The notes under the pieces: generated by a model
Database searches by the model: none
What the model was told of the DNA's origin: nothing
The model's input: the letters and a program-made list of their open reading frames with translations, nothing else
Program-made: the position numbers and the translations under genes
Shown: positions 1-64,000 of the stretch, one piece after another
Layout of the letters: each line of letters starts with the position of its first letter
Position numbering within the stretch: position 1 is the first letter of the stretch
Assembly: GCF_024499055.1 (NCBI RefSeq)
Contig: NZ_CP071249.1
Span: 744,001-808,000 of the forward strand
Reading direction: 5' to 3'
Length of the DNA stretch: 64,000 nucleotides
Source: Turicibacter bilis
Lineage (GTDB): Bacteria; Bacillota_I; Bacilli_A; MOL361; Turicibacteraceae

Positions 1-125
1 GTACTGTTTTCCTTCATCGTTTATTTAATTGCCTGAAGCTATTTTTCTTCTTCATTTAGCAGATAAAGAGGCTGAAAGTCTTCAGATTCACCAAAGAACA
101 AATTCTCCCTCACACTGATCAATGA
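1..125 (-). other. window edge downstream of trmFO, no firm gene
   Basis: On the minus strand a short frame from a TTG at 122 runs 27 codons to a TAG at 39-41, starting just after the trmFO stop. It has no clear ribosome binding site. A separate ATG at 17 reads out of the window (M-K-E-N-S). In other Bacillota trmFO is followed by the recombinase gene xerC/codV, but the few residues visible do not allow an identification. Confidence 0.2.
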
Positions 126-1424
126 TTAGATTAATTCTTTACATTCATTGATTTTTTCAATGGCGCGTGCAGCATAAAGAGCTTTTTTCTCTTTTTTCTT
201 AACACGTCCTGGTAAGTCTAAGAATAATCCGAAGTTCGCATTCATTGGTTGGAAACCATCTTGAGACGTATGAGTAATATAGTAAGCCATTGATCCCATA
301 GCTGTTTCACGTGGGAATTCAATTAATTCTTCACCTAACATGTATTTCGCCATGTTAATTCCAGCTACCATTCCTGATGCTGCCGATTCAACGTATCCTT
401 CAACCCCTGTTAATTGCCCCGCAAAGAATAAATCTTCACGTGTTTTAAATTGGTATGTTGGGCGAAGTAATACTGGTGAGTTAATGAATGAATTACGATG
501 CATAACTCCATAGCGTACGATTTCAGCATTTTCTAATCCCGGAATCATTTGAACAATACGTTTTTGTTCTCCCCATTTTAAATGCGTTTGGAATCCTACT
601 AAGTTGTATAAAGTTCCCGCTGCATTATCTTGACGTAACTGAACAACAGCATAAGGTGTCTCTCCTGTTTTTGGATCTTCAAGCCCTACCGGTTTCATTG
701 GTCCAAATAAAACCGTTTGGCGACCACGTTTCGCCATTACTTCGATTGGCATACATCCTTCAAAGAAGACTTCTTTTTCAAATTCTTTAACTGGAACGAC
801 TTCTGCATTGATTAAAGCTTCATGCCAAGCATTAAACTCTTCTTCTGACATTGGACAGTTTAAATAAGCGGCTTCTCCTTTGTCATAACGAGATTTTAAA
901 TAAACTTTATCAAAATTAATTGAATCTTTTTCAATAATTGGAGCTGCTGCATCATAGAAGTAGAATGAGTTATGTCCTGTCATTTCACGAATATATGCAC
1001 TTAAAGCATCACTCGTTAATGGTCCTGTTGCAACAATCGTTGGTCCCTCAGGAATTTCAGTTAACTCTTCACGAATGACTTCAATATTTGGATGATTACT
1101 TAAGAATTCTGTAATTTGTCCTGAAAATCCTTCACGGTCAACTGCTAATGCTCCACCTGCAGGAACCGCATTCGCATCGGCTGCCTTCATGATTAATGAA
1201 TCTAAAATACGCATCTCTTCTTTTAATACTCCAACAGCGTTTGCTAACCCATCTGCACGAAGTGAATTTGAACAAACTAACTCTGCGAAGTTTTGTGTGT
1301 GATGCGCAGGTGTATTTTTCACTGGGCGCATTTCATATAACTTAACTTGAATTCCACGTTTAGCTAATTGATAAGCGGCTTCCGAACCAGCTAAACCTGC
1401 TCCAATAACATTTACAAATTTCAT
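126..1424 (-). CDS. trmFO: methylenetetrahydrofolate--tRNA (uracil-5-)-methyltransferase TrmFO
   Basis: Cytosolic FAD enzyme that makes 5-methyluridine at position 54 of the tRNA T-loop, using methylene-tetrahydrofolate as carbon donor and NAD(P)H. The 432-residue product has the usual family length. The dinucleotide-binding motif [10 protein letters not shown] is at residues 8-17. The two cysteines known to matter in the family are visible, at about residue 51 (ELVCSNSLR) and about 226 (EGCMPIE). The start has an AGGAGG site at good spacing. It lies downstream of topA in the same direction, the conserved Bacillota order, but a terminator and its own promoter separate the two. Identification is firm. 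Confidence 0.97.
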
Positions 1425-1472
1425 TTTAACTTGCCTCCTAAGTTGCGAATTAACACATGGTTACAAATGAGA

Positions 1473-1501
1473 ATTATATCATAAATTACGGATTCTGCTA
1501 A
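1473..1501 (-). promoter_or_regulatory. probable sigma-A promoter of trmFO
   Basis: Minus-strand TTAGCA (1496-1501), a 17-base spacer and a perfect TATAAT (1473-1478), about 50 bases before the trmFO start. Upstream (1500-1670) is non-coding sequence with a GC-rich inverted arrangement (CCCGCTTC / GCGCCGGG on the minus strand) that I cannot assign. Confidence 0.55.
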
Positions 1502-1673
1502 TACATTTTGCAATAAGCCCGGCGCTAATACGACAAATCTCAAATCAAGGCGATGAAGCGGGAGAATTCCTTGAACTTTTCTTCATCTGCTTAAGCCAAT
1601 CTCTTTTGCCTATTAACTTAAGATCCTGAATGACTTTATTATAACATAAACTTTTACCCTCTGTCTGTTTGCT

Positions 1674-1701
1674 TTAAAAACCCACCTTCTAAAAGGTGGG
1701 C
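1674..1701 (-). terminator. topA rho-independent terminator
   Basis: Minus-strand hairpin CCCACCTT / AAGGTGGG with a four-base loop, followed by a T run, seven bases after the topA stop. Confidence 0.9.
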
Positions 1702-1707
1702 TTTTGA

Positions 1708-3771
1708 TTATTCTTCTTTATAGTCACATTCCTTATTCGGACATTGAATTTCATTTTTCTTCCCTTTAACGACTAACAAGCTATCGCATTTTGGACATTT
1801 CTTATCAACTGGTTTATGCCAAAGTGCATAATCACAGCTTGGATATTGATTACATCCATAGAAGACTTTTCCACGGCGTGTTTTCTTTTCAACGATTTCA
1901 CCTTTTTCACATTTCGGACATTTAACTCCTGTCGAAACGGGTGCAGCCTCTTCTTTTGTTTCCTTTTTAATATACTTACATGTCGGATAGCCACTACATG
2001 CGACAAACTCACCGTAACGCCCACGACGAATGACAAGTGGACTACCACATTCTGGACATTCCTCCCCAATTTCAACTGGAGCAATTTTCTCCATATTTTT
2101 TTGAGCATCTTCAAGCATTGGCATAAAATGATCGTAAAAGACTTTTAATTCATCGTACCAAACTTTTTGTCCCTTTGAAATTTCATCTAAATTATTTTCC
2201 ATCTCTGCAGTATACTCCACATTAATAAACTCAGAGAAGAATTCAGCTAATTTCTCACTTGTTAAAATTCCTTGATCCGTTGGCTTAAACTTTTTATCCT
2301 CAAGTGTCACGTAACCTCGATTTTTTAACGTCTCCATTGTTTGTGCATAAGTCGATGGACGTCCAATCCCTAACTCTTCCATTTCCTTAATTAATTTCGC
2401 TTCGCTATAACGAGCAGGTGGTTGAGTAAAATGTTGTTGTGGTTCAACATCAACTAACGCTAACGTATCCCCTTCACTTAAACGTGGTAAAGATGCATTT
2501 TTTGTTTCTTCATAGCTATAGACACGTAAATATCCATCAAACACTAGCACTTGACCGTTAACGCGGAATAAGTAATCATTTGAGCGAACTTCAATCGTTG
2601 TCGCTTCAACTGTTGCACTTTTCATTAAGCTCGCAACAGCACGTTCCCAAATGAGTTTATATAAACGCAGTTCATCACGTTTTAAATAAGGTTTCATCTC
2701 TTCTGGTGTACGCGCGACTGATGATGGGCGAATAGCCTCATGCGCTTCTTGTGCATTTTTAACTTTCTTCGCATTTGTACTTCCTGTTTTAACATAGTTC
2801 GCACCATAATTTTGTTTAATAAATGACTTAGTTGCATCGACGAAGTTATCAGCTAAACGAGTCGAGTCGGTACGCATATACGTAATTAATCCGACGGTTT
2901 CGGAACCGATATTAACCCCTTCGTATAATTTTTGAGCAATCGTCATTGTCTTCTTCGCATTATAACCTAATTTACTTGCGGCTTCTTGTTGAAGAGTTGA
3001 AGTGATAAATGGTAACTTCGGTTGTTTTGATTTATTTTTCTTTTCAACCTTTTCGACTACATAAGGATCACTTAATTCAGCTAAGATGGCTTTGACTTCA
3101 TCTTCATTCGCAATTGAAATCTTCTTATTAGCTTTCTTTACTAATTCTGCTTCAATTTTTGCACTTTCCCGCTCAAACATAGCATGAACTGACCAGTATT
3201 CTTCACTAACGAATTTTTGAATTTCTTTCTCACGTTCAACAATTAACTTCAATGCTACTGATTGAACTCGTCCCGCACTTTTACTTTTGATTTTACTTTG
3301 TAATAACTTACTTAATTTAAATCCAATAATGCGGTCTAAAATACGACGACTTTCTTGAGAGCGAACCAAATCCATATCAATCGCACGTGGATGTTTGAAT
3401 GCTTCTAAAATCGCATCTTTTGTAATCTCATTAAATACTACTCGACGCTCTAAATCAACATCAAGTCCTAAAACATCTGCTAAATGCCAACTAATCGCCT
3501 CTCCCTCGCGGTCGGGGTCAGTTGCGAGGTAAACAGCATCTGAATTTTTAGCTGCTTGTTTTAATTCTTTAATGACCTTTGATTTTCCTGTTACGTTTTT
3601 ATAGTTGGGTTTAAAGTGGTCTTCAACATCCACACCTAAACCTCCTGGACCTGTCGTTGCTAAATCTCGAATATGACCAACGCTTGATAGAACCACATAA
3701 TCTGATCCTAAGTAGTTTTCAATCGTTTTAGCTTTAGCAGGCGACTCTACAATTACTAAATTTTTCCCCAT
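1708..3771 (-). CDS. topA: DNA topoisomerase I (type IA)
   Basis: Relaxes negatively supercoiled DNA through a transient 5'-phosphotyrosine break. An N-terminal TOPRIM domain (VIVESPAKAKTIE; acidic triad in ATDPDREGEAISWH) is followed by the type IA core, with the catalytic tyrosine in GLITYMRTDS near residue 300. Three C-terminal zinc ribbons follow, each opening with CPxC (CPECGSP, CPKCEKG, CPKCDSL). About 687 residues is normal for Bacilli. I start at the ATG at 3771 (MGKNLVIVE) because the in-frame GTG nine bases upstream is part of the AAAGGTG ribosome binding site. Confidence 0.97.
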   Translation of the reverse strand: MGKNLVIVESPAKAKTIENYLGSDYVVLSSVGHIRDLATTGPGGLGVDVEDHFKPNYKNVTGKSKVIKELKQAAKNSDAVYLATDPDREGEAISWHLADVLGLDVDLERRVVFNEITKDAILEAFKHPRAIDMDLVRSQESRRILDRIIGFKLSKLLQSKIKSKSAGRVQSVALKLIVEREKEIQKFVSEEYWSVHAMFERESAKIEAELVKKANKKISIANEDEVKAILAELSDPYVVEKVEKKNKSKQPKLPFITSTLQQEAASKLGYNAKKTMTIAQKLYEGVNIGSETVGLITYMRTDSTRLADNFVDATKSFIKQNYGANYVKTGSTNAKKVKNAQEAHEAIRPSSVARTPEEMKPYLKRDELRLYKLIWERAVASLMKSATVEATTIEVRSNDYLFRVNGQVLVFDGYLRVYSYEETKNASLPRLSEGDTLALVDVEPQQHFTQPPARYSEAKLIKEMEELGIGRPSTYAQTMETLKNRGYVTLEDKKFKPTDQGILTSEKLAEFFSEFINVEYTAEMENNLDEISKGQKVWYDELKVFYDHFMPMLEDAQKNMEKIAPVEIGEECPECGSPLVIRRGRYGEFVACSGYPTCKYIKKETKEEAAPVSTGVKCPKCEKGEIVEKKTRRGKVFYGCNQYPSCDYALWHKPVDKKCPKCDSLLVVKGKKNEIQCPNKECDYKEE

Positions 3772-3935
3772 ACCTATCACCTTTTCTATCTCAATAACTA
3801 ATAACCGGCTTAGCTTCTAAACTTAGCTAAGTTAATCTTTCATCTATTATTCGACTTTATTTTAAAAACATTCAATGAGTCTGCTGATTCATTCAACGCT
3901 TATCTGTAGCAAATAGTCAAAATAAAACACAAAAA

Positions 3936-3964
3936 ATATTACTGGTTTCTTTTCCTCTTGTCAA
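3936..3964 (-). promoter_or_regulatory. strong promoter of topA
   Basis: Minus-strand TTGACA (3959-3964), exactly 17 bases, then TAATAT (3936-3941). It gives a leader of about 160 bases before topA. The rest of 3772-4216 is AT-rich and shows no convincing gene. Confidence 0.7.
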
Positions 3965-4216
3965 CAATTTCATTATAAATTACAGATAAACATGAGGGTC
4001 TTTTACTTTTTTCATCTATAGATTCATTCAAAATTACTGTTTCACCAATGTCTCTTTTTATACCTACTATTGCTTTTTTTCAACTCATTCTAGCAATTTC
4101 ACCCCGTGATCCATCCATTTCCATGCTCCATTCTTTTTCCTCTCATCCTGATTTAAGTCGAATAAATCATCTCAGAATGCAGAAAAAAATAGATACTGTC
4201 GTATTTTCTGCGAATA

Positions 4217-4257
4217 TAAAAAAATCTGACTTTAGAGGTGATTCTAAAATCAGATTT
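4217..4257 (-). terminator. dprA terminator
   Basis: Minus-strand stem AAATCTGATTTTAGA / TCTAAAGTCAGATTT with a T run, about 35 bases after the dprA stop. Confidence 0.85.
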
Positions 4258-4289
4258 CATCAATGACACATCTTATTAATCTAGCTACC

Positions 4290-5087
4290 TTACTCTTCAC
4301 TATGCACCCAATCTAACATATTAAGAACGTCCTGATAATGTGTCAAACAATAAGCGCCATTCTTAATTAAGTTTAAACTTCCTTCAGAATGAATAGAGTT
4401 ATACGGAGCTGGTAGAGCATAAACCACTTTTCCCTCCTCGACTAGCTGTTGCGCAAGTTTTAAGCGCTTATCTTCTTTGACCGCTTCAATAACGACCATC
4501 ACCTCACTTAATTCTTGCACCAATTGATGAGCTCGATAAAACTGAGGTGCACTTGGATAAACATGTGGTGGATATTCAGTCATCACCAGATGATCTCGAG
4601 CAATCCGTTTATAAAGCTCAAAGTTTTCTTGCGGATAGACATGTAAAAAGCCCGACGATAAAAGGGCAATGGTTTTTCCACTTCTAACCGACAACAAATG
4701 GGCAATAGCATCGATTCCAAGTTGTAAATTTCCTACAATAGCGACATCCTGTGATAACAAATTTCCAACAATGGCTTTACATGATTCCATTCCATAAGCG
4801 GAGGGCCTACGATTCCCCATCACTCCTATTTTTTTCTTCTTTAATAGCATCAAATCACCTTGATAATACAACACAAACGGCGGACGAATCATCTCTTTGA
4901 AAAGGGATGGATACTCCTCATCTAACACCGTTAATACTTTGCTTTCTCCTAATTTTAACTTAGCTTGTGTCACTTGCTCTTGTGTGATTTGCTTCAACTT
5001 AATATCATCTTTTAAAACATCATACATTTTAAACCAATTACCATTTTTTAAAACACTTAATGCAATTAATTTTTCTCGTAATTCCAT
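4290..5087 (-). CDS. dprA: divergent DprA/Smf-family protein
   Basis: DprA loads RecA on incoming single strands during transformation. The position between rnhB and topA and the Rossmann-like core (GVMGNRRPSAYG, GKTIALLSSGFLHVYP, EYPPHVYPS) place it in this family. Several hallmark segments are altered. The usual SGLARGID loop reads VGNLQLGID. The RNRIIAGLS stretch reads RAHQLVQELS. The SGSLITA segment is replaced. The product is about 265 residues, shorter than full DprA, and no C-terminal winged-helix is evident. The start is ATG 5087; the upstream GTG lies in the ribosome binding site. It may have lost DNA-binding function or changed role. Confidence 0.8.
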   Translation of the reverse strand: MELREKLIALSVLKNGNWFKMYDVLKDDIKLKQITQEQVTQAKLKLGESKVLTVLDEEYPSLFKEMIRPPFVLYYQGDLMLLKKKKIGVMGNRRPSAYGMESCKAIVGNLLSQDVAIVGNLQLGIDAIAHLLSVRSGKTIALLSSGFLHVYPQENFELYKRIARDHLVMTEYPPHVYPSAPQFYRAHQLVQELSEVMVVIEAVKEDKRLKLAQQLVEEGKVVYALPAPYNSIHSEGSLNLIKNGAYCLTHYQDVLNMLDWVHSEE

Positions 5088-5139
5088 TTTAATCACCTAA
5101 GTTAATGTACGCTCATCGTCACTCATTTCTTTGTTAAAA

Positions 5140-5165
5140 TAAAAAAAGATTACAAAAAGTAATCT
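5140..5165 (-). terminator. rnhB terminator
   Basis: Minus-strand AGATTAC-TTTTT-GTAATCT hairpin followed by TTTTTTT, directly after the rnhB stop and before dprA. Confidence 0.8.
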
Positions 5166-5168
5166 CTT

Positions 5169-5939
5169 CTAAAATTTTGAGCGAATCGGTTCAAAAGATT
5201 GACGATGCTCTGAAATAATTCCATTTTCTTCAATGGCTTTTAAATGTTCCTTTGTTCCATAACCAACATGACGTTCAAATCCATAAGCTGGATATTTTTG
5301 TCCTAGTCGCTTCATATAGGCATCACGTGTCACTTTAGCAATAATACTTGCTGCAGCAATTGAGACACTTTTTGAATCTCCTTTAATAATTGGCGTTTGA
5401 GGGATATTTACATTCGGTAACGTCATCGCATCTAGTAATAAATGCTGCGGTTTAGGATCCATTTTTGCAATCGCACGTTCCATTGCTACTTTAGTCGCCT
5501 CATAAATATTTAATCGATCAATCTCTTCACTGGTACAAATTCCAACGCCAATACTGATCGCATGTTTTTTTATTTCTTCATAAAAATATAAACGCTTAGC
5601 TTCTGATAACTTTTTCGAATCATCAATTCCAAATAACCAGCAATCAGCTGGTAAAACGACAGCTGCTGCAATGACGGGCCCAGCTAACGGTCCACGTCCT
5701 ACCTCATCGATACCTGCAATCAGTTCAACACCACTATAGCGAAGCTCATTTTCATAAATCGACATGGTAATAAATTTTTGGAATTCGTCATATTCCTTTT
5801 GCATTTTATTTTCATATTGTTTAACAAGCTTTTGAACACCACTACGTTCATCGGATTTTAATCGTTCAACAAAAGCTTCATCAACTACATCTTGTTGTAA
5901 TATTTTTTTTATTTCATCTACCGTATACTTTTCCATCAT
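5169..5939 (-). CDS. rnhB: ribonuclease HII
   Basis: Removes misincorporated ribonucleotides and RNA of RNA-DNA hybrids; metal-dependent and cytosolic. The catalytic block is complete: AGIDEVGRGPLAGPV (Asp-Glu), DDSKKLSEAKR, the third acidic residue in LLLDAMTLP, and the GDSKSVSIAAASIIAKVTRD stretch. About 70 extra N-terminal residues before the catalytic domain are usual for Bacillota RNase HII. I choose the double ATG at 5939, since the further upstream GTG overlaps the AAAGGTGA ribosome binding site. It follows rbgA, as in Bacillus subtilis. Confidence 0.95.
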   Translation of the reverse strand: MMEKYTVDEIKKILQQDVVDEAFVERLKSDERSGVQKLVKQYENKMQKEYDEFQKFITMSIYENELRYSGVELIAGIDEVGRGPLAGPVIAAAVVLPADCWLFGIDDSKKLSEAKRLYFYEEIKKHAISIGVGICTSEEIDRLNIYEATKVAMERAIAKMDPKPQHLLLDAMTLPNVNIPQTPIIKGDSKSVSIAAASIIAKVTRDAYMKRLGQKYPAYGFERHVGYGTKEHLKAIEENGIISEHRQSFEPIRSKF

Positions 5940-6141
5940 TGAGCAGCTCACCTTTCTAAAGTAAAAAGCGATAACTTATTTATTCTATCAATGTTTTTTA
6001 CATTAGTCAACTATGTTCAAATTTATGTCTTTTTTTGTAGAGAAAACTGTTTTTTTCTCGTTCTTTCTTATTTTAACATCATTCTAAGGTGGATTCTAGT
6101 TAATTTTTACTATTTTTCACAAATAGTTTACTAACCCTCAC

Positions 6142-6170
6142 ATTATAGACTAATTTTCATGATATTAGTC
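6142..6170 (-). promoter_or_regulatory. possible rnhB promoter overlapped by a dyad
   Basis: Minus-strand TATAAT (6142-6147) is immediately preceded by a perfect 7-base inverted repeat, GACTAAT (6164-6170) and ATTAGTC (6148-6154), nine bases apart. This is the position where an operator would cover the -35/-10 spacer. No good -35 is seen. The remainder of the 5940-6208 gap holds no gene. Confidence 0.35.
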
Positions 6171-6208
6171 ATTTTTTGTATTTTTTTCCTTTAACTACAT
6201 CTTAATTT

Positions 6209-6257
6209 TAAAAAAAGAGTCGATGATTCAAACAAGATTGAATCCAACGACTCTTTT
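6209..6257 (-). terminator. rbgA terminator
   Basis: Long minus-strand hairpin AAAAAGAGTCG...CGACTCTTTTTTT, with an inner GGATTCAA / TTGAATC pairing, eight bases after the rbgA stop. Confidence 0.9.
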
Positions 6258-6264
6258 TATGTCT

Positions 6265-7134
6265 TTATTTTTCTTCTGATGTTGGAATATCACTAGGTAA
6301 CTCAAATGATAAGCGTCCTAATTTCACACTACGAATTTCACGAAGTAAAATCTCGTAAACTTTATCATAATCCACATAGCCACCTGATTGTAAAAATCCA
6401 CGCTTTTGTCCAATCTCATCTAATACAGCAACTTTATCTTCAAACTGACCACTTAAGTTATAACGTTCAACTAAACGATCTGGATAATGTGCAATTAAAT
6501 AATCTAAAGCATACAAAATAATATCATCTAAATGTAAAATCGTATCTTTAATGGCACCAGTAACAGCTAAATTATAACCTACACGTTTTTCTTCAAACTT
6601 TGGCCATAATACTCCTGGTGTATCTAATAATTCTAATTCTTTTTCAACTTTAATCCATTGTTGTGCTTTTGTAACCCCTGGACGATCTCCAGTTTGTGCC
6701 GCTTTACGTTTCGCTAGATTATTAGTTAGCGTTGATTTCCCAACGTTAGGAATTCCTAAAATCATCGCACGAATTGGACGCGGACGTAATCCTTTCGCTT
6801 TTTCTTTTTCAAACTTCTCTTTTAGGATTTCTTTTGAAGCTTCCGTAATGTGCTTGATGGCATTTTGATGAAGCGCATCAATCGTAATGACGGGTTGACC
6901 TTTTTGTTTAAAATAATTTAACCATTGTTGTGTGACATTAGGATCTGCAATATCCGCTTTATTTAAAATGATTAATTTCGGTTTATGTTTAATAATTTCA
7001 TTCATCATTGGATTACTCGATGAATATGGAATACGTGCATCTAGCAACTCATAAACGATATCAACTAATTGTAATTTTTCTTGAATTTGACGACGGGCTT
7101 TTGCCATATGCCCTGGAAACCATTGTACTGTCAT
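6265..7134 (-). CDS. rbgA: ribosome biogenesis GTPase RbgA (YlqF)
   Basis: Circularly permuted GTPase needed for late 50S subunit assembly. The motif order is that of the permuted family: G4 (LNKADIAD, about residue 56) comes before G1 ([13 protein letters not shown], about 128) and G3 (DTPGVLWPK). The N-terminus [17 protein letters not shown] is a family signature, and 289 residues is the expected length. GGGAG lies seven bases before the ATG. It sits between the signal peptidase genes and rnhB, and L19, whose incorporation RbgA supports, is encoded just upstream. Confidence 0.96.
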
Positions 7135-7206
7135 CTTGTCACTCCCTAAGTTGTTTTTTAACCTAATAGTAGGTTATCACCATTTAAAACTTTAATTCCT
7201 ACCTAA

Positions 7207-7761
7207 TTATTCGATTTTACCAAAATGTAAAACTGGCCATTGTGTCCATATGACCTGACCTAAAATTTGATCTTGATGGATTAATCCAATTTGACGACTA
7301 TCGAAACTATGCGGACGATTATCTCCAAGCACTAAATAATACCCCTCAGGAATTACCTCACACGGATTAAATTGACAAATCTCTTGTAATGTAAAATCCT
7401 ACGTAAACAGTCCATTAGATGAAATGAGTGATTTCCCTTCATCAAGATAAGGTTCCTCAATTGATTCCCCATCCATATAAAGTTAATTTTGATCAATAGC
7501 TATCGTTTGAACGAGTAGTCCAATAATTCGTTTGACATAATATTTATCCGTGGATACTTCAAACACAACCACATCAAATGCATTTGGCTCATAACCACGC
7601 TACCACAAGATAACGGTATCCTCATCATGTAACGTTGGATACATCGATGCACCATCCACCTTTACCGGGGTAAAAATAAATCGATGAACGATAGTTACTG
7701 CAATCAAAATTATCATAAATGTCTTAATCCAATCAAAGACTTCACCTAAGATTGACTTCAT
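7207..7761 (-). pseudogene. second signal peptidase I gene, inactivated by three stop codons
   Basis: Reading the minus strand from the ATG at 7761 gives a 185-codon frame co-linear with the intact lepB next door, with no frameshift. Stops occur at codon 54 (TAG, 7600-7602), 93 (TAA, 7483-7485) and 121 (TAG, 7399-7401); the lepB copy has glutamate, glutamine-like and tryptophan codons at or near these places. The catalytic serine (GASMYPTLHD) and lysine (YYVKRIIG) and the C-terminal GDNRPHS box are still recognisable. It is a tandem duplicate of lepB that decayed by substitutions only. Its ribosome binding site is poor. Confidence 0.9.
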
Positions 7762-7838
7762 CTCACCATGTTTAATCTAATCCCTATTTCATTTCACTCA
7801 CTGACATTAAAAACGTCACTTCTTCTACCTGCTTCAAA

Positions 7839-8393
7839 CTATTCAATTCGACCAAAACTTGATAGTGGCCATTGAATCCATGTTGCTTTACCTAGAATCT
7901 GATCTTCACTAATTAAACCAATATGACGACTATCTTTACTATGCGGACGATTATCCCCAAGCACTAAATAATAGCCTTCTGGAATGACGTCACATGGATC
8001 AAATTGACAAATTTCTTGCAAAGTAAAATCCCAAGTAAATTCACCACTATAAGAAACGAGTAATTTTCCTTCGTCAAGATAAGGTTCCTCAATCGGTTCC
8101 CCATCAATATAAAGTTGATCTTGATGATATGAGACAGTTTGACCTGGAACACCAATGACACGTTTCACGTAATAAACATCTGGTGAATATTCAAAAACAA
8201 TCACATCAAATGGCTCAGGCTCATACCCAAGCTCCCATAAAATAACAGAATCTCCGTCATGCAACGTTGGATACATGGATGGTCCATCTACTTTTACTGG
8301 AGTAAACACATATTTATGAATGAGCGTTACGGCAATAAAAATAATAACAAATGTCTTTACCCAATCAAAAATCTCACTAAATACTTTTTTCAT
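7839..8393 (-). CDS. lepB: signal peptidase I
   Basis: Membrane serine protease that cleaves signal peptides after Sec export. One N-terminal membrane segment (about residues 10-27, VKTFVIIFIAVTLIHKYVF) is followed by box B with the nucleophile (GPSMYPTLHDGD), the general-base lysine in YYVKRVIGVPG, and box E GDNRPHSKDSRHIG. About 184 residues matches the short Bacillota type. The ATG at 8393 has GGTGGAG upstream; a GTG three codons earlier is less likely. A decayed copy lies directly downstream, so this is probably the only working signal peptidase in the locus. Confidence 0.95.
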   Translation of the reverse strand: MKKVFSEIFDWVKTFVIIFIAVTLIHKYVFTPVKVDGPSMYPTLHDGDSVILWELGYEPEPFDVIVFEYSPDVYYVKRVIGVPGQTVSYHQDQLYIDGEPIEEPYLDEGKLLVSYSGEFTWDFTLQEICQFDPCDVIPEGYYLVLGDNRPHSKDSRHIGLISEDQILGKATWIQWPLSSFGRIE

Positions 8394-8534
8394 TCCCTTC
8401 ACTCCACCATTATATTTTCAGTTAACAACCTGACTTAGCTGATAATCTGATTGAACATTACCCTCTAGTATTAGCTAAAGCCAGTTTGAACATACAGTTT
8501 ACTGTTAATTTTACCATAAAGTTGAAGTATTTCA

Positions 8535-8575
8535 TAAAAAAAAGATGCCCTAAAACTAAGTTTTTAGGGCATCTT
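8535..8575 (-). terminator. rplS terminator
   Basis: Minus-strand AAGATGCCCTAAAA / TTTTAGGGCATCTT hairpin followed by eight T. Confidence 0.92.
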
Positions 8576-8611
8576 AATTGCAATTGAGGTAATTGTTTTG
8601 AAAAAGTAAAA

Positions 8612-8962
8612 TTATCGACGCTCTTTGATACGAGCAGCTTTAGCTGATAAGCTACGGATGTAGTTAAGTTTTGCACGACGAACTTTACCACGACGAGTAA
8701 CTTCGATTTTTTCGATGATTGGTGTGTGTAATGGGAATGTACGCTCAACTCCACATCCGAAAGAAATCTTACGAACTGTGAAAGTTCCGCTAATTCCGTT
8801 ACCATTTTGACGTTTTAATACTAAACCTTCGAATACCTGAACGCGCTCACGGTTACCCTCTTTGATACGAACGTGTACACGTACGTTATCTCCTGCGCGG
8901 AATTCTGGTAAATCTGTTTTTAAGTATGATTGTGTTAATTCATTGATTAATTGTTGACTCAT
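8612..8962 (-). CDS. rplS: 50S ribosomal protein L19
   Basis: Small basic protein of the large subunit near the subunit interface. About 116 residues and strongly L19-like throughout, for example [48 protein letters not shown], and the C-terminal [13 protein letters not shown]. The start at ATG 8962 follows AAGGAG; an in-frame upstream codon is not needed. It is transcribed alone between its own promoter and terminator, unlike species where it is cotranscribed with trmD. A structured leader precedes it. Confidence 0.97.
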
Positions 8963-8964
8963 TA

Positions 8965-9044
8965 ATCTCACGCTCCTTCATTACGCAAGTTCATTCAATT
9001 AGTTTGCTAATTCAGCGGAACTTGGGGTAGTGCTCTTTGGCACG
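8965..9044 (-). ncRNA. L19 leader (autoregulatory ribosomal-protein leader)
   Basis: Between the promoter and rplS the minus-strand RNA can form an outer stem CAAGTT (9019-9024) with AACTTG (8986-8991). Nested inside is the hairpin AATTAG-CAAA-CTAATT. An upstream stretch has GTGCCAAAGAGCAC. This compact two-stem arrangement immediately before the Shine-Dalgarno matches the described L19 leader of low-G+C Gram-positives, in which L19 protein represses its own mRNA. The assignment is by structure and position only. Confidence 0.65.
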
Positions 9045-9050
9045 TTTGAA

Positions 9051-9079
9051 ATCATATCACAATCGTCTCGTTAATTCAA
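9051..9079 (-). promoter_or_regulatory. rplS promoter
   Basis: Minus-strand TTGAAT (9074-9079), 17-base spacer, TATGAT (9051-9056). Transcription would begin near 9044, just before the leader. Confidence 0.65.
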
Positions 9080-9172
9080 TGATTTTTTATAATTATTCGC
9101 AAAAATCTTCTTTTTTTATTTACAACTGTCTAAAAATCTTTTAATACTTTCCTTAATTGTCAAACTCTGTCT

Positions 9173-9205
9173 AAAAAAGAGCCAATCGACTTCGCGATTA
9201 GCTCT
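9173..9205 (-). terminator. trmD terminator
   Basis: Minus-strand GAGCTAATCG / CGATTGGCTC hairpin followed by TTTTTT, six bases after the trmD stop. Confidence 0.92.
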
Positions 9206-9210
9206 CTATC

Positions 9211-9945
9211 TTATGATTGTTGTTTAAATTTTTCAATTAATATTTTTTCATGATCGGTTAATTCACGACTGTCTAACAAATCAGGTCGACGTGTATACGT
9301 GCGATATAACGACTGTTCATGACGCCACTTCTCAATCTCTTTATGATTTCCTGACGTTAGCACAGGTGGAACCATCATGCCTCTAAAATCAACAGGACGT
9401 GTGTATTGTGGAAATTCTAGTAACCCCATTGAAAATGAATCATTTTCATGAGACTCTTGTTTCCCTAATACATCTGGAAGTAAGCGAACGACTGCATCAG
9501 TCATTACCATGGCAGCTAACTCTCCGCCTGTTAGAACATAATCACCTAATGATAATTCATCCGTCACTAAATGCTCACGAATTCGCTCATCAAACCCTTC
9601 GTAATGACCACAAATAAAGATTAAATGCTCTTCTTTCGCTAACTCCTCTGCTTTAGCTTGCGTAAATCGCTCACCTTGTGGACACATTAAAATAATACGT
9701 GGCTTTGTCTTGGTGTTTTGGCACACGGATTCAACCGCGTCAAAAATTGGTTGTGGAGCTAGTAACATTCCCGCTCCCCCACCATACGGATAATCATCAA
9801 CCTTTTTATGCTTATTCGTTGAGAAATCACGGAAATTAACTGTATTTAACTCAACAGCTCCGCGCTCTTGAGCACGTTTTAAAATCGAGTCATTAAAAAC
9901 ACCTGAAAACATTTCTGGAAATAACGTTAAAACATCAATTTTCAT
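9211..9945 (-). CDS. trmD: tRNA (guanine-37-N1)-methyltransferase
   Basis: SPOUT-class SAM methyltransferase making m1G37 next to the anticodon, which prevents +1 frameshifting. 244 residues, normal length. Knot-region signatures are present: [17 protein letters not shown] at the N-terminus, [42 protein letters not shown] and YTRPVDFRG. Its ATG shares one base with the rimM stop (TAATG), so the two are translationally coupled. Confidence 0.97.
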
Positions 9946-10451
9946 TATAATAACCCTTCTAACACTTGAATTGTTACTTGTTTCGTCTCGATATCGACCG
10001 CTTTAACTACATCTTCAATATAAGGAATTAAGGCATCTTTTTGTCCAGGACGTTTAACGACCCAAACATCATTTGCACCTGTTTCTAAAATTTCACTAAT
10101 CTCTCCGATTGTTTCTCCATCCGTCGTTACGACTTGACATCCGATAATTTCAAAGTAATAGAATTCATTTTCATCTAATTCTTCTAAATCATCTGCTGAA
10201 ACTAATAATGCACATCCTTTATACTTTTCAACATCATTAATAGAATTTAAATGTTTAAATTTTAATAAGTCGGCTCCTTTATGAACGCGATGCGTTGCCA
10301 CTGTCACATCCACATATTCTCCATTAAAATCAATCACTAATTGACTTCCTTTTTTAAAACGATCCTCTTTAAAATCACTATTTGAAACAACTTTCACTTC
10401 ACCTTGTAAAGCATGAGTGTTGACGATTTTTCCAACTTGTAAAAAATCCAT
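9945..10451 (-). CDS. rimM: ribosome maturation factor RimM
   Basis: Assists maturation of the 30S head around S19. 168 residues: an N-terminal RimM barrel starting [19 protein letters not shown], then a PRC-barrel domain (about residues 95-165; [16 protein letters not shown], ...[18 protein letters not shown]). First gene of a rimM-trmD pair with a one-base overlap. AGGAGG lies eight bases before the ATG. rpsP and the KH-domain gene that usually precede it in Bacillota are absent here. Confidence 0.95.
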
Positions 10452-10566
10452 GATTTAAAACCTCCTCTATGCGAGTGGCACGCTTTGTTAGCTTAGCGCT
10501 AACGAAGGGCCAATTGCTAACTAACACTATCTTTATTATGGTAATACAAAAAAGTTTTTTATTCAA

Positions 10567-10596
10567 CAAAAAAAGAAAGACCACCTTCAGTCTTTC
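10567..10596 (-). terminator. minus-strand terminator with no annotated gene upstream
   Basis: GAAAGAC-TGAAGGTG-GTCTTTC hairpin followed by TTTTTTT on the minus strand. No minus-strand gene lies between it and 11059, so it would end a transcript from the 10600-10900 region (which contains a folded repeat) or a leader of rimM. Confidence 0.7.
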
Positions 10597-10634
10597 AACC
10601 ATTCATTGATCTATCATTGTAAAAACTAACTACG

Positions 10635-10705
10635 CCCTGACAGTAGAAGACATATTTCTATTGGAAATGGAAGGGAACCCATCGAAACTATGAGATGTCT
10701 TAGTA
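10635..10705. repeat. folded intergenic repeat, copy C
   Basis: Contains CCCT...AGGG outer pairing, an apical ATTTC-TATTG-GAAAT hairpin, then GGGAACCCATCGAAAC and GATGTCTTAGT. The same order of elements occurs at 22377-22446 and 35124-35195. It ends close to a minus-strand terminator, so it may be the body of a small RNA. Confidence 0.5.
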
Positions 10706-10739
10706 TCAAAAAAGAAGAACGACTATTTCACTCTTAAGA

Positions 10740-11010
10740 TTCCCACATCCAATCATCTCAATAAATAAAATCAGTTAAAATCATTTAAATGGTTTGTTTA
10801 CCATTCCCTCAAAATTTCTCCATCCATTCACAAACTTAAAACTTTTCCAGCGGCTTTGAAAAACATTCTCACCTATCAAAAAAGGTGGGGCTGAAATATG
10901 TCTAATTTAACATACATGCGAACCAAGACAGTACTTCTCTAAAAAAGAACTTTATGTCGATGTTTTCCCTGTTTTTAAACAACCGCTGTCTTATTTCTTT
11001 TTAAAGGGTG
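10740..11010. other. non-coding gap upstream of the CPBP protease gene
   Basis: No gene called. On the plus strand a strong AAGGTGGGG site precedes a 14-codon frame at 10898 that ends at once. Downstream, AAGACAG (about 10927) and CTGTCTT (about 10985) could pair over 60 bases. It may be a decayed gene or a leader; nothing firmer can be said. Confidence 0.25.
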
Positions 11011-11013
11011 ATA

Positions 11014-11022
11014 TGCTATAAT
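11014..11022 (+). promoter_or_regulatory. extended -10 promoter of the CPBP gene
   Basis: TG-C-TATAAT, a consensus extended -10 element, 37 bases before the start codon. No good -35 is present, as is common for this promoter type. Confidence 0.55.
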
Positions 11023-11058
11023 TAATCATAACAATCATGATTTATTGGGAGGTGTCAA

Positions 11059-11733
11059 ATGAATTTACGTCAAGCAAAGTCAACCTTATTAATCTTTACT
11101 TATATCTTTGTGATGTTTTTATTACCAACGATTTCATTTCACTTATTAGCCACATTTTGCACAAACGATGTAGATATTCAAGTGTTTGCAAACTTAATTT
11201 CTTATATCGTTTTAGTCATTGTTTCCATCGCATTCTTTGGTCGTGAGCTAGCTGAACAATTTAAAAAAATTACTTCCATTAAACACTTCATAAAAGGAGT
11301 TGCAATTAGTTGGTGTCTTTTATTTGTAGCGTCATACGTTTCAGGTATGATTGTCATCTTCTTTACCCAATCAGCTGAGTCATCAATCAATCAACAAGTC
11401 ATTACGAATCTTATGGAATTCCATCCTATTTTAATGGCAAGTATGACGATTTTATGTGCCCCTCTAGCCGAAGAAGTTGTTTTCCGCTTTACTATTATGC
11501 GAGGGCTTCTTAAACATCCATGGCTCGGAATCTTCCTAAGTAGTTTCTTATTTGGAATGATTCACGTCATTAGTGCAGGAGATTTCATCTATATTATTCA
11601 ATACATGGCGATGGGGATTGCATTAGGATATACCTATTATCGTCATCAAAATATTTGGTATTCAATTGGTGTACACGCTGTACAAAACTTCATTTCAACC
11701 GTATTAGTTTTTATCACCTTATTTTTAACTTAA
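11059..11733 (+). CDS. CPBP-family intramembrane glutamic endopeptidase (Abi/CAAX type)
   Basis: 224-residue hydrophobic protein with about six membrane segments. The catalytic motifs of the family are visible: EEVVFR at about residues 138-143 (EExxxR), FLFGMIHV at about 161-168 (FxxxH), and GVHAVQNF near 203-210. Members process prenylated or other membrane substrates, or act in bacteriocin self-immunity; nothing here fixes the substrate. GGGAGGTG lies close to the ATG. It stands alone with its own promoter and terminator, convergent with feoB. Confidence 0.9.
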   Translation: MNLRQAKSTLLIFTYIFVMFLLPTISFHLLATFCTNDVDIQVFANLISYIVLVIVSIAFFGRELAEQFKKITSIKHFIKGVAISWCLLFVASYVSGMIVIFFTQSAESSINQQVITNLMEFHPILMASMTILCAPLAEEVVFRFTIMRGLLKHPWLGIFLSSFLFGMIHVISAGDFIYIIQYMAMGIALGYTYYRHQNIWYSIGVHAVQNFISTVLVFITLFLT

Positions 11734-11770
11734 AAAAAATCACGACACATTTGATGTCGTGATTTTTTTA
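11733..11770. terminator. bidirectional terminator between CPBP gene and feoB
   Basis: AAAAAAAATCACGACA-CATT-TGATGTCGTGATTTTTTT works on both strands, between convergent genes. Confidence 0.9.
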
Positions 11771-11812
11771 TGGCCTAAATTTCTATTCAAAAGGAGTTAT
11801 AAAAAGTCCCTA

Positions 11813-13804
11813 TTATACAATTATCAATCCTAACTGATAAACAATTAAACTAACGAGGTAAGCAACAATTAATCCAAACGCGACCATTAACCCCGTTGTC
11901 TTGGCTGATTTCGTTTCTTGATACATGACCCCTACCGTTGATAGACAAGGAATATACAGCAAAGAGAACACTAAAAAACTAAAGGCTTGAAGTGGTGTAA
12001 ATAACGTTAAAATTCCCGCTTCCGCCCCACAAATAATTAGCATAGATGAGGCCACTAATTCTTTCGCTAAAAAGCCTACTACTAAACTACTAGCCGCTTG
12101 CCATGTTCCAAAGCCAAGAGGAAGAAATAACGGAGCTAAGACACTACCTAACATTGCTAAATAACTTTCATCACTCGCCACATGTAACCCTGCTGGCCCC
12201 ATCTCTTGTAACAACCATAAAATAACCGATCCTAAGACAATAAATTTCCCAGCCGTATGAATAAAGTCACTTCCACGATTAAGCGTCTGGCTAATTAAAT
12301 TTTTGACTTGTGGAACACGATACGGTGGAACCTCTAAAATAAAATTATCTTCTGTCTTTTTAAAGATTGAAACTGATAACAGTTTTGCACTTAATAAAGC
12401 AATCACAATACCAAGTAAATATAATCCCATAATAACAAGAGATTGATACTTCGCAAAGAACATTCCAACAAATAACACATAAACCGGTAAACGAGCAGAG
12501 CACGACATAAATGGAATCACCATCATCGTTTTGATACGTTCATTGCGATCAGGAATCGTACGCGTCGCCATAATCGCAGGAACATTACACCCAAATCCAG
12601 TCACAAGCGGGACAATCGCCTTCCCATTTAGTCCAAAACCTGAGAAGATATAATCCATCACAATCGCAACTCGCGCCATATATCCAGTTGCTTCCATTAG
12701 CGATAAACAGAAGAATAAAATTAAAATTTGTGGTAAGAAGACAATCACACCTCCTACCCCTGCAACTAATCCATCAATGAGTGCTCCATAAATGAAACCA
12801 TCTGGATTGGCGCCTAACGACACTAAGAAGTTTGATAGATTTGGTACAATCCATTCATCTAATACGGCACTAAATCCATCGGAGATTGGGTTTCCTACTA
12901 AATCAAACGTTACTACATAAATTAAGAACATCAGGACGAGAAAAATCAACGTTCCGATAATCGGATGTGTTAAATAACGATCGACCTTCGTTAACTTAGG
13001 CTTCGTTTCAACTTTAAAACCAGGAATCGTCTCCATACACTCACGATAAAGTTGATGAATAAATTCACGTCGTTTATTAAAAATAGCACCTTTTAATGAT
13101 AAAGCCACTTTTTCATTTATAATTTTTCGTTCAGTTTCCTCGACAATCGCACGAATTGGTACTTCATTTGCAAGAGATAGTGATTGATAAATTCCCTCAT
13201 TTCCCTCTAATGCCTGAATCGCAATCCAACGGGCATCTAAATGTTGAGGAGTCTCACTAAGAAGCGATAAAATCTGAGAAATAGCTGTTTCAATTGTGAT
13301 ACCATAATATAGACGAAATGGTTTTTTGAGTGTTAATGCCGGTAATTGATGAATCACTTCATCAATTCCTTCATTTTTACGAGCAGAAATAAGGACTCCA
13401 TTAACCCCGAGCATTTTTTCTAATTTCTCAAGGTTTAAATTTAATCCCTTTCTATGAAGAGCATCCATCATGTTCATGGCCACTAACATAGGAACATTTG
13501 CTTCTAGCAGCTGAATGGTTAAATGAAGATTACGCTTTAAATGCGTTGCATCGACAATATTTAAAAGCCCATCATATGACTCATTTAAAAGGGCATAAGT
13601 CACCACTCCCTCATCTTCACTACTTGGCGTCACACTATAAGTTCCTGGTAAGTCGATTAGCTCATCATTCGTTTTTTTAATACTCCCTACCAGTTTATCA
13701 ACTGTGACCCCACTCCAGTTCCCAACATGAGCATTCGCTCCTGTTAAGCTATTAAATAACGTTGTTTTACCCACGTTAGGATTTCCAATTAACATTAAAC
13801 GCAA
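11813..13804 (-). CDS. feoB: ferrous iron transporter FeoB
   Basis: Fe(II) uptake across the inner membrane, with an N-terminal G-protein domain. G1 is GNPNVGKTTLFNSLTG, G3 DLPGTYSV, G4 NMMD. This is followed by the FeoB helical domain and a membrane part with two gate repeats (FLPQILILFFCLSLMEATGYMAR and the later MVIPFMSCSARLPVYVLFV). 663 residues is normal. I take the TTG at 13804, eight bases after AGGAGG, rather than the GTG inside that site. It forms a feoA-feoB operon. Confidence 0.96.
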   Translation of the reverse strand: MRLMLIGNPNVGKTTLFNSLTGANAHVGNWSGVTVDKLVGSIKKTNDELIDLPGTYSVTPSSEDEGVVTYALLNESYDGLLNIVDATHLKRNLHLTIQLLEANVPMLVAMNMMDALHRKGLNLNLEKLEKMLGVNGVLISARKNEGIDEVIHQLPALTLKKPFRLYYGITIETAISQILSLLSETPQHLDARWIAIQALEGNEGIYQSLSLANEVPIRAIVEETERKIINEKVALSLKGAIFNKRREFIHQLYRECMETIPGFKVETKPKLTKVDRYLTHPIIGTLIFLVLMFLIYVVTFDLVGNPISDGFSAVLDEWIVPNLSNFLVSLGANPDGFIYGALIDGLVAGVGGVIVFLPQILILFFCLSLMEATGYMARVAIVMDYIFSGFGLNGKAIVPLVTGFGCNVPAIMATRTIPDRNERIKTMMVIPFMSCSARLPVYVLFVGMFFAKYQSLVIMGLYLLGIVIALLSAKLLSVSIFKKTEDNFILEVPPYRVPQVKNLISQTLNRGSDFIHTAGKFIVLGSVILWLLQEMGPAGLHVASDESYLAMLGSVLAPLFLPLGFGTWQAASSLVVGFLAKELVASSMLIICGAEAGILTLFTPLQAFSFLVFSLLYIPCLSTVGVMYQETKSAKTTGLMVAFGLIVAYLVSLIVYQLGLIIV

Positions 13805-13825
13805 GCAACTCACCTCCTAATTTCC

Positions 13826-14053
13826 TTATAATTTTTCAACGGTTATCTTTTTAGCATCTTGTTTTCGGATACAAAAATCAACATCATCAATTGAAATATA
13901 AAATAATTGTCCAAAGTTTAAAATATTTAACATCGTAACTTCTGAGCCAATGGAAATTCCCACGTCATAAAGTCGACGGCTGAAACTATCTGACAAATCT
14001 TTAAAATCTAAAATTAACGCACTCTCACCTTTTTTTAATGTCGATAAAGTCAT
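13826..14053 (-). CDS. feoA: FeoA-family SH3-like iron transport protein
   Basis: Small cytosolic SH3-like partner thought to modulate the FeoB G domain. About 75 residues, typical of the family: LSTLKKGESALILDF, then SRRLYDVGISIGSEVTML and FYISIDDVDFCIRKQDAKKI. Three consecutive ATG codons occur; the third (14053) has the best spacing from AAGGAG. It lies 21 bases before feoB and downstream of a Fur box. Confidence 0.92.
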   Translation of the reverse strand: MTLSTLKKGESALILDFKDLSDSFSRRLYDVGISIGSEVTMLNILNFGQLFYISIDDVDFCIRKQDAKKITVEKL

Positions 14054-14072
14054 CATCATGTCTCCTTTTGAT

Positions 14073-14087
14073 TGATAATAATTCTCA
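14073..14087 (-). promoter_or_regulatory. Fur box upstream of feoAB
   Basis: Minus-strand TGAGAATTATTATCA matches the 7-1-7 Fur consensus TGATAATNATTATCA with one mismatch. It lies just downstream of the likely -10, so iron-loaded Fur would block feoAB transcription. Confidence 0.75.
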
Positions 14088-14100
14088 TTAATTATATTAT

Positions 14101-14130
14101 ATCATATGCAAAACTTGACGTCTATTTCAA
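14101..14130 (-). promoter_or_regulatory. probable feoAB promoter
   Basis: Minus-strand TTGAAA (14125-14130), 18 bases, TATGAT (14101-14106). A second TATAAT overlaps a few bases downstream, so the exact start point is uncertain. Confidence 0.5.
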
Positions 14131-14310
14131 TCGAATTATCCTCTTTTAACACTTATTAAAACTCCTCTGAAACTAAATTTCATGCTGCGCCCTCACCTTA
14201 AAAAGTATTCACTACCTGCTTTAGACTCTATATACCTTGTAATTATGTGTCAATTAAAAAAAGACATACTTTCCCTTCCTTTACAATACATTCATTATAG
14301 GTGATTATGT

Positions 14311-15432
14311 ATGAAAAAAATCATGAATTCTGTTGTTCTTCTTGCATTTCTTATTATCTTATTACTGCAGCCAGCGCCTATTATTGCGGCGACCAAAACT
14401 GGTTTTGTCACTTGGGCAGAAAAAGTTGTGCCTTCACTCTTTCCATTCTTTGTACTGACGCGTCTCATGATTTATTATCAAGTGCCGCAATTAATCGGTA
14501 AGCTGCTCACGCCATTATTTAAATCCCTACTTCACTTATCACCCATTACATTTTTTGTTATGTTTTTGAGCATGATTAGTGGAAATCCATCAGGATCAAA
14601 GATGGCACGAGATTACTATGATCAACATTTAATTAGTGCTAAAGAAATGGAAGGACTCATGTATTTTTGCAACTTTGCCAGCCCCCTCTTCATCCTCGGA
14701 ACGGTAGGCGTCGTGCTGTATCAATCCACCACGATTGGTTACTTATTATTAATAGCGCATCTTTTAGGATCAATTGCTGTCTTTATTTGTTGTTATCCAT
14801 TACTTCGCTCCAAAGAAACGATTCGCCAAGTCACTGTTCAATTTCCAAATCAATCATTTTCTGCTATTTTGATTGACTGTATTGAAAGTAGTCTTCAAAC
14901 GTTAATCCGTGTTGGAGGAATTATCGTCTTTTTCTACATCATTTCTGAGACGTTTAATATTATTGAGATTACACAACTCTTCAATGTCATTATGCATCCT
15001 TTTATTGAAGATATAGGTTTACCGTCAATAGAACCACTTGTAGCAGGAATTCTTGAATTTACCCAAGGAGTCACTAAAGTTTCCCAAACAACCGCTCCTC
15101 TTCAAACTAAACTCATCTTAACTGCTTTTATTATTAGTTTTACTGGTCTATCTGTCCACACACAAAGTTTTATGTTTGCCAAAAACTTGAATATTCCTTA
15201 TCTTAAATATTTCATCATGCGACTCCTTCATGGATGTACGAGTGCACTCATCGTGTTACTAACATGGAAAACAGTCTTAAGAGAGGATATAGATGTCTTC
15301 CTTCCTCTCGACTCAACTCCATCTACAGTGGACTCTTCTCTCATTCCACTGACCGTGGTCTTATTTGCCTCTTATTTCGTTTTAAAACTATACCACCAAA
15401 TAAAAATAAGAGTCAAACATAAACTAGCTTAA
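14311..15432 (+). CDS. ylbJ: YlbJ-like sporulation integral membrane protein
   Basis: 373-residue polytopic protein with nucleoside-recognition (Gate) domain character, for example VVPSLFPFFVLTRLMI and MISGNPSGSKMARDYY in the first half and GILEFTQGVTKVSQT in the second. B. subtilis YlbJ is made in the mother cell and needed for normal spore cortex. Here it stands divergent from coaD and rsmD, the genes it neighbours in Bacillus (ylbH-ylbI-ylbJ), which strengthens the call. AGGTGA is seven bases before the ATG. The transported substrate is unknown. Confidence 0.85.
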   Translation: MKKIMNSVVLLAFLIILLLQPAPIIAATKTGFVTWAEKVVPSLFPFFVLTRLMIYYQVPQLIGKLLTPLFKSLLHLSPITFFVMFLSMISGNPSGSKMARDYYDQHLISAKEMEGLMYFCNFASPLFILGTVGVVLYQSTTIGYLLLIAHLLGSIAVFICCYPLLRSKETIRQVTVQFPNQSFSAILIDCIESSLQTLIRVGGIIVFFYIISETFNIIEITQLFNVIMHPFIEDIGLPSIEPLVAGILEFTQGVTKVSQTTAPLQTKLILTAFIISFTGLSVHTQSFMFAKNLNIPYLKYFIMRLLHGCTSALIVLLTWKTVLREDIDVFLPLDSTPSTVDSSLIPLTVVLFASYFVLKLYHQIKIRVKHKLA

Positions 15433-15465
15433 AAGCTTATCCAAAATAATGGATAAGCTTTTTTA
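15430..15465 (+). terminator. ylbJ terminator
   Basis: AAAAGCTTATCCA / TGGATAAGCTTTTTT hairpin with T run at the gene end. Confidence 0.92.
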
Positions 15466-15614
15466 ATCCATAATTTCAGCAAACCTCCTTTAATTTCGTT
15501 CTTTAATTAAATCTCTTCCTTTAAAATTAGTACATCATTAGCTGAAGCATTAGTCGCTATTCCCAAGCAATCTTGTATTAGATGCCACACTATTTATAAA
15601 AATAAAAGGATAAA

Positions 15615-15652
15615 GAAAAAGAGATAAGTAATAGCAAACCTTACTTATCTCT
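15615..15652 (-). terminator. coaD terminator
   Basis: Minus-strand AGAGATAAGTAA / TTACTTATCTCT hairpin then TTTTTC. Confidence 0.9.
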
Positions 15653-15657
15653 TCACA

Positions 15658-16155
15658 TTATTTCGTTTGTAATATTTTATATTTTTCTTCTAGCGCGTCT
15701 TTGACAAAGTCAGGTACAAAACTTGAAACATCGCCTCCAAATCGAGCGACTTCTTTTGTCGTTGATGACGATAAAAACATATTTTCTGCTTTTGTCATCA
15801 AAAAGACCGTTTCAATCTCAGGTGCTAATCGCTTATTCGTCGTTGCGATTTGAAATTCGTATTCAAAATCTGTAACCGCACGAAGACCACGTAAAATCGT
15901 TTTAGCTCCCACTTCTTTGGCAAAATCTACGACTAATTTATCTGAACAAACCATCACTTCTACATTAGGTAAATGTGCTGTCGCACACTTTAACATCTCT
16001 ACACGTTCTTCAACTGTAAATAATGTTTTCTTATTAATATTTTGCGCCACAGTGATATAAAGACGATCAAATAGTTCATAACCGCGCTCAATGACATCTA
16101 AATGTCCATTCGTCACCGGATCAAACGTTCCAGAGTAAAGTCCTACTTTATCCAT
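15658..16155 (-). CDS. coaD: phosphopantetheine adenylyltransferase
   Basis: Penultimate step of coenzyme A synthesis: 4'-phosphopantetheine plus ATP gives dephospho-CoA. The nucleotidyltransferase motif GTFDPVTNGHLDVI (TxGH-type) opens the protein, and the second ATP-binding segment SSSTTKEVARFGGDVSSFVP is near residue 125. I use the ATG at 16155 (MDKVGLYSG), eight bases after GGAGG, giving 165 residues; upstream in-frame codons lack a site. It is cotranscribed after rsmD. Confidence 0.96.
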   Translation of the reverse strand: MDKVGLYSGTFDPVTNGHLDVIERGYELFDRLYITVAQNINKKTLFTVEERVEMLKCATAHLPNVEVMVCSDKLVVDFAKEVGAKTILRGLRAVTDFEYEFQIATTNKRLAPEIETVFLMTKAENMFLSSSTTKEVARFGGDVSSFVPDFVKDALEEKYKILQTK

Positions 16156-16206
16156 TCCTATATCCTCCATGTTAACACTACTCATGAGTAATCATGAATC
16201 AGTGCA

Positions 16207-16767
16207 TTAGTTTTCATCTACTCGATTATAAATGGTAATAGCGGTGATTCCATAAATTTCACGTTTAACTTGATGAATATCTCCAATTGATTCATGAAGT
16301 TCATCTTCTTTTAAACACTCGGCCATAATAATTCCATCTATAGCTAATAACTCATTTTCATGAATAAACTCGATAATCTCATTAATACGTTGCCCCTTAT
16401 AAGGAGGATCTAATAAAATTAAATCGAATTGTAAACCACGTTTGACAATGGCTTTCAATGCTTTAAATGCATCATTTCGATAAATTTCAACTTGATCTTC
16501 AATTTTTAAATCTTTAACATTTTGTTTAATCGTATTAATAGCAATCGTTTCTCGATCGACAAAAATAACACGATCAATTCCACGACTTAATGATTCAATT
16601 CCTAAATTTCCACTTCCACCGAATAAATCCAATGCTACTCCACCATCAAAATAAGGGCCAATAATATTAAAGATACTTTCTTTAACCTTATCTGTCGTTG
16701 GTCGCGTATTTGTTCCTTTAACTGCCTTGATGCTACGTCCTTTTAATGTTCCAGCAACAACTCGCAT
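16207..16767 (-). CDS. rsmD: 16S rRNA (guanine-966-N2)-methyltransferase
   Basis: SAM-dependent methyltransferase acting on small-subunit rRNA during assembly. 186 residues, starting MRVVAGTLKGRSIKAVKG with the family RPTTDKVKESIFNII stretch. SAM motif I is ALDLFGGSGNLGIESLSRG and the amino-methyltransferase motif IV is LLDPPY. It is the first gene of the rsmD-coaD pair behind a good promoter. Confidence 0.94.
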   Translation of the reverse strand: MRVVAGTLKGRSIKAVKGTNTRPTTDKVKESIFNIIGPYFDGGVALDLFGGSGNLGIESLSRGIDRVIFVDRETIAINTIKQNVKDLKIEDQVEIYRNDAFKALKAIVKRGLQFDLILLDPPYKGQRINEIIEFIHENELLAIDGIIMAECLKEDELHESIGDIHQVKREIYGITAITIYNRVDEN

Positions 16768-16797
16768 TTTATCACTTCCTAATATTTTTCTAATTTA

Positions 16798-16825
16798 ATT
16801 GTATAGAAAATATAGTTAATGTCAA
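16798..16825 (-). promoter_or_regulatory. rsmD-coaD promoter
   Basis: Minus-strand perfect TTGACA (16820-16825), 16-base spacer, TACAAT (16798-16803), about 30 bases before the rsmD start. Confidence 0.7.
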
Positions 16826-16921
16826 TATTATAATTGTAGCCGAGAGGTTACTATAAAAATAATCCCCCCTATTCTTCTATCATACTTCTCCTCTCCCTTT
16901 CACATATGGTCAAAGTATGAA

Positions 16922-16956
16922 TAATAAGCCGCCACCCCCTAGGCGGCTTATTTTTT
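16922..16956 (+). terminator. plus-strand terminator without a called gene
   Basis: AATAAGCCGCC-ACCCCCTA-GGCGGCTTATTTTTTATTT, an 11-base GC-rich stem. No plus-strand gene ends just before it; 16826-16921 has no convincing frame. A small RNA or a decayed gene upstream would explain it. The remaining sequence to 17080 contains nothing else I can name. Confidence 0.75.
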
Positions 16957-17080
16957 ATTTCCCTGTATTTTAAGCACAACTATCTCTAGTTTACTACCTC
17001 TCACCCTCCCTATTTTAAACGTTTACACAAAGACGTTTCAATGTTATAATATCCATAAATTGGATTAAAGAGGTGAGTGT

Positions 17081-17569
17081 GTGAAAGAGTCAATTTATAT
17101 CGCAAATTTCATTAAACGCAGCAACGCCTATCTCCTTGATTTTGGAATGACTATATTATTTATTTTTATGTGTGCTTTTACCTTAATGGGCTGGTTACAA
17201 AAAGTTATCCTTATCCTTGGGTTATATCTTTTAATCTTTCTAATTCCGTGTCTAAATCAAGGTCAAAGTATAGGCAAGCTTATTTTCAAACTGAAACCAC
17301 TACATTTAAAGTCTCATACACCTTTAGCTTGGTGGGAAATTCAGCTTAGAGAACTAACGAAATATTTGTTATTCATACTTACATTTGGCCTGAGCCATAT
17401 CATCAGTTATTTCATGTGCAGTGAACGTAGCGACCATCGAACACTACATGATCTCATCTTTAAAACTGAGGTCATCGATCTAAAGCCTCAAATTAAAAAT
17501 TATGAAGCTAATCAATTTGCCGAAGATGATTATTATCAAAATTACAAAACTCAACGAACAATTAGATAA
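17081..17569 (+). CDS. RDD-family membrane protein
   Basis: 162 residues with three predicted membrane helices (about 20-40, 42-60 and 97-115) in the RDD fold. The family motifs are recognisable: an N-terminal arginine/aspartate pair (FIKRSNAYLLDFG), NQGQSIGKLIFKLKPL in the middle, and DHRTLHDLIFKTEVI near the C-terminus. RDD proteins have been linked to ion exchange, but most are uncharacterised. The start is GTG, preceded by GAGGTGAG. It is a single-gene unit with its own terminator. Confidence 0.82.
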   Translation: MKESIYIANFIKRSNAYLLDFGMTILFIFMCAFTLMGWLQKVILILGLYLLIFLIPCLNQGQSIGKLIFKLKPLHLKSHTPLAWWEIQLRELTKYLLFILTFGLSHIISYFMCSERSDHRTLHDLIFKTEVIDLKPQIKNYEANQFAEDDYYQNYKTQRTIR

Positions 17570-17579
17570 AGAACCTATC

Positions 17580-17614
17580 AAAAAGCGCGCTGTCATTAAA
17601 CAGGGCGCTTTTTA
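17580..17614. terminator. terminator between RDD gene and yibE/F gene
   Basis: AAAAGCGCGCTGT / ACAGGGCGCTTTTT hairpin, T-rich on both sides, between convergent genes. Confidence 0.88.
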
Positions 17615-17619
17615 TTATA

Positions 17620-18798
17620 TTAATTTTCTGGAATAAGTGGCGATGTTTCAATCCCTGCTTCACGATGATGTCTTGGGCAATAAACAATCCCACAAATGAT
17701 AGCTGTTAGTGGTGAAACAAGAACTAACCCAATACAACCAACAAACGTATGAAGAATTTCAGATGAAACTTTTTGAGAATTTAAAATAGACATTAAGGGC
17801 GTTCCTTGTGCCATATAAACCATTAAAATCGTAATATAACTTCCCATATAAGCAAGTAATAACGTCGTTGTCTGACTCCCAACGACAGATTTCCCAATCG
17901 AAAGCCCTGATTTAATTAAATTTACTCGTGAAACACTTGGGTTATTTTTAATAACCTCGTCTAAAGCAGCTGAAATATCAATTGCCAAATCTAAGATAGC
18001 ACCTGAACAAGCTAAATAAATTCCCGCTTGAAAAATGGCCGTTAAATCTAAATGTTGATATCCTGCATAAAGTAAAGACTCTGACCAATCCATCACAGCT
18101 CCATGCATCTTAAATAGATCCCCAAATACAACAGCTAATAGACACGTCATTAAAGAACAAATCATCGAACTTATAATTGCCGTATACGCCTTTTTATTGC
18201 AACCTGCCACTAATAGCAATGTCATAACTGTCAATAAATTTCCAACCATTAAGGCAACTAATAATGGAGGGATTCCTTTTAGCAGACATGGAATTAAAAT
18301 CTTCACAATACTAAGTAAAGCAAAGGAAAACGACAACAATGTCCGAACTCCAGTAAAGCCTGAAAAGGCAATGATTAGTATAACAAATAATCCAATTAAT
18401 AAAATTTGTTGATCGATTCGGTAATAATCCACCATATTAGCGAAGATAACCTCATTTGATGAGTTCAACTCTAACAATACCCAAGCCTTATCACCAGGTT
18501 TAAACATTTTATCAAACTCTAACTTTCCCGTCAGCAAGTTCATCCCTTCAACTTGTTGCCCTTTGTGCTCACCTTCTAAAATTTCGATTGTACAACGTTG
18601 GTCCCCTTGTTGGATTATTCCCGTGGAATAAACACCATTATTATTTACTTCAACGACTTTTGCTTTCACACCTTCTGAATTAACATAAATTTGTTTTTGA
18701 AACCCCGTTGGAATCCACCATAAAACAGCAAGTAAAATGATAAAAACTCCAATCATAACACATTCTTTTCGATTGATTTTATTCTTTAACAACACCAA
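17620..18798 (-). CDS. YibE/F-family membrane protein
   Basis: About 392 residues. An N-terminal helix leads to an extracytoplasmic beta-rich domain (about 25-115, VKAKVVEVNNNGVYST ... GDKAWVLLEL). Seven or so membrane helices follow, with family segments GFTGVRTLLSFSFALLSI, GIPPLLVALMVGN, GAILDLAIDISAALDEV and GKSVVGSQTTTLLLAYMGSY. The family is widespread and its function is unknown. I choose TTG at 18798, nine bases after AAGGAG; the earlier TTG would put that site inside the gene. It lies downstream of an alkaline phosphatase in the same direction with only a weak hairpin between, so they may be cotranscribed. Confidence 0.85.
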   Translation of the reverse strand: MVLLKNKINRKECVMIGVFIILLAVLWWIPTGFQKQIYVNSEGVKAKVVEVNNNGVYSTGIIQQGDQRCTIEILEGEHKGQQVEGMNLLTGKLEFDKMFKPGDKAWVLLELNSSNEVIFANMVDYYRIDQQILLIGLFVILIIAFSGFTGVRTLLSFSFALLSIVKILIPCLLKGIPPLLVALMVGNLLTVMTLLLVAGCNKKAYTAIISSMICSLMTCLLAVVFGDLFKMHGAVMDWSESLLYAGYQHLDLTAIFQAGIYLACSGAILDLAIDISAALDEVIKNNPSVSRVNLIKSGLSIGKSVVGSQTTTLLLAYMGSYITILMVYMAQGTPLMSILNSQKVSSEILHTFVGCIGLVLVSPLTAIICGIVYCPRHHREAGIETSPLIPEN

Positions 18799-18885
18799 AA
18801 CAAACGACTCCTTCAAAATGATAGAGGACTGGTTTTCACCAGTCTTGTTAATTATTTAACTTAACTAGTTTTATCTCAATATGGA

Positions 18886-20424
18886 TTATTCTTTTAAACC
18901 TGTTACTTCAACTAATTTATGATAAACATCTGTATTGTCATAAAATCCACTAAATTTTTCAGATCCTACTCCCATGGCATACACAGCTACTGGTGTTCCG
19001 GTATGTGCATATGAAGTCCATCCAATTCCCGCCTTATTATTTAAAATATGTGTTAAGCTCACAGATAATGGATCATATCCACCGTATAATAAGTCATTTT
19101 CCTCACTTGATGTACGATCTTCTACTGCTTTCATTGATTCTTCAAATCCAGCTTGTAATTTTGCTAATTCATAGTCACTTAAAACGAAGGCTTGATTTTC
19201 TTTAACTGCTGCAGCTTCATCATCAGCTGTTAATAAGCCAAAGTTTTCTTTAATCATTGGTAACATCTCTTCAAATGTTAAGTTTGGATTTTCTTCTTTT
19301 TTCGCTTTAACTAATTCATCAAATGCGACATAAGACATTTTTTGTGCGTCTAATAAATTGAATGCTGTATCATAACCAGTTGCCGCAAATCCGATACTCA
19401 TACCACCTGTTTCATGATCTCCCGTAACGACAATTAATGTTTCCTCTGGGTGCTCATTAGCAAAGGCAATCGCCACATCGATTGCTGATTCAAACCCTAA
19501 AACTTCTTGAATGGCTGTCATCGCGTCATTAGCATGGCATGACCAGTCAACTTTCCCTGATTCAACCATCATAAAGAACCCTTCATCATTATCTAATACA
19601 TCAATTCCTTTTTGAACGAAGTCAGCTAGTGTTAAATCTCCCTTTTTTGTATCGATATAATATGGCAGTGACCCACCATCTTGTAAAACTGGACTTACCG
19701 CATAAACTTTCCCTGAATTCTCATCTAGAGCTAAAATATCCTCTTTTGTATTGGCAATCGTATATCCATTTTCTTTAATAATTTCGAAAGCATCTTTTTG
19801 ATTGTTATCTTTTCCTGTTGGTTGAGATAAGGATCCTCCTCCGAAGTAGTCAAAGTTAGATGCTGCTAATTGATTAGCAATTTCATAATACATTCCACGT
19901 GATTCAACATGAGCGTAATAGGCAGCTGGTGTCGCATGATTTAAAGTTACAGATGATACAATTCCAACTTTTTTACCAGATTCTTTCATTTGTTCAGCAA
20001 TAGTTTTCGTCGCTTCTGTCTTATCAACATTTAGACCAATGACCCCACTATGCGTCTTAACACCTGATGACAATGATGTTGCCGTTGATGCTGAATCTGG
20101 AACAAAAGAACTAGAATTTTGCGTTGTAACTAAGCCCGTAACAGGAAATTGTGTAAAGCTTAAATTTGATGTACTAACTTCTCCATATACATTACTTCCT
20201 TCGTAAACTTGTGCTGAGTTCACTTGAACTTGAGACATTCCATCCCCAATAAACATAAACACATATTTAGGAACTTTTGTTGCCATTTCACCTTCTTTAG
20301 CTTCTGCTGTCACTTTTGGTTCTTGTGATGTTTCACCTCTATCTATTTCATTGATCGAACATCCTGTTATAAAGGCTAATACACCTGCTACTGATAAGAT
20401 AACACTTAACCATTTTTTGAACAT
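18886..20424 (-). CDS. alkaline phosphatase, predicted lipoprotein
   Basis: Secreted phosphomonoesterase that releases phosphate outside the cell. The lipoprotein signal ends LAFITGC (cysteine near residue 22). The first metal-binding aspartate is in FMFIGDGMSQVQ, the phosphorylated serine in VPDSASTATSLSSG, and later metal ligands in GHDHETGGM-like VVTGDHETGGMS and SYAHTGTPV. About 512 residues. The start ATG 20424 follows GGAGGG. Anchoring by lipid rather than release is typical of Gram-positive members. Confidence 0.93.
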   Translation of the reverse strand: MFKKWLSVILSVAGVLAFITGCSINEIDRGETSQEPKVTAEAKEGEMATKVPKYVFMFIGDGMSQVQVNSAQVYEGSNVYGEVSTSNLSFTQFPVTGLVTTQNSSSFVPDSASTATSLSSGVKTHSGVIGLNVDKTEATKTIAEQMKESGKKVGIVSSVTLNHATPAAYYAHVESRGMYYEIANQLAASNFDYFGGGSLSQPTGKDNNQKDAFEIIKENGYTIANTKEDILALDENSGKVYAVSPVLQDGGSLPYYIDTKKGDLTLADFVQKGIDVLDNDEGFFMMVESGKVDWSCHANDAMTAIQEVLGFESAIDVAIAFANEHPEETLIVVTGDHETGGMSIGFAATGYDTAFNLLDAQKMSYVAFDELVKAKKEENPNLTFEEMLPMIKENFGLLTADDEAAAVKENQAFVLSDYELAKLQAGFEESMKAVEDRTSSEENDLLYGGYDPLSVSLTHILNNKAGIGWTSYAHTGTPVAVYAMGVGSEKFSGFYDNTDVYHKLVEVTGLKE

Positions 20425-20515
20425 TATAAGTCCCTCCACCTGTTTATTATTAATCTGTATTGTTCATCAACAACCTCATTTTAACCATTATTAGATGCTT
20501 TATCCATAAATTGTG

Positions 20516-20541
20516 TGTTAATTTTGTGAAGAAACAGTTAA
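20516..20541 (-). promoter_or_regulatory. possible Pho box
   Basis: Minus strand: TTAACT, 5 bases, TTCACA, 3 bases, TTAACA. These resemble the TT(A/T/C)ACA direct repeats bound by PhoP in Bacilli, and they stand about 90-115 bases before an alkaline phosphatase gene. The first pair has the expected 11-base period; the second is off by two. Confidence 0.4.
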
Positions 20542-20850
20542 TACATAGCGTATCATTTGATATTTCCAAATGATTTAGTTCACTCTTTTTTTTCTTAATC
20601 CTTATTTGTAATAGTCCCATACAAGAACATAGTTCATGGCATTCTCAACATAATGAGAAAAATATAAACATGCTTTTTATCTTCTATTCATTCACTTTAT
20701 TAAAGCCATCTTTTCCTCCTTATTTTTTTGTAAAAGACTCTTTTTTATGATAAATGCAACCAAATTTTTATTAATATCATTTCATCTTTCAGAATAATTT
20801 CAAATGTCTCACCTTTTTGCGGAAAAAATTTTTGTTAACTATTCATTTTT
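20542..20850. other. AT-rich gap upstream of the phosphatase gene
   Basis: About 300 bases without a gene, repeat or RNA that I can recognise; it lies between the phosphatase promoter region and the ffh terminator. Confidence 0.5.
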
Positions 20851-20856
20851 TATCAC

Positions 20857-20885
20857 AAAAAAAAGATCGCCTATTTAGCGATCTT
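20857..20885 (-). terminator. ffh terminator
   Basis: Minus-strand AAGATCGC-TAAATAG-GCGATCTT followed by TTTTTTTT; end of the smc-ftsY-ylxM-ffh unit. Confidence 0.9.
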
Positions 20886-20890
20886 CTTTA

Positions 20891-22315
20891 TTAGAAGCGG
20901 AATCCTCCACGTCCTTTACCTTTTCCTTTTTTACCTTGTCCCATCATGCCACCAAGGCCAGCCATTGGATTTCCTCCACCACGTTGCATAGCGGCTGCCA
21001 TACGTTCCATTTGACGTGGATCCATGTTTGAGAATTTCTTCATCATTTTACGCATGTCTGTAAATTGCTTAATTAAACGATTAACTTCAGCAATATCACA
21101 TCCACACCCTTTAGCAATACGGTTTTTACGACTTGCATTAATTAAATCTGGGTTTTTACGTTCTTGTTCTGTCATTGAGTAAATGATCGCTTCCACACGA
21201 GCCATTTGTTTTGGATCAATATTAATATCTTTCAATTGATTCCCTACTCCAGGAATCAGTTTTAAGATATCTTCAAATGCACCCAGTTTTTTCATTTGCT
21301 TCATTTGCTTTAAGAAGTCATTGAAGTCATATGTTGCATTCATCATTTTATCTGCTAACTTCATACTTTCTTCTTCATCAAAATTCTCTTGAGCGCGCTC
21401 AATTAATGTCATAACATCTCCCATACCTAAAATACGAGATGCCATACGTTCAGGGTGGAATACTTCTAATGTATCAAGTTTTTCTCCCATCCCCATGAAT
21501 TTGATTGGAACATTTGTAATTTTACGGATTGATAAAGCCGCACCACCACGAGTGTCCCCATCTAATTTTGTTAAAATAACCCCTGTTAAATCTAATTGCT
21601 CATGGAATGACTGTGCTACATTTACCGCATCTTGTCCTGTCATGGCATCAACAACTAATAAGATTTCTTGTGGTTTAACTAACGCTTTAATATCTTTTAA
21701 CTCATCCATTAATTGCTCATCGATATGCAAACGTCCGGCTGTATCGATAATCACTAAGTCGTGACCATTTTCACGCGCATATGCCATTGCTTCGTTGGCA
21801 ATATCGACCGGATTCATTGATGTTCCTTTTTCAAAAACTGGAATATTTAATTGTTTCCCAATTGTTTTTAACTGATCAACCGCTGCTGGACGATACACGT
21901 CACAAGCGACTAATAACGGATTCTTTTTCTCTTTCTTACGTAAGTAAGTTGATAATTTCCCTGTATGAGTTGTTTTTCCGGCCCCTTGTAATCCGACCAT
22001 CATAAACACAGCTGGCTTCGTATGTCCAAAGTTTAATTCAGCTGCATTTTCACCCATTAATTTCGTTAACTCTTCATTAACGATTTTAATAACTTGTTGC
22101 CCTGGTGTTAAACTTTTTAAAACAGTCTCCCCAATGGCTTTCTCTTTTACTTCTTTAATAAATTCACGTACGACTTTAATATTTACGTCGGCTTCAAGTA
22201 GCGCTAAGCGGACTTCACGCATCATCACGTCAACATCTTTTTCCGTTAACTTTCCTTTACGTGTAACACTTTTTAGTGCTGACTGCAAGCGTTCTGATAA
22301 TGTTTCAAATGCCAT
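20891..22315 (-). CDS. ffh: signal recognition particle protein Ffh (SRP54)
   Basis: GTPase that binds signal sequences with 4.5S RNA and delivers ribosomes to FtsY. N domain, then G domain with GLQGAGKTTHTGKL (G1, about 107), IDTAGRLHID (G3) and TKLDGDTRGGAAL (G4/G5). The methionine-rich M domain ends in a glycine/lysine tail (MMGQGKKGKGKGRGG). The SRP RNA-binding motif region (NASRKNRIAKGCG) is conserved. 474 residues. It is last in the smc-ftsY-ylxM-ffh series; an unusual 265-base gap with a folded repeat separates it from ylxM. Confidence 0.97.
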   Translation of the reverse strand: MAFETLSERLQSALKSVTRKGKLTEKDVDVMMREVRLALLEADVNIKVVREFIKEVKEKAIGETVLKSLTPGQQVIKIVNEELTKLMGENAAELNFGHTKPAVFMMVGLQGAGKTTHTGKLSTYLRKKEKKNPLLVACDVYRPAAVDQLKTIGKQLNIPVFEKGTSMNPVDIANEAMAYARENGHDLVIIDTAGRLHIDEQLMDELKDIKALVKPQEILLVVDAMTGQDAVNVAQSFHEQLDLTGVILTKLDGDTRGGAALSIRKITNVPIKFMGMGEKLDTLEVFHPERMASRILGMGDVMTLIERAQENFDEEESMKLADKMMNATYDFNDFLKQMKQMKKLGAFEDILKLIPGVGNQLKDINIDPKQMARVEAIIYSMTEQERKNPDLINASRKNRIAKGCGCDIAEVNRLIKQFTDMRKMMKKFSNMDPRQMERMAAAMQRGGGNPMAGLGGMMGQGKKGKGKGRGGFRF

Positions 22316-22376
22316 TTTATAAACCTCCTATATCTACAAGTCGCGATAAGTTTTTGCTAATTGAAAAACTTTTAAT

Positions 22377-22446
22377 CCCTAGCGGTGGTGGAATAGATTT
22401 CTTTCAGAAATCGCTAGGTTGCCGCGCGACGATAGGATGTCTTAGT
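22377..22446. repeat. folded intergenic repeat, copy B
   Basis: CCTAGCG pairs with CGCTAGG; inside is GTGGTGGAATAG and an ATTTC-TTTCA-GAAAT hairpin; it is followed by GACGATAGGATGTCTTAGT. It matches copies C (10635) and A (35124) in order and in key bases. On its 5' side is AAGTCGCGATAAGTTTTT with AAAAACTTTTA, which is also found in the 130-bp repeat at 35258. It lies in the ylxM-ffh intercistronic gap, so it is transcribed (minus strand). Confidence 0.55.
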
Positions 22447-22579
22447 CCCAAAGCGTTTGTGAAACTATGACTCATCCTAAAAATATGAAATACATTTTTG
22501 TTTCTATATAAAAACATCATTCACCCAGTCTAACAATAGAATCATTTAATTTTGCACTGTAAATTTAACATATTCTTTT

Positions 22580-22897
22580 TTAGTCAAGTGATTGTAACTC
22601 ATTCATCCATTTCACTAACTGTTCATCCGATGTATGCAACATCATCTGATCAATAATCTTTTCGCGTGCTTCACGCTTATTTAATAACTGTAACTTATCT
22701 TCATAATCTTCAAGCAACTTACCTGTGCGCTTAATATTATCAAATACTGCATTTCGGCTTACCTCAAACTGCTCTGCAATTTCACTGAGTGATAAGTCAT
22801 CTTGATAATAAAGTTCGAAATACACCTTTTGCTTAGACGTTAATAACTCTTGATAAGTATCATATAGCTCATTCATTCGATTGACTTTCTCTAGCAT
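22580..22897 (-). CDS. ylxM: YlxM/p13-like helix-turn-helix protein (UPF0122)
   Basis: About 105-residue protein resembling sigma factor region 4. The helix-turn-helix is [21 protein letters not shown] (about residues 32-52), preceded by [17 protein letters not shown]. In streptococci and other Bacillota it is encoded with ffh and modulates SRP activity; it may be regulatory. I use the ATG at 22897 ([15 protein letters not shown]) after GGGGGC. It is directly upstream of ffh in the operon. Confidence 0.9.
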
Positions 22898-22961
22898 CGT
22901 TTTGCCCCCAGTCCAATCTATCATGCCTACCGACTTATTTTAAAATCAAACGTAACATCGA

Positions 22962-23969
22962 TTAGTTCTCGTCACCTTCAAATAAGTCTGCAAACAGACC
23001 ATAAATATATTGTTCAATATCAAAATGAACTAAATCTTCTGCTTTTTCACCTAAACCAACATACTTAATTGGAATTCCAATTTCGTTACGGATGGCTAAA
23101 ACAATTCCACCTTTAGCTGTTCCATCTAATTTAGTTAAAACAATTCCAGAAACATCTGTGGCCTCTAAGAATGCTTTTGCTTGACTCATTCCATTTTGAC
23201 CTGTTGTTGCATCAATAACTAATAACGTATCGTGAGGCGCACCTGGTACTTCACGTTCAATGACACGTTTAATTTTTTCAAGCTCTTTCATTAAGTTAAC
23301 TTTATTTTGTAAACGTCCCGCTGTATCGCATAATAAAACATCCACATTACGAGCCTTCGCTTCTTTAATAGCATCGAACATAACCGCTGATGGGTCTGAA
23401 CCTTCTTTTAAAGAAACAACATCTACACCAATGCGGTCTCCCCAAACTTCTAACTGTTCAATGGCACCCGCACGGAACGTATCTCCCGCTGCCAATAATA
23501 CTGATTTTCCTTTAGCTTTTAATTGATGAGCAATTTTAGCAATTGATGTCGTTTTTCCAACACCGTTAACCCCAACAAATAAAATAACTGTTAAACCTTC
23601 TTTATTCATACGTAAGTTTGAGTTAACAATCTCACCCTTGACGTAAATTTCAAATAACTTATCAACCATGATACGTTGTAACTCTTTTGGATCTGTTACA
23701 TTGTGCTCACGAACAGTTTCTTTTAATTGATCAATGAATTCAACAACCGTTGAAACCCCGATATCTGCCATAATGAAGATATCTTCTAATTCTTCAAATA
23801 ATTCTTCATTCACATCTGTATAACTTGAAAACACTGATTGTAATTGTTTTAACAAGTTCCCACGTGTTTTCTTCATACCTTCTTTATAATGTTGCTGAGC
23901 ACGTAATTCTGTCTCAGACACTTCTTTCTTTCCAAGAACGATCGATTTCAAACGATCAAATAAACCCAT
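22962..23969 (-). CDS. ftsY: signal recognition particle receptor FtsY
   Basis: Membrane-associated SRP receptor GTPase. Short N-terminal region (MGLFDRLKSIVLGKKEVSE), as in Gram-positives that lack the long acidic A domain. N domain follows, then G domain: GVNGVGKTTSIAKIA (G1), CDTAGRLQNK (G3), TKLDGTAKGGIVLAI (G4/G5), GLGEKAEDLVHFD near the C-terminus. About 335 residues. Start ATG 23969 with GAGGTGG; it follows smc by about 80 bases in the same direction. Confidence 0.97.
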   Translation of the reverse strand: MGLFDRLKSIVLGKKEVSETELRAQQHYKEGMKKTRGNLLKQLQSVFSSYTDVNEELFEELEDIFIMADIGVSTVVEFIDQLKETVREHNVTDPKELQRIMVDKLFEIYVKGEIVNSNLRMNKEGLTVILFVGVNGVGKTTSIAKIAHQLKAKGKSVLLAAGDTFRAGAIEQLEVWGDRIGVDVVSLKEGSDPSAVMFDAIKEAKARNVDVLLCDTAGRLQNKVNLMKELEKIKRVIEREVPGAPHDTLLVIDATTGQNGMSQAKAFLEATDVSGIVLTKLDGTAKGGIVLAIRNEIGIPIKYVGLGEKAEDLVHFDIEQYIYGLFADLFEGDEN

Positions 23970-24050
23970 AGATGCCACCTCAATCATCATATTGTATTAT
24001 AGTTAACTACTACTTATTGTTACTCTATCACATTTTTAGCCATCTGACTA

Positions 24051-27000
24051 TTATTTTTCGTCATCCATATAGTCTGAGACATTATCCATGCGGACTGAAA
24101 CTAATTTCGTCACTCCACGCTCTTGCATCGTCACCCCATATAAAACATCGGCTTTTTCCATCGTTCCTTTACGGTGAGTAATGACAATGAATTGCGTCTC
24201 ATTACTAAATGCCTTTAAATAGTTCGCATAGCGTGCGACGTTCGCTTCATCGAGTGCGGCTTCAACCTCATCGAGCACACAAAACGGAACCGTACGAACT
24301 TTTAAGATAGCAAATAATAACGCGATTGATGTCAATGCCTTTTGACCACCTGATAATAAATTCGAAGTCTTTAACTTCGTTCCTGGTGGTTGAGCAATAA
24401 TTTCTACCCCTGTATGAAGTAAATCATGAGGATCCGTCAACACTAAATCCGCACTTCCACCACCGAATAATTTTTTAAAGATCTCCATATATTGTTCACG
24501 AACCAGATCAAACGTTTCTTTAAACTTCACCGTCATCTCTTGATCCATTTCATTAATAGTCTCTTCTAACGTAGCTTTCGCTTCGATTAAATCATCACGC
24601 TGTGTCGTCAAGAAATCATAACGCTCTTTAACACGTTGATATTCCTGAATCGCTCCAACGTTAATTTCACCCAGTGCAGCGATTTGACCTTTAATACTGC
24701 GGATACGTGATTTAATTTCTTCAATTGAGCCTTTCAATGGATAATTTTCATTTGCATGATCAAACGTCATCTGATACTCTTCCTCTAACTTCTTAATCAT
24801 GATATCCATCTCAACATCGACTTTCCCAATTGAAACATCTAATTGATTTAATGATTCAGCCATCTTTTGTTGAACTTTATGACTTTCTCGAACTTCACGT
24901 TCAAGTGTCTCTAATTCTTGGCTGACTTTTGTTAACGTGACACGCTGATCTTGAATCTGTTCAATGATGCCTTCACGTTTTTCTTTTTTCTCAGCTAAGT
25001 TTGCTTCTAATTGAACCACTTCATCGTCATTTCCAAGTAATGCTTGTTCACTTTCAGCAATTTTATCTAATAATTCTTTTAAACGTATTCTAGCTTGTTC
25101 AGTTTCACCTTTTAAACGCTCAAACGTCGCACACTCATTATGTAATGCCGTTTCAAGTTTTGCCACATCGACTTTTAATTCAGTCATCTGTTGTAATAAT
25201 TGAGATTTTAATTCTTCTTGTTGTTCAAGTTGTTCTTCTAACGTCTCAATTGTTGCTTTTGCCTCTTCAATACGTTGTTCTAGAACTAAACGATCTTCTG
25301 CTAACTGATTATTCTTCTCAACTAATTGTTTTAATTCGGCTTCATGTTCACGACGTTCAATACGAAGTAATTGCTCACGTTCATTTTGTGATTTTTCACG
25401 ATATTCAAACGCTAACTTCTGTTGATTCACTTCAGACATCTTCTCTTTTAAGCGTTCACCAGCAAGTTGTACCTTTTGCAATTCTTTTTCAGATTGCTTC
25501 ACGGTCTGTGCCCATTCTTCTTGAAGTACTTTTGACTGTTCTAACTCATCCGTTAATTGCCGAATTTGACGTTGGCAATCTTCAATTTCATTTTTTTGAC
25601 GAAGTAAAGATGAACCTTGACGCTTCACAGCCCCTCCGGTCATCGCCCCTCCAGCATTAATCACGTCACCTTCTAACGTTACGATACGATAACGATAATT
25701 CAGCTGTTTCGCTAAATTTTTCGCCACATTTAAATCCTTGGTTACAATAATATTTCCTAAAATATTTTCAACAATTTGTCGATAACGTTGATCATAGCCA
25801 ACTAATTGTGAAGCTACACCTACCACATCTTGATTTCCTTGAATACGATTTTGAACATCCAGTGGTAAAAGACGTGATTTAATAACGTTTAATGGTAAGA
25901 ACGTGGCACGTCCTGCGTGATGTTTCTTTAAAAAATCAATGGCTTTTTTAGCAGAATCATCATTGGTCGTGACGATCTGTTGCATGACTGGCCCTAAGAC
26001 GACATCCATCGCTAATTCTAACTCTTTTGGAACCGTAACTAACTCAGCAACAGCCCCTTCAATCCCAGAGACTTGTCCCTGTTCACGAGCTTTTAAAATC
26101 TTTTTAACCCCTTCATTAAATCCAGAGAAATCTTTTTGAGCATCTTCAAGCCATTGCAAACGGTTATTCATCTTATCTAACTGATGGGTTAAATGACGAT
26201 GACGATTTGTTTCCATCTCTGCCTGCTTTAAGCGTTGTTGATGTTCTTTATATAATTGTTGATATAAATCTCGTTTTTCTTTTAGCGATGTCTCAAACTT
26301 TCCATACTGTGCTTTAAATGTCTCTTGCTCTTGAACTAATGCGTCACGATCAAGTAACGCTTTTTCCTCATCCTCATTGATGCGCTCAAGCGTGGTCTCT
26401 GTTCGCTTAATCTGCTGATTAATCGCAATATATTGATTTTTAACGCTCGCTAACCGATTCACATCTTCAAAATAAGCGTCACGCGTCGTATCTAATTGAA
26501 TCTTTAAGTTTTCTTCTAAATGTTGATACTCTTCAGAGACCTTCTGTAACTGTGATTGCTTCGTTTCTAACGATGTCTTCGTCTTTGTCATGGCCTCTTC
26601 AGCTGTTTTTAACTCGACTTGTGAAGTTTCTAAACGTGATTCAAGTTGTGCTTGTTGTTCTGCTAATTCTTCTTTATTAGATGACGCATTTTTATGACGT
26701 TCTTTTAAAACATCACGTTGACCTTGAAGCTTTTGAATCCATTCTGATGTTTCAACTAAATCAGCTTGTAATTGTTCCAACTGGCGCTCTTGTGCTTGCT
26801 GATTTTGCTTTAACGTATCACGACGACGTTCATCATTAGCAATTTTAGCATTAATACTGACATGCTCAAATTCAACATCTTTACGTTCCTTTTTTGAACG
26901 CTCCATTTGGTCATTTAAAGTTTTAATATCATAAGCTAACACACTAATTTCAGAATCACTACATTCTTGCTTTAACACCATGTACTTCTCAGCTTGTTCT

Positions 27001-27626
27001 GACTGCTTACGAAGCGGTTCAACCTGGTCCTCAAGCTCAAAAATAATATCTTGTACACGACTTAAGTTATCACTTGTTGATTCAAGCTTTCGAGTCGCTT
27101 CTTTTTTACGCATTTTATATTTTAATACACCAGCCGCTTCTTCAATAATTACACGGCGGTCTTCAACGCGCGCCTCAACGATTGCCTTAACCTTATCCTG
27201 AGAGATGATCGATAAAGAGTCATGACCAATCCCTGTATCCATAATTAAATCGACGACATCTTTCAAACGCACTTTTTGTTTATTAATTAAATATTCACTA
27301 TCTCCCGTACGATAAACACGGCGCGTAATACTGACTTCTTCATAATCAATTGGTAAACTTCCACAACTGTTATCTAAAACAAGCGTCACTTCAGCAAAGT
27401 TTAATGGTTTACGAGTTGATGTTCCGGCGAAGATAATATCTTCCATCTTCCCCCCACGTAAACTCTTAGCTGACTGCTCACCTAGTACCCAACGAATCGC
27501 ATCGGAAATATTACTTTTTCCGGATCCATTCGGTCCAACGACCGCAGTGACACCTTGTTCAAATTCAACGACAGTTTTATCTGCAAAGGATTTAAAACCA
27601 ATTGTCTCAATTCTTTTTAAATACAT
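24051..27626 (-). CDS. smc: chromosome segregation ATPase SMC
   Basis: Core of the SMC-ScpAB condensin that compacts and separates sister chromosomes. About 1191 residues. N-terminal Walker A GPNGSGKSNISDAIRW (about 32-47), a coiled coil to about 500, then the hinge (about 510-660, VAELVTVPKELELAMDVVLG ... AGGAMTGGAVKRQG). A return coiled coil follows, then the C-terminal head with signature NLLSGGQKALTSIAL and Walker B FCVLDEVEAALDE. Start ATG 27626 after AAAGGA. In B. subtilis rnc precedes it; here a serine hydrolase gene does. Confidence 0.98.
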   Translation of the reverse strand: MYLKRIETIGFKSFADKTVVEFEQGVTAVVGPNGSGKSNISDAIRWVLGEQSAKSLRGGKMEDIIFAGTSTRKPLNFAEVTLVLDNSCGSLPIDYEEVSITRRVYRTGDSEYLINKQKVRLKDVVDLIMDTGIGHDSLSIISQDKVKAIVEARVEDRRVIIEEAAGVLKYKMRKKEATRKLESTSDNLSRVQDIIFELEDQVEPLRKQSEQAEKYMVLKQECSDSEISVLAYDIKTLNDQMERSKKERKDVEFEHVSINAKIANDERRRDTLKQNQQAQERQLEQLQADLVETSEWIQKLQGQRDVLKERHKNASSNKEELAEQQAQLESRLETSQVELKTAEEAMTKTKTSLETKQSQLQKVSEEYQHLEENLKIQLDTTRDAYFEDVNRLASVKNQYIAINQQIKRTETTLERINEDEEKALLDRDALVQEQETFKAQYGKFETSLKEKRDLYQQLYKEHQQRLKQAEMETNRHRHLTHQLDKMNNRLQWLEDAQKDFSGFNEGVKKILKAREQGQVSGIEGAVAELVTVPKELELAMDVVLGPVMQQIVTTNDDSAKKAIDFLKKHHAGRATFLPLNVIKSRLLPLDVQNRIQGNQDVVGVASQLVGYDQRYRQIVENILGNIIVTKDLNVAKNLAKQLNYRYRIVTLEGDVINAGGAMTGGAVKRQGSSLLRQKNEIEDCQRQIRQLTDELEQSKVLQEEWAQTVKQSEKELQKVQLAGERLKEKMSEVNQQKLAFEYREKSQNEREQLLRIERREHEAELKQLVEKNNQLAEDRLVLEQRIEEAKATIETLEEQLEQQEELKSQLLQQMTELKVDVAKLETALHNECATFERLKGETEQARIRLKELLDKIAESEQALLGNDDEVVQLEANLAEKKEKREGIIEQIQDQRVTLTKVSQELETLEREVRESHKVQQKMAESLNQLDVSIGKVDVEMDIMIKKLEEEYQMTFDHANENYPLKGSIEEIKSRIRSIKGQIAALGEINVGAIQEYQRVKERYDFLTTQRDDLIEAKATLEETINEMDQEMTVKFKETFDLVREQYMEIFKKLFGGGSADLVLTDPHDLLHTGVEIIAQPPGTKLKTSNLLSGGQKALTSIALLFAILKVRTVPFCVLDEVEAALDEANVARYANYLKAFSNETQFIVITHRKGTMEKADVLYGVTMQERGVTKLVSVRMDNVSDYMDDEK

Positions 27627-27754
27627 ACGTTTCATCCTTTATCTACATTCTTAACTTTATTATTATACCGAATGTTTGTCGTAAAATAAAGGGACAACGC
27701 ATGAGTTCAAACATTAGTTCTATCCTAAATTCCAACGTCTGGTTAAAATAAGAC

Positions 27755-28741
27755 TTAGTTGTTTAAAGCCTTATAAAAATTCCCGTGTAAGGTCCAAACA
27801 TCTTGAGCAAAATTACTCATCATTGTCATAGTTCGACACTTCTGTCGATCATAAGAACTAATAAAACTAATTCCTGGATCACTCCCTTGTATAAACGGAA
27901 GATAGTGACCATCATCTAACGATTTAAGCCATACCCCGTAACCATACCAATCTTCCTTCACTTGAGGAGATAACATTTCATTCACCATCGGTTGAGAAAT
28001 TAATCTTCCTTTCATCAAACACGTCCAAAAGCGATCCATATCTTTTGCTGTTGTATAGGCTCCTCCTGCTCCGCTTCCTTTCACATCAAGGCTATAAATA
28101 TTGCTGTAATAAGTTTGTGTCTCTTCATCTAGACAATAACCCGTTGCACAGTGAAGTGGTAATCGATCAAGCTCATAATAGCCAGTATCCTCCATTTCAC
28201 AAGGAGTAAAAATGATTTTTTCTAAATAACGATCAAACGGTAATTTAGTGACAGCTTCAATGATTAATCCTAAGACTACATACCCGGCATTATTGTACTG
28301 AAACTTTTGCCCCTTCGGAAATGCCATGCGTTTATGAAGAAATAAGGGAAGTAAATCTTGAGACGTTCGAATTCGGTAATTCGGATAATTCTCCCATAAC
28401 TTCGCATAGTCCGTACAAAGCGACTCATCAAAATAATCAGGTAATCCTGACGTATGTGTCAATAATTGACGAACCGTAATATTTTTATCAATATGATGCC
28501 AATCAAAGGGTAAGAGTTGGCCAAGTGTGCTATCAAAAGAAATAAACTTCCCCTCAATAAGTTGTAAAATGGCCACTGCAATAAATACTTTGCTTCCTGA
28601 TGCCATAGGAAATTTTGTTTCTAATCGATTGAGGCGTTGATTGGCAAGATCAGCCTCTCCATACGCTTGTTTAAAAACCCATTTTCCATGCTCCTCAATT
28701 GAAATAACCCCTTTAAAATCTTCTTTAACTAAGTTTCTCAT
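27755..28741 (-). CDS. serine hydrolase, beta-lactamase class C/PBP4* family
   Basis: 328-residue enzyme of the DD-peptidase/class C beta-lactamase fold. The nucleophile motif SGSK (SxxK, residues 48-51) is in FPMASGSKVFIAVAIL and the second motif YNN (YxN) in FQYNNAGYVVLGLIIE. HTSGLPDYFD is the usual loop in between. No signal peptide is apparent, so it is probably cytosolic, as for EstB-like esterases. The substrate (peptide, ester or lactam) cannot be told. GGAG is 11 bases from the ATG, a long spacing. Confidence 0.85.
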   Translation of the reverse strand: MRNLVKEDFKGVISIEEHGKWVFKQAYGEADLANQRLNRLETKFPMASGSKVFIAVAILQLIEGKFISFDSTLGQLLPFDWHHIDKNITVRQLLTHTSGLPDYFDESLCTDYAKLWENYPNYRIRTSQDLLPLFLHKRMAFPKGQKFQYNNAGYVVLGLIIEAVTKLPFDRYLEKIIFTPCEMEDTGYYELDRLPLHCATGYCLDEETQTYYSNIYSLDVKGSGAGGAYTTAKDMDRFWTCLMKGRLISQPMVNEMLSPQVKEDWYGYGVWLKSLDDGHYLPFIQGSDPGISFISSYDRQKCRTMTMMSNFAQDVWTLHGNFYKALNN

Positions 28742-28791
28742 CTATTTATTCGCTCCTTTAGTTCTATTCAATCTCTTTATTAAACTGTATT

Positions 28792-28831
28792 AAAAAACAG
28801 ACTACTTCATGAATAAGCAATCTGTTTTTTA
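28792..28831 (-). terminator. uvsE terminator
   Basis: Minus-strand AAAAACAGA ... TCTGTTTTTT hairpin with an inner AT-rich stem. Confidence 0.75.
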
Positions 28832-28840
28832 TGTGGTTTA

Positions 28841-29797
28841 TTAAATTTCAATGGTCGTATGATCAAGCCACTGCCACTTTGGCCGTGCTTGTTTAATCTC
28901 ATGAACTAATCGGTGGAGAGCTAAATCTTTTTGCTTGGCTTCAATCATAACATCAATATCTTGATTTAACGGTTTAATTAAATCTAAAAATCGTAGGATA
29001 TCGTCTACTTCAATAAAATCAGCATGACGACGATCAGTCTCAAACTCCTTCGGACTTGACACATGAATTTTAGGTGGCCAATAATCGGCTTCCCACGTCT
29101 TAAAAATAGATTCTACCATTGATTCTAATGATTCTCCTTCATTATAGCAACGATGATGATGAATATCTAATACCATTGGTAGATGCAGTCGTTGACAAAG
29201 ACCTAAAACATCTGAAGCCGAATAGGTCTTATCATCATTTTCTAAAATAAGTGCCCGTTGAAGACGTGAGGGTAGCCGCTCAAAGGTATGTATAAATCGT
29301 TCTAGTGCCGCCTCTTTTCCACCCGCTTTTCCTCCCACATGAAGGACTAGCTTTCCATGCTCCATGTCAAATAAATCAAATAAATCTAATTGATGCTCAA
29401 GTGTACGAATCGAAGACTCGATAACCGATTCATTGACACTATTTAAGACATTAAACTGATCGGGGTGCGCATCGACTCGCATATTAGACTGTTTGATTAA
29501 CTTAGCTACTTCGTGACATTCGGTCTGAATCACTTTTGAATAATTCCATACCACATCTTGATGGGTGGCAAGTGGAATGAGTTTTGACGTGAGGCGATAA
29601 AAATGAATGTCATTTTCAATGTTATACTTTAAAATTTTTATTAAATCAATTAGATTCGATTGAGTCACTCGTTTAAGTAAACTTAAACGTTCCCTTTCAG
29701 ACTCAATGGATGAATACTTCTTATATGTCACAGGAGATGAACTTGTAACTTTATCTAAACGCATCGCAATCGCAACATAACCAAATCGAACTCTCAT
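28841..29797 (-). CDS. uvsE: UV damage endonuclease UvsE/UvdE
   Basis: Nicks DNA 5' of UV photoproducts, starting an alternative excision repair route. TIM-barrel, about 318 residues, family signatures from the start: MRVRFGYVAIAM, NMRVDAHPDQFNVLNS, KLVLHVGGKAGGKEAALERF, LILENDDKTYS and MVLDIHHHRCY, which supply the metal ligands (His, Glu, Asp). It is found in many spore formers and deinococci. The ATG at 29797 follows GAGGG at eight bases, but that site lies inside a terminator-like hairpin. Confidence 0.94.
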   Translation of the reverse strand: MRVRFGYVAIAMRLDKVTSSSPVTYKKYSSIESERERLSLLKRVTQSNLIDLIKILKYNIENDIHFYRLTSKLIPLATHQDVVWNYSKVIQTECHEVAKLIKQSNMRVDAHPDQFNVLNSVNESVIESSIRTLEHQLDLFDLFDMEHGKLVLHVGGKAGGKEAALERFIHTFERLPSRLQRALILENDDKTYSASDVLGLCQRLHLPMVLDIHHHRCYNEGESLESMVESIFKTWEADYWPPKIHVSSPKEFETDRRHADFIEVDDILRFLDLIKPLNQDIDVMIEAKQKDLALHRLVHEIKQARPKWQWLDHTTIEI

Positions 29798-29845
29798 AAA
29801 AAACACCCTCGGATTCTTTAATTTACTGTTAGTTTATCCAAGGGT
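29798..29845 (-). terminator. terminator hairpin overlapping the uvsE ribosome binding site
   Basis: Minus-strand ACCCTTGGAT (29836-29845) pairs with ATCCGAGGGT (29805-29814) over ten positions, followed by G and TTTTTT, and then directly the uvsE ATG. It sits eight bases after the small upstream gene's stop. It would end that transcript and, in read-through RNA, hide the uvsE Shine-Dalgarno GAGGG. Confidence 0.7.
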
Positions 29846-29852
29846 ATTAAAA

Positions 29853-29981
29853 CTATTTATTTTCCTGGTTAAGTTCCTCTTCCATTTGTTGATCAGCACG
29901 CGAAGCAACCACTAAACAGCTATAGATAGTTAACCCAATAAAGGTCACCGCACTTCCAACTACAAAACCACTCCAAAACAT
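29853..29981 (-). CDS. small single-pass membrane protein (DUF3789-like)
   Basis: A 42-residue protein: one membrane helix (about residues 3-27, FWSGFVVGSAVTFIGLTIYS onward) and a charged tail rich in Glu/Gln (ADQQMEEELNQENK). An AAAGGATGG site precedes the ATG at 29981 and a terminator follows the stop at eight bases, so it has the hallmarks of a real gene despite its size. It resembles the short DUF3789 membrane proteins of Bacillota. Function unknown. Confidence 0.65.
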   Translation of the reverse strand: MFWSGFVVGSAVTFIGLTIYSCLVVASRADQQMEEELNQENK

Positions 29982-30148
29982 CTAATCACCATCCTTTACT
30001 TTGTTCGACTACAAGATTTATTGGCTGCATTACCATTAACATCATTTAATTCCTTTCACAAAAAATGACGACAGAAATCAAATTTTTTTTGATGTCCAAA
30101 AGCACTGCTTCTTATATAGTGTATGAAACAGTTCATCAAAGGAGCAAA

Positions 30149-30853
30149 TCAAGACACTGAAACTTGTGGTGAAGGAGAAATGGTTGTCTTTTCCTCCTTT
30201 AGTCCATTAAGTGCCTCATAAAATTCATGACCATTCATCAACTTGATACCATTTCGACTTGCAAACAATAACGCCTCTTCTTCAAAATCACTCGTACTTA
30301 AAGCGATAGCTATATCTGCCTGAATGTCATAATCTTTCATACTTCCATAAAACTCACGAATTTCTTTTAAAGTCACTAGCTCGCCAAGAGCAAAATCTAA
30401 TCCTTCAGGATCCGTGTATAAATTTTCAATCATCGGAACGCGTTTAAAATATTTCACTATAATTTTTTGTCCCTGATTCCACATCATAAAATCGTAACCA
30501 CATGTTATTGGATTCGAGCCCACTTCAAGCTCTTCATATCCTTGAAGCTCAAAAAAACGCTGTAATAACTCATGGAAGAGTTCATCATTCAATTTATCTA
30601 ACTGTTCAAACAGTAACAACTGACTTAGCTGAATGCGTCGTCGATCATTCTCTTTTGCATACTGCTCCACCGCTAATTTCCGTTGGTTTTGTTTATACTT
30701 GATAATCAGTAAACTCACAATGGTTAACAGTAAAATAATGAGATACCAATCCCACATCTGCCAAGAGGCAACCCAATCGGTAAACCCATAAAAAAAGTTA
30801 AAAACGACAAATGCAATAATTAAATAAGCTATATAAACGACTCTTTTTTCCAT
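30149..30853 (-). CDS. membrane protein with Mrr-like restriction endonuclease-fold domain
   Basis: 234 residues. Two N-terminal membrane helices (about 6-22 and 32-50) precede a helical linker and a C-terminal domain of about 150 residues. The pattern there fits the PD-(D/E)XK/Mrr fold: FFELQGYEELEVGSNPITCGYDFMM, then WNQGQKIIVKYFKRV, where the usual Q-x-K motif would be V-K-Y-F-K. Membrane-tethered Mrr domains exist in Bacillota, with unknown roles. The altered catalytic strand makes nuclease activity doubtful. RBS AGGTGA. Confidence 0.5.
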   Translation of the reverse strand: MEKRVVYIAYLIIAFVVFNFFYGFTDWVASWQMWDWYLIILLLTIVSLLIIKYKQNQRKLAVEQYAKENDRRRIQLSQLLLFEQLDKLNDELFHELLQRFFELQGYEELEVGSNPITCGYDFMMWNQGQKIIVKYFKRVPMIENLYTDPEGLDFALGELVTLKEIREFYGSMKDYDIQADIAIALSTSDFEEEALLFASRNGIKLMNGHEFYEALNGLKEEKTTISPSPQVSVS

Positions 30854-30913
30854 CATATCACCTACTTTAATATGAGAAAAGAACTATATTTTTAAACAAA
30901 AATTCCCAAATAA

Positions 30914-30942
30914 ATAAAAAAACGCCCCAATATGAGACGTTT
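30914..30942 (-). terminator. yccF terminator
   Basis: Minus-strand AAACGTCTC-ATATT-GGGGCGTTT followed by TTTT, overlapping the stop codon; several G-T pairs. Confidence 0.6.
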
Positions 30943-31303
30943 ACAATACTTCTTTTCCAAATGGCATTAAGGATAACATGGCTAATTTTAGCGCTTGTCG
31001 CGCAAACGGAATACCAACAATCGTCACCGTTAGAAGAATGGCACTCACTAAATTAGCTAGTGCTAATTCTAAGCCACCAAATAAAAGCCAAACAATATTT
31101 AAAACAAAAGTTCCACCCGATGTATTCACCGTTACAACTTCCTTTCCAAACGGTGCAAATTGTAACCTAGCTAGTTTAAAACATTGAAGTCCAACTGGAA
31201 TCCCAATAATGGTGAGACACCATAGCACTCCAAAAAAGCACCAGATGAGAGAATTAATCAATCCGCCACAAATCACCCAAATTAAATTTCCTAGACACGA
31301 CAT
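30941..31303 (-). CDS. YccF-domain inner membrane protein
   Basis: 120-residue protein made of two similar halves, each a hydrophobic stretch ending in the family signature: GIPVGLQCFKLARLQFAPFGKEV in the first and GIPFARQALKLAMLSLMPFGKEV in the second. This internal duplication is typical of YccF (DUF307) proteins, about four membrane helices, function unknown. GGAGGAG lies before the ATG. It has its own terminator. Confidence 0.9.
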   Translation of the reverse strand: MSCLGNLIWVICGGLINSLIWCFFGVLWCLTIIGIPVGLQCFKLARLQFAPFGKEVVTVNTSGGTFVLNIVWLLFGGLELALANLVSAILLTVTIVGIPFARQALKLAMLSLMPFGKEVL

Positions 31304-31346
31304 GTTTTCTCCTCCTTTATTAAATAATATGCCAAATCATGACTAC

Positions 31347-32720
31347 TTACTTCATGATTTTTTTAATCCATCGTAAACGATTGTGATAAGGTGGAAATAC
31401 GAGTGGAACAGAAACCTTCGTTGAACGTTTAACAATCGATTTTTCATACGTAAACGTCTCAAAACTTGCTTTTCCATGATAACGCCCCATACCAGATGGA
31501 CCCACTCCACCAAAAGGTAAATAATTCGATGCTACCTGTGTCACGACATCATTAATACATCCGCCTCCAAAGGCATAACGTTGAATCAAATGATTCGCAA
31601 AGGTCTGATTTTCAGAAAAAACATAAAAAGCAAGTGGCTTAGGATGCAAAGCTAGACACTGATCAATCTCATCAAGCGAACGATAACTCATTGTCGGTAA
31701 TAAAGGTCCAAATAACTCTTCTTCCATTAAAGAATCATCTAGAGAAACATGTTTAAAAATGGTTGGAGACACATATCTCTCATCAAGTCTTACCTCACCT
31801 CCAATAATGACCTTTTCGCGGTTCTCTTCAATGAGCTGAGCTAAGCGCTTCGTATGCTGGAGCGTTACGATGTGACCATAGTCCTCACTTAAATATGGAT
31901 TCTCACCATAAAATCTCATCAACACTTGAATCAGTTCCTCTAAAAAAGCTTCATAAATTTGATGATGAACAAGGACATAATCTGGCGCCACACACGTCTG
32001 ACCGTTATTCATAAATTTTCCCCAAGCTAAACGCTCAGCTGCCCGCTTCAAATTCGCTGTCTCATCAATGATCACCGGAGACTTTCCTCCCAGCTCGAGT
32101 GTGATTGGGATTAAATGTTGACTCGCTTTTTGCATGACAATTTTACCAACTCGTACACTCCCGGTAAAGAAAATATAATCAAATGGTAAATCAAGCAGCT
32201 CCTGATTAATCTCAACTCCACCAGTTACAATAGAAACATACTCATTACTAAAGGCTGTTTCTATTAATGAAACTAATACTTTTTCAACGGTTGGGGTAAG
32301 CTCTGAAGGTTTTAAAATGGCGCCATTTCCACCTGCAATGGCTCCTACTAATGGTTCTAATAAAAGTTGAACGGGATAATTAAAAGGTCCAATAATTAAA
32401 ACGACGCCGTAGGCGGATGGATAAACAGAAGATGTTCCGATTAATTGGGCTATATCGCTCTTCACACGACGAGGACGTGCCCATTTCTTTAAATGCTTTA
32501 TCGTATAATCAATGGACGAATAAATGAAACCAATCTCTGAGGTGTAAGCTTCAAAAGAAGACTTTCCTAAATCTTTTTTCAGTGCCTCTTCTAACTCTGT
32601 TTCGTACTGCTTAATTGCTTGCTTTAATTGCATTAATGCCTTCAGTCGTTGTTGAATTGAGATGGGTCCGTGGTGATGTAAATAAGATTTTTGTCGTTGT
32701 AATTGTTCATTTAAGTTCAT
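31347..32720 (-). CDS. aldehyde dehydrogenase (class 3-like, NAD(P)+)
   Basis: Oxidises aldehydes, probably medium or long-chain fatty or aromatic ones, to acids. 457 residues. NAD-binding segment IIGPFNYPVQLLLEPLVGAI and TGSVRVGKIVMQKAS, catalytic glutamate in LELGGKSPVII, and catalytic cysteine in NGQTCVAPDYVLV (about residue 240). The C-terminal FGGVGPSGMGRYHGKASFETF is the usual tail. The class 3 type lacks about 40 N-terminal residues of other ALDHs, as here. A basic C-terminus (LRWIKKIMK) might attach it to membranes. Confidence 0.93.
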   Translation of the reverse strand: MNLNEQLQRQKSYLHHHGPISIQQRLKALMQLKQAIKQYETELEEALKKDLGKSSFEAYTSEIGFIYSSIDYTIKHLKKWARPRRVKSDIAQLIGTSSVYPSAYGVVLIIGPFNYPVQLLLEPLVGAIAGGNGAILKPSELTPTVEKVLVSLIETAFSNEYVSIVTGGVEINQELLDLPFDYIFFTGSVRVGKIVMQKASQHLIPITLELGGKSPVIIDETANLKRAAERLAWGKFMNNGQTCVAPDYVLVHHQIYEAFLEELIQVLMRFYGENPYLSEDYGHIVTLQHTKRLAQLIEENREKVIIGGEVRLDERYVSPTIFKHVSLDDSLMEEELFGPLLPTMSYRSLDEIDQCLALHPKPLAFYVFSENQTFANHLIQRYAFGGGCINDVVTQVASNYLPFGGVGPSGMGRYHGKASFETFTYEKSIVKRSTKVSVPLVFPPYHNRLRWIKKIMK

Positions 32721-32737
32721 GTGATCACCTCAAGAAA

Positions 32738-32763
32738 GAAAAAACCCTCTGCAAGGCAGATGG
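32738..32763 (-). terminator. corA terminator
   Basis: Minus-strand CCATCTGC-CTT-GCAGAGG followed by GTTTTTTC, between corA and the aldehyde dehydrogenase gene. Confidence 0.75.
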
Positions 32764-32769
32764 ACTCTT

Positions 32770-33675
32770 CTATTTATTTTTATAACGTCGGTTTTCTTTA
32801 CGATTAATGTAAAGACCGGCTAAGATCGTAATAATAACTGAAATAATAGAAACAATTAAAAACCCGTATTTATTCTCTTGGAATGGGACGGGAACATTCA
32901 TTCCCCAGAAACTTGAAACGACGGTTGGAACCGCAATAATCACTGAGACGACCGTTAAAAATTTCATGACCATATTCAAGTTATTTGAAATAATTGTTTC
33001 AAAGACATTTAAGTTGCTACTTAAGATGTTTCCATAAATTTTTGACATGTCAATCGCCTGTTTATTTTCAATGATAACATCTTCTAACATTTCAGCTTCC
33101 GGTGTATCATTTTTTTCAAGCTTGACTAAACGTTCTAATACGATTTGGTTTGAACGAAGGGATGAAGACATGTAAACTAAACTTTTTTGTAAGTCCAACA
33201 TTTCGATTAAATCTTCATTTTGTGGTGAGTGACGTAAGGCACGCTCAACTTGGCTACTCTTACGTTCAATAACACGTAAATAACCTAAGTATTGAATCGA
33301 GATCGTATATAAAATTTGATAAATATGTGCATTGATACTTGTTGTTGTGACTTTTAAGCGTTTGCTAAATACATTTAACTCTTGTGTACATAATGTTAAA
33401 AGCATGCGATCTGTTTTAACAATCCCAAGTGGGACAGTTGAGTAATACGTATCAGACTCAAATGAGACAGGAACGTCGACGATAATCATCGTAAAGTTAT
33501 CTTCAATTTGAACACGTGAACGCTCTTCTTCATCAAGTGCTGTAATAACTGTTTCATACTCTAAGTCATGTGCTTTACATAATGTTTCTACTTCTTGATG
33601 GGTGGGATTAATTAAGTTAACCCACTCAAACCCGCCACTTGTTAGTGAATTAATGAAATTCACTTCACTTCTCAT
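32770..33675 (-). CDS. corA: CorA-family magnesium/divalent cation transporter
   Basis: Pentameric Mg2+ channel-like transporter. About 301 residues: a cytosolic N-terminal domain and long stalk helix, then two C-terminal membrane helices. The selectivity motif GMN is in SFWGMNVPVPFQ right after the first helix (FLTVVSVIIAVPTVVSSF). A basic tail (NRKENRRYKNK) ends the protein. I start at ATG 33675, which has AGAGGTGA; upstream in-frame codons overlap a leader ORF and lack a site. Confidence 0.93.
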   Translation of the reverse strand: MRSEVNFINSLTSGGFEWVNLINPTHQEVETLCKAHDLEYETVITALDEEERSRVQIEDNFTMIIVDVPVSFESDTYYSTVPLGIVKTDRMLLTLCTQELNVFSKRLKVTTTSINAHIYQILYTISIQYLGYLRVIERKSSQVERALRHSPQNEDLIEMLDLQKSLVYMSSSLRSNQIVLERLVKLEKNDTPEAEMLEDVIIENKQAIDMSKIYGNILSSNLNVFETIISNNLNMVMKFLTVVSVIIAVPTVVSSFWGMNVPVPFQENKYGFLIVSIISVIITILAGLYINRKENRRYKNK

Positions 33676-33694
33676 CGAATCACCTCTTATAGTC

Positions 33695-33769
33695 TCACAC
33701 GATGTCATCGACACTTGGTGACATCCATGTGATTAATTTAATTGTCCGTATGGGAATGGAATCTTCCAC
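33695..33769 (-). CDS. possible corA leader peptide
   Basis: A GTG at 33769, seven bases after GGAGGTG, opens a 24-codon frame (VEDSIPIRTIKLITWMSP...) ending at TGA 33695-33697, 19 bases before corA. Its ribosome binding site is part of one arm of a perfect 9-base inverted repeat whose other arm lies within the same frame. This is the layout of a translation-coupled leader; expression is not proven. Confidence 0.4.
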   Translation of the reverse strand: MEDSIPIRTIKLITWMSPSVDDIV

Positions 33770-33780
33770 TTGATGTCACC
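33717..33780 (-). promoter_or_regulatory. inverted repeat in the corA leader
   Basis: Minus-strand GGTGACATC (33772-33780) and GATGTCACC (33717-33725) can pair exactly around a 46-base loop. The first arm overlaps the GGAGGTG site of the leader frame. No resemblance to the M-box riboswitch was found. Confidence 0.5.
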
Positions 33781-34099
33781 TCCAACTGTCTCATAAACAT
33801 AGTAAAAGAACAAAAACTAGTATTAAACTTAGTCTTTGCACCCTTTAAAGAAATATAACAGGATTCTTTTCCTTTTCAAGTATACTACTAATCATTAGAA
33901 TTGACCACCTTCAGACGTAAGTTTTTTCACCTGTCGACAAATATAATGGAAACGAGTGCGAAATTTTTATAAAAAGCGTAAATTTCGAGAAATTCCTATG
34001 AGAATTATAAAATAAAAATCGGATATTATTAACTTTTTCAGACAATTTCGATATAATGAATATATTGTAATTATGGACATTACGAAAGGATGTGACAGT

Positions 34100-34846
34100 T
34101 TGAATAAAGTAAATATTCCCGAAAAACTTGTACCTGAGGTAACGAGTAACTTGCGTAAAAATTTCGTTCGTGTCCCAGATGTGATTCGAAATGCAAGTGG
34201 AATCCGTATCTTTGGTAAACGATTAAAATCATTTATCTTTACAACAGACGTAGCAATTATTAAAAATACAAATGCAGACGCGGTCATTGCCGTCTATCCA
34301 TTCACTCCACAACCAACGATTACTCAAGCGATCATGTCCGTTTCAGACATTCCTGTTATTTGTGGTGTTGGTGGAGGACTAACACATGGAACGCGTTCAG
34401 CAAACATTGCCTTACATGCCGAATTCCAAGGTGCTATTGCCGTCGTTTTAAATGCACCCACACCTCGTGAAACCATTGAATACGTTAAGGAAACGATTGA
34501 TATTCCTGTCGTCGTGACAGTTGTTTCTGAACATACAGATGTTCAATCTCGTATTGATGCTGGAGCTGATATCTTAAATGTCAGTGGTGGTTCTAAAACA
34601 GCTAGCATTGTGCGTAAAATTCGCCAACAATACCCAACCATTCCGATTATCGCAACTGGCGGACCAACCGATGAATCAATTCTTGAAACCATTGCAGCGG
34701 GAGCAAATGCTATTACCTATACCCCCCCAACAAATGGAGAATTATTTCGTGTAAAGATGGATCATTACCGTGAAATTGAAAATAGCGTTCAACAAGATGA
34801 ACCCATTGATAAAATTCACGAAGAAGAGTTAGCTTTAACTGAATAA
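34100..34846 (+). CDS. TIM-barrel protein, phosphate-binding type, function unknown
   Basis: About 248 residues with an eight-fold alternating pattern. Glycine-rich segments are VICGVGGGLTHGTRSANIAL (middle), DILNVSGGSKTASIV and IIATGGPTDESILETIAAGANAITYTPP (C-terminal phosphate-binding loops). It resembles flavin or phosphosugar-binding barrels such as nitronate-monooxygenase and HisF/ThiG-like folds, but has no catalytic signature I can name. TTG at 34100, eight bases after AAAGGA, is a better start than the upstream ATG. It stands alone with its own terminator. Confidence 0.6.
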   Translation: MNKVNIPEKLVPEVTSNLRKNFVRVPDVIRNASGIRIFGKRLKSFIFTTDVAIIKNTNADAVIAVYPFTPQPTITQAIMSVSDIPVICGVGGGLTHGTRSANIALHAEFQGAIAVVLNAPTPRETIEYVKETIDIPVVVTVVSEHTDVQSRIDAGADILNVSGGSKTASIVRKIRQQYPTIPIIATGGPTDESILETIAAGANAITYTPPTNGELFRVKMDHYREIENSVQQDEPIDKIHEEELALTE

Positions 34847-34877
34847 ATAAAAATCCCTTAAACAGGGTGTTCAACTA

Positions 34878-34904
34878 AACCACCATATTAGATGGTGGTT
34901 TTTC
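34878..34904 (+). terminator. terminator of the TIM-barrel gene
   Basis: AACCACCAT-ATTAG-ATGGTGGTTTTT. Confidence 0.9.
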
Positions 34905-35035
34905 ATTTTCCTGTCTAGCTCATAAAAAAACAATCGTTTTATTAGTAACGTTTCACGCCTCTCACTATCTTTAAATATAAGAAAAGACAAAATTCTTTTG
35001 ATCAAGATTATATACCAACTGTGGCTCTAGTCTAT

Positions 35036-35095
35036 ATAAGTCCAAATCAGTTTTTCAGATGATAAAAACTTTTAAGCCATACTAGAGGTAGATAC
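35036..35095 (+). repeat. diverged partial copy of the 130-bp repeat
   Basis: TATATAAGTCCAAATCAGTT ... GATAAAAACTTTTAAGCC resembles the start of the repeat at 35258 (AAGTCCAGATAAGTTTTTT ... TAAAAACTTTTAGC). It ends in AGAGGTAGATAC, which recurs after copy A as AGAGGTAGACTAC. Confidence 0.5.
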
Positions 35096-35123
35096 ATTCT
35101 CTCCAAAAATGCCAGGCAACCCA

Positions 35124-35195
35124 TTCCCTAGCAATGGTGGATTGTTTCACAAGTGAAACTGCCAGGGAACCCCTGAACGATAGGCTGCCTTGATT
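35124..35195. repeat. folded intergenic repeat, copy A
   Basis: CCCTAGCA pairs with TGCCAGGG (one mismatch); inside are GGTGG and a GTTTCAC-AA-GTGAAAC hairpin; then GAACCCCTGAACGATAGGC and TGCCTTGAT. Same architecture as copies B (22377) and C (10635). It is flanked by AGAGGTAGA direct repeats at 35084 and 35231. Confidence 0.55.
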
Positions 35196-35257
35196 GGTAA
35201 AACAGATCAGTATTTTTTATTTGCTACTTGAGAGGTAGACTACTTATCTATTTATAT

Positions 35258-35387
35258 ATATATAAGTCCAGATAAGTTTTTTACATCGTAAAAACTTTTA
35301 GCTGGACTATAGTCTGCCTTGCACGGCATAGCTATTCCATATTTCGGTTGCTGTATTAAATGTAGAAAACATTTCTGTTTATATATA
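35258..35387 (+). repeat. 130-bp dispersed repeat, copy 1
   Basis: Nearly identical, in opposite orientation, to 45016-45145 (about eight to ten differences in 130). It begins with a long hairpin AGTCCAGATAAGTTTTT / AAAAACTTTTAGCTGGACT. It contains TTTCGGTTGCTGTATTAAA, an AAATGT-AGAA-ACATTT hairpin, and ends in TATATATAG. No coding capacity. The 34905-35740 gap otherwise holds only AT-rich sequence, copy A and the operon terminator. Confidence 0.85.
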
Positions 35388-35627
35388 GAACTCATATCAA
35401 AAACTTTAAACAATAAATTAAGCTATACTTAAAAGAGGATTTCTGTATCCTACCGTCATGTTATTCTAACTCCATGTCCTAAGATTATCTTCAATAACGG
35501 CTAGTTGTCCCACTGATAACGCACTGTATAACCAGACTATCTTATTTCACTTCTCCTTTTAATCGATGACTAACGATAAAAGAAGGACTGAAAAAATAAA
35601 GCTAGGTAAAAAGAAAAGATAAATAAC

Positions 35628-35678
35628 TAAAAAGCCTTAGAAAACAGAGCCATTCAGCTCGTTTCTCTAAGGCTTTTT
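35628..35678 (-). terminator. terminator of the MacB-type operon
   Basis: AAAAAGCCTTAGA ... TCTCTAAGGCTTTTT hairpin, about 60 bases after the permease stop on the minus strand; T-rich on both sides. Confidence 0.88.
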
Positions 35679-35740
35679 AGCGTTTTAGTATGAATGAATT
35701 TATTCTAATAAATAAATGTTTGAGTACCTTTTATAACTAA

Positions 35741-36982
35741 CTATTCATAGCGTAAGGCATCAATTGGATTTAAGTTTGCTGCTTTAATGGATGGTAATAA
35801 TCCAAAGACAATTCCGATAATCATTGAAAAGATGACTGATAAAACGATAGCCGGTACACTAATGGCCACTGGCGTTTGAGAAATTCGAGAAATGACTTGA
35901 GCCAGTCCAACACCGACTAATACCCCAATGACACCACCTAAACTTGTTAATACTGCGGCTTCAGTTAAAAACTGTGTGAGAATCACACTTTTTCGGGCTC
36001 CAATGGCTTTTTTCAATCCAATTTCACTCGTACGTTCTGTAACAGAAACGAGCATAATATTCATCACACCAATTCCACCAACAAGTAAAGAAATACTTGC
36101 AATCCAAATCAACTGTTGATTCGTTGCGGCACTTAATTCTTGTAATTGTTTAGCCTGTTCTAAAACATCGGTTGCTTTATATTGTACATTATTGTCTCCT
36201 AAATACATATTTAATAAATCTGCACTTTCTCGCCCGACTTGTCCCATCGCATCCGTATCAGTTGCCTTAACAACTAAATGTTGCGGCTCATCATAACTAT
36301 AAACGATTGGCCAAGCAGCATTTGGAATATAAAGGGCTCCACCGTTATCTTGATGATACATATAATAATCTTCAATCGAATGAATCACAGGTGAGAAGCT
36401 ACTTGGTAGTGAAACAACACCAACAACAATAAATGGTTCCCCCATAATCTCAATTGTTTTTCCAATGGCATCAGTTCCTTGGAAGATACTTGTTGCCGCA
36501 TTTTGATCTAAAATAACGACCTTACGAAACTCTTCATAATCTGATGGAATAAATGAACGTCCCTGTTTAATCAAATATCCTGTCGTTTGGAAATAATGCT
36601 CATCAATTCCTTTCACTGATGCCCCATCTAATACCGTATTTTGATAATAAATACTATCAGCATAGCTTCGACTCACATAGAACGAAGCATTTTCTACATT
36701 TTCAATCGCTTTAACTTCCTCTAAAATATCACTCGTCATCACAGGAGTTCCATAAGGCACTTGTCCTGCATCGACTTCATAACCATCTTGGCTTAATTTT
36801 ACATTTACTACATTATTTCCTGATCCAATTAAATTTTGCTTAATTTGTTCATTCGTTCCCTTAATCGTTGAGACAATAGCGATAATCGCAGCAATCCCAA
36901 TAATAATCCCGAGCATAGTTAAAAATGAACGCATTTTATGGGACCAGATTCCTTTTAACGATAGTTGAATATTTTCTATCAT
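35741..36982 (-). CDS. MacB-type ABC transporter permease
   Basis: About 413 residues with the MacB topology: one N-terminal membrane helix (about 17-40, KMRSFLTMLGIIIGIAAIIA), a large extracytoplasmic MacB core domain (about 45-280) and three C-terminal helices starting IWIASISLLVGGIGVMNIML, with the FtsX signature EIGLKKAIGARKSVILTQFLTEA. It couples ATP use by the cognate ATPase to export or extrusion on the outer face. The start 36982 comes two bases after the adaptor stop, with GGGGG as its site. Last gene of the operon. Confidence 0.93.
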   Translation of the reverse strand: MIENIQLSLKGIWSHKMRSFLTMLGIIIGIAAIIAIVSTIKGTNEQIKQNLIGSGNNVVNVKLSQDGYEVDAGQVPYGTPVMTSDILEEVKAIENVENASFYVSRSYADSIYYQNTVLDGASVKGIDEHYFQTTGYLIKQGRSFIPSDYEEFRKVVILDQNAATSIFQGTDAIGKTIEIMGEPFIVVGVVSLPSSFSPVIHSIEDYYMYHQDNGGALYIPNAAWPIVYSYDEPQHLVVKATDTDAMGQVGRESADLLNMYLGDNNVQYKATDVLEQAKQLQELSAATNQQLIWIASISLLVGGIGVMNIMLVSVTERTSEIGLKKAIGARKSVILTQFLTEAAVLTSLGGVIGVLVGVGLAQVISRISQTPVAISVPAIVLSVIFSMIIGIVFGLLPSIKAANLNPIDALRYE

Positions 36983-36984
36983 AT

Positions 36985-38649
36985 CTAGTACCCCCACATA
37001 TTTGTCATCTCTTTAGCTTTGACACCATCTTTAATATTTTTAGTATATGGGAAGGCCACTTGATCATCTTCATTAACACCTGAAAGAATCTCCATATACG
37101 AACCATAAATGACTTTCCCTGTTTGAATGTATTCCTTTTTCAGACGGAAGTCTTCATCAACTTTATAGACAAACTTGCGTCCATTTTCATCACCAATGTA
37201 AGCCATGTCTAAATATAAAGCATTTGAATTTTCAACGTTTTCTTGAACTCGAACCGAAACAGACATATTATTTTTTAAATCGGTGGCATCTTCAATATAA
37301 GCGACAAAAGGATACTTAGAAACATTTTGATTCCCATACGAATACGGATCATCGACTGGGTATGGATATATCTCTGTGATAGAAGCAATATAACTATTTC
37401 CTGTATCCCATGACATCACCTCTACCATTTGTCCAGGTTCCACCTCATTTAATTGGTATTCTGTTAACGTTCCTTTTAAATAAAGGCCACTATCACTACT
37501 AACAACAATAAATGCTGATCCTTCAATCGAACCGACACTTGGATCGCCAACTTTTTTGACCACTCCGTTAACACTACTACGAACCGTTAAATTTTCAATT
37601 TCTTTTTTAATCTTCTCTTCTTTTAGAAGTGCCTCTTTATAATCAAGTTCTAATGTTTGAATCTCTGTCTTTTTTTCCTGAATTAATTGTGCTAACTCCT
37701 CTTTAGTATACCCTTCTTGGGGTAAATCAGGGAGATCTGGTGAGATATCAGGTTCCTCTTCAGGCTCCTGATCTGGATATATTGGCTGTTCGGGGCAAAC
37801 CGGCTGCTCCGGACAGGTCGGTTGTTCTGGTTCTTCTTCTGGTTTTTGATCAGGCTTCTCCTCATGATCTGGTTGGTTTTGTTCAGGTTCATCAGGTATA
37901 CTTTCTTTAAAATAGTCACTAACTGTTATTTCAATAAACTCTGCTGGAATTTCTAAGCTTGATCCATCTAATACTTTAATCATTGGTTGTGATCCATCAT
38001 CCGATAAAAGAGTCAAACTTAACTGAATCGGTTGTGAAATTTGAGTTTGTCCCACTTCATCTAACCCCTTTAAACGATATAAGAATGACACATTTAACTT
38101 GGCTGAAGCTTTAACTTCTAAAGAATAAGTTCCATCCTCAAGAGGTGTTAACGCTGTGGCATAGGTTAAAACTTCTTCTTGTTCTCCTTCTGTTGTTCGT
38201 GTTCTTGTGAATGACACGGGCATTGTGGTCACTGGGTTTCCTTCACTTTTTGCAATCGGTTGAGTTGAATTTAATTTTTGTAACTGACGTTTAGCTGAAT
38301 CAATGTTTACTTTTAAACTTTCGATAGTTAGTCGCTGCATTTCAAGTTCCAACTCAACTAACGTACTATCATAAACTAACAATGGATCGTTAATCGATAC
38401 TTGTTGTCCTTCTTGAACCAGTACCTCTTTGATTACCTTGCGATCTTGAAGCATGACCTCTTGTGTCATATCCGATGTAACATAACCATCTGATTCATTC
38501 ACGTCGCCCCACCATGACGTACTAATGTACGCAACAGGTTGTACCTCAATCGCTGAGCCGCCACTCAGTTGCTGATAAGCATAAACTCCTCCACCAATCA
38601 AACCAACTGAAAGCAACGAAGCGCCAATTATTAAAGGTGCTTTTTTCAT
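36985..38649 (-). CDS. HlyD/MacA-type adaptor with long proline-rich insert
   Basis: 554 residues. N-terminal membrane anchor (about 5-27), then a split biotinyl-lipoyl-like domain and a coiled coil. Between the two parts lies an insert (about residues 140-330): an extracytoplasmic segment followed by a Pro/Glu/Gln-rich stretch with tandem CPEQP units (QPTCPEQPVCPEQPIYPDQ) and EPEEEP. The C-terminal half is the usual beta-barrel (GTLTEYQLNEVEPGQMVEVMSW). Its first four bases overlap the ATPase stop (ATGA), so the two are coupled. The insert may span the cell wall; that is inference. Confidence 0.85.
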   Translation of the reverse strand: MKKAPLIIGASLLSVGLIGGGVYAYQQLSGGSAIEVQPVAYISTSWWGDVNESDGYVTSDMTQEVMLQDRKVIKEVLVQEGQQVSINDPLLVYDSTLVELELEMQRLTIESLKVNIDSAKRQLQKLNSTQPIAKSEGNPVTTMPVSFTRTRTTEGEQEEVLTYATALTPLEDGTYSLEVKASAKLNVSFLYRLKGLDEVGQTQISQPIQLSLTLLSDDGSQPMIKVLDGSSLEIPAEFIEITVSDYFKESIPDEPEQNQPDHEEKPDQKPEEEPEQPTCPEQPVCPEQPIYPDQEPEEEPDISPDLPDLPQEGYTKEELAQLIQEKKTEIQTLELDYKEALLKEEKIKKEIENLTVRSSVNGVVKKVGDPSVGSIEGSAFIVVSSDSGLYLKGTLTEYQLNEVEPGQMVEVMSWDTGNSYIASITEIYPYPVDDPYSYGNQNVSKYPFVAYIEDATDLKNNMSVSVRVQENVENSNALYLDMAYIGDENGRKFVYKVDEDFRLKKEYIQTGKVIYGSYMEILSGVNEDDQVAFPYTKNIKDGVKAKEMTNMWGY

Positions 38650-39338
38650 CGATCCACGCCCCCTCTCTCTGGATGATAAACAATCTCTCCATCTAAAATT
38701 TCTATCTTTCGCTGAGCTTGGTCTGCAATTGCACGATCGTGAGTAATCATTACAATTGTGACGCCTTCTTCATTTAGCTTCTTAAAAAGTGACATAATTT
38801 GCGCACCAGACTTGCTATCCAATGCACCTGTCGGTTCATCCGCTAGTAAAATGCTTGGATTATTTACCATCGCCCTTGCAATCGCAACACGTTGTTTTTG
38901 TCCCCCTGAAAGCTGAGTCGGTTTAAAGTGTAATCGTTCACCTAATCCAACACGCTCTAAAGCCAACGTCGCTCGTTGACGACGTTCCTGTTTTGAAACA
39001 CCAGCGTAAGTCAATGGTAACTCTACATTCTCAAGCGCACTTTGGCGTGATAACAATTGAAAGCTTTGAAAAACAAATCCAATTTCTTTTAATCTTAAAT
39101 CTGATAACTGTGCATCATTTAATTTTGAAACATCTAATCCATTAAGATGATAACTTCCTGATGAAGGGAGGTCTAAGCAGCCTAAAATATTCATTAAGGT
39201 TGACTTTCCTGATCCTGATGGTCCCATGATGGCGACATATTCTCCCGCTTCCACTTCAAACGTAATATTTTTCAGGACAGGGACTTCAAGTTTATCTTGT
39301 AAATAGTGTTTATTAATATTTTCTAACTGTAAAATCAT
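38646..39338 (-). CDS. MacB/LolD-type ABC transporter ATP-binding protein
   Basis: 230 residues. Walker A GPSGSGKSTLMNILG (about 38-52), Q-loop FVFQSFQLL, signature LSGGQKQRVAIARA, Walker B ILLADEPTGALDSKSG, H-loop ITHDRAIA. The short LolD/MacB subclass drives FtsX-like permeases, which fits the neighbouring gene. It starts 15 bases after the first adaptor gene and overlaps the second adaptor by four bases. Confidence 0.96.
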   Translation of the reverse strand: MILQLENINKHYLQDKLEVPVLKNITFEVEAGEYVAIMGPSGSGKSTLMNILGCLDLPSSGSYHLNGLDVSKLNDAQLSDLRLKEIGFVFQSFQLLSRQSALENVELPLTYAGVSKQERRQRATLALERVGLGERLHFKPTQLSGGQKQRVAIARAMVNNPSILLADEPTGALDSKSGAQIMSLFKKLNEEGVTIVMITHDRAIADQAQRKIEILDGEIVYHPERGGVDR

Positions 39339-39353
39339 TGCTCAGCCTCCCCC

Positions 39354-40700
39354 CTATTGTTTACTGGCACTTTGACTTGTCGTTGAAGACGGTGAAATGG
39401 TTGTACTCTCAGTTTCTTCTATGACCTCAGATTCAATACCTTCATCGAACTCCCCTTCAACTTCTTCATTGAATTCTTCTTTAAAATCTCCTTCAAATCC
39501 TTCTTTGAAATCTGACTCCTCTATTGATAAATATCCTCCTGATCCTAGCATTCGCTCACAAGACATTCCTTCACTTAAACGGTCATCTGGAAAAGCAATG
39601 TAATCATCTACTGTTAAACCATCTAAAATTTCATATCGCATCCATTCTTCATCTAGCTCACCCAGTGTAACTTTACGTTTTTCTAATTTATCATTTTCTG
39701 TGGCAACCCAAACATAATCTCCATCTTCTTCATGGACAAGATAATAGTCATATAACCAAACGCCTTCTTTCACCTCATCTTGTCCATTGTCTAATTCAAT
39801 ATAAACATGTTGTCCTAAAATTAAACCGCTCGCTGAGTCAAGCTCAATGTAAAACGGATAAGTGCTTCCACTCTCCCCAGTGCTATCAGAATAATAATTA
39901 TTGTTATTAGACTCTGTATTTTCTAAATCCACATGTGTAATCATTCCACGCCATGTTTGTGTTTCATCCACACGCGAACGAATAATAACAGGTTGCTCGG
40001 CTTGTAATTGCCAAATATTTTGCTCACTCACTTTTCCCTTAATTCGATAATCTTTCGTTGATAATAACGTAATATATGCTTCATTCTGACCATACATATC
40101 ATATCCATTTTCACTAATTGATTTCACCACTCCTGAAACGGTACTTTTCACGACTGAATTTTCTAGTGACGCTTTTAATTGCGCAACTTCAACTTCTTTA
40201 CTTTTTTTATCATACTCTGCGCGTTTTAAGTCATTTTCAGTATTTAAAATCTGTGACGTATAGTCTAATTTTTGATCTTCAGGTGCTGAAGCTTTTTGTG
40301 AGTTTAATAATTTAATTTGCTCATTTAAACTTGTAATAGATGCACCCAAGCGCTCTAACTCTAATTCGGCTTGACTTAAACTTAAACTCATTTCATCTGT
40401 ATCATAAGCAAAAAGTTCTGTACCTTCCTCAACTTTATCACCGATTTTCACAAACAATTCCTTGACTTGTCGCTCTTGATTACGATTAATTTCAATCGTT
40501 TCCTGTGGCTCTACTACCCCACTATATCGATTAGTTAATCCAGTTCCACTCCCAAGATCTGTAATCATTGAAACTGAATCTACATATGCGGTTAATCCAT
40601 TATTAGATGGTCTACTCTTCCACATAAAAAATCCTGCAACCCCGATTACCACAACAATGAGAGTTATAAGCATGATTTTTACTTTATTTTTTTTCCCCAT
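39354..40700 (-). CDS. HlyD/MacA-type adaptor with acidic C-terminal tail
   Basis: About 448 residues. N-terminal membrane anchor (KIMLITLIVVVIGVAGFFMW), lipoyl-like halves (IGDKVEEGTELFAYDTDEM and VVKSTVSGVVKSISENGYD) around a coiled coil (about 110-190), then barrel domains. The last 60 residues are unusual: repeated Glu/Phe units (FKEGFEGDFKEEFNEEVEGE) and a Ser/Thr end. First gene of the operon; start ATG 40700 after AGGAGG. Two different adaptors with one ATPase and one permease is uncommon and may mean a hetero-oligomeric conduit. Confidence 0.88.
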   Translation of the reverse strand: MGKKNKVKIMLITLIVVVIGVAGFFMWKSRPSNNGLTAYVDSVSMITDLGSGTGLTNRYSGVVEPQETIEINRNQERQVKELFVKIGDKVEEGTELFAYDTDEMSLSLSQAELELERLGASITSLNEQIKLLNSQKASAPEDQKLDYTSQILNTENDLKRAEYDKKSKEVEVAQLKASLENSVVKSTVSGVVKSISENGYDMYGQNEAYITLLSTKDYRIKGKVSEQNIWQLQAEQPVIIRSRVDETQTWRGMITHVDLENTESNNNNYYSDSTGESGSTYPFYIELDSASGLILGQHVYIELDNGQDEVKEGVWLYDYYLVHEEDGDYVWVATENDKLEKRKVTLGELDEEWMRYEILDGLTVDDYIAFPDDRLSEGMSCERMLGSGGYLSIEESDFKEGFEGDFKEEFNEEVEGEFDEGIESEVIEETESTTISPSSTTSQSASKQ

Positions 40701-40728
40701 TCCTCGATTCCTCCTAATTTTTTCCTTA

Positions 40729-40737
40729 ATTATAACA
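40729..40737 (-). promoter_or_regulatory. extended -10 of the MacB-type operon
   Basis: Minus-strand TG-T-TATAAT, 30 bases before the first adaptor start. A candidate regulator site lies about 50 bases upstream (40783-40799). Confidence 0.5.
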
Positions 40738-40782
40738 TTCAAATTTGTAGATTTTTGAATTTTTTTGTCAGTTGCCTCTTGA

Positions 40783-40799
40783 TTAAGAAAATCTTAAGA
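40783..40799. promoter_or_regulatory. candidate response-regulator box
   Basis: TTAAGA AAATC TTAAGA: two direct hexamers 11 bases apart that also form the palindrome TTAAGA-AAA-TCTTAA. It stands in the divergent promoter region between the export operon and the ATPase/TOPRIM pair. Eleven-base direct repeats of this kind are used by OmpR-family regulators. Confidence 0.4.
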
Positions 40800-40817
40800 A
40801 ATACGGGCAATTCACAC

Positions 40818-40845
40818 TTTAACTCATTTTTTCATATCTTATACT
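40818..40845 (+). promoter_or_regulatory. possible promoter of the AAA/TOPRIM pair
   Basis: TTTAAC (40818-40823), 16 bases, TATACT (40840-40845); about 28 bases before the GTG start. Confidence 0.4.
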
Positions 40846-40873
40846 AAGTAAAAATAAAATGGGGGCGATCACT

Positions 40874-41749
40874 GTGCGATTGGAGTCATTGCGTGCGAGT
40901 AGTGCAACGGGACTTTGTGTTAATCTTTCATCATTTCATCCGCTCACGTTATTAGTCGGAGTCTCAGGTTCTGGAAAAAGTCAAGTTTTGACCTATATCG
41001 ATAGCCTTTTTAAACTTTTAATGGGGCAATCTTCATCCGACCTTGAAGATGGAGAGTATGAATTACGCTTTGAGTTAAACCATCAACACTATCATTACTT
41101 CGTTTATATAGAAGATCATCATCCGGTTATCATTCGACTTTGGTGCAATGAAGCATTATTAGATGCTCCCTCAGATTTAATCACCCAACTTCCTTCTATT
41201 AACTTGATGAAACCTATCAATCAAATCAGACAAACGAATTCATTCACCAAACGGTTTATCCTTGCAAGTAACGAGCAAAAAGAAGAGATTCTCTCACTTT
41301 TTCAACTTATCTTTGATTCGATTGAAGATATTCAAGTCCAATGTACCCCTCAATCTGCTCTTCACCTTTTCTTCAAAGAAAAAAGTGGTGAATGGTTAAG
41401 CATCGAAACTCTATCAGATGGAATGCTTAAAACTTTTTATTATTTAACTGAAGTGATTTTAAGCGAATCTGGATCTTTACTCTTGATTGATGAATTTGAA
41501 AATGGACTCGGGTTAAACTGTATGGGACCTTTACTCGAACAAATAGTCGCACGTGAAGATCTTCAACTGATTTTAAGTAGTCATCATCCATATATCATCA
41601 ATAATATTCCGAGTGAATCATGGCAGATTATCACAAGAGAACACTCGACAATCCATGCCCAATCAGCTGAAGAATTCGGAATCGGGCAAACGAGATATGA
41701 TGCCTTTTTTGAATTAATGAATCGATTAGAATTCGAGGGGGGCTTATAA
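40874..41749 (+). CDS. OLD/RecF-like AAA ATPase of a two-gene module
   Basis: About 291 residues. Walker A is GVSGSGKSQVLTYI (about 28-41). The C-terminal half carries the ABC-type signature LSDGMLKTFYYLTE, Walker B LLLIDEFENGLGL and H-loop LSSHHPY (about 236-242). The region between is short (about 100 residues), so there is no long coiled coil as in SMC/RecN. This is the ATPase layout of OLD-family and PARIS AriA proteins, though shorter. GTG 40874 has GGGGG at eight bases; the ATG five codons earlier has no site. The partner gene starts two bases after the stop. Confidence 0.8.
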   Translation: MRLESLRASSATGLCVNLSSFHPLTLLVGVSGSGKSQVLTYIDSLFKLLMGQSSSDLEDGEYELRFELNHQHYHYFVYIEDHHPVIIRLWCNEALLDAPSDLITQLPSINLMKPINQIRQTNSFTKRFILASNEQKEEILSLFQLIFDSIEDIQVQCTPQSALHLFFKEKSGEWLSIETLSDGMLKTFYYLTEVILSESGSLLLIDEFENGLGLNCMGPLLEQIVAREDLQLILSSHHPYIINNIPSESWQIITREHSTIHAQSAEEFGIGQTRYDAFFELMNRLEFEGGL

Positions 41750-41750
41750 C

Positions 41751-42464
41751 ATGAATCTCTACATTCTCGTTGAAGATGGAAAATCCGGCCATAAAATTAT
41801 TGATCACTGGATTCCACTCTTACTTCCCTCTATCACTCGGGTACCGACGATCGATGAGATGACAGAAAATCAATATGTTATTTTTAGTGGACTCGGCTAT
41901 CCACGAATGCTTGGAACCGATGCAACGTCCCCTTCAAAAAATGTCCTCGGACAAACGATTGAGACGATTAATGACACTCAAAAAATTGACTACCTCTTAA
42001 TTTTCTTAGATGGTGATGAGGAGGGCACAGAAAGGCGAACCGAAATCGTCACCCAAAAAATCAAAAATTATCCGAAACCTCTAACTTGCCCATTTGTCAT
42101 CTTTGTTCAAAATAAGTGTCTAGAAACGTGGCTACTTGGAAATCGTGACTTTTTCCCAGCGCAACCTAGTGAAAAGTTTTTACCATTTTTGACACATTAC
42201 AACGTCTCCTGCAGTGATCCTGAATATATGGAAAATGATCTAAGTCGTCGTCTCGTATCGACCTCATCTCTTTATCACGAACGTTATTTACGATGCATGA
42301 TGCAAGAAAATGGATACCGATACAGTAAGTCGCGTCCCGCTCCGATTATGTACACCGAAGCATTTATCAATGGATTAAAAGGACGAATTAAAGAAACCCA
42401 TCATCTTTCAAGCTTACAAAGCTTCTTTAATTTCATTGACCAATTAAAAACATCGAAATCCTAA
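41751..42464 (+). CDS. TOPRIM-domain protein, DUF4276-like, partner of the AAA ATPase
   Basis: 237 residues. The strand-loop with glutamate is at the N-terminus (YILVEDGKSGHKI, Glu-8), and the DxD pair follows in LLIFLDGDEEG (about 82-92); these three acids are the TOPRIM metal site. FVIFVQNKCLETWLLGN (about 115-131) matches the E-x-W-hydrophobic segment of DUF4276 proteins. It would be the nuclease or RNA/DNA-acting effector of the pair. GAGGGGGG at the end of the ATPase gene is its ribosome site. Function as anti-phage system is inferred from the gene pair only. Confidence 0.7.
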   Translation: MNLYILVEDGKSGHKIIDHWIPLLLPSITRVPTIDEMTENQYVIFSGLGYPRMLGTDATSPSKNVLGQTIETINDTQKIDYLLIFLDGDEEGTERRTEIVTQKIKNYPKPLTCPFVIFVQNKCLETWLLGNRDFFPAQPSEKFLPFLTHYNVSCSDPEYMENDLSRRLVSTSSLYHERYLRCMMQENGYRYSKSRPAPIMYTEAFINGLKGRIKETHHLSSLQSFFNFIDQLKTSKS

Positions 42465-42480
42465 AGTTTCGATGTTTTTA
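42446..42480 (+). terminator. terminator of the AAA/TOPRIM pair
   Basis: AAAAACATCGAAA-TCCTAAAG-TTTCGATGTTTTTA, overlapping the TOPRIM stop codon. Confidence 0.9.
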
Positions 42481-42707
42481 ATATCATTTAATAAAATTCT
42501 AAAACACTCATAAAAGTAGATCATTATCTACTATCACTTCTTTCCCCCTATAAAATTACTGACTTTTGTAGGATACCTATCACAATTTTATGACTAAATA
42601 GAAACTAATCACCATAATCATCATTCATAACTAACATTCCCTACTCATTTAACCAAAAATATAGTAAAATACAATCAGAAAAACTAATAGATGTAGGAGT
42701 TAAACCA

Positions 42708-43193
42708 ATGCAAGCAGAATGGAAAATCCAATTAAATACGAAAGTATATGGTTGTTATCAACAACAATTAACGATGGATGAAGATAATCAAACACGTTTA
42801 GCAACAAAGGAAGAACAACAAACCTTTTTAAATGACTTAATGACGATTGAATTAGACGATTTAAAAGATGCCTATCTAATTGAACGCATCGATATTTTCC
42901 GTGAGCATTTAAAAGCTTTAAACTTTAATATCGAATTCTTCCACGCATGGAATGAAGTCTCAGCCAATAGCTATACGGAATATACGAAAATTGAACATCA
43001 AGAAGATAAAGAAATCATTGCCTGCTACAAAGTGATTACGACACAAGGATTATCAGATAACCATGAGATTATCGATATCGTTGGTGCTTTAGAACCCATT
43101 GAACCAACAAAGTATGAAGTCGCTAAAGATTCAAAAATTGGATCCATTAAACTTCAATTACTGGATATGGGAATTACAGAAATGAAAGCATAA
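42708..43193 (+). CDS. conserved-looking cytosolic protein of unknown function
   Basis: 161 residues, acidic, no membrane segment or signal peptide. It begins MQAEWKIQLNTKVYGCYQQQ and has a Glu/Asp-rich middle (IELDDLKDAYLIERIDIFREHL). I recognise no domain. TAGGAG eight bases before the ATG and a terminator right after the stop support a real single-gene unit. It does not look functionally linked to its neighbours. Confidence 0.7.
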   Translation: MQAEWKIQLNTKVYGCYQQQLTMDEDNQTRLATKEEQQTFLNDLMTIELDDLKDAYLIERIDIFREHLKALNFNIEFFHAWNEVSANSYTEYTKIEHQEDKEIIACYKVITTQGLSDNHEIIDIVGALEPIEPTKYEVAKDSKIGSIKLQLLDMGITEMKA

Positions 43194-43198
43194 GAAAC

Positions 43199-43240
43199 TA
43201 AAAAGACGGAACATTTCAAATGAAACGATCCGTCTTTTAT
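43199..43240. terminator. bidirectional terminator
   Basis: AAAAGACGGA ... TCCGTCTTTT hairpin with inner ATTTCA / TGAAAC pairing, between two convergent genes. Confidence 0.88.
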
Positions 43241-43242
43241 TA

Positions 43243-44640
43243 TTATTCTTCTGTCACGACTTGTTTACGTCCGTAGTAAACATCCTGATCAATTTTGTTG
43301 AATGATTTTCCAACTAAAACTGCCGTTGTTAATGTTCCATTAACATTTAACATCGTGCGTCCCATATCTAAGATTGGATCAATCGCAATAATCCCTGCAA
43401 TTAATGGGAAGTATTCTCCCATTCCCATTCCTGATAAAACAACTGAAATAGCCATTGTCGCAGAACCTGGTAAACCAGCAATACCAAATGAAGCTAAGGC
43501 AATGACAATAACTAACATAATGATAAATGTCATATCAATTGGTGTTCCTGTCATATTGGCTACTGTAATGGCCACTAAAGCTGGATAAATTCCAGCACAT
43601 CCGTTCATTCCGGCATTTGAACCTAAACTTCCAACAAACGTTGCTGTCCCATTATCTAGTCCCACATTATCAGTTAACTTTTCAATACTTACTGGTAATG
43701 TTCCAAGTGATGAACGTGACGTAAAAGCTAAAACTAAGGCATCTAAAACATTTTTCACATAACGGAATGGATTTAATCCGCTTAAGGCAATTAAAATTAA
43801 ATGCACGACAAACATTAAGGCGACACCAATATATGTAACTAAAATAAAGTCGATAGCTTCCCCAAGAGCAGCCATTCCACGCCCTGCAATCGTATTCGCA
43901 AGTAAGGCAATAACAGCATATGGCATCCATTTAATGATTGTCATCGCAACACTTAAAATTATTTTATAGAAAGCTTCAACTAAATCAATGAATGGCTTGA
44001 CAATATCGTAATATTTTTTCGTTTGACGCTTTGTAGCAAGTCCTAAGAAGGCTGCAAAGATCACAACAGCAACAACATTACCATCAGCCATCGCTGAGAT
44101 TGGGTTAGAGGGTAATAATCCACGTAACGTATCGACAAGTGAACTTACTTCACGAATCGTTGCCTCTCCAGCTACTAAGTGTGAATTCACACCTAATTGG
44201 AATAAGTTACCGACCACTAATCCAATCATCGCTGCAATAGCAGTCGTTCCAACTAAAAGACCTAACGTACGAGCTGTTAATTTCCCTAAATTTTCACCTT
44301 GTTTCATGTTAATAATAACACGCATGATTGAGACGAAAATTAATGGAATAACTAACATTTTTAATAAATCCATAAATCCATTAGCAAATAGTCCATACCA
44401 TTTATTAATTTCTGCAATGAATGGCACCTCAAGTGGTGCATCTGGGAATCCCCCGACTACTTGAATTAAAAGTCCTAAGACCAATCCGATTCCAGTTGCA
44501 GATAACATACGCGTTGAAAATTTAACTTTCTTTTTCTCCATTTGCTTCATTACAAAGAATAAAGCAAATAACACAACGATAAAAAGAATCGTCTTAATAT
44601 CTGTTAAATATAAAAAATCTGTAAAAAATGTACTTTGCAT
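43243..44640 (-). CDS. tcyP: sodium/proton-dependent L-cystine symporter, TcyP-like
   Basis: About 465-residue member of the dicarboxylate/amino acid:cation symporter family. The segments HLILIALSGLNPFRYVKN, LAFTSRSSLGTLPVSIE, GSNAGMNGCAGIYPAL and DPILDMGRTMLNVNGTL are those of B. subtilis TcyP and set it apart from glutamate carriers. Eight transmembrane helices and two re-entrant loops (HP1 in AFTSRSS) are expected. I take ATG 44640; GGAGG is 12 bases away, so the TTG three codons upstream could also be used. Likely role is cystine uptake for sulfur and cysteine. Confidence 0.85.
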   Translation of the reverse strand: MQSTFFTDFLYLTDIKTILFIVVLFALFFVMKQMEKKKVKFSTRMLSATGIGLVLGLLIQVVGGFPDAPLEVPFIAEINKWYGLFANGFMDLLKMLVIPLIFVSIMRVIINMKQGENLGKLTARTLGLLVGTTAIAAMIGLVVGNLFQLGVNSHLVAGEATIREVSSLVDTLRGLLPSNPISAMADGNVVAVVIFAAFLGLATKRQTKKYYDIVKPFIDLVEAFYKIILSVAMTIIKWMPYAVIALLANTIAGRGMAALGEAIDFILVTYIGVALMFVVHLILIALSGLNPFRYVKNVLDALVLAFTSRSSLGTLPVSIEKLTDNVGLDNGTATFVGSLGSNAGMNGCAGIYPALVAITVANMTGTPIDMTFIIMLVIVIALASFGIAGLPGSATMAISVVLSGMGMGEYFPLIAGIIAIDPILDMGRTMLNVNGTLTTAVLVGKSFNKIDQDVYYGRKQVVTEE

Positions 44641-44699
44641 GAGTCGCAATAACCTCCAATATATTTTATCAAATAATAATAGTTTACTCAATTTGACAT

Positions 44700-45010
44700 C
44701 ATTTTACAAGCGATTTGTTTTTATTCCTCACATGAGTATCTAAATTCATTCCTTTAATCCTTTACATTATTTCGACTTTTTTCAACATTATATAAAAAAT
44801 ATGGATTTATTTTTTCAACAATAGATTTAATTACTTTCCTCATTAATGATTTACTTCTATTCAATTTGATAATTAGTTTTTATAACCTAATACTTTCATA
44901 AATTAATTCGACTCCTCAAAAAAGTATTCTAATATAGCAAATACTAAACATGAATCGCTCAAAAATAACCTCTTAAACAAAAACTAATGATTAAAAAGTC
45001 TCTGATTTTG
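44700..45010. other. AT-rich intergenic stretch upstream of tcyP
   Basis: About 300 bases with no gene or recognisable RNA. It should hold the tcyP promoter, but I see no clear -35/-10 pair. The 130-bp repeat follows at 45016. Confidence 0.4.
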
Positions 45011-45015
45011 TTGCC

Positions 45016-45145
45016 TATATACAAACAGAAATGTTTTCTACGTTTAATACAGCAACCGAAATATGGGATGATCATGCCGTTCAAGGCAGACTATAGTCCA
45101 GCTAAAAGTTTTTACGATGTAAAAAACTTATCTGGACTTATATAT
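45016..45145 (-). repeat. 130-bp dispersed repeat, copy 2 (inverted)
   Basis: Reverse complement of the repeat at 35258-35387 with only about eight to ten substitutions. The hairpin arms AGTCCAGATAAGTTTTT and AAAAACTTTTAGCTGGACT are fully conserved. No open frame. Confidence 0.85.
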
Positions 45146-45171
45146 CAACGTAGCTTAAGGTCTTAGATAAT

Positions 45172-45897
45172 CTAATCTTGCCAACTCATACTAGACAGCT
45201 CATCCGAATGCATTCGTTCGAAATATTGACCAATAATAAACTCATCTTGAATACGTCTATTAGCCATCACATAATGCTCATAGATTGATTTTAGCTGCTG
45301 TTGCTCAGCTTCAGATTCAACAGAATAAAACTCCATACTACATGGACGTTTTAACAAATTAGCTCCAATGTACATCTGTTGATCAATAATATAAACGGTT
45401 GGTAAAAATCCAAGGAAGCTATCCGCCATCACTTTAAAATTTGTTCGTCGTTTAATATCTGAGACAAATAACTTCGTTTTATGTTTAAGTAACTCATATA
45501 AACACCCACAAAGTGCCATGACGATGATAAACATTAAAACTTTGAGTTCCTGGTTTTGACTAAAACTAATAAATAAAATGGAAACACAAACAATCGCTAA
45601 CAGGCACCAACCTTTTAAGTATTTAATTCGTTTCTCTTCTTTCAAATCGATTTCAACCTGTAAAGATTCATAAAAAACACGATGAAATAACGCTAAAAAC
45701 TCATCATCTGAAACGCTTAAGACTTCTTTAGACATGATGACATCTGCTTTTGGAAATGTTGGTAATTGTAAATTGACAAAAAGTTCAGGATTAATCTCCG
45801 CAGCATAAATTTCTAACTTTTGATTTGCTTGCCTTAATTGATGAAGCACCTCATCAGCTGAGCATGCACGTAAAGACTCATAATTCGATAAGTCCAT
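45172..45897 (-). CDS. membrane protein of unknown function
   Basis: 241 residues. A soluble N-terminal part of about 90 residues, two close membrane helices (about 97-113 and 117-135: GWCLLAIVCVSILFISF and KVLMFIIVMALCGCLYEL), and a soluble C-terminal part. I recognise no family. The site before the start is a weak AAAGGGTGG. The stop is followed by the end of a 130-bp repeat. It runs in the same direction as its symporter neighbours, without evidence of a shared role. Confidence 0.7.
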   Translation of the reverse strand: MDLSNYESLRACSADEVLHQLRQANQKLEIYAAEINPELFVNLQLPTFPKADVIMSKEVLSVSDDEFLALFHRVFYESLQVEIDLKEEKRIKYLKGWCLLAIVCVSILFISFSQNQELKVLMFIIVMALCGCLYELLKHKTKLFVSDIKRRTNFKVMADSFLGFLPTVYIIDQQMYIGANLLKRPCSMEFYSVESEAEQQQLKSIYEHYVMANRRIQDEFIIGQYFERMHSDELSSMSWQD

Positions 45898-45969
45898 ACC
45901 CTACCACCCTTTCCTATTGATTCCATCGTAGTATGGTCGAAAAAGAAGGAAAATATATCTATTAAACAT

Positions 45970-45999
45970 AAAAAACCAGTTACTTTTCGTAACTGGTTT
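45970..45999 (-). terminator. terminator of the downstream symporter gene
   Basis: AAACCAGTTAC-TTTTC-GTAACTGGTTT with A and T runs on either side. Confidence 0.9.
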
Positions 46000-46004
46000 A
46001 ATCA

Positions 46005-47213
46005 CTAATCATGAATAACTGGTTCAACGCCAACCGTTTGAGTTGACTTTTCTTTTGAGGGTTTCATCAATTTCTCAACAAAAATGGCCATAGCTCCATC
46101 TCCTGTGACATTTGTCGCTGTTCCGAAACTATCTTGTGCCGCATGTAAGGCAATCATTAATGGGGTTTCAAGTGCTCCAAATCCAAGCATTGACTCTAAT
46201 AAACCTAAAGCAGCCATGACACCTCCACCTGGTACTCCTGGGGCAGCAATCATAATGACACCAAGCATGAAAATAAACGGGATATATTGTGCTAACGTTG
46301 GCACTTGACCATTCATAAAGAAAATCGCCATAGATGTGAGCACAAGTGTCATCGTATCACCTGCAATATGAATCGTGGCTGATAATGGAATGACAAACTC
46401 ACAAATTTCCTCATCTACTTCATTTGATTTTGTACATTCAAGTGTTACAGGAATCGTTGCAGCCGAAGATTGTGTTCCAATAGCGGTCAAATAAGCAGGT
46501 AACATTTTCTTTAATAAAGCAAATGGATTTTTACGTTTAATCCCTCCAGCCACACTATATAAAATTAGTAAATAACCAACTTGTAATAAGAATAAAACAA
46601 CATAAACCATTAAGAATGATTTGATAGTTACAAAAATTTCTCCACTATAACTTAATTCTGAAAAAACGGAACCGATATAAAGTGGCACGATAGGAACAAT
46701 CACCTTACCGATCACCCCCATCATAATCTCACTGAAATCTTGACAAACTTTTAATAACGCACTATCTTTCTTAGCAGCTAATCCAATTCCTAAAATAAAA
46801 GCGAGGACTAAAGCACTCATGACACTCATTAGTACTGGAATATCAATGGTAAAGATAGGTGACACCGAAGAACCCTCACTCGGTAATAAGCCTAGATCAC
46901 TTGTAAACATGGGTAAAAAAACCTTCCCAATCACAAAAGCAGTTAATCCTGCACAAATCGTTGACACATAGGCTAACCCAGTTGTTAATAATAATCCTTT
47001 ACCTGACTGACGTCCAAGGGAAGCAATTCCAGGAATAATCAGTCCAAGAATAATTAACGGTATAACAAAAGATAAGAAGGCTCCAAACAAAGTACGAAAG
47101 GTTGCCGTCATAGCAATCGGTAGTTCAAACGCCGTGGTGCGACAGATCACCCCCAGACTAATCCCGATTAAAAGCCAAATCGCAATGCGTGCAATTAACG
47201 GTAACTTTTTCAT
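46005..47213 (-). CDS. dicarboxylate/amino acid:cation symporter
   Basis: 402 residues, DAACS family. Conserved regions are YLTAIGTQSSAATIPVTLE (HP1 and serine-rich motif), SATIHIAGDTMTLVL, APGVPGGGVMAALGLLESM (HP2) and AAQDSFGTATNVTGDGAMAIF, the sodium and substrate site. This is closer to the serine/threonine or glutamate carriers than to the TcyP-like protein encoded nearby. The exact substrate cannot be read from the sequence. GGAGG eight bases before the ATG; an ISL3 element has inserted about 75 bases upstream. Confidence 0.88.
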   Translation of the reverse strand: MKKLPLIARIAIWLLIGISLGVICRTTAFELPIAMTATFRTLFGAFLSFVIPLIILGLIIPGIASLGRQSGKGLLLTTGLAYVSTICAGLTAFVIGKVFLPMFTSDLGLLPSEGSSVSPIFTIDIPVLMSVMSALVLAFILGIGLAAKKDSALLKVCQDFSEIMMGVIGKVIVPIVPLYIGSVFSELSYSGEIFVTIKSFLMVYVVLFLLQVGYLLILYSVAGGIKRKNPFALLKKMLPAYLTAIGTQSSAATIPVTLECTKSNEVDEEICEFVIPLSATIHIAGDTMTLVLTSMAIFFMNGQVPTLAQYIPFIFMLGVIMIAAPGVPGGGVMAALGLLESMLGFGALETPLMIALHAAQDSFGTATNVTGDGAMAIFVEKLMKPSKEKSTQTVGVEPVIHD

Positions 47214-47281
47214 ACTTTCATCCTCCTTTTTCTCTTTTGAATATTGATATTATTATCGCAAATAAATTTGAAAATTCAAGT

Positions 47282-47289
47282 TTTTTTTT
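47282..47289. repeat. target site duplication, left
   Basis: TTTTTTTT directly before the insertion sequence; the same octamer follows its other end at 48681-48688. Being a homopolymer, it cannot prove a duplication alone, but the length fits ISL3 elements. Confidence 0.6.
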
Positions 47290-48680
47290 GGCTCAACACC
47301 AAAATTGGTTCTTGACACTTAATTCATCTATAAAAAATCGTTCATTACATTCCAACAAGATTCTATTCTCATAGATCGTTCGATTCGGAAGAAAATAACT
47401 TCTTCGAATTAATGTTTTAATTTTATTATTTCGTCCTTCTACTGAACCATTTGTGTAACGACACTTATGGTAATTAGAAATTTCTTCTGTCCAATTTTCA
47501 AAAGGTTTAAGTGCTTCAGTTAATTCAGGAATATTTAGGGCTTTAGCTCGAGCAATCCATTGAATTAAACGTCTATAAGAATTTGTTTCAGCACTTAATT
47601 CATACCAATTAATCAGTGATTCTTTAATGGCATACACTTCCGTCAGTTCTTTTGAATAGCTTAGAAGTTTTCCTAATTTTCGTTCTTCTTTCTCGCTCAA
47701 AGAATCATATCGTTTACCGATAAGGTTTTTATTTCGTTTCAAATATTTACGACTTTCCGGTGTTAGCGATAAACTAATCCGTCTTCTCACAGCCTGTAAG
47801 GCATCTGTTAGATAACGATTCACATGAAATCGGTCAGCAATTCGGATAGCATCAGGAAAAACTTCAGCAACAAACTTGTGATAAGAACGTGCTAAATTCA
47901 TCACAACAGCGTAGGGTTTCAACTCTTTGAGTTGCTTCATTAAGCCTTGATTTTGAATTAACGTTTGATAAGTTCTTCCCATGACTAATGTTAACAGGTT
48001 ACCATTTCTTAGGTCATGAAATCCTGTATTATAAGTATGACCTTTTCGAATCGCAAAATCATCAATGCCTAATATGAGCCGAGTTGATCCTTGAGCAGCA
48101 GCGATCACTTTTCTTTGAATAGACGGAATTAAATGAGCAAGATGTTGCTTAATGAAGCGTTCACCAGTTGAGTAAGGGACCTTAAACGTATCTGTTAATT
48201 GTTTAACAGTGGTACCGACTAACGGTTTAGAAAGTTCACGTTTATAATCGTTTGTATAGCGAGTTTTCCCTGTCAAAAATGCATATTGATAGGTAAAAGA
48301 AACTTCACACTGTTTACAGAAAAGACGCTTCATCGGAATCAATAAAATGGTTTCACGATTGAAACAACGTAAATGTCTAACTTGACGTAGTTTTTGACGG
48401 CTACCTTTACAAATAACAAATGCTTGAGTATGGCAACAAGGACAAGGTTGTTTACTCTTTGTTGGACACAGGCTTAAAACTAAAACATTATCTTCAGAAA
48501 TATGATAGTTACTGACTGTAACATCTTGTAATTGAATTAAATCATTGATATGATGTAAGTGCATCTAAAATCTCCTAACTTTGGTTTGGTCGCACTTACT
48601 AAAGTACAAGATTTTAGATGTTTTTTTTATAGGTAAATATAAGCATTTATTTAGTCAAGCACCATTTCTGGTGAAGACTC
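47290..48680 (-). mobile_element. intact ISL3-family insertion sequence
   Basis: 1391 bp with imperfect 27-base terminal inverted repeats. The left end is 47290-47316 (GGCTCAACACC...TTCTTGAC) and the right end, read inward on the minus strand, is 48654-48680 (GAGTCTTCACC...TGCTTGAC), about 20 of 27 matching. One transposase gene fills the element. Flanked by TTTTTTTT on both sides, consistent with the 8-bp duplication of this family. It has landed in a T run between a symporter gene and the alanine/glycine symporter. Confidence 0.9.
47293..48564 (-). CDS. ISL3-family transposase
   Basis: 423 residues, full length. The N-terminal zinc-finger part has C-x-x-C pairs (CPCCHTQAF and LFCKQCEVSF). 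A helix-turn-helix-like region (VGTTVKQLTDTFKVPYSTGER) follows. The DDE transposase domain (about 155-410) starts ILGIDDFAIRKGHTYNTGF with its first aspartate, has DRFHVNRYLTDALQ in the middle, and ends with the glutamate region YTNGSVEGRNNKIKTLIRRSY. Its stop codon lies inside the left terminal repeat. AGGAG precedes the ATG. No disruption is seen, so it may be active. Confidence 0.95.
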   Translation of the reverse strand: MHLHHINDLIQLQDVTVSNYHISEDNVLVLSLCPTKSKQPCPCCHTQAFVICKGSRQKLRQVRHLRCFNRETILLIPMKRLFCKQCEVSFTYQYAFLTGKTRYTNDYKRELSKPLVGTTVKQLTDTFKVPYSTGERFIKQHLAHLIPSIQRKVIAAAQGSTRLILGIDDFAIRKGHTYNTGFHDLRNGNLLTLVMGRTYQTLIQNQGLMKQLKELKPYAVVMNLARSYHKFVAEVFPDAIRIADRFHVNRYLTDALQAVRRRISLSLTPESRKYLKRNKNLIGKRYDSLSEKEERKLGKLLSYSKELTEVYAIKESLINWYELSAETNSYRRLIQWIARAKALNIPELTEALKPFENWTEEISNYHKCRYTNGSVEGRNNKIKTLIRRSYFLPNRTIYENRILLECNERFFIDELSVKNQFWC

Positions 48681-48807
48681 TTTTTTTTACAAACATAAAA
48701 ATTTTATAGTCATTTTGTCTTATTTTATAAGGCCTTTCTCAACATTTAATAAATGTGATCCGGTTCTTTTCACTCCTACACCTGATTTTATTTATTAAAT
48801 GATAAAA

Positions 48808-50202
48808 TTAATCCTCCATCGCTTGGATAGATTCCACTGATTGTTGCTTGCGTTCTTGAAGATGTTCAAAGTAAGCTTTTGTCTCGGCAACAACGACTCC
48901 ACTTAAAGCGACAATCGCAATTAAATTTGGGAGTGCCATTAATCCATTAACGATATCAGCAATTAACCACACAGCCTCCAGTTGTAGAAAAGCTCCAAGT
49001 CCTACCATTAAAACAAAAATCAAACGATACGGTATAATACTTTTCACGCCGAATAAGAACTCACAACAACGCTCTCCATAATAGTTCCAACCTAAAATTG
49101 TGGTAAAAGCAAATAATGATAAACAAACCATTAATAATACGGATCCTAATGGAAGTCCTCCAATCGTTGGTAAAACCGTATTGAACGCGGTTTCTGTTAA
49201 CGCTCCTGTGGCAACATCAGACATTTGCCAAACGCCTGTGACCATGAGTGTTAATCCAGTTAACGTACAAATAATTAAACTATCAATAAATGTTCCTGTC
49301 ATGGAAATTAATCCTTGCTCAGCTGCCCACTCTGTTTTCGCTGCCGCCGCTGCAATCGGTGCACTTCCAAGTCCGGACTCATTTGAGAAGACCCCGCGCG
49401 CAACTCCATTTCGAATGGCCATCGCTACCGTTGCTCCCGTAAATCCACCAACCGCTGCTGTTGGGGTCAATGCACTTTTAAAAATCAGTTCAAAAGCTGG
49501 GAGAAGTGAAGCGTGATTGATCACTAAAATGGTGACACAGATGATAAGATAACAGGCTGCCATAACAGGTACCACTTTTTCTGCCACCTTTGAAATCGAG
49601 TTAATGCCTCTAAAAGTGATAATCCCCACTAATAGTGCTAACACGAGACCAACTCCCTCAGCTGGAAGATGTAACGTATTTTCAATACTACTCGTAATGG
49701 CATTCACTTGCGTGAATGTCCCCATTCCAAATAACGCGACTAAGCCCCCACTAAACGCAAAGAAAATCGCTAACGGTTTGAATTTTTCACCCATTCCGTT
49801 TGTAATATAATACATTGGGCCACCCGCTACCTGACCATTCTCATCAAGCTGACGATATTTAATCGCTAAAACACCTTCAGCATACTTCGTTGCCATTCCA
49901 AAGAAAGCCGCGAACCACATCCAAAATAATGCACCTGGTCCTCCTGCTGCTAAAGCTGTGGCCACACCAATAATATTTCCAGTTCCAACCGTTGCCGCTA
50001 AAGCGGTACACAACGCACCAAATGAAGAAATATCACCTTCACCCGAATCATCAGATTTAAAAATCAGCTTTAACGCTTGAGGAAGTTTAGTCACCTGAAT
50101 CAATCCTAAACGAATGGTTAACATGATTCCTGTTCCGACTAATAACACAAGTAGAGGGGGTCCCCAAATAAAACTATCTAACTGGTCTAAAAATTGAATC
50201 AT
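48808..50202 (-). CDS. alanine/glycine:cation symporter (AGCS family)
   Basis: Sodium- or proton-coupled uptake of alanine or glycine. About 464 residues and ten or so helices. Family signatures are ALAATVGTGNIIGVATALAAGGPGALFWMW (about 75-105), KYAEGVLAIKYRQ, GGPMYYITNGMG, GVARGVFSNESGLGSAPIAAAAA and LGWNYYGERCCEFLFG. ATG 50202 follows AAGGAG. A tandem glycine riboswitch lies upstream, which points to glycine as substrate or signal. Confidence 0.95.
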   Translation of the reverse strand: MIQFLDQLDSFIWGPPLLVLLVGTGIMLTIRLGLIQVTKLPQALKLIFKSDDSGEGDISSFGALCTALAATVGTGNIIGVATALAAGGPGALFWMWFAAFFGMATKYAEGVLAIKYRQLDENGQVAGGPMYYITNGMGEKFKPLAIFFAFSGGLVALFGMGTFTQVNAITSSIENTLHLPAEGVGLVLALLVGIITFRGINSISKVAEKVVPVMAACYLIICVTILVINHASLLPAFELIFKSALTPTAAVGGFTGATVAMAIRNGVARGVFSNESGLGSAPIAAAAAKTEWAAEQGLISMTGTFIDSLIICTLTGLTLMVTGVWQMSDVATGALTETAFNTVLPTIGGLPLGSVLLMVCLSLFAFTTILGWNYYGERCCEFLFGVKSIIPYRLIFVLMVGLGAFLQLEAVWLIADIVNGLMALPNLIAIVALSGVVVAETKAYFEHLQERKQQSVESIQAMED

Positions 50203-50292
50203 ACAATCGTCTCCTTTTTTCCACACCCGACGGATTGCCTAAAAAAGAAGGGATGTTTCTTTTTCAAGAGCACTTTTATTCACCTAACTAAC

Positions 50293-50321
50293 AAAAAAGA
50301 GCCATCCTAAAAAGATGACTC
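50293..50321 (-). terminator. riboswitch expression-platform terminator
   Basis: Minus-strand GAGTCATC-TTTTTA-GGATGGCTC then TTTTTT, between the aptamers and the symporter gene. An upstream TAACTCCAGAG may compete with its first arm. Confidence 0.8.
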
Positions 50322-50385
50322 TGGAGTTAGCATTAACGAAAAATTGAGGCAGCTAAAAAAAGCGTCTCAAAAAAGTCGATAATAT

Positions 50386-50545
50386 CCCTGTCCTTTTGCC
50401 TGAGAGATTGAGCATCACTGCCTTGCCCCTTCGGCGCCTAATCAATAGGTCTCTCCAGAGTTCCGTCCACTTTACAGTCCTCACTTGCTAACAAGTACCT
50501 GAGAGTATGACTCCTTCGGTGTTCCCATAGGGAAACTCTTCTATA
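50386..50545 (-). ncRNA. tandem glycine riboswitch
   Basis: On the minus strand two aptamers follow each other. The first (50497-50545) shows ACACCGAAGGAGTC and CTCTCAGGTA. The second (50386-50465) shows ACTCTGGAGAGACC, GCGCCGAAGGGGCAAGGC and CTCTCAGGCAAAAGGACAG. These are the conserved core segments of the glycine (gcvT) riboswitch. A terminator follows at 50293-50321. With a transporter downstream, either glycine-on or glycine-off control is possible; sequence alone does not decide. Confidence 0.95.
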
Positions 50546-50615
50546 AAGTTTCAACCGGTGTCTATTTTTAATTAATATATGTTTATCTTACTCCCCTTGT
50601 CCCTAAAAAGCAACT

Positions 50616-50647
50616 AAAAAAGACAGAAATGATTAATCATTTCTGTC
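50616..50647 (-). terminator. terminator overlapping the DUF5668-like gene end
   Basis: Minus-strand GACAGAAATGATTAATCATTTCTGTC, a perfect 26-base palindrome, followed by TTTTTTAG; it covers the stop codon. Confidence 0.85.
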
Positions 50648-50962
50648 AGACCAGGGACGGATAAAAATTAAAACACCTCCAATGACGACTAATAAAAGAG
50701 GAACAACTAACTCCTCTGGTACCACATTCCAACTTGATAATAACAACAAACTACCAATCGTCAAACCAATGGTATTTGATCGCTTAACTCCTGATTCAAA
50801 CATATTGGTTAGACAAGGCACAATAATAAATAACGTCCACCAGCCATTAAAAAACACTTCAAAATTCCATAATCCTAACGCTTCTCCACCAAACCCAATT
50901 CCTATCACTATGAGTGCGATTCCCCAAAATAAATCGGTGCGACTTAATTTCATGCGCATCAC
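50633..50962 (-). CDS. small membrane protein with LiaI/LiaF-type transmembrane region (DUF5668-like)
   Basis: About 106-109 residues with four short hydrophobic segments: LFWGIALIVIGIGFGGEALG, WWTLFIIVPCLTNMF, IGLTIGSLLLLSSW and VVPLLLVVIGGVLIFI. The pattern 'GxxLIxxGxxFL...WPLxLIxxG' with a tryptophan pair is that of the membrane region found in LiaI/LiaF-like and DUF5668 proteins linked to envelope stress. Start codon is ambiguous: several ATGs follow GGAG. It forms a unit with the next gene, 36 bases upstream. Confidence 0.65.
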   Translation of the reverse strand: MMRMKLSRTDLFWGIALIVIGIGFGGEALGLWNFEVFFNGWWTLFIIVPCLTNMFESGVKRSNTIGLTIGSLLLLSSWNVVPEELVVPLLLVVIGGVLIFIRPWSDRND

Positions 50963-50998
50963 GCTCCTCTAAAAAAGCATATGCGACACATCCGCTCC

Positions 50999-51541
50999 CT
51001 ATTCGTGCGTTAAATAATCGTGTACGATGGATTCAATCCATTCTTTCGTCATCACAGGTTTCCACCATAGATATTCTCGAACAAACGGAACCTCAATCGT
51101 GACAGTTGTCATCGGCTTCTCCCTTGTCTGCTCTAAAACAAGTGCTAACTGTCGAATGACAACCCCTTCTATTCGCTGATTAAATAAATCATTTAGTGTT
51201 TGTTTCCAATCTGATAATGTATTTTTAAAAATCGCTTCTTTTTCATTATCTATGAGCTGCATTAAATCAACAAGCGTCACCTCAACAGTCACAAACGCTT
51301 CATCGCCTAAAAGACGGGTCCCTTTCACATCATAGGTCATTGTTTGCAACACGTCTTTGGCCACAGCCTTTTGGTCCGTATCCAGCGAAACCTTATCTGA
51401 CTCTAAAATTAACGCATAATCCGTTTTCTGTACATACGCGAGTCCACCTTTAATCATCCATTCGGGAAGATGACGATTAACATAAACACCCCCGATGATC
51501 AATAGCACTAAACCACTCAATATCCAAATCCACTTCTTCAT
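50999..51541 (-). CDS. membrane-anchored extracytoplasmic protein of unknown function
   Basis: 180 residues: an N-terminal signal-anchor helix (WIWILSGLVLLIIGGVYV, about 4-21) and a soluble domain of about 150 residues with alternating strands and helices (MTYDVKGTRLLGDEAFVTVEVTL). No lipobox cysteine. I recognise no family. It directly precedes the DUF5668-like gene in the same direction and is probably cotranscribed. Confidence 0.7.
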   Translation of the reverse strand: MKKWIWILSGLVLLIIGGVYVNRHLPEWMIKGGLAYVQKTDYALILESDKVSLDTDQKAVAKDVLQTMTYDVKGTRLLGDEAFVTVEVTLVDLMQLIDNEKEAIFKNTLSDWKQTLNDLFNQRIEGVVIRQLALVLEQTREKPMTTVTIEVPFVREYLWWKPVMTKEWIESIVHDYLTHE

Positions 51542-51672
51542 ACTAACGCCTCATTTCTAACTAATTATTCTATTATAATCCTAAATCCATCATTTTCATA
51601 CAAAAGATGAAGCATTTTTTGGACTTTTGACACATATAATGTATTATCTCATTTGTTAAAGGAGGAGTCTCT

Positions 51673-51861
51673 ATGATTAAAATCTTTTCAAGCACAGCAG
51701 GGGAAGAGATTTTGGTGAAGACCGTCAACAACTGGCTGAAAGATAACCCGAATGTTTACATTCAATCCTTTAACTATCATACTTACTATAAAACCTCATT
51801 TGCCAGTGAAGACGAGCTAGTTCATAGTTTTGTGATTAACTATATGACCATGAATAACTAA
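51673..51861 (+). CDS. small protein of unknown function, 62 residues
   Basis: Starts MIKIFSSTAGEEILVKTVNNW, no membrane helix; aromatic-rich second half (YIQSFNYHTYYKTSF). An excellent AAAGGAGGAG site seven bases before the ATG and a hairpin terminator immediately after the stop mark it as a genuine single-gene unit. Nothing suggests a function. Confidence 0.7.
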   Translation: MIKIFSSTAGEEILVKTVNNWLKDNPNVYIQSFNYHTYYKTSFASEDELVHSFVINYMTMNN

Positions 51862-51893
51862 AAGAAGATGACCTTTTCAGGTCATCTTTTTTT
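51861..51893. terminator. terminator between the 62-residue gene and the SWIM gene
   Basis: AAAGAAGATGACC-TTTTC-AGGTCATCTTTTTTT hairpin; serves both convergent genes and touches the SWIM gene stop. Confidence 0.88.
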
Positions 51894-53532
51894 AAGCGAT
51901 ATCTATTGATAGTTGCTCGACATGCTGATTTGAGCTTTCTTCCTCTAATTCATGAAGTAAAAGTTGTAATTCCTCAATAAGTGCTCGTCGTCGGGGGTAC
52001 ATGGCGATTAATTGATGAATAAGTGTCTCATACGCCTCATCGGTTGTAAAGGGACGGTATCGTCTGAAAATGGCACAGATTCGACGATAACCACTTCGAT
52101 GACTAACCTTCATGAGTTCCTGTTTAATATACTGCTCATATAAATGGTGCACCTCTGTTTCAAATGTGTCCCAAAGTAAACTTGCAAACCTTTCAATGTA
52201 ACGTAAGTCCTCTTTCACATAAGCCAGCAGTGCCTCTTGATCTTTTTCTGTTTCAATCATTTTCAAATAAAGCTCCTGCTTATCTAATCGTCGCATCTCT
52301 AATTTTAGGGATTCATAAATGAAAGGAAACGCCTCCCCATAAAGTTTTTTTAATTTCGCATAGTAATCAAAATTCCCTCCAACAAAGAGCTCATACGCCA
52401 GTTTTTTCATCCCCTCTATATCTTTCATTTTTTCATAAATCGTATAGCGATACAGTTTCCATGTCGCATCAAAACGATTTTCTTCAAACGCTTCAAGCTC
52501 TAAAATCAACGGAATAGCCTCCTCATACCTTGCTTGCGAAACGAATTGCTCCACTCGAAATTCGGTTAAGACGGGCACATCCGCATGACGCTCAAGGAAC
52601 GCATCTAAACTTTCTTCCTCATACTTCGCCAGTAATTCATACCACACTTTATACAAAGACCCTTTCACCTTCTCCTCAACCACTTCAACCATCATTTCAA
52701 TATAATGGATGATTGGTTGTAAGTATCGGGGTTCTTGCCCATATTCACACAATAAATCGAGAAGTTCAAAATCAACCCAGGTCGTATTTTTTCGTAACCG
52801 ACTAATCAATAATGAAAAAACCTCATCTATATCTTGATGATAATCGATAGTCGCAAAAATAAGACTTTGCAACTGAGCATGTAACTCCCCTAAAAACTCA
52901 GAAAAAATGGCATCTGAATCATCAATTTGATTATCGACTCCCTCACATTCCTCTCGACATAAAAGCATCATTTCGACCTTTAATTGAACAGACGCTTGCT
53001 CTTTTATCTGCCCTAGCAACTCATATAAATCATCAACGAAGTGCTGCACCGCTTTTCCTGAAATCTCATGACCGAACTGAATATGTTTAGCCACCATTTC
53101 CTCTAACTGTCTTTCAAACGTTGCTAATTGATCCTGTGGTTGCTGATAGGCCATCAACCGTTCATAAATCATTGGATTTTCATCTGCCACTTTTAAAAGC
53201 TCTGCCACCAATGTTTCGATCGATAAACTTTTTAAAAGACTGGCTAAAGGACTTTCTTTTGGAGTAAAGGAATGAGAGAGGGAATAAAAAGCAGCTACTT
53301 CATGCTTACAAATCGGACCTCCTCGGTACGGACATGCACAATTTGCCTTTAAGATGGTACCGTCGTCTGCTAGTTGAACGCTGACCGTATAGTCATCATG
53401 CCCTACCACCAACACTTCCACCCATCCATTTGATAACACTTTTGTTCCTAGCACATGACCATCTTTAAAATAAAGAAGCCCTCGATTTAAAATGGTTTCA
53501 TCAATCTCATTCATAAAATTATATAAATTCAT
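51892..53532 (-). CDS. SWIM zinc-finger protein
   Basis: About 546 residues. The SWIM motif NCACPYRGGPICKHEVAAFY (CxC...CxH, about residues 55-74) sits after a short N-terminal domain (NFMNEIDETILNRGLLYFKDG) and is followed by a long all-helical region with TPR-like character. This layout is seen in SWIM proteins encoded near SNF2 helicases in Bacilli, but no helicase gene is present here. SWIM domains bind DNA or protein. The start ATG 53532 has GAGGTGGG; upstream in-frame codons have no site. Confidence 0.85.
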   Translation of the reverse strand: MNLYNFMNEIDETILNRGLLYFKDGHVLGTKVLSNGWVEVLVVGHDDYTVSVQLADDGTILKANCACPYRGGPICKHEVAAFYSLSHSFTPKESPLASLLKSLSIETLVAELLKVADENPMIYERLMAYQQPQDQLATFERQLEEMVAKHIQFGHEISGKAVQHFVDDLYELLGQIKEQASVQLKVEMMLLCREECEGVDNQIDDSDAIFSEFLGELHAQLQSLIFATIDYHQDIDEVFSLLISRLRKNTTWVDFELLDLLCEYGQEPRYLQPIIHYIEMMVEVVEEKVKGSLYKVWYELLAKYEEESLDAFLERHADVPVLTEFRVEQFVSQARYEEAIPLILELEAFEENRFDATWKLYRYTIYEKMKDIEGMKKLAYELFVGGNFDYYAKLKKLYGEAFPFIYESLKLEMRRLDKQELYLKMIETEKDQEALLAYVKEDLRYIERFASLLWDTFETEVHHLYEQYIKQELMKVSHRSGYRRICAIFRRYRPFTTDEAYETLIHQLIAMYPRRRALIEELQLLLHELEEESSNQHVEQLSIDIA

Positions 53533-53594
53533 GATCCCACCTCGCCATAGCTTAGATACACTTATTATGTGGTATTTTGTCGGAACTTCATACA

Positions 53595-53624
53595 TAAAAA
53601 AAGAAGTGAGAGTTCTCACTTCTT
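53595..53624 (-). terminator. cupin gene terminator
   Basis: AAGAAGTGAGA-GT-TCTCACTTCTT with flanking A and T runs. Confidence 0.9.
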
Positions 53625-53952
53625 AACTTAGACGTTCTGAAATTGTGACTAATACTTGTGATGGTGCTTGTGCCACTAAGTCATGAACGACACGTGCATC
53701 AAACGATAACATCATATTCTCGCTTAATTCAAAAACATTTTCATCTGCCAGTGGAACATTCTCTGTCTCAAAGGTCATCTTCACGGCACCTTTTAACACG
53801 AGCACTGTCGCATATCCGTCATGATGATGTTTGGCTAATCCATCTCCAACTTCAAAATTAAAATAGACGCATTTATACTTTTCATTAGAAGTCACGATTT
53901 CTTTACGATCATTTAAAAAATTTAAATTCACCACTTGGGTTTGATTTTGCAT
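53623..53952 (-). CDS. cupin-domain protein
   Basis: About 109 residues forming a single cupin barrel. The first metal-binding motif is visible as GLAKHHHDGYATVLVLKGAVKM (G-x-H-x-H type); the second is partly degenerate (FDARVVHDLVAQAPS). Substrate unknown; many such proteins sense or modify small molecules. ATG 53952 with AAAGGAG; its upstream in-frame extension has no site. Gene stands alone. Confidence 0.8.
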   Translation of the reverse strand: MQNQTQVVNLNFLNDRKEIVTSNEKYKCVYFNFEVGDGLAKHHHDGYATVLVLKGAVKMTFETENVPLADENVFELSENMMLSFDARVVHDLVAQAPSQVLVTISERLS

Positions 53953-54131
53953 AACAACACTCCTTTCAAAAGTAGTGTGGAGCAGAATCAAGAAACTATA
54001 CTTGATTTCATCAAGCAAAAAAACTTCTGAGAGATGATCTAAATCATCACTTCAAACACTTGCACGTTCTATTTGACTTTTATTTTTCATATCGTAAAAC
54101 ATAAACCATTTTAAATGTGGGGGGAACACTA

Positions 54132-54818
54132 ATGAACTATCAACTTTTAATCAATATTACTTTTCGCACTTTACTAGCCATGTTTATTGGTGGTCTCATC
54201 GGATGGGAACGAGAAAGTACACATCGCCCCGCCGGATTACGAACCCATATGCTCGTTGCGGTTGGTTCCTGTGTCATCATGCAACTTGGATCATTTAATG
54301 CCACTCATATTGGAGCCGAATTTAACGTTGATCCCTCTCGTTTAGGTGCTCAAGTCATTTCTGGCATCGGTTTTTTAGGAGCGGGAACCATTATGAAAGA
54401 AGGAACTACCATTAAAGGATTAACAACAGCCGCTAGTCTTTGGGTAGTTGCCTGTTTAGGACTCGCCGTTGGATCAGGAGCCTATGCTATCTCCGTTATT
54501 GGATTTGTATCTGTCATCTTAACGCTCACCATTTTTGAACATGCTTCCACGTTCATCCCATTCGGAAAATATCGTCGCTTTTCGATTAATCTTCAATGCC
54601 ATCACTTAAATGAAACCTTACAGCATTTAAATGCTACGGCAAAAAAGTATCATGCGCATATTCTTGATTTAGAACTTCTTGGTTTACATGACGATATCAC
54701 TGAAATATCCTTCAATTTCTCAACAAAAAAACTTCATAAAACACTTGATGCTACAACACTATTTAATGATATCAACCAAAATGAACAAATTGTATCTGTT
54801 AAAATGACCGAATATTAA
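54132..54818 (+). CDS. mgtC: MgtC/SapB-family membrane protein
   Basis: About 228 residues. N-terminal membrane domain of four or five helices with the family signature LIGWERESTHRPAGLRTHMLVAVG, GAQVISGIGFLGAGTIMKEG and IKGLTTAASLWVVACLGLAVGSG, then a C-terminal ACT-like cytosolic domain. MgtC proteins affect F-type ATPase and growth at low Mg2+; many environmental members have unknown roles. The ATG 54132 follows GGGGGG; the ATG five codons earlier has no site. Confidence 0.9.
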   Translation: MNYQLLINITFRTLLAMFIGGLIGWERESTHRPAGLRTHMLVAVGSCVIMQLGSFNATHIGAEFNVDPSRLGAQVISGIGFLGAGTIMKEGTTIKGLTTAASLWVVACLGLAVGSGAYAISVIGFVSVILTLTIFEHASTFIPFGKYRRFSINLQCHHLNETLQHLNATAKKYHAHILDLELLGLHDDITEISFNFSTKKLHKTLDATTLFNDINQNEQIVSVKMTEY

Positions 54819-54819
54819 A

Positions 54820-54850
54820 CAAAAGATGACGCCAAGGCGTCATCTTTTTA
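54820..54850 (+). terminator. mgtC terminator
   Basis: AAAAGATGACGCC-AA-GGCGTCATCTTTTTA. Confidence 0.92.
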
Positions 54851-54871
54851 GCATATTACGGGACTGAATTG

Positions 54872-55499
54872 TTAAATAAAGAGTTTTTTAGCCGTTTTTC
54901 CAACGGTTAATGTTCCAACGGTGTCAACCGTTCCACCAATGACACCACCAACAATAGGAACCATTTTACCTAAATTAATAACACCTTTTTGACCAAATTT
55001 CGTTACTAGGCGAAAGCCCACTTTTTTATTAATCTGATAAATGACTTTCATAGGCATTTTTTTTTATTAAATTCATCCCAACTTTTGAGCCAATCGTAAT
55101 CCCAGCTTGTTTTAAAATATCTGTAGCAGCTTGACCCGTTAAAGCCACAAAAACTAATGTTTTAACCTGATCATCTTTTAGATTATAACCTCTCATATAG
55201 GCAATGGCTGCGATCATCCGAATTTGAACAAAAATAACAGAACTGATATTAGCTGGAATCGCAACAGGTAATGTTAATAGTCCCCCTAATCCAGTAATAA
55301 ATCCGCTAGTTGCACATTTTGCACACTGCCAATTTATGAAGGTATCAATGGCTTCATCAACGGTGTCATACTTTTCAAGATAACGTTTAGCTAACTCTTC
55401 TGCCGACTCCATACCTGGAAGTCCTTGAATTGCTTTTTCATACCCCCACTCTAAGACTTGCATCATTTTAGACTCAGTTAATTGACTACTGCTTTCCAT
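54872..55499 (-). pseudogene. EcsC-family protein gene with frame break at an A9 run
   Basis: The 5' part (from ATG 55499) encodes MESSSQLTESKMMQVLEWGY ... GSKVGMNLIKK, then runs off-frame. The 3' part, in another frame, continues VIYQINKKVGFRLVTKFG ... GKTAKKLFI, which is the normal EcsC-family C-terminus. The break is at nine A on the minus strand (about 55056-55064); eight A would restore one frame of about 208 codons. It may be a true mutation, a sequencing error, or transcriptional slippage. EcsC proteins are helical, membrane-associated and poorly understood. Confidence 0.85.
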
Positions 55500-55608
55500 A
55501 CTGCTTCACCTCGAGAATTTTTTACTATCAGTGTCTTTGAGTAATATTATCTTATGACAAATCAAGTAACCTCGCGTGTGTGATGACATAAAATTGGAAT
55601 CTTAAACA

Positions 55609-55646
55609 TTTTAAAAGCGTTAGACTCATAATCTAACGCTTTTAAA
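55609..55646 (-). terminator. terminator of the following gene
   Basis: TTTTAAAAGCGTTAGA-CTCATAA-TCTAACGCTTTTAAAA, overlapping the stop codon. Confidence 0.85.
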
Positions 55647-56094
55647 ATTCTGCATCAATAATTCGTCTTAAATCTTCAGAGAAGGTTAGCTCACGCTTAT
55701 AATTTCCTTTCACACTTGTTTCATCTAACCTTAACCCCGTTCTTAAACGAAGAGAATCATAAAATAAACTTAAATTATAAATTTCTTTGACTAGTCCTTT
55801 TGATGGACAATACTCATGATTGATAAAGTTTTCAAGTTCTTCTACATATTTATAAGGAAGATGTTCGATCGTTTCAACTTTAAATCGATCTAGTATTTGA
55901 TAACGCATGTCTTCTTTAATTCGTTCTTTTAAACGCGTCTTTAACGTCTGATATGGCGCAAACTGAACAGCCTCTTTTGGATACTTACAACTCAGCTCAA
56001 AAAGCTGACAATACTCATTTTTCTTAAACGCTTCCCTAATTCTATCCTCCACAAAACTTCCACTCAAAAATTTACAATCCTCTACCTTTTTCAT
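55642..56094 (-). CDS. cytosolic protein of unknown function
   Basis: About 150 residues, charged and helical (DRIREAFKKNEYCQLFELSC, RLKERIKEDMRYQILDRFKV). No membrane helix and no domain that I recognise. ATG 56094 (MKKVEDCKFLSG) follows GGGGTG; the frame continues upstream without a site. Single-gene unit. Confidence 0.65.
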   Translation of the reverse strand: MKKVEDCKFLSGSFVEDRIREAFKKNEYCQLFELSCKYPKEAVQFAPYQTLKTRLKERIKEDMRYQILDRFKVETIEHLPYKYVEELENFINHEYCPSKGLVKEIYNLSLFYDSLRLRTGLRLDETSVKGNYKRELTFSEDLRRIIDAEF

Positions 56095-56159
56095 CGTTTC
56101 ACCCCACCAATCAGCATCTACTTTAAAATACGTCAGGAAACGGCAAACGTGCATGGTTT

Positions 56160-56515
56160 AATTAAAAAGTTTTTAAATTTCTAATCTCTTAAAAATACAA
56201 TAAATAAAAGAAGTCCATTATTTATTATATAAACGGTTAGTCATTACCCCGTCATATTAATGACTTTCTTCACATCTTAAGCTACATTTTATATAGAAAA
56301 GGGCTCAAAAATAACCAGCTAAGAAAAAGTTTTAATATAGTCGCTAGGACCTAGTAGCACCCTATTAAAACTATTTCAATTATAAAATCAAGAAGTGCAT
56401 ATCCGTGATGGGTATTAAGATAGAGACTGCGGTCTGTGCTTCATTTATTTTTTAGTAGTATTTTATCTAATCCTACATTTTTATTAAATAACTATAATTT
56501 GTATTGACCATTCAT
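56160..56515. other. intergenic region with two possible RNA hairpins
   Basis: No gene. Around 56321-56377 AGTTTTAATA pairs with TATTAAAACT with an inner TAG-GAC-CTA. Further on, 56389-56440, GAAGTGCA can pair with TGTGCTTC (two G-U pairs) with CCG/CGG inside. Both lie upstream of the 170-codon gene on the minus strand and downstream of the Rpn gene. Confidence 0.35.
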
Positions 56516-56518
56516 CAT

Positions 56519-56547
56519 ATAAAAAAGCGTTGCTTATTTAGCAACAC
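56519..56547 (-). terminator. terminator of the Rpn-family gene
   Basis: Minus-strand GTTGCT-AAATA-AGCAAC followed by GCTTTTTT. Confidence 0.75.
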
Positions 56548-56574
56548 CCAATATTATAAAATCATTGAAACCAA

Positions 56575-57474
56575 CTACTTATTTAATTCATTTCGGAGTC
56601 GTTTAATTTCTTCTATAGATAAACCTGTTATTTTTACAATCAGTTCATCATCTAAACCATTTTCAATGGAATTTTTAGCGATTTCAATAGACTTATTAAA
56701 TTCCCCTTGTTCTATGCCTAGCTCCACGCCTTCTTGTCTTCCTCGGGCTTCGGCGTGATTAATAGCGCTGTTATAATCTAAAAATTGTTTTTCTCTGGCT
56801 TCAGCTACTGCTAAAACTTCTTCATCACTTAATAAATGCTTAATTTCTTCATATACTTTAAAAATCTCTTGGTCCATGGCAACGATCTCCTCCAACTCTT
56901 CCTCATTGGCTGATTGGGTCAAAAATGTTAACCAACGTTCTAACTCATGAGTTTTAAAGTTTTTCTCATGTCTCTTGCGAAACGCTGGTAACTGGATGAA
57001 ATGAACTTCGAGCTCATTCATCTTAAGATTTGAATCTACATCAGCCGTTGGAGTAAAAAATAAATGAACCCATTTTTCATGATAATAATTAAAATTCAAA
57101 ATATTAATCGTAATCACTTTAGGGAGCACCTCATAGTTTTGCCCCTTCTTAATATTTGAAGAATATAATTTACTCCAATAAAATAATGTTCGTTTATCTA
57201 TATTATACTCATTACAAAGTTGGACCTCAATATTTATTACTTCACCTTTATCGGTTTTAGCATGGACATCAATAATTCCTAGCTTTTCTTCAAAATGATT
57301 TTTCTCTAACTCTAATTTCTCAATAATTGTTACTTCTTCAATTAGAGGAAGATTTTTATCCTTCATGACTGCATTTAAAAATGCCTTTAATAACTCTTCA
57401 TTTCCAACTGTTCCGAATAGCTTTTTAAAAATAAAATCATTAAATGGACTCACTTTCCACTTCACATTAATCAC
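56575..57474 (-). CDS. Rpn-family PD-(D/E)XK nuclease/putative transposase
   Basis: 299 residues. N-terminal family signature VSPFNDFIFKKLFGTVGNEELLKAFLNAVM. The nuclease core follows, with aspartate in LGIIDVHAKTDKGEVINIEVQL and the ExQ in place of ExK (typical of this group). The C-terminal region is repetitive and helical (EARGRQEGVELGIEQGEFNK), ending in a short helix-turn-helix-like tail. Members such as RpnA cut DNA and promote RecA-independent recombination; many copies per genome are common. Own terminator. Confidence 0.88.
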   Translation of the reverse strand: MINVKWKVSPFNDFIFKKLFGTVGNEELLKAFLNAVMKDKNLPLIEEVTIIEKLELEKNHFEEKLGIIDVHAKTDKGEVINIEVQLCNEYNIDKRTLFYWSKLYSSNIKKGQNYEVLPKVITINILNFNYYHEKWVHLFFTPTADVDSNLKMNELEVHFIQLPAFRKRHEKNFKTHELERWLTFLTQSANEEELEEIVAMDQEIFKVYEEIKHLLSDEEVLAVAEAREKQFLDYNSAINHAEARGRQEGVELGIEQGEFNKSIEIAKNSIENGLDDELIVKITGLSIEEIKRLRNELNK

Positions 57475-57687
57475 CTCGTATCATATTTTCAATATGATTT
57501 ACGCGGCCTTATTTAAGTTTCCTTTTTTACTGCATCGTTCTCACTTTGACAAGAATTAAATCTATATCAGAAATATCATCTACTGCTCCAAGTATGCTAT
57601 CTTTCACATGCCTAATATCATGTAGTAATTAATTCTTAATGTTACTTTCTGTCTCTGGTCTATAAAAAAAGCCTGAATACTCATAAT
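57475..57687. other. gap between Rpn gene and hsdR with a possible gene remnant
   Basis: On the minus strand a 31-codon frame without a good start (57527-57622, HDIRHVKDSILGAVDDISDI ...) looks protein-like and ends at TAA 57527-57529. It may be the tail of a lost gene. Nothing else is recognisable. Confidence 0.25.
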
Positions 57688-57738
57688 AAAAAATCCTCCT
57701 TACATTCTAGTTTTACTAGATTATAGGAGGACTTTTTA
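57688..57738 (-). terminator. hsdR terminator
   Basis: Minus-strand AAAAAGTCCTCCT ... AGGAGGATTTTTT with a nested CTAG-TAAAA-CTAG, about 40 bases after the hsdR stop. Confidence 0.88.
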
Positions 57739-57779
57739 TTATTAAGTATGACTATTTTATCTTCACCAAAATTCCAAAA

Positions 57780-60700
57780 TTATCTCATACTCATACACTG
57801 TAATTCAGCTTGTTCGAGGACGTGGTTGATGGCTTGTTCGCTTTTGTTTGGTGGATAGTCGTATTTTCTTAGGAGACGTTTGATTTTGGTACGCATTTTT
57901 GCCTGTGCGCGTTCACTTTTGTACCATTCGTCTCCTGTTTCTTTGATGGTATCATTAATGACTTTAGCTAAATCTTTTGCAATCGTTAATAATATTTCAC
58001 GATCCATTGTTTCTAAAATTTCTAAATCTTCTGTTAAGACATCAAAGAAGGCCTTTTCTTCATAAGTTAAATCCAGTTGGGTTCCTTCTTCAATAGAAAT
58101 TAAAATGGCATCTTTTAATTTAATTAACTCTTCTAATACGACATACACATCTTCTTCATCATGACGATTATTGTATTGCTCTAGGATGCGTTGTAGCTTT
58201 TCTGAAAATTCTTTACTTTTGACTAAGTTAACTTTCTTTAAGCTATCCACTTTTTCTTTCATGACACGCATCAAAATATTAGCGGCAATATTTTTTTGTG
58301 GCATGGCTTGAAGTTTTTGAAGGTTTTCTTCTGTTAATAAGTCAAAATTATCTGAGCTTCCCGCTTCAGAAAGAACTAAGACTTCATCACCTAAGATCGC
58401 TTCTTCTAGCATTTTTGAAATACGATGATTCACTTCTTTTAAATCCGGTGTTCCTGTTTTATTTGTTTTCATGATAAACGAGCGCACCGCAATAAAGTAT
58501 GAAATTTCTTGTTTCATTTCTTTTTCTAGCAAGCTTGTACAGATTTTAAACACATCTTTTAAACGTTTCGTCGTGTCCATAAACTGTGCTTTTCGTTTTT
58601 CATTGAGTTGCACATATTCGGCTCCATCACGAATGAGTTCATAACGACGGCGATCACTTTCTGTGAAGAAATCACTATAATCGAAGTAGTGGAACATATT
58701 ACGTAACACTTCGATATAATCAAGCGCTAAGCGTTTCGCTTCTTCATTTTCTTGAATTTTATCTTGGTCACGATTCGTATACGTTTTAAGAGCATCAAAT
58801 AATTCTTTTTTCAACCCGATGTAATCGACGACTAATCCACCTGTTTTTCCTTCATACACACGATTGACACGTGCAATCGCCTGCATTAAGTTGTGAGCTT
58901 TCATCGGTTTATCGATATACATCGTATCTAGTGAGGGCACATCAAATCCGGTCAACCACATATCCACGACAATCACAATTTTAAAATCTGAGTTCACATC
59001 ACGAAACTCAGCTTCGTATTGTTTTTGCGTATTTTTGTTTCCGATGAGTTTCGCCATTTCTTCTTCATCTTGATTATTTGATGTCATTACCATACGTACT
59101 TTATTTTTCCACTCGGGACGTTGAGCCATGATTTCTTGATACATCGCCCACGCCGCTTTTCGTGAATAAGCAACAATCATTGCTTTTCCAGCGACTAAGT
59201 CTTGGCGCTGTTCATAGTGTTCAATTAAATCACTCACCACTTCACGAATGCGTTGCGGATGGGTAATAATTTGTTCCATGCGACTCATTTGTTTTTGACT
59301 TTGTTCAACAACATAATCTTCGACTCCTTCATTGACCTGCATACTCCAGTATTCATCATCAATTTCTTGAAGTTTTCGTTCATCGAGTTGAACTTTGGCT
59401 AAGCGTGATTCGTAATAAATTTTAACGGTTGCCCCGTCATCCACCGCTTGTGTCATATCATACACATCGATTAAATCACCAAAGACACCGTACGTTGATT
59501 TATCCGTTGTTTCAATAGGCGTTCCGGTGAAGGCAATATAAGTCGCATTGGGCAAGGCTTCACGTAAATACTTAGCGTATCCGTATTTGGTTTCCCCTTT
59601 GTCTAAGTCAAACTTTCCATCGAGTCCATATTGAGTTCGATGCGCTTCATCAACCATCACGACGATATTACGTCGTTCGGATAATAATCCAGTTTCTTCG
59701 ACAAATTTTTGAATCGTTGAAAAAACAATTCCACCGGTTTGACGATTTCCTAAAAAGTCTTTCACTTCTTGACGGGAATCCATTCGGACCGGTGTTTGAC
59801 GTAAGAAATCACTCGCCGATTTAAAGGTTTCAAATAACTGACCATCTAAATCATTACGATCGGTAATCACTAATAGCGTCGGGTTATTCAAACTCTGACT
59901 TTTCACCAGGTTTCCTGCTAAGAAGGTCATGGAAAAGCTTTTTCCACTTCCTTGTGTATGCCATACCACGCCTGCCCGTCCATCACCATGAACGGCTTTT
60001 TCACAACTCGCGATTGCTTTTTTCATTCCATAATATTGATGGTATTGCGCCATAATCTTAGCTTTTGGTGTGAATAAGATGAAGTTTTTCATGACATCAA
60101 GGAGTCTTGGTTGATGAAATAAACCAAACATTAAACTTTCAAGCCAGCGATTTTGATACATGGCACTATCATCTTCAGGATTAACTTTCTTCCAACTCAT
60201 GAAGCGATCAAATGAAGCGGTAATCGTCCCCGCTTTCGTTTCCACGCCATCACTAATGACTAAAAAGGCGTTATAGTAAAATAATGAAGGGATATGAACA
60301 TTTTTATAATTCATCAGTTGTTTATACGCATCTTCTATCGTGACTTCTTCGCGCGACGTACTTTTAAGCTCCATGACAATCAGTGGAATTCCATTAATAT
60401 ACACGAACACATCTGGAATCTTTTTGCCCCCATCTTCTGTAATTTCAAGCTGATTAACGACTAAAAAATCATTATTAGAAGGATTGTCATAATCTATTAA
60501 ATTCACACGATAATATTCCGTTTTTCCATCAATAAAATCACTAATTTCAATGCCTTCCGTTAAATACTGATGGAAGGTTTTATTATTGGTGAACACATCA
60601 TTAGTGTCAAAGTTTTTCATCACACGAATCGCTTCTGAAAGACTTGAAATAGGTACATTCGGATTTAAACGAATTAACGCTTGTTTTAAACGATCGAGTA

Positions 60701-60809
60701 ATAACACTTCTTTATCTTCTTTGACTAGTTCACTCCCATGAGCATACTCATACCCCAACTCTTTTAAATAGTCGATGACGACATTTTCAAAACTCGTCTC
60801 CGTAAACAA
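57780..60809 (-). CDS. hsdR: type I restriction endonuclease subunit R
   Basis: Motor and nuclease subunit: it translocates DNA and cuts at a distance from unmethylated sites. 1009 residues. The N-terminal nuclease core is KIPDVFVYINGIPLIVMELKS (D...ExK, about 130-150). The SF2 helicase follows: Walker A WHTQGSGKSFSMTF, DEAH box MVDEAHRTQYG, motif III AFTGTP, and later VVDMWLTGFDVPSLDTMYID and QAIARVNRVY. The start is TTG 60809, preceded by AGGAGG at the end of hsdS. It needs HsdM and HsdS to work; HsdM is truncated here. Confidence 0.96.
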   Translation of the reverse strand: MFTETSFENVVIDYLKELGYEYAHGSELVKEDKEVLLLDRLKQALIRLNPNVPISSLSEAIRVMKNFDTNDVFTNNKTFHQYLTEGIEISDFIDGKTEYYRVNLIDYDNPSNNDFLVVNQLEITEDGGKKIPDVFVYINGIPLIVMELKSTSREEVTIEDAYKQLMNYKNVHIPSLFYYNAFLVISDGVETKAGTITASFDRFMSWKKVNPEDDSAMYQNRWLESLMFGLFHQPRLLDVMKNFILFTPKAKIMAQYHQYYGMKKAIASCEKAVHGDGRAGVVWHTQGSGKSFSMTFLAGNLVKSQSLNNPTLLVITDRNDLDGQLFETFKSASDFLRQTPVRMDSRQEVKDFLGNRQTGGIVFSTIQKFVEETGLLSERRNIVVMVDEAHRTQYGLDGKFDLDKGETKYGYAKYLREALPNATYIAFTGTPIETTDKSTYGVFGDLIDVYDMTQAVDDGATVKIYYESRLAKVQLDERKLQEIDDEYWSMQVNEGVEDYVVEQSQKQMSRMEQIITHPQRIREVVSDLIEHYEQRQDLVAGKAMIVAYSRKAAWAMYQEIMAQRPEWKNKVRMVMTSNNQDEEEMAKLIGNKNTQKQYEAEFRDVNSDFKIVIVVDMWLTGFDVPSLDTMYIDKPMKAHNLMQAIARVNRVYEGKTGGLVVDYIGLKKELFDALKTYTNRDQDKIQENEEAKRLALDYIEVLRNMFHYFDYSDFFTESDRRRYELIRDGAEYVQLNEKRKAQFMDTTKRLKDVFKICTSLLEKEMKQEISYFIAVRSFIMKTNKTGTPDLKEVNHRISKMLEEAILGDEVLVLSEAGSSDNFDLLTEENLQKLQAMPQKNIAANILMRVMKEKVDSLKKVNLVKSKEFSEKLQRILEQYNNRHDEEDVYVVLEELIKLKDAILISIEEGTQLDLTYEEKAFFDVLTEDLEILETMDREILLTIAKDLAKVINDTIKETGDEWYKSERAQAKMRTKIKRLLRKYDYPPNKSEQAINHVLEQAELQCMSMR

Positions 60810-60821
60810 CGTTTCTCCCTC

Positions 60822-62090
60822 CTAACTCTCCACATCACTCACACGAATCTCACCAGACATCAGTTTGGGTAATAAAGTATCTCTAATTAGTGCAAGTTGT
60901 TGATTTTCTTTAGAAATATAATCTATTTTCCTTAGAATTTTACTGTAAATATTAATAAAATGATTATTAATTTTCTCATTAGGAACTACAAATTTATAAT
61001 TTAAAACATAATTTACTTTCATATTTGGTCTAGTTGATGTTTCACCTGTAATCTTATTTATATGATTTGTAAAATCTACTGAATTTAATGTTGCATTTAC
61101 ATACATGGCAATCTCATCAAATACTCTTAATCTAATAATTCCATTATTAAATACAGCATTTATATCCTCTAGTACAAATTTGATTAAACCGATTGAAGCT
61201 GTTCTAGTAATCAATATATCATTTTCTTTTAACTGAAACTTTTTATAATCTTCTTCCGTTATCTGACAAAATCCCCAAGCATCATAATTTCTTTTATTAG
61301 TGAAATCACCAACCCTCACACATTTTATCCCGGTATCATGTTCAACGATTGGAGCACGTCGTATAGCATCTGCTCCAGTATTTGCTGAAACACTTACATC
61401 TTGTATTTTCTTTACTTTCCATCCTTTTGGAATCATTCCTAATTCACTTTCGACCATTTCGCCACCGCTTGATTTGTAGGGTTGACCTTCTTCATTTGGA
61501 AATTCAAAATCAATAAACCATCGCCTAAATAGCGCCTGCGCCATCTCCTCAAGCGTCTCATTCATCTGATTATTCAACTCAATTTTATCATCTAAAGAAG
61601 AAAGAATATCAACAATTGCCTTTTGTTCATTATAAGGAATATCCATTACCTTATAATCTAACATATGGTTAATTTTCATATTTGGTTGAGTCGATGTTCC
61701 AGCAGATATTCCATATATATATTGCTTAAAATTATTAGATATCAGATTATAGTATATATATTTAGGGCAAATATTTTGGTTTACCTTTAATCGAATTAAT
61801 CCATTATTATATAAGGAATTCAGATCTTTATCAATATACTTAACTACACCAATTGTATTTCCAGTTCTCGCCACTAAGATATCATCTTTTTTTAATAAAA
61901 ACTTATTAATTACTGTATCTTCTGCTCTGGTAAATCCCCATTCGTTAAATGGACGATTATTAGATATATCTCCAATCCTTATACATCTCAACCCGGTATC
62001 TTCTTCCACAATAGGTGCTCTCTTTATCGCATCTGCCCCGGTATTTGCACTATTAACTAACTCTTTTAAACTTATATAATTAAAACACAT
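60822..62090 (-). CDS. hsdS: type I restriction-modification specificity subunit S
   Basis: Recognises the bipartite DNA target. About 422 residues in two homologous halves. Each target recognition domain opens with nearly the same stretch (SANTGADAIKRAPIVEEDTG at about 10 and SANTGADAIRRAPIVEHDTG at about 232) and carries an R/K-P-N-M-K motif near its end (TSTQPNMKINHMLDYKV; TSTRPNMKVNYVLNYKF). Conserved spacer helices follow each (NNQMNETLEEMAQALFRRWF). ATG 62090 with GGAGGA; it overlaps hsdM by 11 bases. Confidence 0.94.
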   Translation of the reverse strand: MCFNYISLKELVNSANTGADAIKRAPIVEEDTGLRCIRIGDISNNRPFNEWGFTRAEDTVINKFLLKKDDILVARTGNTIGVVKYIDKDLNSLYNNGLIRLKVNQNICPKYIYYNLISNNFKQYIYGISAGTSTQPNMKINHMLDYKVMDIPYNEQKAIVDILSSLDDKIELNNQMNETLEEMAQALFRRWFIDFEFPNEEGQPYKSSGGEMVESELGMIPKGWKVKKIQDVSVSANTGADAIRRAPIVEHDTGIKCVRVGDFTNKRNYDAWGFCQITEEDYKKFQLKENDILITRTASIGLIKFVLEDINAVFNNGIIRLRVFDEIAMYVNATLNSVDFTNHINKITGETSTRPNMKVNYVLNYKFVVPNEKINNHFINIYSKILRKIDYISKENQQLALIRDTLLPKLMSGEIRVSDVES

Positions 62091-63000
62091 ATCCAATTCC
62101 TCCAAGTTGTTTTCTGATCTCCTCTTCCAACTCTTTAGATTTTTGGAATTGCTCTGCTAATTGTTGTGTTAAACGTTCCATTTTTTCTTCAAATGGTTCC
62201 CCGTCATCGTCTGCCTCTTCAATCCCAACGTAGCGACCTGGTGTTAAAATGTAGTCATGTTCTCTAATTTCATCAAGATCTGCTACTTTACAGAATCCTT
62301 GAATATCTTCATAGTTTTCATCATTTTTATAGTTAATATAAGTATCTGCAATTTTTCTAATTTCTTCGTCTGTTAATTCGCGTAAACGTCGTGTCACCAT
62401 CGTACCAAGTTTACGACCATCGATAAACAACGTTTTCCCTTTATGAGATTTATTTCTATTCATGATCCAAATACAAACTGGAATTCCCGTCGAATAGAAT
62501 AATTTATCTGGTAAAGCCACAATACAGTCCACTAAATCAGCCGTAATCATATTTTGACGGATAACCCCTTCATTTGACGTATTACTTGAAAGGGATCCAT
62601 TCGCAAGAACCGTTGCTGCAATTCCGTTTTGATTTAACTTATCAACCATGTGTGATAACCAAGCATAGTTGGCATTTCCAGCAGGTGGAACACCCCATTT
62701 CCAACGCGCATCGTTCTCAAGTAAAGCGCCTCCCCAATCACTATCATTAAATGGAGGGTTGGCCAAGACATAATCGGCTTTTAATGTTGGATGTAAATCT
62801 TCACCAAACGTATCGGCATTTTTAGAACCTAAGTTATTTTCGATTCCACGAATCGCTAAGTTCATTTTTGCTAACTTCCAAGTCGTTGGATTCCACTCTT
62901 GTCCATAAACCGAAATATCAAACGTATTTCCACTATGCTCTTTGACGAATTTATATGATTGAACAAACATTCCCCCACTACCACAAGCTGGGTCGATGTT
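62080..63000 (-). pseudogene. hsdM: type I DNA methyltransferase subunit M, 5' part missing
   Basis: Codons from the SAM-binding motif DPACGSGGMFVQS (62953-62994) to the stop are intact, with the catalytic NPPF (VLANPPFNDSDWGG), WRWGxPP-like WKWGVPPAGNANYAW and the C-terminal specificity-binding helices. Upstream of 63000 the frame runs into unrelated sequence, so about 150-200 N-terminal residues, including the helical bundle, are absent. The first available ATG (62970) would also omit the SAM motif. The enzyme should be inactive as it stands. The missing part may lie beyond the window if this is an insertion. Confidence 0.9.
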
Positions 63001-63069
63001 CCTACTGATTTTGATACAATAGAAAAAGCCCTCTCCGGAGCAAAAGCCACTGAAAAAGGCTTGAAATAA
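63001..63069 (+). pseudogene. 3' end of an unknown gene at the hsdM junction
   Basis: A plus-strand frame reads PTDFDTIEKALSGAKATEKG-LK and stops at TAA 63067-63069, immediately before a strong plus-strand terminator. It has the look of a protein C-terminus. The gene body is absent: hsdM sequence begins directly to its left. I cannot name the protein. Confidence 0.5.
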
Positions 63070-63112
63070 GGGCTTCCGAGGTCATGTGCTGACTTTGGAA
63101 GCCCTTGTTTTA
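63068..63112 (+). terminator. terminator after the truncated gene tail
   Basis: AAGGGCTTCC (63068-63077) pairs perfectly with GGAAGCCCTT (63097-63106), followed by GTTTTATA. Confidence 0.85.
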
Positions 63113-63253
63113 TATGTTCAGTTATCCTGCTACCACTCGGCAATGTGGTGAGGTGTCAGCCTTGCGGTGTAGAGATTTTGGAATAATTAAAAGGTGAGGA
63201 AAAATTAAAAGGTTGTCATTACCCTCGTTTTTGGCTTACGAAAATAGCGTTAA

Positions 63254-63607
63254 TTATTCCGCAGTTTCTCTTGCCTTTTTCAAGCCTTGAGCCGTAGCTT
63301 CCATCACGATAAGCTCCTTTTCTTCCATATCATTCAACAGTACATCAACTTGTTTGCGGCGATTGTTGTCGCCATCTTCATTGCATGGAAAAAAGAACTG
63401 GTCTACAGAGATGTCAAGCAAGGTAGTAATGAGATAAAATTTGTTAAGCCTTGGGTGCTGCCCCCTGTTCTCTATATACATAATAGAGCGTGGCGTAAGG
63501 TCTACCAGTTGGGCAAGATATTCCTGTGTCCACCCTTTTGCTTCCCGAGCTTTTTTTATCGCTATACCTAACGGCTTAAAATCAAGTTTTCTTTCATCTT
63601 GGTACAT
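63254..63607 (-). CDS. XRE-family repressor, Tn916 Orf9-like
   Basis: 117 residues. N-terminal helix-turn-helix (IAIKKAREAKGWTQEYLAQLVDLTPRSIMYIENRGQHP, about 13-50) and a C-terminal helical part ending LIVMEATAQGLKKARETAE. The sequence pattern is that of the small repressor (Orf9) of Tn916/Tn1549-type conjugative elements, which is likewise transcribed against its neighbours. It marks this end of the window as integrative-element DNA. Site AGGATG before ATG 63607. Confidence 0.88.
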   Translation of the reverse strand: MYQDERKLDFKPLGIAIKKAREAKGWTQEYLAQLVDLTPRSIMYIENRGQHPRLNKFYLITTLLDISVDQFFFPCNEDGDNNRRKQVDVLLNDMEEKELIVMEATAQGLKKARETAE

Positions 63608-63626
63608 TTTAATATCATCCTATATC

Positions 63627-63655
63627 ATTGTACATTTCGGGTGATGATATTTGAA
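63627..63655 (-). promoter_or_regulatory. promoter of the Orf9-like repressor
   Basis: Minus-strand TTCAAA (63650-63655), 17 bases, TACAAT (63627-63632), about 20 bases before the start. Confidence 0.5.
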
Positions 63656-63709
63656 CGAAGTATGATTTTATGTTTAGTAGTGTATAATTTCGTATTAGTG
63701 GAGAGAAAC

Positions 63710-63738
63710 TTGCTATTATTCGTCATTCCGTATATAAT
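63710..63738 (+). promoter_or_regulatory. divergent promoter of the element's plus-strand genes
   Basis: TTGCTA (63710-63715), 17 bases, TATAAT (63733-63738); 35 bases before the next start. The repressor encoded opposite is a likely controller. Confidence 0.6.
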
Positions 63739-63772
63739 AATTATATACTCTTTGCGAAAGGAAGTTGATATT

Positions 63773-63970
63773 ATGAATTACATTTCTGTGAAAGCCGCTT
63801 CTGAAAAATGGGGCATATCGGAAAGACGGATACAAAAATTATGTGAGGAAAATCGCATTGACGGAACTGAAAAATTTGGTCGTGCATGGATGATACCAAA
63901 AGATGCAGAAAAACCCGTTGATGGACGTATGAAAACAAGGAACAAACAGGAGGAGAATCATGGAATTTAA
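63773..63970 (+). CDS. small helix-turn-helix (excisionase/MerR-like) DNA-binding protein
   Basis: 65 residues: MNYISVKAASEKWGISERRI begins a winged-helix of the excisionase/MerR kind (VKAASEKWGISERRIQKLC as the helix-turn-helix, GTEKFGRAWMIPKDAEKP as the wing). The tail is basic (GRMKTRNKQEEN). Proteins like this are common in integrative elements of gut Clostridia and Bacilli. AAAGGAAG site eight bases before ATG 63773, which is preferred over upstream codons lying in the promoter. It overlaps the next gene by 11 bases. Confidence 0.85.
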   Translation: MNYISVKAASEKWGISERRIQKLCEENRIDGTEKFGRAWMIPKDAEKPVDGRMKTRNKQEENHGI

Positions 63971-64000
63971 TGAAAAGCTACAACAGCTTAGGACTGGAAA
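63960..64000 (+). CDS. XRE-family regulator, partial (runs off the window)
   Basis: ATG 63960 follows AGGAGGAG and reads MEFNEKLQQLRTG before the window ends. Many helix-turn-helix regulators of mobile elements begin this way (MEFNEKLQxLR). It overlaps the preceding gene and is likely translated with it. Only 13 residues are visible. Confidence 0.55.
   Translation, partial: MEFNEKLQQLRTG

Follow-up and report, generated by a model that had tools for sequence, protein, structure and literature searches.

Gamma-proteobacteria are known to sense Mg2+ through leader peptides, mostly in connection with Rho. In Bacillota, translation attenuators of the ermC type combine a leader peptide that stalls ribosomes in a drug-dependent manner with alternative pairing of RNA arms, and their output acts on the downstream ribosome site. 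When Mg2+ is high, the upstream open reading frames (uORFs) corL and mgtL are translated efficiently, which lowers the transporter through Rho (available part of PMC11552253). corL lies in the corA leader of E. coli and Salmonella, where a stem covers the Shine-Dalgarno sequence of the uORF itself, alternative folds compete, and Rho-dependent termination takes part in the output (PMC11552253). The mgtL peptide has an acidic N-terminus with several prolines, and its conserved m1G37-dependent codons (CCC/CCU and CGG among them) are proposed to sense Mg2+ via TrmD, its Mg2+ response requiring trmD (available part of PMC6335274). The gene behind it, mgtA, encodes a P-type ATPase, is controlled by PhoP and is Rho-dependent in Salmonella. 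In the Salmonella mgtQ-mgtB system, the 8-codon mgtQ frame lies inside an operon, just before an Mg2+ transporter gene. Its acidic residues 2 and 5 lower translation of the short frame, a ribosome lingering on arm 1 leads to 2:3 pairing and mgtB translation rises, and a 3:4 stem that masks the mgtB site is experimentally supported (available part of PMC8092293). Two RNA elements are also relevant: the M-box (ykoK, RF00380), a Mg2+ riboswitch of Bacillota leaders, and a published corA RNA motif whose occurrences, in the available part of PMC6429828, are confined to gamma-proteobacteria and metagenomic DNA. Leader peptides are an established form of control for Mg2+ transporters; what is new here is that putative ones, with an acidic start, precede corA in Bacillota and Bacteroidota. 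The literature searched, supplementary files aside, gave no report of a leader peptide before corA in either phylum, and the word corA is absent from the main text of PMC11109978 and PMC8632094.

We analysed a 64,000-nt stretch of the Turicibacter bilis genome (the window), which comes from an assembly of one contig of 2.79 Mb, and compared its corA locus with those of four other Turicibacter genomes. The five genomes represent maybe three lineages, and series of five values are given below in the order window, G004, G001, G002, G003. corA (32770..33675, minus strand) runs from ATG 33675 to 32770 and is the sole CorA-family gene found in the genome; each of the five genomes has a single such gene, the G003 copy being split across two contigs. 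The protein matches Pfam PF01544 with 173 bits and TIGR00383 with 132 bits, and since the latter is below the equivalog cut-off of 200.75, Mg2+ is a putative substrate of this CorA. A longer CorA starting at GTG 33714 was rejected, as the ATG 33675 start and its ribosome site form a 21-nt run identical in four species. MgtE was not found in the window genome and is present in one of the five Turicibacter genomes (G002:C1:1218277-1218651), which also has the most divergent leader stem. No corA relatives were found in viral contigs.

A sequence-only reading of the window had placed a 24-codon frame with its own ribosome site ahead of corA, and we could confirm it. The frame (MEDSIPIRTIKLITWMSPSVDDIV; 33695..33769, minus strand) opens with GTG 33769 and closes with TGA 33697-33695, leaving 19 bases between the stop and corA ATG 33675. 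Its Shine-Dalgarno sequence GGAGGTGA (33776..33783, minus strand) is identical in all five genomes, overlaps the 5' arm of a potential stem (region 1, 33780-33772), and keeps a constant spacing to the GTG although the intervening bases vary. Conservation in relatives, proposed as a check on the frame, extends to every genome of the genus compared: the frame is open in 5/5 (22–26 codons) despite a one-base indel, stops 14–25 nt ahead of corA and encodes a peptide that starts with MEDSIP. Openness alone is weak evidence, as 22–45% of shuffles per species are equally open. Frames +1 and +2 were rejected as the coding frame, since neither has an ATG or GTG with a ribosome site and +1 hits stops just past the conserved part.

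Conservation is concentrated at the start of the frame, in an invariant block of codons 1–11 (33737..33769, minus strand) that contains E2, D3, P6 and the rare codons TCC, CCC, ATA and CGG. All five genomes agree in the first 28 bases (codons 1–9 plus one base of codon 10) and in codon 11. In the four complete loci the identical run reaches 33 nt, the longest in 3.9 kb aligned; the runner-up is the 21-nt run at the corA ribosome site and start. Sequences between the promoter and the leader drift among the five genomes, but the leader start does not. Within corA, fourfold sites differ by 46–60% pairwise among four species, and all four use the same codon at 83 of 241 same-residue positions. The absence of synonymous change in the block fits codon constraint and RNA constraint alike.

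Each of the five Turicibacter genomes has a single copy of the block, invariably at corA, and 0/3 other genomes of the order have it. A synonymous-codon search of 395 sampled genomes of the class returned the five Turicibacter and one non-equivalent match with a different peptide, and viral contigs gave 0 exact matches. Such a block might be bound, as DNA or RNA, by a protein or small RNA and overlap the frame by chance, and a near-palindrome within it (TGGAA-GA-TTCCA) would suit that purpose. We nevertheless consider this highly improbable: there is only one copy per genome, the run shared by five species begins exactly at the start codon and extends beyond the palindrome, and the acidic-leader pattern seen elsewhere would be left unexplained.

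That pattern emerged from a survey of uORFs before corA in distant bacteria. We defined an acidic uORF as a frame of 7–45 codons, at most about 300 nt upstream of corA, in which residue 2 is D or E and positions 2–5 include two or more acidic residues, a definition that covers the Turicibacter leader in 5/5 genomes. Among 21 distant corA loci, eight have a uORF with a ribosome site that ends at most 60 nt from corA, and each of these eight includes one uORF with at least two acidic residues in positions 2–5 (L015 and L016 each also list one without). In the control, 74 other ORFs of those loci yielded eight such uORFs; one has D or E at residue 2, and two early acidic residues occur in none of them. 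For a larger set, the ribosome-site requirement was dropped and 10 plasmid-collection loci were added. Acidic uORFs then precede corA in 16 of 31 loci, versus 13 of 152 other ORFs from the same loci and the window (Fisher test, P-value 1.6e–7), with a mean of 2.5 and a maximum of 7 per 31 in shuffled upstream regions; the criterion was derived from part of these 31 loci, which hence are not a clean test set. Loci tested after the criterion was fixed gave 2/3 (L109–L111) and 0/1 (L007).

Altogether, 18 of 35 distant loci have an acidic uORF (10 Bacillota, 8 Bacteroidota), and with close relatives among the loci (L013/L014, L015/L016, L023/L024, L028/L029, L102/L104/L109) we estimate perhaps a dozen independent cases. 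From the 23 loci of the corA search, L009 and L030 were excluded because the match starts at a contig edge; L008, a partial match, was also excluded. From the plasmid collection, 13 of the 40 matches listed (341 records) were taken, about one per genus and Listeria twice. The uORFs of the Bacteroidota loci L023, L024, L028 and L029 went unnoticed until the 31-locus count. Bacillota examples are MEDSCGRSHIRK, MEDSCGHSHIQQ, MDDPRDHK, MDDPRLCK, MDGDPYSN, MDADPSSRHP and MEGDPRGR; those of Bacteroidota are MDDSIPLE, MDDSNPRT (twice), MDDGPYHR (twice) and MDDYH (three times). The distant acidic leaders resemble that of Turicibacter in that relatives share the first codons and diverge after them. Their stops lie 9–88 nt ahead of corA (13 loci).

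The 15 misses among the 31 loci include L027 and L100. In L027 (Spirochaetales), the peptide MTEDDTGP has T at residue 2 and so falls outside the count. L100 (Listeria monocytogenes) has a 35-codon uORF that ends 17 nt before corA and lacks an acidic start; it contains SDPGPHRSIH and is possibly a leader that has diverged. Within the family of Turicibacter, a different genus (G005/L007, corA 38% identity) has no acidic frame of at least 7 codons before corA, only the 4-codon MEEH, possibly by chance. E. coli MgtL (MEPDPTP...) has an acidic start of the kind defined here. The E. coli uORF before corA is ysgD of K-12, which we take to be corL. Its peptide, (M)DTPSRYWLTILSSRINS, starts at TTG and begins DTPSRYW; it is acidic at residue 2 but has only this one early acidic residue, and it is not counted.

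Three of the distant loci have an M-box ahead of the acidic uORF (L012:2560-2734 with the uORF at 2802; L015:2608-2771 with the uORF at 2830; L016:2607-2769 with the uORF at 2828). The M-box ends about 60 nt before the uORF, and a terminator-like hairpin, read by eye, lies between them. The M-box ties corA of these loci to Mg2+, and they apparently carry two Mg2+ controls in tandem. In Turicibacter, the first reading of the sequence had seen no M-box, and this holds: the RF00380 covariance model is unmatched in the window and in the whole window genome.

We also compared RNA folding across the distant loci. Start regions of corA are more folded than other start regions of these loci (median –22.8 versus –16.6 kcal/mol, P-value 0.003; 17 loci versus 30 others, the 17 being the 16 above and L027, without L109 and L110), and ribosome-site pairing alone is not significant in the same comparison (P-value 0.077). 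Of 13 other acidic leaders, three have a stem of the type found over the Turicibacter leader ribosome site that reaches the 5% level of shuffles, and five have one at the corA start. A common fold is therefore not apparent; the feature that these leaders share is the acidic start.

The second property of the Turicibacter block is its codon content. TCC, CCC, ATA and CGG make up 5, 8, 7 and 3% of the codons of their amino acids across 46 ORFs that were defined mechanically in the window, and in the leader they form the run TCC ATT CCC ATA CGG. The best five-codon rarity of the leader is equalled by 3 of 16,654 five-codon segments, and its best eight-codon rarity is unexceptional (97 of 16,516 segments, in 20 of the 46 ORFs); hence the rare cluster is short and local. 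Neither CCC-ATA nor CCC-N-CGG occurs in the 46 ORFs, where few are expected (45 CCC and 18 CGG codons in total), and none of these ORFs has CCC in its first 15 codons, where again few are expected. In the list of tRNAs, which is incomplete (150 of 339 candidates scored; tRNA-Ile(GAU) is not in it), tRNA-Pro(UGG) is the sole reader of CCC, a single tRNA-Arg(UCG) serves CGG, and both of them have G37. A pattern for a CCG, GGG or CGG anticodon followed by G37 gave one match, which has another anticodon and is no tRNA according to ARAGORN.

TrmD is present in all five Turicibacter genomes. Loss of m1G37 makes ribosomes stall at CCN and CGG (available part of PMC8384417), and the +1 shift of tRNA-Pro(UGG) is fastest at CCC-A (available part of PMC4519876). 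A hypothetical +1 slip at CCC-A of the leader would terminate the peptide just before region 2 in all five species. Taken together, the codons make a CCC-A slip or an m1G37 link of the leader suggestive; the CCC/CGG pair is not common to the other corA leaders inspected.

The same rare cluster could point to attenuation by amino acid or charged tRNA supply (Arg, Pro, Ile), with ribosomes stalling when the tRNAs for CCC, AUA and CGG are scarce and Mg2+ playing no part. The leader, however, has no run of a single amino acid, there is no evident reason to link such a supply to corA, the terminator scan found no terminator in the leader, and the trait common to other corA leaders is acidic residues. 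We therefore rate this explanation as very unlikely.

Three regions of the leader can pair in alternative ways (all minus strand). Region 1 (GGTGACATC, 33780-33772) lies over the leader ribosome site. Region 2 (GATGTCACC, 33717..33725) pairs with the leader Shine-Dalgarno sequence (1:2) or with region 3 (GATGACATC, 33701..33709), a possible competitor (2:3). The perfect dyad formed by GGTGACATC and GATGTCACC had been noted in the first reading; the exact 9-base pairing is there in the window, but its exact sequence is not conserved. G004 and G003 each have one G-U pair and G001 has one mismatch, while G002 has a different stem of 13 pairs, nine of them in common with the window and four of these nine with both bases replaced (register set by hand, one-base shift allowed). 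What is kept in 5/5, as opposed to the exact sequence, is a stem that covers the ribosome site of the leader itself. Judged by the window sequence only, 1:2 pairing is fairly unusual, with 51 of 2000 dinucleotide shuffles as good (29 of 2000 with a shorter target), and the 1:2 duplex energy is matched by 29, 2, 14, 0 and 14 of 2000 shuffles in the five species. Thus, the second half of the leader varies between species yet retains pairing to the ribosome site. RNAalifold on the plain alignment includes stem 1:2 with most of its pairs counted as broken in G002; it shows a both-sided change in only 1 of 43 pairs, in another helix, and its covariation term (+3.12) is against the consensus.

A block that is invariant at every base, synonymous positions included, and is enclosed by a stem with changes in both arms is also the pattern expected of a riboswitch-like RNA sensor, in which the invariant 28–33 nt would be the ligand core closed by 1:2 and the frame would be incidental. 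RNAalifold places two small hairpins inside the stem (GUGGA/UCCAU and UCC/GGA), and the gamma-proteobacterial corA motif has been proposed as a riboswitch candidate (available part of PMC6429828). On the other hand, these inner hairpins never vary, so that they are without covariation support; the start codon, the Shine-Dalgarno sequence and their spacing are kept despite changed bases; the frame is open in 5/5; and other corA leaders share the acidic peptide start, not this DNA. The leader has no match in Rfam, which also has none for the E. coli corA region and hence offers no test. Overall, we find an RNA sensor of this kind unlikely.

Pairings downstream of stem 1:2 are less uniform. The 2:3 pairing is equalled by 267, 79, 69, 817 and 80 of 2000 shuffles, and is moderately supported by these comparisons in three of the five species, not in the window species or G002. 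A 3:4 stem over the corA ribosome site is equalled by 760, 191, 1475, 1484 and 416 of 2000 shuffles; as it is no better than shuffles, we rejected a 3:4 stem that masks the corA site in Turicibacter. The corA Shine-Dalgarno sequence AGAGGTGA (33680..33687, minus strand) resembles that of the leader, and region 2 could pair with it as well (2:4). This pairing is equalled by 20, 105, 945, 486 and 381 of 2000 shuffles; it was rejected as a general feature, as its support is confined to the window species and, at a weak level, G004.

We then modelled ribosome occupancy by partition-function folding that ignores sterics. With the start region covered by a ribosome, the predicted 2:3 probability is 0.96, 1.00, 0.47, 0.98 and 0.78, and an initiating ribosome would thus favour 2:3, the geometry published for mgtQ-mgtB (available part of PMC8092293). 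With a ribosome at codons 7–9, 1:2 and not 2:3 is restored in 5/5, and hence the model agrees with early drop-off more than with pausing at CCC/CGG. The predicted accessibility of the corA site shifts little between states in four of five species, G002 being the exception. Geometry and folding models make it plausible that translation and folding of the leader are mutually dependent, as had been proposed from the sequence.

A simpler output would be plain translational coupling, whereby ribosomes that end the leader 14–25 nt before corA raise initiation there and nothing is sensed. The leader stop is near the corA ribosome site in 5/5, and with the 3:4 stem unsupported, coupling is the simplest output that is left. 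It does not account for the 28 invariant bases, the conserved rare codons or the stem over the leader ribosome site, and the other acidic corA leaders end as far as 88 nt from the gene (9–88 nt, 13 loci). As a full explanation, coupling therefore appears decidedly unlikely.

For transcription, two promoter-like sites lie upstream of the frame on the minus strand. In 5/5 genomes, the leader frame is flanked by a conserved promoter-like site on one side and corA on the other. The nearer, TTGAAA-16-TATATT with TG before the second hexamer (33852..33879), scores 10/12 in the scan; the one further upstream, TGGTCA-17-TATACT (33879..33907), scores 9/12 and its TATACT is kept in 5/5. The scan itself is little proof (13 hits in 2.5 kb versus 9.0, sd 3.4, in shuffles). 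AATCCTGTTATATT at 33865-33852 is one of five identical runs of at least 14 nt in the four aligned loci, and the –35 element of the 33852..33879 site varies between species. A promoter downstream of the frame, which would have told against the leader, does not appear: the scan has no minus-strand hits from the end of the frame to corA. We also noted an AU-rich hairpin, GCAAAGACUA / UAGUUUUUGU, on the way from the promoter-like sites to the leader (~33840-33800, minus strand); a U-rich stretch follows it, and the hairpin is partly retained in relatives according to the RNAalifold output.

No Rho gene was found over the cut-off in any of the five Turicibacter genomes, one of which is 85% complete. 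Weak matches (best 38.6 bits) are partial, most likely represent F1-ATPase subunits, and were rejected. Attenuation of the Rho type should hence not be assumed in Turicibacter. A consensus scan gave no terminator-like site on the minus strand between the promoter-like sites and corA. With neither Rho over the cut-off nor a terminator found, the output is most likely translational.

Overall, we suggest, with a probability of about 0.52, that the leader is a cis-acting leader-peptide control of corA that acts most likely via translation, through Mg2+-sensitive early elongation and without Rho. The element itself (frame, invariant codons and stem 1:2) is well supported by comparison of the five sequences, while Mg2+ as the signal, the direction of the response and the way the corA site is freed are what we infer. 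At high Mg2+, ribosomes would elongate through the frame and leave, and stem 1:2 would close. When Mg2+ is low, E2 and D3 at the acidic N-terminus, followed by P6, might destabilise or slow the nascent chain while it is still short, and a pause or a +1 slip could be added by the rare CCC-AUA-CGG, whose CCC and CGG would be read by tRNAs of the TrmD-substrate type (G36-G37). Ribosomes would then keep occupying the start region of the leader, region 2 would pair with region 3 and stay off the corA Shine-Dalgarno sequence, and corA translation would rise.

The likeness to enterobacterial Mg2+ leaders claimed by the sequence-only reading in fact goes further than was proposed, since the acidic N-terminus is found in MgtL and in many corA leaders; the Rho-dependent output, in contrast, cannot simply apply to genomes with no Rho over the cut-off (5/5). 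With mgtQ-mgtB, the leader shares a short frame with early acidic residues (D2 and E5 in mgtQ, E2 and D3 in Turicibacter) just before the transporter gene, predicted alternative stems 1:2 and 2:3 and, as far as we infer for Turicibacter, translational control. It differs from mgtQ, which has 8 codons and lies inside an operon, and in its 3:4 stem, which is at shuffle level, and no shared sequence is noted (available part of PMC8092293). With corL-corA it shares a uORF in the corA leader and, by prediction, a stem over the uORF's own Shine-Dalgarno sequence and competing folds, but not Rho (available part of PMC11552253). The acidic start with proline and the CCC and CGG codons recall mgtL, although the Turicibacter leader has one proline. 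The leader peptide and alternative arm pairing also resemble ermC-type attenuators, in which stalling depends on a drug; in Turicibacter the 3:4 arm is unsupported.

Acidic uORFs before corA in other Bacillota and in Bacteroidota would form a widespread class to which the Turicibacter element belongs. More tentatively, and at somewhat less than even odds, acidic leader peptides may constitute a general cross-phylum Mg2+ sensor of corA (in Clostridia, Turicibacter and Bacteroidota, and in weaker form in enterobacterial CorL) that relies on the fragility of ribosomes on an acidic chain at low Mg2+, sometimes behind an M-box; in Turicibacter it would be purely translational and CCC-AUA-CGG may read m1G37. 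If this is true, sensing by early elongation would be a general rule of bacterial Mg2+ homeostasis, extending to a genus without recognisable Rho.

Two further features of the window were noted. A glycine riboswitch aptamer (RF00504, 65.1 bits) lies at 50378-50468 on the minus strand and is the window's only Rfam match at the gathering threshold. The divergent neighbour of corA (34073-34846, plus strand) encodes 257 aa whose family matches are all sub-threshold, and it contains two 17-nt runs that are identical across four species.
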